The translations under genes and the position numbers were made by a program. A stretch of DNA of 10,137 bases, taken from Pleurocapsa sp. MO_226.B13 (lineage in GTDB: Bacteria > Cyanobacteriota > Cyanobacteriia > Cyanobacteriales > Xenococcaceae). The notes under the pieces are model-generated. The model worked only from the letters and a program-made list of their open reading frames with translations. It did not search any database and was not told the origin of the DNA. This document shows positions 1 through 10,137 of the stretch, one piece after another. The stretch's first letter is position 1, and each line of letters opens with the position of its first letter. The stretch lies in NCBI GenBank assembly GCA_030064795.1, contig JASJEI010000509.1:1-10137 (forward strand), read 5' to 3'.

Positions 1-63
1 AACGGGGTACATTTTCTATCTGAATATCACCTCATCAAATATATTTGGATAATATTATCAGGT

Positions 64-89
64 AAAAACGAGCAAACTAGCTCGTTTTT
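64..89 (+). terminator. Strong rho-independent terminator hairpin
   Basis: Perfect 10-bp stem: AAAAACGAGC (64-73), a six-base loop, then GCTCGTTTTT (80-89), with the T-run continuing past the stem. The T-run makes it an intrinsic terminator for plus-strand transcription entering from the left edge, and the A-run before it means it could work in both directions. The gene it would serve lies mostly outside the window. Two plus-strand frames are open from base 1 (to 51 and 102) but are too short to identify. Confidence 0.65.
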
Positions 90-197
90 TATTTTTTCGT
101 AAAGGAACTTATTTATTTTCTATTCCAATCTTCCAAGGGAATTCTATTTCGGCTGAATAAATAAGATCAATATTATGTATCGCCATGACTTGAGGTG

Positions 198-872
198 TTA
201 ATTGAGATTATTCTCAATCGGTTGTGTATTGGGGGATGTAGTTACTGGGGGATAAGCTGGTTTTCCGAAGTAGGCTTTTTCTTCAACGGGTGTCAGCATG
301 GAAAGGTTAGCGATCGCGCCCCTTACTTGATCGGGTCGGACTTCTAAATATTTGTAAAGTTCGTCGAGGGTTCTGTGACCAGAAATTTCTTGGATGATGC
401 GTAATGGTACACCTGCATTACTCATTTGGGTTAGAGCGGTACGGCGAAAACTGTGGGTACTGACTCCTTCGATATCGACTCGCTTACAGGCTTCTCTGAG
501 TATCCAGTCGGCAGAATCGGTTTTGATGTGACCTTTGCCGTGTCTGCCAGGGAAAAGATAGCCCCTGGTGTTCTTTGGTCGGTATTGTTTGAGCCTGATT
601 TTCAAATCCTCCACGATGGGAATGGTACGAGTGGCGAGCTTTCCTTTGGTGCAGCCTTTTCTGATGTTCAGTTCGGGGCGAACACGCCCTTTGGAATCAA
701 ATACGTCTTGAATGTGGAGGGTGACGCACTCGTTGATACGGCAAGCGGTGTAGAGACAGACAGAAAAGAGGGTTCTATCTCTGATGGGATTGAGAGTAAA
801 ACCTTCGTTGAAGAGTAATTGTATCTCGCCAGGAGTTAGTATTTTTGCTCTGCCATGACGGTCTACCTTCAT
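198..872 (-). CDS. Compact tyrosine recombinase/integrase (catalytic domain only)
   Basis: This is a 224-residue phage-integrase-family (XerC/D-like) recombinase, which would cut and rejoin DNA through a phosphotyrosine link. The active-site set is visible: Arg45 in TACRINE, a candidate beta-hairpin lysine at 76 or 78, His140 and Arg143 in HSFRR, His166 in SGHRT, and the nucleophile Tyr175 nine residues later. It is shorter than classical integrases and lacks the N-terminal core-binding (SAM-like) domain, starting almost directly at the catalytic fold. The C-terminal 30 residues look disordered. Its stop overlaps a stem-loop (201-218, arms ATTGAGA/TCTCAAT). No clear ribosome binding site precedes the ATG. 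Its first 14 codons plus about 57 bp upstream are duplicated at 1956-2054, so its promoter region also exists as a second copy. All catalytic residues are present, so it could be active. The substrate site is unknown; the flanking repeats are candidates. Confidence 0.93.
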   Translation of the reverse strand: MKVDRHGRAKILTPGEIQLLFNEGFTLNPIRDRTLFSVCLYTACRINECVTLHIQDVFDSKGRVRPELNIRKGCTKGKLATRTIPIVEDLKIRLKQYRPKNTRGYLFPGRHGKGHIKTDSADWILREACKRVDIEGVSTHSFRRTALTQMSNAGVPLRIIQEISGHRTLDELYKYLEVRPDQVRGAIANLSMLTPVEEKAYFGKPAYPPVTTSPNTQPIENNLN

Positions 873-929
873 CTACACATTGTTATCGCCCAATATAACT
901 ATCCTATAGGAGTTGGTGACAATCTCGAA
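831..929. repeat. Direct repeat copy 1, covering recombinase 5' end and promoter region
   Basis: This copy aligns without gaps to 1956-2054, with 93 of 99 bases identical and a constant offset of 1125. It covers codons 1-14 of the tyrosine recombinase and the DNA upstream of it. It contains a 10-bp perfect palindrome, TCCTATAGGA, at 902-911. Read on the minus strand, TTGTCA and TATATT elements about 19 bp apart could be a weak promoter. Confidence 0.93.
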
Positions 930-1107
930 ACTAAGGAAGGGAAAGAGGGTGAAAAGAATCTTAAGAGGTTCCAGAACGTATGTTAGTGTTAGTAAAGCTG
1001 ATTTTATGGGAATAATATCCTTAGAAAATAAACGTAAGTTTCTGAGAACATCACAGAATAACCATTCATTCTCGTGAAGGTTTACAAAAATGCTTAAATA
1101 GCAGCCA

Positions 1108-1902
1108 ATGAAAAACTGGGAAAGAATCGCTTTAATTTTCACACAATATCTAATTATTGTGGTTTTACCTTTGGGAATTACGATTACATTTTTTTTAGTA
1201 TTTAATCAAAATATAGCAGAATACAATAACGCTCCTCTAGGTATTAAGTTGGCTGGTCCTATAGCTGCCTACGTTGCGTTATTAATAATATTTGACATAG
1301 TAATCCAGAGAGCGTTTTCAACATGGAGGAGAGCTTTATTAGATTGGCAAGAACAGGAAAAACAGCAAAAATATCTTAGTTACATAGACCTTGATATTGA
1401 CAAAGCAATGCAACTATCTGGAAAGCTTTCAGAATTAATATCTAGATATATTATCGTAGAGATTCTGCTGATTAGGAGAGAGTACGAAGACCCTCATCAA
1501 GGTCTTTGGACTGCGGTTAGCATAACAAGAAAGAAGATTTATGGATTTCAAAACTTGGTTGGCGAAGTCACTATATATGAAGGCAAATATAAGCTACGCG
1601 AGGTACTCGGTGCAGCAATTAATAACTCGAAATTTATTGATGACTTAAAAAAAGAAGCTGCCACTATATTAGAGATCAAATATAGTGATTTAACTCCACC
1701 AAAAGTAGAAAAGCTAGAAATTAATGATATTTCTAGTTTGGATGAAGCTTGGCAGTCTTTTGAAAAAGAAACTAAATTTTTCAGAAGTACGGGATTACAC
1801 AAATTTCATAATAATATAACAAATATTGTTTGGAGACAATGTGAAAAAGCTCTTCATGATCCTGCTTCCGCGCTGGAAAAACAAAATCTGCTTCCACCCT
1901 AG
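1108..1902 (+). CDS. Two-helix membrane protein of unknown function (cargo between direct repeats)
   Basis: I do not recognise this 264-residue protein. Two hydrophobic helices are clear, at about residues 8-32 and 47-66, followed by a basic/aromatic stretch (QRAFSTWRR) and a charged, mostly helical cytoplasmic domain of about 195 residues. This topology suggests an inner-membrane anchor with a large cytosolic domain. There is no signal peptidase site, known enzyme motif or nucleotide-binding loop. The gene is visibly AT-rich compared with the neighbouring recombinases, and it is the only plus-strand gene in the left half. It lies alone between the two 99-bp direct repeats, so it looks like acquired cargo. 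The ATG has no strong ribosome binding site and no good upstream alternative. Small two-helix membrane proteins on mobile elements are sometimes defence effectors or exclusion proteins, but nothing here proves either role. Confidence 0.75.
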   Translation: MKNWERIALIFTQYLIIVVLPLGITITFFLVFNQNIAEYNNAPLGIKLAGPIAAYVALLIIFDIVIQRAFSTWRRALLDWQEQEKQQKYLSYIDLDIDKAMQLSGKLSELISRYIIVEILLIRREYEDPHQGLWTAVSITRKKIYGFQNLVGEVTIYEGKYKLREVLGAAINNSKFIDDLKKEAATILEIKYSDLTPPKVEKLEINDISSLDEAWQSFEKETKFFRSTGLHKFHNNITNIVWRQCEKALHDPASALEKQNLLPP

Positions 1903-1955
1903 GTCTGCATCTCTAAGAAAGGCGTTGTTCAAACCAGGGCTGCACTTTGATATAG

Positions 1956-1998
1956 AGGAGTTAGTATTTTGGCTCTGCCATGACGGTCTACCTTCATC
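1956..1998 (-). pseudogene. Truncated 5' end of a second tyrosine recombinase copy
   Basis: Read on the minus strand this encodes MKVDRHGRAKILTP, identical to the first 14 residues of the intact recombinase at 198-872. It then runs into unrelated sequence (LYQSAALV and a stop). None of the catalytic domain is present, so it is a relic. It shows that either a full recombinase gene once stood here and lost its body, or the 5' end was duplicated when the DNA between the repeats was inserted. Confidence 0.85.
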
Positions 1999-2054
1999 TA
2001 CATATTGCCATCGCCCAATAAAACTATCCTATAGGAGTAGGTGACAATCTCGAA
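1956..2054. repeat. Direct repeat copy 2
   Basis: Second copy of the 99-bp repeat at 831-929, with six substitutions and no gaps. The same TCCTATAGGA palindrome lies at 2027-2036. Similarity stops abruptly on both sides: leftward after codon 14 of the recombinase, and rightward just after CTCGAA. Confidence 0.93.
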
Positions 2055-2124
2055 GAGTCTTCATTAGCTATCGTTCTGGTACTTCTAAATAGATTTCAAA
2101 CATCATCCTATGATTATAGGCTAT

Positions 2125-2722
2125 TTATGTAGTAGTGACTTTGGAGCTACCTCCAATTTCTACTCCACGAAACCGTAAATATCTATAGAGGGTAGCTTTA
2201 GAGATACCCAAGTTCTTGGCAATCTGGTTCACTGCCATTCCTTCCTCATAGTAAGACTGAGCAATACGAGCTTTCCGTTTGGCATCCTCTGACAGCCCCG
2301 CTTTCCGCCCTCCAGTTCTTCCTCTGGCTCTAGCAGCAGCTAAACCTGCATTAGTACGCTCGCGAATAATCTCCCGCTCAAACTCAGCCAGAGAAGCAAA
2401 GATATTGAATACAAGCCGACCTTGGGCTGTCATAGTGTCAATGGGGTCGTTCAAGCTCCTCAGCCCGATATCTCGCTCGTTCAACTCAGCTACCAAATCC
2501 ACTAAGTGCTTGAGCGATCGCCCTAGCCAATCCAATTTCCAAATGACAATGACATCTTTGGGTCGAGCTTCTTTAATCATCTCATCTAAACCAGGGCGTT
2601 TTGCTTTTGCTCCACTGACTGTATCCTTATAGAAACGTTCGCACCCATGTTTGGTCAGAGCATCGATCTGAAAGATCGAATTTTTGGTCATTTGTACTAA
2701 TTCGGGCATATCCAAGGAGCAT
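2125..2722 (-). pseudogene. Serine recombinase (resolvase/invertase family), frameshifted and catalytically impaired
   Basis: The family makes site-specific DNA inversions or resolves cointegrates and multimers through a phosphoserine link. From the ATG at 2720-2722 the first frame reads MLLGYARISTNDQKFDL, the classic N-terminus with nucleophile Ser9. One extra T in the TTT at 2671-2673 then shifts the frame, and that frame stops about 14 codons later. The remaining 181 residues (QIDALTKHGCERF onward) are intact in the next frame: the catalytic core to about residue 130, the long E helix (EFEREIIRERT), and a Hin-type helix-turn-helix (VNQIAKNLGISKATLYRYLR). The open frame that remains starts at a TTG (2713-2715) and lacks the catalytic serine. 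In addition, the family's KLDRLGRS motif reads KLDWLGRS, so the arginine equivalent to gamma-delta resolvase Arg68 is a tryptophan. Reconstructed length is 198 residues, normal for the family. This is probably a dead gene. A sequencing error would explain the insertion but not the Arg-to-Trp change. Confidence 0.9.
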
Positions 2723-2842
2723 AATCGGCGACCTAGTTTTATAAACTCATCTACAAAAGGCTATTTTAAACTTTGATTAGTGAAACCACGTAACAGACAG
2801 GAAAAGGAATATTCTGACCAATTAAGATAGTTTTTTCAGGGT

Positions 2843-2857
2843 ATTACTATTAGTAAT
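2843..2857. promoter_or_regulatory. Palindrome upstream of the serine recombinase
   Basis: ATTACTA and TAGTAAT surround one central base, giving a near-perfect 15-bp dyad about 120 bp upstream of the recombinase start. With the dyad at 2882-2893 it could be an operator or part of a resolution site. The gene-free stretch 2723-3017 otherwise holds only AT-rich DNA. Confidence 0.35.
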
Positions 2858-2881
2858 CATAAGAATAGCGATTATTTTTGG

Positions 2882-2893
2882 CAGATTAATCTG
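2882..2893. promoter_or_regulatory. 12-bp perfect palindrome CAGATTAATCTG
   Basis: A perfect 12-bp dyad lies 24 bp beyond the palindrome at 2843-2857, upstream of the serine recombinase. It could be a protein-binding site such as a resolvase subsite or repressor operator. No experimental or family evidence ties it to one. Confidence 0.3.
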
Positions 2894-3017
2894 AGCCGAA
2901 AACGTCGGTTTTTGCGAGCTATAGCACCATTTTTTTTTGGGTGTTGAATTTGGAAAAAATATTTTATTGATTTTTAAATTGGTGTTTTTATCGGACTATA
3001 AAATAAAAAGTTACCTG

Positions 3018-3236
3018 TTAAATATTGGCTTTTTTTTGTTTGGCTTTATCCGATGAAATTAGAGTGGATGTATTTTGAGATGAATGCGATTGCGCTCCGC
3101 GCAGTGGCGAAGCCAATCGCTGGTTGTCTTCAAATACCTCTGGACAAGAACGATGCAGATTCTCCACAAACTGCTCTGTGGTTAACTCTTCAAAATGTTG
3201 GCGAATCAGTTTTGCTGCTTTTTTAGGATCGATCAT
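3018..3236 (-). CDS. Small putative antitoxin/partner of the ADP-ribosyltransferase-like protein
   Basis: This 72-residue protein begins 9 bases after the ADP-ribosyltransferase-like gene. A good ribosome binding site (GAGGAAAA) overlaps that gene's TGA stop, so the two are almost certainly co-translated. The N-terminal half (MIDPKKAAKLIRQHFEELTT, then EQFVENLHRSCPEVF) is a compact acidic amphipathic helical unit. Residues about 38-50, including RLASPLRGAQSH, are encoded by a 35-bp cyanobacterial palindromic repeat inserted in frame. The tail after it is polar and lysine-rich and probably disordered. The pairing, size and order (toxin first) suggest an antitoxin, but I do not recognise the family by sequence. 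It may have lost its native C-terminus to the repeat. The role is inferred from context only. Confidence 0.72.
   Translation of the reverse strand: MIDPKKAAKLIRQHFEELTTEQFVENLHRSCPEVFEDNQRLASPLRGAQSHSSQNTSTLISSDKAKQKKANI
3086..3120. repeat. Cyanobacterial palindromic repeat inserted inside a coding region
   Basis: A 35-bp imperfect palindrome has outer arms GCGATTG (3086-3092) and CAATCGC (3114-3120), inner paired blocks GCTCCGC and GCGAAGC, and a loop around GCAGTG. GC-rich hairpins of this style are scattered through many cyanobacterial genomes. It lies fully within the small partner gene and keeps its frame open. Confidence 0.75.
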
Positions 3237-3245
3237 AATTTTTCC

Positions 3246-3806
3246 TCACTCTATCTCTATTAAACAAGATTCTTCGATTAAAGCTAGGTTACGAATCGCA
3301 ATTTGAATATGAGCGCGGTCGAAAATAGCTGAATCAGCATAAATGCGATCGCCTTCATTAAAGACAGCGCGAATCGCACCAACCTGTTCTCCCTGTGATT
3401 CTATTATCTCTCCCACTAAGTAATTAAAGAAGGCACAGTCTAAACGGTGAGCTTTGGAACGTTGGGGATTCTGGCGGGGTAAGGGTATATTAGTTTTTTT
3501 GTAAGCAGTTACAAATGAATCGTAAGTTTCTCGAATCAAAGGAAACCAACTAATATCAAGCAAGTCCAAACAGTTTTCCAGTAACAATTTAGATTTAATT
3601 ACAGCAGGAGCATTGGGATACCTTTCTTTTGCCCAAGCATAGGCTCGTAGGGGAGCATCTTGGAAAAAATACACTCCCGTTCCCAGCCAATCATAGTCAT
3701 TGATACTAAAGTTAAACCCCTGGTCGATAATTTCTTGGGCTGCTTTTAAGCTCGTTCCATGATACCCATAAACCTCCAATAGCTTAGGGATTGGAGCATA
3801 CACCAT
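3246..3806 (-). CDS. PARP-like ADP-ribosyltransferase-fold protein, putative toxin
   Basis: This 186-residue protein matches the motif order of PARP/diphtheria-toxin-type ADP-ribosyltransferases, which move ADP-ribose from NAD+ onto a target. YHGTS (His16-Gly17-Thr18) resembles the PARP HGS motif. It is followed by the helix AAQEIIDQGF and then GTGVYFFQD (Gly42, Gly44, Tyr46), like the PARP GxGxYF block, and AYAWAK. Near the end, SAIFDRAHIQIAIRN resembles the last catalytic strand. A tentative alignment puts Asp158 where PARP1 has catalytic Glu988, so the triad may be His-Tyr-Asp, or the glutamate may be elsewhere (Glu151). There is no signal peptide or membrane helix, so it should be cytosolic. 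GGAGAGAG before the ATG is a good ribosome binding site. The gene follows the partition genes in the same direction and is tightly coupled to a 72-residue partner, which fits a toxin-antitoxin module stabilising the replicon. The target is unknown. Confidence 0.85.
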   Translation of the reverse strand: MVYAPIPKLLEVYGYHGTSLKAAQEIIDQGFNFSINDYDWLGTGVYFFQDAPLRAYAWAKERYPNAPAVIKSKLLLENCLDLLDISWFPLIRETYDSFVTAYKKTNIPLPRQNPQRSKAHRLDCAFFNYLVGEIIESQGEQVGAIRAVFNEGDRIYADSAIFDRAHIQIAIRNLALIEESCLIEIE

Positions 3807-3844
3807 TTAATATTCTCTCTCCTATATTTAATCACTTTCAGGTA

Positions 3845-3874
3845 TTCAAATACTTGAGTCGCTAAGTATTTGAA
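3845..3874. promoter_or_regulatory. Perfect 11-bp-arm inverted repeat at the end of the partition partner gene
   Basis: TTCAAATACTT (3845-3855) and AAGTATTTGAA (3864-3874) are perfect inverted arms around eight bases. The repeat overlaps the stop codon of the ribbon-helix-helix gene and lies about 40 bp before the ADP-ribosyltransferase start. No T-run follows on the minus strand, so a simple terminator is unlikely. It could be an operator, a processing hairpin between the two gene pairs, or a centromere-related site. Confidence 0.5.
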
Positions 3875-4182
3875 CTTTTGCCTTTTTGCGTACTTAACCA
3901 CTCAGTTAGTAATTCTTCTACTAACTCGGAAAAGTCCTCTAATTTCTCCTGCTGTAGTAGAGCTATTTTTGTCTGGCGATAAGTTTTGGAACGAACGTAA
4001 GCTGTTACCTGTTCAAAGTCAGGATTGCTGCGTTTTCCTTTTGGTCTTCCTTTTTTGACGGGTTCGGGTTTTTCGTCAACGATTGGTGGTGAGGATTTTT
4101 TGGTAGCTTTGGTTTTCTTCTTGACTGTTTCTGGTTCTGGAGATTGGTTAGCTGCATCCAGAATATTTTTAAATTTACTCAT
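3862..4182 (-). CDS. Ribbon-helix-helix partition partner (ParG/ParB-like centromere-binding protein)
   Basis: This 106-residue basic protein has a disordered lysine- and proline-rich N-terminal half (about 1-55) with an AT-hook-like GRPKGK at 45-50. A ribbon-helix-helix unit follows: strand QVTAYVRS (58-65), helix A at about 66-80 and helix B DFSELVEELLTEWL (83-96). This layout, a mobile tail before an RHH dimer, is that of ParG-type partners of small ParA ATPases, which bind the centromere and stimulate ATP hydrolysis. The start overlaps the end of parA by 8 bases. A strong AAGGAG sits 9 bases before the ATG, so the two are translationally coupled. It probably also represses its operon, as ParG proteins do. 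Candidate binding motifs (TTGAGT-containing repeats) lie on both sides of the gene pair. Confidence 0.85.
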   Translation of the reverse strand: MSKFKNILDAANQSPEPETVKKKTKATKKSSPPIVDEKPEPVKKGRPKGKRSNPDFEQVTAYVRSKTYRQTKIALLQQEKLEDFSELVEELLTEWLSTQKGKSSNT

Positions 4183-4774
4183 TGATTTGTATCTCCTTAC
4201 CTAAGTCTTGATAATCACCCCAAGCTATACGAGCTTTCTTATCCGCTATTTCCGAAACAATAGTTCCTTCAAGAGCAGCCTTTTTAAATGCTGCATAACG
4301 TCTAATTCCCGATTTCAACATTGGCAATCCCGCCTCACTCAACATCTTTTTGGCTTCCTCCCCATCCTTTGAGGGTTTGGGAGGAATAATAGTGAGCAAA
4401 ATGCGGTATTTGTCGCTGCCTAGTTGATGCAGTGCTTTAACCGTCAGCATCATGGCATCTAAGGCTAAAGCATCGGGAGTACAGGGAATAATCAAGCGAT
4501 CGCAACCGTCGGCTAATGCCTCTAAATCTTCCTGTTCTGGTCTGGCTTGGGTATCAATAACAATGTGTTCGGCGGATCTTGCATATTTGGCAGCCTTTCG
4601 TTCGTCTACAACCTGGAATGGCAAACCCCCTCGCTCTGCCCATCTAGTGGCACTACGATTTGGATCTCCATCAATTAATAAAGTAGTACCTAGATTGGCT
4701 AAGTAAGCTGCCAAATGTACTGCTGTGGTAGTTTTGCCAACTCCACCCTTGAACGAAGCAATAGTAACGATCAT
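4175..4774 (-). CDS. parA: ParA-family partition ATPase (small, type Ib-like)
   Basis: This is a deviant-Walker ATPase that separates plasmid copies by dynamic binding to the nucleoid. From the ATG at 4772-4774 it has 199 residues. Residues 9-16 (KGGVGKTT) form the deviant Walker A, with both the signature and P-loop lysines. LLIDGDPN at 32-39 is motif A-prime, and IVIDT (Asp74) is Walker B. The frame is open for 24 more codons upstream (to 4846), but those residues are polar and unlike ParA, and the family normally begins right before the first strand (MIVTIASFKGG). There is no N-terminal helix-turn-helix. With the small RHH partner this matches the type Ib (ParF/ParG-like) class, in which the partner, not ParA, usually does the repression. 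The gene's TAA lies inside the partner's reading frame. Confidence 0.94.
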   Translation of the reverse strand: MIVTIASFKGGVGKTTTAVHLAAYLANLGTTLLIDGDPNRSATRWAERGGLPFQVVDERKAAKYARSAEHIVIDTQARPEQEDLEALADGCDRLIIPCTPDALALDAMMLTVKALHQLGSDKYRILLTIIPPKPSKDGEEAKKMLSEAGLPMLKSGIRRYAAFKKAALEGTIVSEIADKKARIAWGDYQDLGKEIQINE

Positions 4775-4833
4775 ATTTTCAATACTCGCTCTACGTGAAT
4801 GACTGAAAATGCAACAACTTGAGTTGCTGGACT

Positions 4834-4959
4834 TTTGAGTACGCAAAAATATCTCAGTTGAGATGCCGAATATGATAGCTTATCTATTTCGCAAATGTGC
4901 AGGTATGTGAAAGTTTAAATATTTGCCTTTTTGACAGGGCGGTTTTTTGCGTACTCAAA
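4834..4959. repeat. 16-bp inverted repeat upstream of parA (candidate centromere/operator)
   Basis: TTTGAGTACGCAAAAA (4834-4849) is repeated in perfect inversion at 4944-4959, about 94 bp apart. Between and beside the arms lie the dyads CAACTTGAGTTG (4815-4826) and ATCTCAGTTGAGAT (4851-4864). The core TTTTTGCGTACT recurs at 3883-3894 and the 12-mer TTTGCCTTTTTG at 3877 and 4922, so similar sequences bracket the partition genes. Position and repetition suit a parS/operator recognised by the ribbon-helix-helix protein; this is inference. Confidence 0.55.
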
Positions 4960-4984
4960 TATCTATAATTAACGACTCTATCTA

Positions 4985-5135
4985 GTCTCCAAAAACATTA
5001 GTTAGTCATAACGCAGTGGTAGACAAGCGTGAACATCTATACTGCTGGTTAATAGATAAATAATATACGCTTGGCTAATGACTGGCTTGGGGGTCTGGGG
5101 AACTCCCCAGGCTGGGATTTTCTCGTTATGACGAC
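4985..5135. other. Palindrome-rich gene-free spacer between parA and the relaxase gene
   Basis: No gene is visible between 4960 and 5182. The stretch holds nested inverted repeats: GTCATAACG (5005-5013) with CGTTATGAC (5124-5132), CAAGCGT (5024-5030) with ACGCTTG (5067-5073), and a tight hairpin CTGGGGA/TCCCCAG at 5095-5110. Such nesting is common at plasmid replication or transfer origins, but no known nic site or iteron set is recognised here. Confidence 0.4.
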
Positions 5136-5182
5136 AGCTTTAGTTGAACGAATTACTCTATCTCCTTATCTTCACCTCACCT

Positions 5183-6457
5183 TCAGAGACCATAGCCCTT
5201 GCTCTGTTCTTGTTTTGGTTTTGGTATTCCATCATTATCTTTTAGTTGAATAAGATTTTGATTGGCATTTTTATCCTTTTTCGTTGACGAATGCTGCTCT
5301 ACTGATTTTACGGCTTGAAGTAGTTTCTCTCGCTGTCCGTAATCAAGTTCATCTTTTAAAACCAATGAACCAGTCTCGGTTTGTCTGACGATAAATTTCT
5401 CTTGCTGAGTCCTTTCGGAGTTAAATTCGATGGCGTAAACACTAATAGTGTCATTGTTGATTAACACTGCTAACCTCCCTCTTATCGTTCTCAGCCGTTG
5501 ATTTATTTGACGCTGATTTTTTTTCTGTTTAACTAAGGCGCGGGCTAATTCTTCTTTTTGTTCTTTAGTCTGATTTAATTCTGAGTATTGTTGTGACTGC
5601 TCTGTTTGCTGAGAATTTAGTTCTCGACTTTTTGCAGGCTCAATCTCTGCTGCTTTGTTGGGCTTTCGTGAGCTTGCTTCAATTAATAAGATACGCTCAA
5701 AGCTGTCGTCATAACTAACTCGCTTATATTTTTGTAAGCCACCGAAAGTGTAGGCTTTTCCCAAATGAGTTCCGCTGGTTGCTACTCCGTCGAGTCGATA
5801 ACTAATTCCTTTAATTTTCCCCGTTCTGGTCACGGTAATTCTCGCATCAACTCCTCGGTCTTTGAGGCGATTAATCAACTCTGGCATCGCGATTACTTGT
5901 TCGGTTTCGCGCTCGATTATCTGCTGTAGCTTTTCTCTGACACTAGCCTCACCCGTGCGTTCGATTAATCTCTTCTCACCGCTGGTTTGTCCTCGCTGCT
6001 GCTTTTGGGTTGATGAAATGGTTGGGGTTAATTCGTACTTCTTTTCTAACTCTCTGATTAGCTGTTCGCTTCTGACATAATCCCAACTATCACTGACCGT
6101 TGTACCGTCAGTAATGCGAATTCTACTAGCAACGATATGTATGTGGTCGTGGTCTTTATCGCTATGGCGATACACTACATATTGGCTACCAATAAATTCC
6201 ATTCCTTCCAGGTATTCTTCGGCGATCGCGTTCCAGGTTTCATCATCTAAATGTTCGTCTTTAGGTAGAGATAAACTGGAATGATAAACGGCTTTTTCTA
6301 GTTGAGGGTTTAAGCGTCTGGCGACGGCGAATTCTGCCGACATAACTCTCGGGGTATCACCTGCCATGTTGCCCCCAATGATGCGACTATGTTCGTGGTC
6401 ATGAAGATAATTTAATACGCCACGAAAGCTTTTTCCCTTTACCTGTTTACCGATCAT
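5183..6457 (-). CDS. mobA: MOBP-type relaxase (MobA/VirD2 family mobilization nuclease)
   Basis: The relaxase nicks one strand at oriT, stays covalently bound through a tyrosine and pilots the strand into a recipient. Tyr17 (GVLNYLHD) is the likely nucleophile. The metal-binding three-histidine motif is clear at 98-108 (RHSDKDHDHIHI, His103/His105/His107), followed by VASRI, typical of MOBP enzymes. The nuclease domain spans about residues 1-250. The rest (about 255-424) is charged, with glutamine- and lysine-rich helices and a likely coiled coil around 280-330, ending in a disordered tail. At 424 residues it is short and has no primase or helicase domain, so transfer would rely on another element's type IV secretion system. 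It follows mobC by 21 bases with a strong GGGGAG close before the ATG, so the two form an operon. Confidence 0.93.
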   Translation of the reverse strand: MIGKQVKGKSFRGVLNYLHDHEHSRIIGGNMAGDTPRVMSAEFAVARRLNPQLEKAVYHSSLSLPKDEHLDDETWNAIAEEYLEGMEFIGSQYVVYRHSDKDHDHIHIVASRIRITDGTTVSDSWDYVRSEQLIRELEKKYELTPTISSTQKQQRGQTSGEKRLIERTGEASVREKLQQIIERETEQVIAMPELINRLKDRGVDARITVTRTGKIKGISYRLDGVATSGTHLGKAYTFGGLQKYKRVSYDDSFERILLIEASSRKPNKAAEIEPAKSRELNSQQTEQSQQYSELNQTKEQKEELARALVKQKKNQRQINQRLRTIRGRLAVLINNDTISVYAIEFNSERTQQEKFIVRQTETGSLVLKDELDYGQREKLLQAVKSVEQHSSTKKDKNANQNLIQLKDNDGIPKPKQEQSKGYGL

Positions 6458-6478
6458 GTCTCCCCATCTTTCCGTCTT

Positions 6479-6847
6479 TTAGTCTTCATCATCGGGAGCG
6501 AGGTAAATCGCTAACATTTCCAATCTTATTCGCTTAATCAGATCGGAGAGTTCGGATAATTCAGTCGGATCTACATTACAGTTACCGCTTCTTTTTAACG
6601 AGGCATGAGCAGCTTTGGTTAGTTGATTGATGTTGTTGCCGATGCGTCCGAGTTCAACATAAGTAGCGCGATTTATTTCGGGAACTTTTGGTTGAGAACG
6701 AATGGTTTTATTTAGTCCTGCTGCCCTGAGATATTCGCTCAACTTAAGGTTGGCTGCTGCGGCTTTTTGCTCCATCGTTTTTCGTTCCGATGGCAACAAT
6801 CTTAGCTGATAATTTTCTCGAACTACTTTCTGTTTTGGTCTTGGCAT
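6479..6847 (-). CDS. mobC: MobC-family relaxosome accessory protein
   Basis: This 122-residue protein binds near oriT and helps the relaxase open the nic region. The N-terminus (YQLRLLPSERKTMEQKAA, 13-30) is a ribbon-helix-helix-like DNA-binding segment with the helix LKLSEYLRAAGL after it. Residues 67-79 (GRIGNNINQLTKA) are the MobC signature, followed by helices to an acidic C-terminus (APDDED). It is the first gene of the mobC-mobA operon. An AAGGAG directly abuts the ATG at 6845-6847, closer than ideal, so initiation may be weak. The family-typical start MPRPKQK supports this choice. Confidence 0.91.
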   Translation of the reverse strand: MPRPKQKVVRENYQLRLLPSERKTMEQKAAAANLKLSEYLRAAGLNKTIRSQPKVPEINRATYVELGRIGNNINQLTKAAHASLKRSGNCNVDPTELSELSDLIKRIRLEMLAIYLAPDDED

Positions 6848-7275
6848 CTCCTTATCTTCTACGTAATAAACTTACATATTTTCCTGTTATTAAACTCTCT
6901 CCTCCTCTCCCCATCCCCTTGTCTCTTGTCTCCCCTTTCCTGGTTACAAACTATCTACCTGAAGATAACTGGGGTGTCCAGAGGGGTTTCCCCTTTGGCA
7001 AGCCGTTCGAGCGCGCCAGCGCGAGAACATGGCTTGCTCCAAACCTGCTACATTTTCCAGTTTAACATTTGAATTTATAGATTGTGCTACGAAAAATTAC
7101 ATCAGTGCCAATGAGGAATTATCAGTGAAAAATCTTTTATTATAGCTACTAAAAATACTTGTGAAACAAACAATAAACTAAGCTCTGGTATTTGCTATGA
7201 ATTAGAGATGCGTTTGGCTATGGTTCATGTTGCTAAATGGAACAGAGATGGACAGTTAGTGTTGGGATATAAGTT
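6848..7275. other. Gene-free divergent region, likely regulatory and possibly oriT
   Basis: This 428-bp stretch separates minus-strand mobC from the plus-strand gene at 7276. It contains the GC-rich hairpins at 6982-7042 and two direct ATCAGTG repeats exactly 20 bp apart (7101-7107, 7121-7127). For many MOBP plasmids oriT lies just upstream of mobC, so it may be here. I cannot recognise a nic-site consensus. Confidence 0.4.
6982..7042. repeat. GC-rich imperfect palindromic repeat upstream of mobC
   Basis: A small hairpin AGGGG-TTT-CCCCT (6982-6994) is followed by a 48-bp imperfect palindrome (6995-7042). Its outer arms are TTGGCAAGCC and GGCTTGCTCCAA, with a CGCG-rich centre. It stands out from the AT-rich surroundings and has the style of cyanobacterial interspersed repeats. 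It is a different family from the repeat at 3086-3120. Confidence 0.6.
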
Positions 7276-7542
7276 GTGGCAGAGAGTAGAGTCAATCAGA
7301 AGATAAAAATTGAGACAATTGAAGCTGTATCTGAGCTACTAGATCAACTAGAGCCAAAACTAAAATCCCAATCAAAACCAGAACCCCATCAAGATGTAAA
7401 ATTATTGAACTTGAGACATAAGATTGAGCGCATTTTGCGATTAGGATATAGCTACGAGGAAGTAGTAGAGGTACTCAAGCAGCAGAACATAAATATTTCG
7501 ACTGAGAGACTCAAAAGATATTTAAAGGATGCAGATGATTAG
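7276..7542 (+). CDS. Small helical DNA-binding-type protein, possible relaxosome accessory
   Basis: This 88-residue protein has a GTG start; an in-frame TAA lies just upstream, so no earlier start is possible. The N-terminal half is charged and flexible. Residues 47-83 hold a helical unit: LRHKIERILRLGYSYEEVVEVLKQQ, then INISTERLKRYLK. The pattern of a helix, a GYSYEE turn, a helix and a final basic helix resembles a short helix-turn-helix as in resolvase C-termini and in small plasmid proteins that bind near oriT (TraK-like). It is transcribed divergently from mobC, the usual position of such genes, which supports a role at the transfer origin. No enzyme motif is present. The family assignment is tentative. 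Confidence 0.72.
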   Translation: MAESRVNQKIKIETIEAVSELLDQLEPKLKSQSKPEPHQDVKLLNLRHKIERILRLGYSYEEVVEVLKQQNINISTERLKRYLKDADD

Positions 7543-7818
7543 TAGTGTCTGTATCTAAGATTGAGAATAAATGTAGAGTAATGAATTTGGTCTAAGTTTA
7601 TATAGAAGATGAACGAAGATTATCTACAGACTAAGACATAGTTTGAACAATGTAGTAAAAACAGAATTGGATCTAGGTACGCTAAAGGTTAGGTCTCCTC
7701 AGATAGGTAAATTGACTATATGCTTGTTGATAAAGAGAGCCAGAAAAGGTTATCTAAAAAGATAGCAGTGGTCATAAAAATCCAACCTATCTAGAAATGA
7801 ACTAGAAATACAGACAAA
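7543..7818. other. Gene-free AT-rich spacer
   Basis: This spacer lies between two convergent genes. I see no open frame with coding character, no tRNA-like fold and no strong hairpin apart from the weak one at its right edge. Confidence 0.5.
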
Positions 7819-9255
7819 TCAATCAAGAATAATTGATTTTGGGTTGTTTTCATTTTCAATTTTTACAGCCTCGGTTTTAACCCCATTACTTTCGAGCAAA
7901 TTCTCAATAAGTTCGATCTGAGTTTCTATTTTTTTCTTTTCATCATCTGTAATACCTGAGTTACCACCGTTTACAATATTTGGTGTCGATTCTTCTAAAC
8001 TAATATTAATTTTCTTATTAGGTAACATCTCCGTTAAGCAGATATTTTTAAGTTCTGTATCTACTTTAAGAGGCTCTTTAGAAGCAAATGATAATTGTTG
8101 GCATATAATCTTATTGATTTTCGTATTAACTTGAATATTTAAAAGGTTAGGATCGGTATCTGTTAAAGATTTTATAATCTCTAATCTCGTTCCCCAATCT
8201 TCTTGTTTGGATGATAATGTTGTTCGATTATAATCAACAAATAAGGAGACTGTTTGAATCAGTACGATAAATATAAAAACAATAGCATTTGCCCAAATCC
8301 AATTTCTAGTGATTTTTTTGTCTGTATCTCTTAGTGTATTTAATTGATCCAAAATTGATTCTATTTTTTCCCACCTTGTCGATCTCGAACAATCATCACT
8401 AATTGCTTCAGTCAAATTATTTTGTTTTTGATTAACTCCTCTTTCAAAAGTAGAAATATTTTTTGCTAGTTCATTAAACTCTTGTGGTTTACTCAATATA
8501 GAAATAAATACAATTAGACAGATATAACAAATTCCTAGAATCAATTGACAAAGAACAAAAAACCACCAACTTTTAGAGCTAAAATCCCATAAAAGAAGGG
8601 TTGAAATGAATTCATAATATCTCAAGAAGAATGAGAGAGAAATAAATAGCAAAAATCCAATAGGAAATAAATAAAATATACTAATTGCCCAACCTAACTG
8701 CCCTGTCAATCTTAGGGTATGAGTCCTTACTTTTGTCGGTACATTATTAGTAGAAAGTTCTATATTTATTCCTTCGAGAATAGTGGCGTTGAGTAGCTTA
8801 TGATAAACTTGCCGATCCAAAACCCAAAGCATACATAAGCCTAAAGCACCCATAACTGCGATTAAAGATATTAATAAACGTCGATCTATAAAAAGCAGTT
8901 GGTCTTGATTTTGTACTAAAAGTAATGATACGCCTCCTAATGTTCCTAGAAGCCAGGTAGAAGCATATTTTCTTACCTCTGACAGTTGGGTAATAAATTG
9001 CTTTTCTTGAGATTTGATAATCTCGAATACTTTTAAATAATCTTCTTCAGAAGCACTTTTGACCTCTTGAAAGCTATCCGAATGGTTATTTTGAGCTTCT
9101 GCTAATTTACTAGCAGTTTGTAAAAGATAACTATTAAAATTTAAAATTAAGCGTTTTTTTTCATTAGAATCCACCGAGTCATTGAAGTTATTTATATACT
9201 CCAAAGCATTGTCGGCAATTCTTTCCTTGATTTTTGAAACTAGACTTTTACTCAC
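7819..9255 (-). CDS. Five-helix membrane protein of unknown function
   Basis: I do not recognise this 478-residue protein. An N-terminal soluble helical domain (about 1-97) is followed by predicted membrane helices at about 99-115, 126-146, 187-211, 229-254 and 321-341. Charged loops at 150-186 and 256-318 lie between them. The C-terminal domain (about 345-478) is acidic, with a helix near 437-457 (DDEKKKIETQIELIENLL) that could form a coiled coil. No catalytic or transport signature is visible. The start is GTG (9253-9255) directly after an in-frame TAA and without a clear ribosome binding site. The gene is AT-rich and isolated, and its stop overlaps a weak stem-loop (AAATCAAT/ATTGATTT, 7816-7839). 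The single long open frame makes a real gene likely. Function cannot be assigned. Confidence 0.78.
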   Translation of the reverse strand: MSKSLVSKIKERIADNALEYINNFNDSVDSNEKKRLILNFNSYLLQTASKLAEAQNNHSDSFQEVKSASEEDYLKVFEIIKSQEKQFITQLSEVRKYASTWLLGTLGGVSLLLVQNQDQLLFIDRRLLISLIAVMGALGLCMLWVLDRQVYHKLLNATILEGINIELSTNNVPTKVRTHTLRLTGQLGWAISIFYLFPIGFLLFISLSFFLRYYEFISTLLLWDFSSKSWWFFVLCQLILGICYICLIVFISILSKPQEFNELAKNISTFERGVNQKQNNLTEAISDDCSRSTRWEKIESILDQLNTLRDTDKKITRNWIWANAIVFIFIVLIQTVSLFVDYNRTTLSSKQEDWGTRLEIIKSLTDTDPNLLNIQVNTKINKIICQQLSFASKEPLKVDTELKNICLTEMLPNKKINISLEESTPNIVNGGNSGITDDEKKKIETQIELIENLLESNGVKTEAVKIENENNPKSIILD

Positions 9256-9437
9256 TTAGTTAATATACTTTCTCGGAATTATTTTGGAAGTATTTTAACT
9301 CTTGAGTTTAAAATAACTAATTCATTTATAGTTAATTTTACATTTTATCTCTCCAGAAAAAAATAAAGAAGAGTAACGCAACTAACTAAAACACCTTATT
9401 CGATAGTAGATTAGCGAAAAGACGAAGATCGGGAGAA

Positions 9438-9533
9438 TCAAAAATTCAGCGTGGAAATCGCATTTTCCTTTTGCGCCTCAGTCACTCCTAGATAGCGTTC
9501 CAAGGATGCTAAAGTCCGATGACCCGATATCGA
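9438..9533 (-). pseudogene. C-terminal relic of a second tyrosine recombinase
   Basis: On the minus strand this 31-codon frame encodes SISGHRTLASLERYLGVTE, then AQKENAISTLNF and a TGA. It is the last part of a tyrosine recombinase, with the SGH motif and the nucleophile tyrosine nine residues later (RY), closely similar to ISGHRTLDELYKYLEV of the intact gene at 198-872. Upstream an in-frame stop appears. Bases to about 9550 still resemble the preceding helix (AGGT...CTTCATAATC for AGVPLRVI) with small deletions. The homology then ends where the inverted-repeat element begins. The rest of the catalytic domain is absent, so the gene is dead. Confidence 0.85.
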
Positions 9534-9554
9534 TTATGAAGTCTTACCTGGGGG

Positions 9555-9599
9555 ATGACCACGATTCGCACATTTTAGGGTCATATCGACCTTAAATGC
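9555..9599 (+). repeat. Left inverted repeat of the gene-free element
   Basis: It starts ATGACCACGATTCG and ends TTAAATGC. Its inner half folds on itself: CATTTTAGGGTC and GACCTTAAATG pair around ATATC with a single bulge. It abuts the decayed recombinase relic. Confidence 0.75.
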
Positions 9600-9957
9600 T
9601 TGTCCAGACTAGATTTGAGATTTGTATTTTTTGTAACTACAAATCCGATAAATCAATAGAGGTTAATACATCTCGACAAACTCATAATTGCTAGTTATGG
9701 ATTTTTCGCAATAACTAGGGGATGATTCTCATTTACCAAGGCTTTTCTCAATAAAAATTAAGCGAAAATTATCAGTAGCTTAGATCCTTTATAGTTTCGT
9801 CTTTAAGAGTACCGATAGTCGTAATTATCGGTAGTTCATCCCATTGAAATATAAGATTTGCTAATCCCTATAAATCAAGCTTTTCCCAATCAAAAACGAT
9901 TTTAGCTGTCGTTCGTCTCATGGCTAAGTACTACATTTAAAACCCTTACTATTTATA

Positions 9958-10001
9958 GCATTAAAGTCGATATGACCCTTTAATTCACGAATCGTGGTCA
10001 T
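9958..10001 (-). repeat. Right inverted repeat of the gene-free element
   Basis: Inverted copy of 9555-9599. Its inner half also folds on itself (ATTAAAGGGTC with GACTTTAAT around ATATC), although several stem bases differ from the left copy. It ends six bases before the stop codon of the partial gene at the window edge. Confidence 0.75.
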
Positions 10002-10007
10002 ACGCCG

Positions 10008-10137
10008 CTATGAAGCAGGATTCAATACCATTCTGTCTTGAGACAGGTCTAGATACTTTATTCCATTCTGACAAACCCAGGTAAGTAGTAACCCTTCTGG
10101 ATGGGGATTTTGTGAGAATTGTGAAACCGCTTTGTTA
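10008..10137 (-). CDS. Partial 3' end of an unidentified gene
   Basis: From the right edge the minus strand is open for 42 codons (including NPHPEGLLLTWVCQNGIKYL and then DLSQDRMVLNPAS) before a TAG at 10008-10010. The composition is protein-like, with alternating hydrophobic strands and turns, so it is probably the C-terminus of a gene starting outside the window. It does not look like the missing part of the tyrosine recombinase. No family is recognised. The short length keeps confidence moderate. Confidence 0.42.
   Translation of the reverse strand, partial: NKAVSQFSQNPHPEGLLLTWVCQNGIKYLDLSQDRMVLNPAS

Follow-up and report, generated by a model that had tools for sequence, protein, structure and literature searches.

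An integrase gene and a second copy of its 5' end bracket a single long reading frame

The window (the whole stretch of DNA analysed, 10,137 nucleotides of contig JASJEI010000509.1 from Pleurocapsa sp. MO_226.B13) carries near its start an intact gene for a tyrosine recombinase, or integrase. The first codons of this gene and the DNA before them recur in the same orientation on the far side of a divergent reading frame, which we call the cargo. The features on which the argument draws are as follows.

64-89, no strand assigned: terminator-like hairpin past the 3' end of the recombinase gene (terminator scan)
198-872, minus strand: tyrosine recombinase (integrase) of 224 aa, gene intact; PF00589 match over residues 12-179 (E 2e-24, over the curated cut-off)
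831-929, minus strand: repeat copy 1, comprising codons 1-14 of the intact recombinase (831-872) and the upstream 57 bp (873-929)
873-929, minus strand: promoter-like upstream element of the recombinase, with an ATAGGAT-centred core that recurs upstream of relatives
930-1955, no strand assigned: interval between the copies, which with one copy makes a 1,125-bp unit
1108-1902, plus strand: cargo ORF, 264 aa, the only long ORF in 930-1955, divergent from the recombinase
1929-1997, minus strand: truncated frame of copy 2, 22 codons with a stop at 1929-1931, read from the sequence
1956-2054, minus strand: repeat copy 2, an orphan recombinase 5' end oriented as copy 1 and independently recovered by a profile scan as an orphan N-terminal piece
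2055-2061, minus strand: 7-base outer extension of copy 2, present in relatives and absent beside copy 1
9434-9545, minus strand: integrase C-terminal remnant, from another subfamily (profile scan), at most 81% identical over 94 bp to L282

A repeat scan of the window returned the two copies (831-929 and 1956-2054) as a direct pair of 99 nt with an offset of 1125 and 93 of 99 positions identical, while the window's remaining 13 direct-repeat families span only 20-38 nt at 70-85% identity. These values agree with the initial annotation, and the ORF positions bear out its statement that each repeat consists of recombinase codons 1-14 and upstream DNA. Copy 2 has the same 14 codons as copy 1 and diverges thereafter; in the other direction, the outer flanks of the two copies differ from exactly -57 outward. 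Within the interval, tblastn detected no integrase trace beyond chance (best E 0.48) and the terminator scan found no terminator-like site. Transcription from the promoter-like DNA retained by copy 2 would approach the cargo gene from its 3' side, and copy 2 may give rise to a 22-residue peptide and to RNA antisense to the cargo.

That the bracket is an assembly artefact or a chance match is extremely improbable. The window is a separate contig and megablast found no near DNA match to the whole window among plasmids, as such an explanation would allow, but the repeat pair scores E 4e-40 in BLAST and a second locus has similar anatomy. The longest exact run common to both copies is just 31 bp, which makes a misjoin unlikely for an assembler using long k-mers.

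The cargo frame is probably real, because its codon score exceeds those of its alternative frames and its GC content (33.7%, versus 38.2% in the window as a whole) is similar to that of the window's other membrane-protein gene (30.5%). Of the earlier description of a single AT-rich membrane-protein gene, the one long ORF and the low GC content hold, and the membrane label corresponds to two N-terminal hydrophobic stretches seen by eye. A relatives search at E <= 0.001 returned only the cargo itself among 910 candidates, and no homologue was found in plasmids, in viral contigs, or in 388 genomes of the order and 27 of the family (overlapping sets). The cargo likewise matched nothing in Pfam, PADLOC or NCBIfam, and its structure model, of low confidence (pLDDT 66), had no PDB match at E <= 0.001. 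An 89-aa minus-strand frame at 873-1142, for which Pfam gave no match, and two shorter frames also lie within the interval.

Several other features were noted in the window. A serine recombinase frame at 2125-2715 lacks the first part of its domain (the match starts from position 19 of 145), and its catalytic serine would presumably fall in the absent part. A small protein at 3246-3806 has weak, sub-cut-off ADP-ribosyltransferase matches and a PADLOC match to PD-T4-9_A (E 4e-5). At 9550-10006 lies an inverted repeat of 46 nt, 83% complementary and 365 nt apart, whose ends match Chondrocystis plasmid6 at L082 (37 bp, 97%), L218 (47 bp, 91%) and L120. The other end of the L218 counterpart lies 3.8 kb away in inverse orientation, and the window's element is probably MITE-like, a shortened relative of some larger transposon. 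The integrase remnant at 9434-9545 is broken off beside this inverted repeat and would lie downstream of the intact integrase only if the contig were circular.

The integrase belongs to a large family found on cyanobacterial plasmids

Since the Pfam phage-integrase match covers residues 12-179, the window recombinase has no core-binding domain ahead of its catalytic domain. Residues R45, H140, R143, H166 and Y175, which we take to be the catalytic residues, are invariant across 22 aligned relatives, and in length the protein is presumably like FimB and FimE. It falls under the NCBIfam cut-offs for XerC (50.5 versus 335 bits), XerD (49.4 versus 329.6) and the integron integrase (33.1 versus 265). 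A structure model built from 22 sequences was poor (pLDDT 60) and was discarded.

The recombinase family comprises 3460 proteins at E <= 0.001, and a member (E <= 1e-20) is found in 161 of 376 genomes of one order. In PLSDB, 506 records match the recombinase by tblastn; the 60 matches listed are all cyanobacterial, and those beyond the 60 include Piscirickettsia and others. Chondrocystis NIES-4102 has three plasmids with one family recombinase on each, and a putative role in plasmid multimer resolution is plausible. Four relatives known as proteins (P0001-P0004) are 88-94% identical. Among the loci compared at the DNA level, L002 encodes a protein 89% identical to the window recombinase, and L123, L114, L120 and L077 encode proteins at 59-62%. 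The DNA after the L002 gene also resembles window positions 54-122 (87% over 69 bp).

A second locus repeats the anatomy of the window

To survey the family we clustered 292 genes at 97% identity into 205 clusters and compared each locus with itself within 4 kb. In 10 of the 205, the integrase gene recurred in part or nearly whole within this distance: L238, L135 and eight loci with partial direct copies (the window, L231, L132, L134, L139, L194, L008 and L066). L238 holds a nearly full direct duplicate (87% over 714 bp), L066 an upstream 42-bp piece of codons 18-31, and the inverted copy in L135 was rejected because it forms one arm in the record of a linear plasmid. Contig C190 of genome G003 also carries two integrases that point the same way, one bearing two stops. 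A profile scan for integrase pieces covered 202 loci (2.02 Mb), with no match in shuffled translations, and recovered two orphan N-termini (the window and L231), six C-terminal pieces (two in L133, two in L280, one in L134 and the window remnant at 9434-9545) and one middle piece (L008). Excluded from its 17 partial groups were L148-L153 (six, divergent viral relatives), L111 (divergent) and L245 (contig end); the N-terminal halves in contigs C178 and C243 of genome G005 were set aside because they are situated at contig ends. The 3' pieces of L132 and L139 come from the self-comparison only. Among the loci of the first 81 relatives, none had a second copy covering promoter and start codon.

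Of the 205 non-redundant family genes, L231 is closest to the window in anatomy. Its promoter DNA and about 20 integrase codons (-78 to +62) are repeated directly, with 76% identity, 1.6 kb further upstream, and a 231-aa ORF between the copies is directed away from the integrase. A 216-aa minus-strand frame extends into the repeat, and in the search alignment the L231 integrase match contains a TGA. The L231 orphan is 71.5% identical to the neighbouring gene and 70.1-75.9% identical to five relatives, sharing seven sites with relatives against four with the neighbour only. In a FastTree tree it joins L256 (support 0.88), and BLAST gives 78.9% to L256, 76.2% to its own neighbour and 72.5-75.0% to five other relatives. 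These comparisons weakly suggest that the orphan may derive from another allele than its neighbour.

The two genes L248 and L253, which lie about 35 kb apart on one contig (G196:C3), are 99.2% identical only between position -110 and a point 24 bp short of the stop, a pattern attributable to gene conversion of recent date or to duplication of a very short segment.

The repeat contains a conserved upstream element and no detectable recombination core

The upstream element at 873-929 looks like a promoter, a role suggested by its recurring motif. Its ATAGGAT-centred core is present to varying degree upstream of L002, L123, L114 and L120 and more weakly in L077, and other clades have TTGAC-N17/18-TTCAAT in the equivalent place by eye. 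A consensus promoter scan gave no promoter at 873-929, the promoter-core pattern was absent from viral contigs, and repeat copy 1 had no match in phages.

The initial annotation had proposed a self-targeting cassette with the integrase's promoter and 5' end as its attachment site. In such a cassette recombination would take place at the gene's own promoter and first codons, so that a circle of cargo and 99-bp repeat would insert, restore an intact gene and be able to exit likewise. The direct orientation, the preserved gene and the single divergent gene between the copies are in keeping with this, and L231 provides a second locus with nearly identical anatomy. Genes of the Waterburya genome, where L002 and L123 both lie, also agree with it: between genes whose proteins are 62% identical, the upstream DNA is 86% identical over 78 bp, more than expected. 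A precedent exists in TnpI of Tn4430 and Tn5401, which, in the available text of PMC7157771, uses a promoter-containing site that lies upstream of its own gene.

Four observations speak against the cassette. First, no inverted-repeat core was detected in the 99-bp repeat, where the best arms are 5 bp and differently placed in each copy. Some clades show upstream inverted repeats when inspected by eye, but no excess emerged: of 187 integrase upstream regions every second one was taken, and these 94, assessed with mononucleotide shuffles, scored no higher than 100 control regions. Second, inner edges differ from case to case, at codon 14 in the window and about codon 21 in L231. Third, different cargo at the same edges, which the initial annotation had suggested looking for in relatives, was absent in 205 genes and in 415 genome searches made with copy 2 (388 + 27, overlapping); the sole look-alike, L231, has another inner edge and another gene. 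Fourth, the two copies have drifted by 6%. The cargo-free relative that the initial annotation also proposed does exist in L002, which has neither cargo nor second 5' end, but this is a homologue of 84% identity set in different surroundings rather than an empty version of this plasmid. We therefore consider the cassette improbable at this locus; no result calls for it. The broader proposition that short cyanobacterial plasmid recombinases recombine over their own promoter and first codons, with circles carrying single genes from plasmid to plasmid and an intact gene rebuilt at each insertion, is about as improbable. If true, the cassette reading would describe a bacterial gene-capture system with its own promoter as the site.

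Leftover 3' ends on other plasmids mirror the window

On five plasmids or contigs (L132, L139, L134, L133 and L280), leftover integrase 3' ends lie beside other genes. In Euhalothece pEu3 (L132, 8637-10157) the integrase is followed by a BrnA/BrnT pair and then by a 140-bp copy of its 3' end (92%). The Fischerella locus L139 has a 61-bp 3' piece (89%) with a pentapeptide-repeat gene between, and the Nostoc locus L134 a 126-bp piece (87%) with a small ORF between. In Nostoc sp. UHCC 0302 plasmid unnamed8 (L133, 3700-6970) the arrangement is array-like: after the integrase come an mCpol-domain gene with a neighbour and a C-terminal piece, and then a VapC-toxin gene with a neighbour and a second C-terminal piece. 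The L133 pieces are 93-96% identical to annotated integrases of five other Nostoc plasmids, with others more distant. In L280, two pieces flank a small membrane-like ORF.

A direct integrase pair in pEu3, first read as a cointegrate, in fact reflects a record whose two ends overlap by 12.4 kb, so copies within that overlap are counted twice; the 3'-end repeat is separate from it. A common crossover near codon 136 for the Nostoc 3' leftovers was likewise rejected, as their starts spread from about 131 to 147 by eye.

The pieces follow a consistent geometry. Both orphan N-termini lie upstream of an intact gene and seven C-terminal pieces (L132, L139, L134, two in L133 and two in L280) lie downstream, all in direct orientation. 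The exceptions are L194, with a 3'-end copy upstream and a 40-bp piece downstream, and L008, with a middle piece upstream. Outer edges fall at or near the ends of shared DNA: the window repeat ends at -57, where the block shared by the window and L002 also ends, and the L231 repeat ends at -78, near the end at -74 of the block that L231 shares with L248 and with L253. Inner edges vary among the 3' pieces as they do among the 5' leftovers, with starts near codons 131-147 by eye, and at ~144 in L134, ~179 in L132 and ~200 in L139. Across 40 independent integrase pairs at 80-97% identity, homology extends far upstream in 13, far downstream in 19 and both ways in 9.

To ask whether integrase ends are hot spots for such events, we counted partial direct copies of other ORFs in the same loci. 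These occur for 18 of 645 other ORFs and for 8 of 201 integrase ORFs (Fisher p = 0.36), so integrases are not demonstrably special and the hot-spot idea was discarded. The control excluded ORFs >1,400 bp and <150 codons and drew solely on loci selected because they contain an integrase; among its 18 cases, L231 3361-4011 is an antisense frame that overlies the repeat of that locus itself. The cyanobacterial plasmids of these loci are mosaic in general.

The bracket as a candidate scar of integrase displacement

We favour, with modest confidence, the reading that the bracket is the scar of an incoming segment of cargo plus integrase that replaced most of a resident integrase by half-homologous, half-illegitimate recombination. 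A resident plasmid would have carried an integrase module, in which the gene was preceded by about 57-64 bp of promoter DNA and followed by a short stretch of 3' flank. The incoming segment, with the orphan cargo gene ahead of a related integrase differing by a few per cent, would have replaced the bulk of this module, with one junction formed through homology within or past the integrase gene and the other by illegitimate joining past codon 14 of the resident gene. The outcome would be one intact integrase and a gained cargo, with the resident promoter and 14 codons remaining as copy 2 and the 6% between copies reflecting the difference between donor and resident alleles. An event of the reverse polarity would instead place an integrase 3' end downstream of the intact gene. 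One-sided replacement thus predicts the observed geometry, with N-terminal leftovers upstream, C-terminal leftovers downstream and all of them direct.

Several results count for displacement. In the window and the look-alikes, a piece of the putatively displaced homologue adjoins the intact gene in direct orientation. Outer edges coincide with the edges of shared blocks while inner edges vary, and copy 2 has 7 bp of extra flank: its alignments to L002 and L123 begin 7 bp before the repeat edge, while the copy-1 alignment to L002 begins at the edge. Of the six differences between the copies, three are apparently derived in copy 2, one in copy 1 and two are ambiguous, which also counts in favour, as does, weakly, the grouping of the L231 orphan. 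Counting against it are the mutual closeness of the window copies (94%, versus 83-85% to L002), the off-rule pieces of L194 and L008, the similar rate in the control and the slightness of the L231 signal. Neither a donor nor a resident plasmid was found among the plasmids and the order and family genomes searched.

The main competitor, a strong one that we nevertheless judge less likely, is an in-place direct duplication of the integrase module with the cargo between, after which the upstream copy lost everything past codon 14. It fits the window alone nearly as well, because the copies are each other's nearest relatives, closer (94%) than to any relative found (83-85%). Full direct duplicates are also known (L238 and G003 contig C190), and the excess of derived changes in copy 2 (3 versus 1) is compatible with decay. 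Against it, no trace of the lost 3' part or its terminator was detected in 930-1955, the outer flanks differ from exactly -57, and the L231 orphan does not cluster with its neighbour, although this last point is weak. The scar of a decayed recombinase duplicate, which the initial annotation had offered as its second possibility, is near the favoured reading; that the leftover came from a different, displaced allele rather than from an in-place copy is weakly supported. From the observed repeat, edges, look-alikes and geometry, we infer replacement, its half-homologous nature and the direction of transfer as the most likely history. The finding is true but modest: a probable scar, matched closely at one other locus and in mirror image at several more.

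Relation to known systems and significance

In integrons the cargo adjoins the 5' end of the tyrosine recombinase gene and is divergent from it, as in the window. The window differs in having an integrase that scores 33 bits against a cut-off of 265, and direct copies of the 5' end instead of attC. Short Xer sites, known as pdif sites, delimit another kind of module. The dif modules of Acinetobacter plasmids, as set out in the accessible part of PMC13141974, resemble the loci described here in placing single genes, often toxin-antitoxin, between short repeats on small mobilizable plasmids; in the window, by contrast, the repeats are pieces of a recombinase gene, and we recognised neither a pdif site nor an inverted-arm core.

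TnpI and the IRS of Tn4430 and Tn5401 share with the window a tyrosine recombinase with conserved DNA directly upstream, but compared with the available account (PMC7157771), the window has no detected IR1-IR2 core and no transposase-sized ORF, and its repeat includes codons. The largest window ORF (478 aa) is not a transposase by Pfam. Suicidal, SSV-type integrases, which the portion of a review available to us confines to archaea (PMC8371274), are similar in that integrase pieces border other DNA. The difference from that description is that here the intact gene stays, and because N-terminal pieces end at codons 14-21 and C-terminal pieces begin at ~131 or later, the leftovers are not two halves cut at a single site.

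The nearest parallel to displacement is found in the orphan immunity genes and Rhs scars of type VI secretion systems (T6SS), where, in the available text of PMC5361080, an incoming module displaces a resident one with homology on one side and pieces remain, sometimes as arrays (compare L133 and L280). Relative to that text, the loci here differ in that the anchor is a plasmid integrase gene and both polarities occur, with 5' pieces upstream and 3' pieces downstream. The same text proposes homology-facilitated illegitimate recombination for orphan immunity genes, orphan Rhs 3' ends and arrays, and joining that is half homologous and half illegitimate is described in competent bacteria in the accessible part of PMC3240628. 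A literature search of titles and abstract openings, with most subscription journals outside its scope, did not find the present arrangement in cyanobacterial plasmids.

If the displacement reading is true, the common integrase genes of cyanobacterial plasmids, like other shared genes, would serve as stretches of homology for gene addition. Toxin-antitoxin, defence-like and orphan genes would be added in this way, leaving recognisable remnants of the previous integrase.
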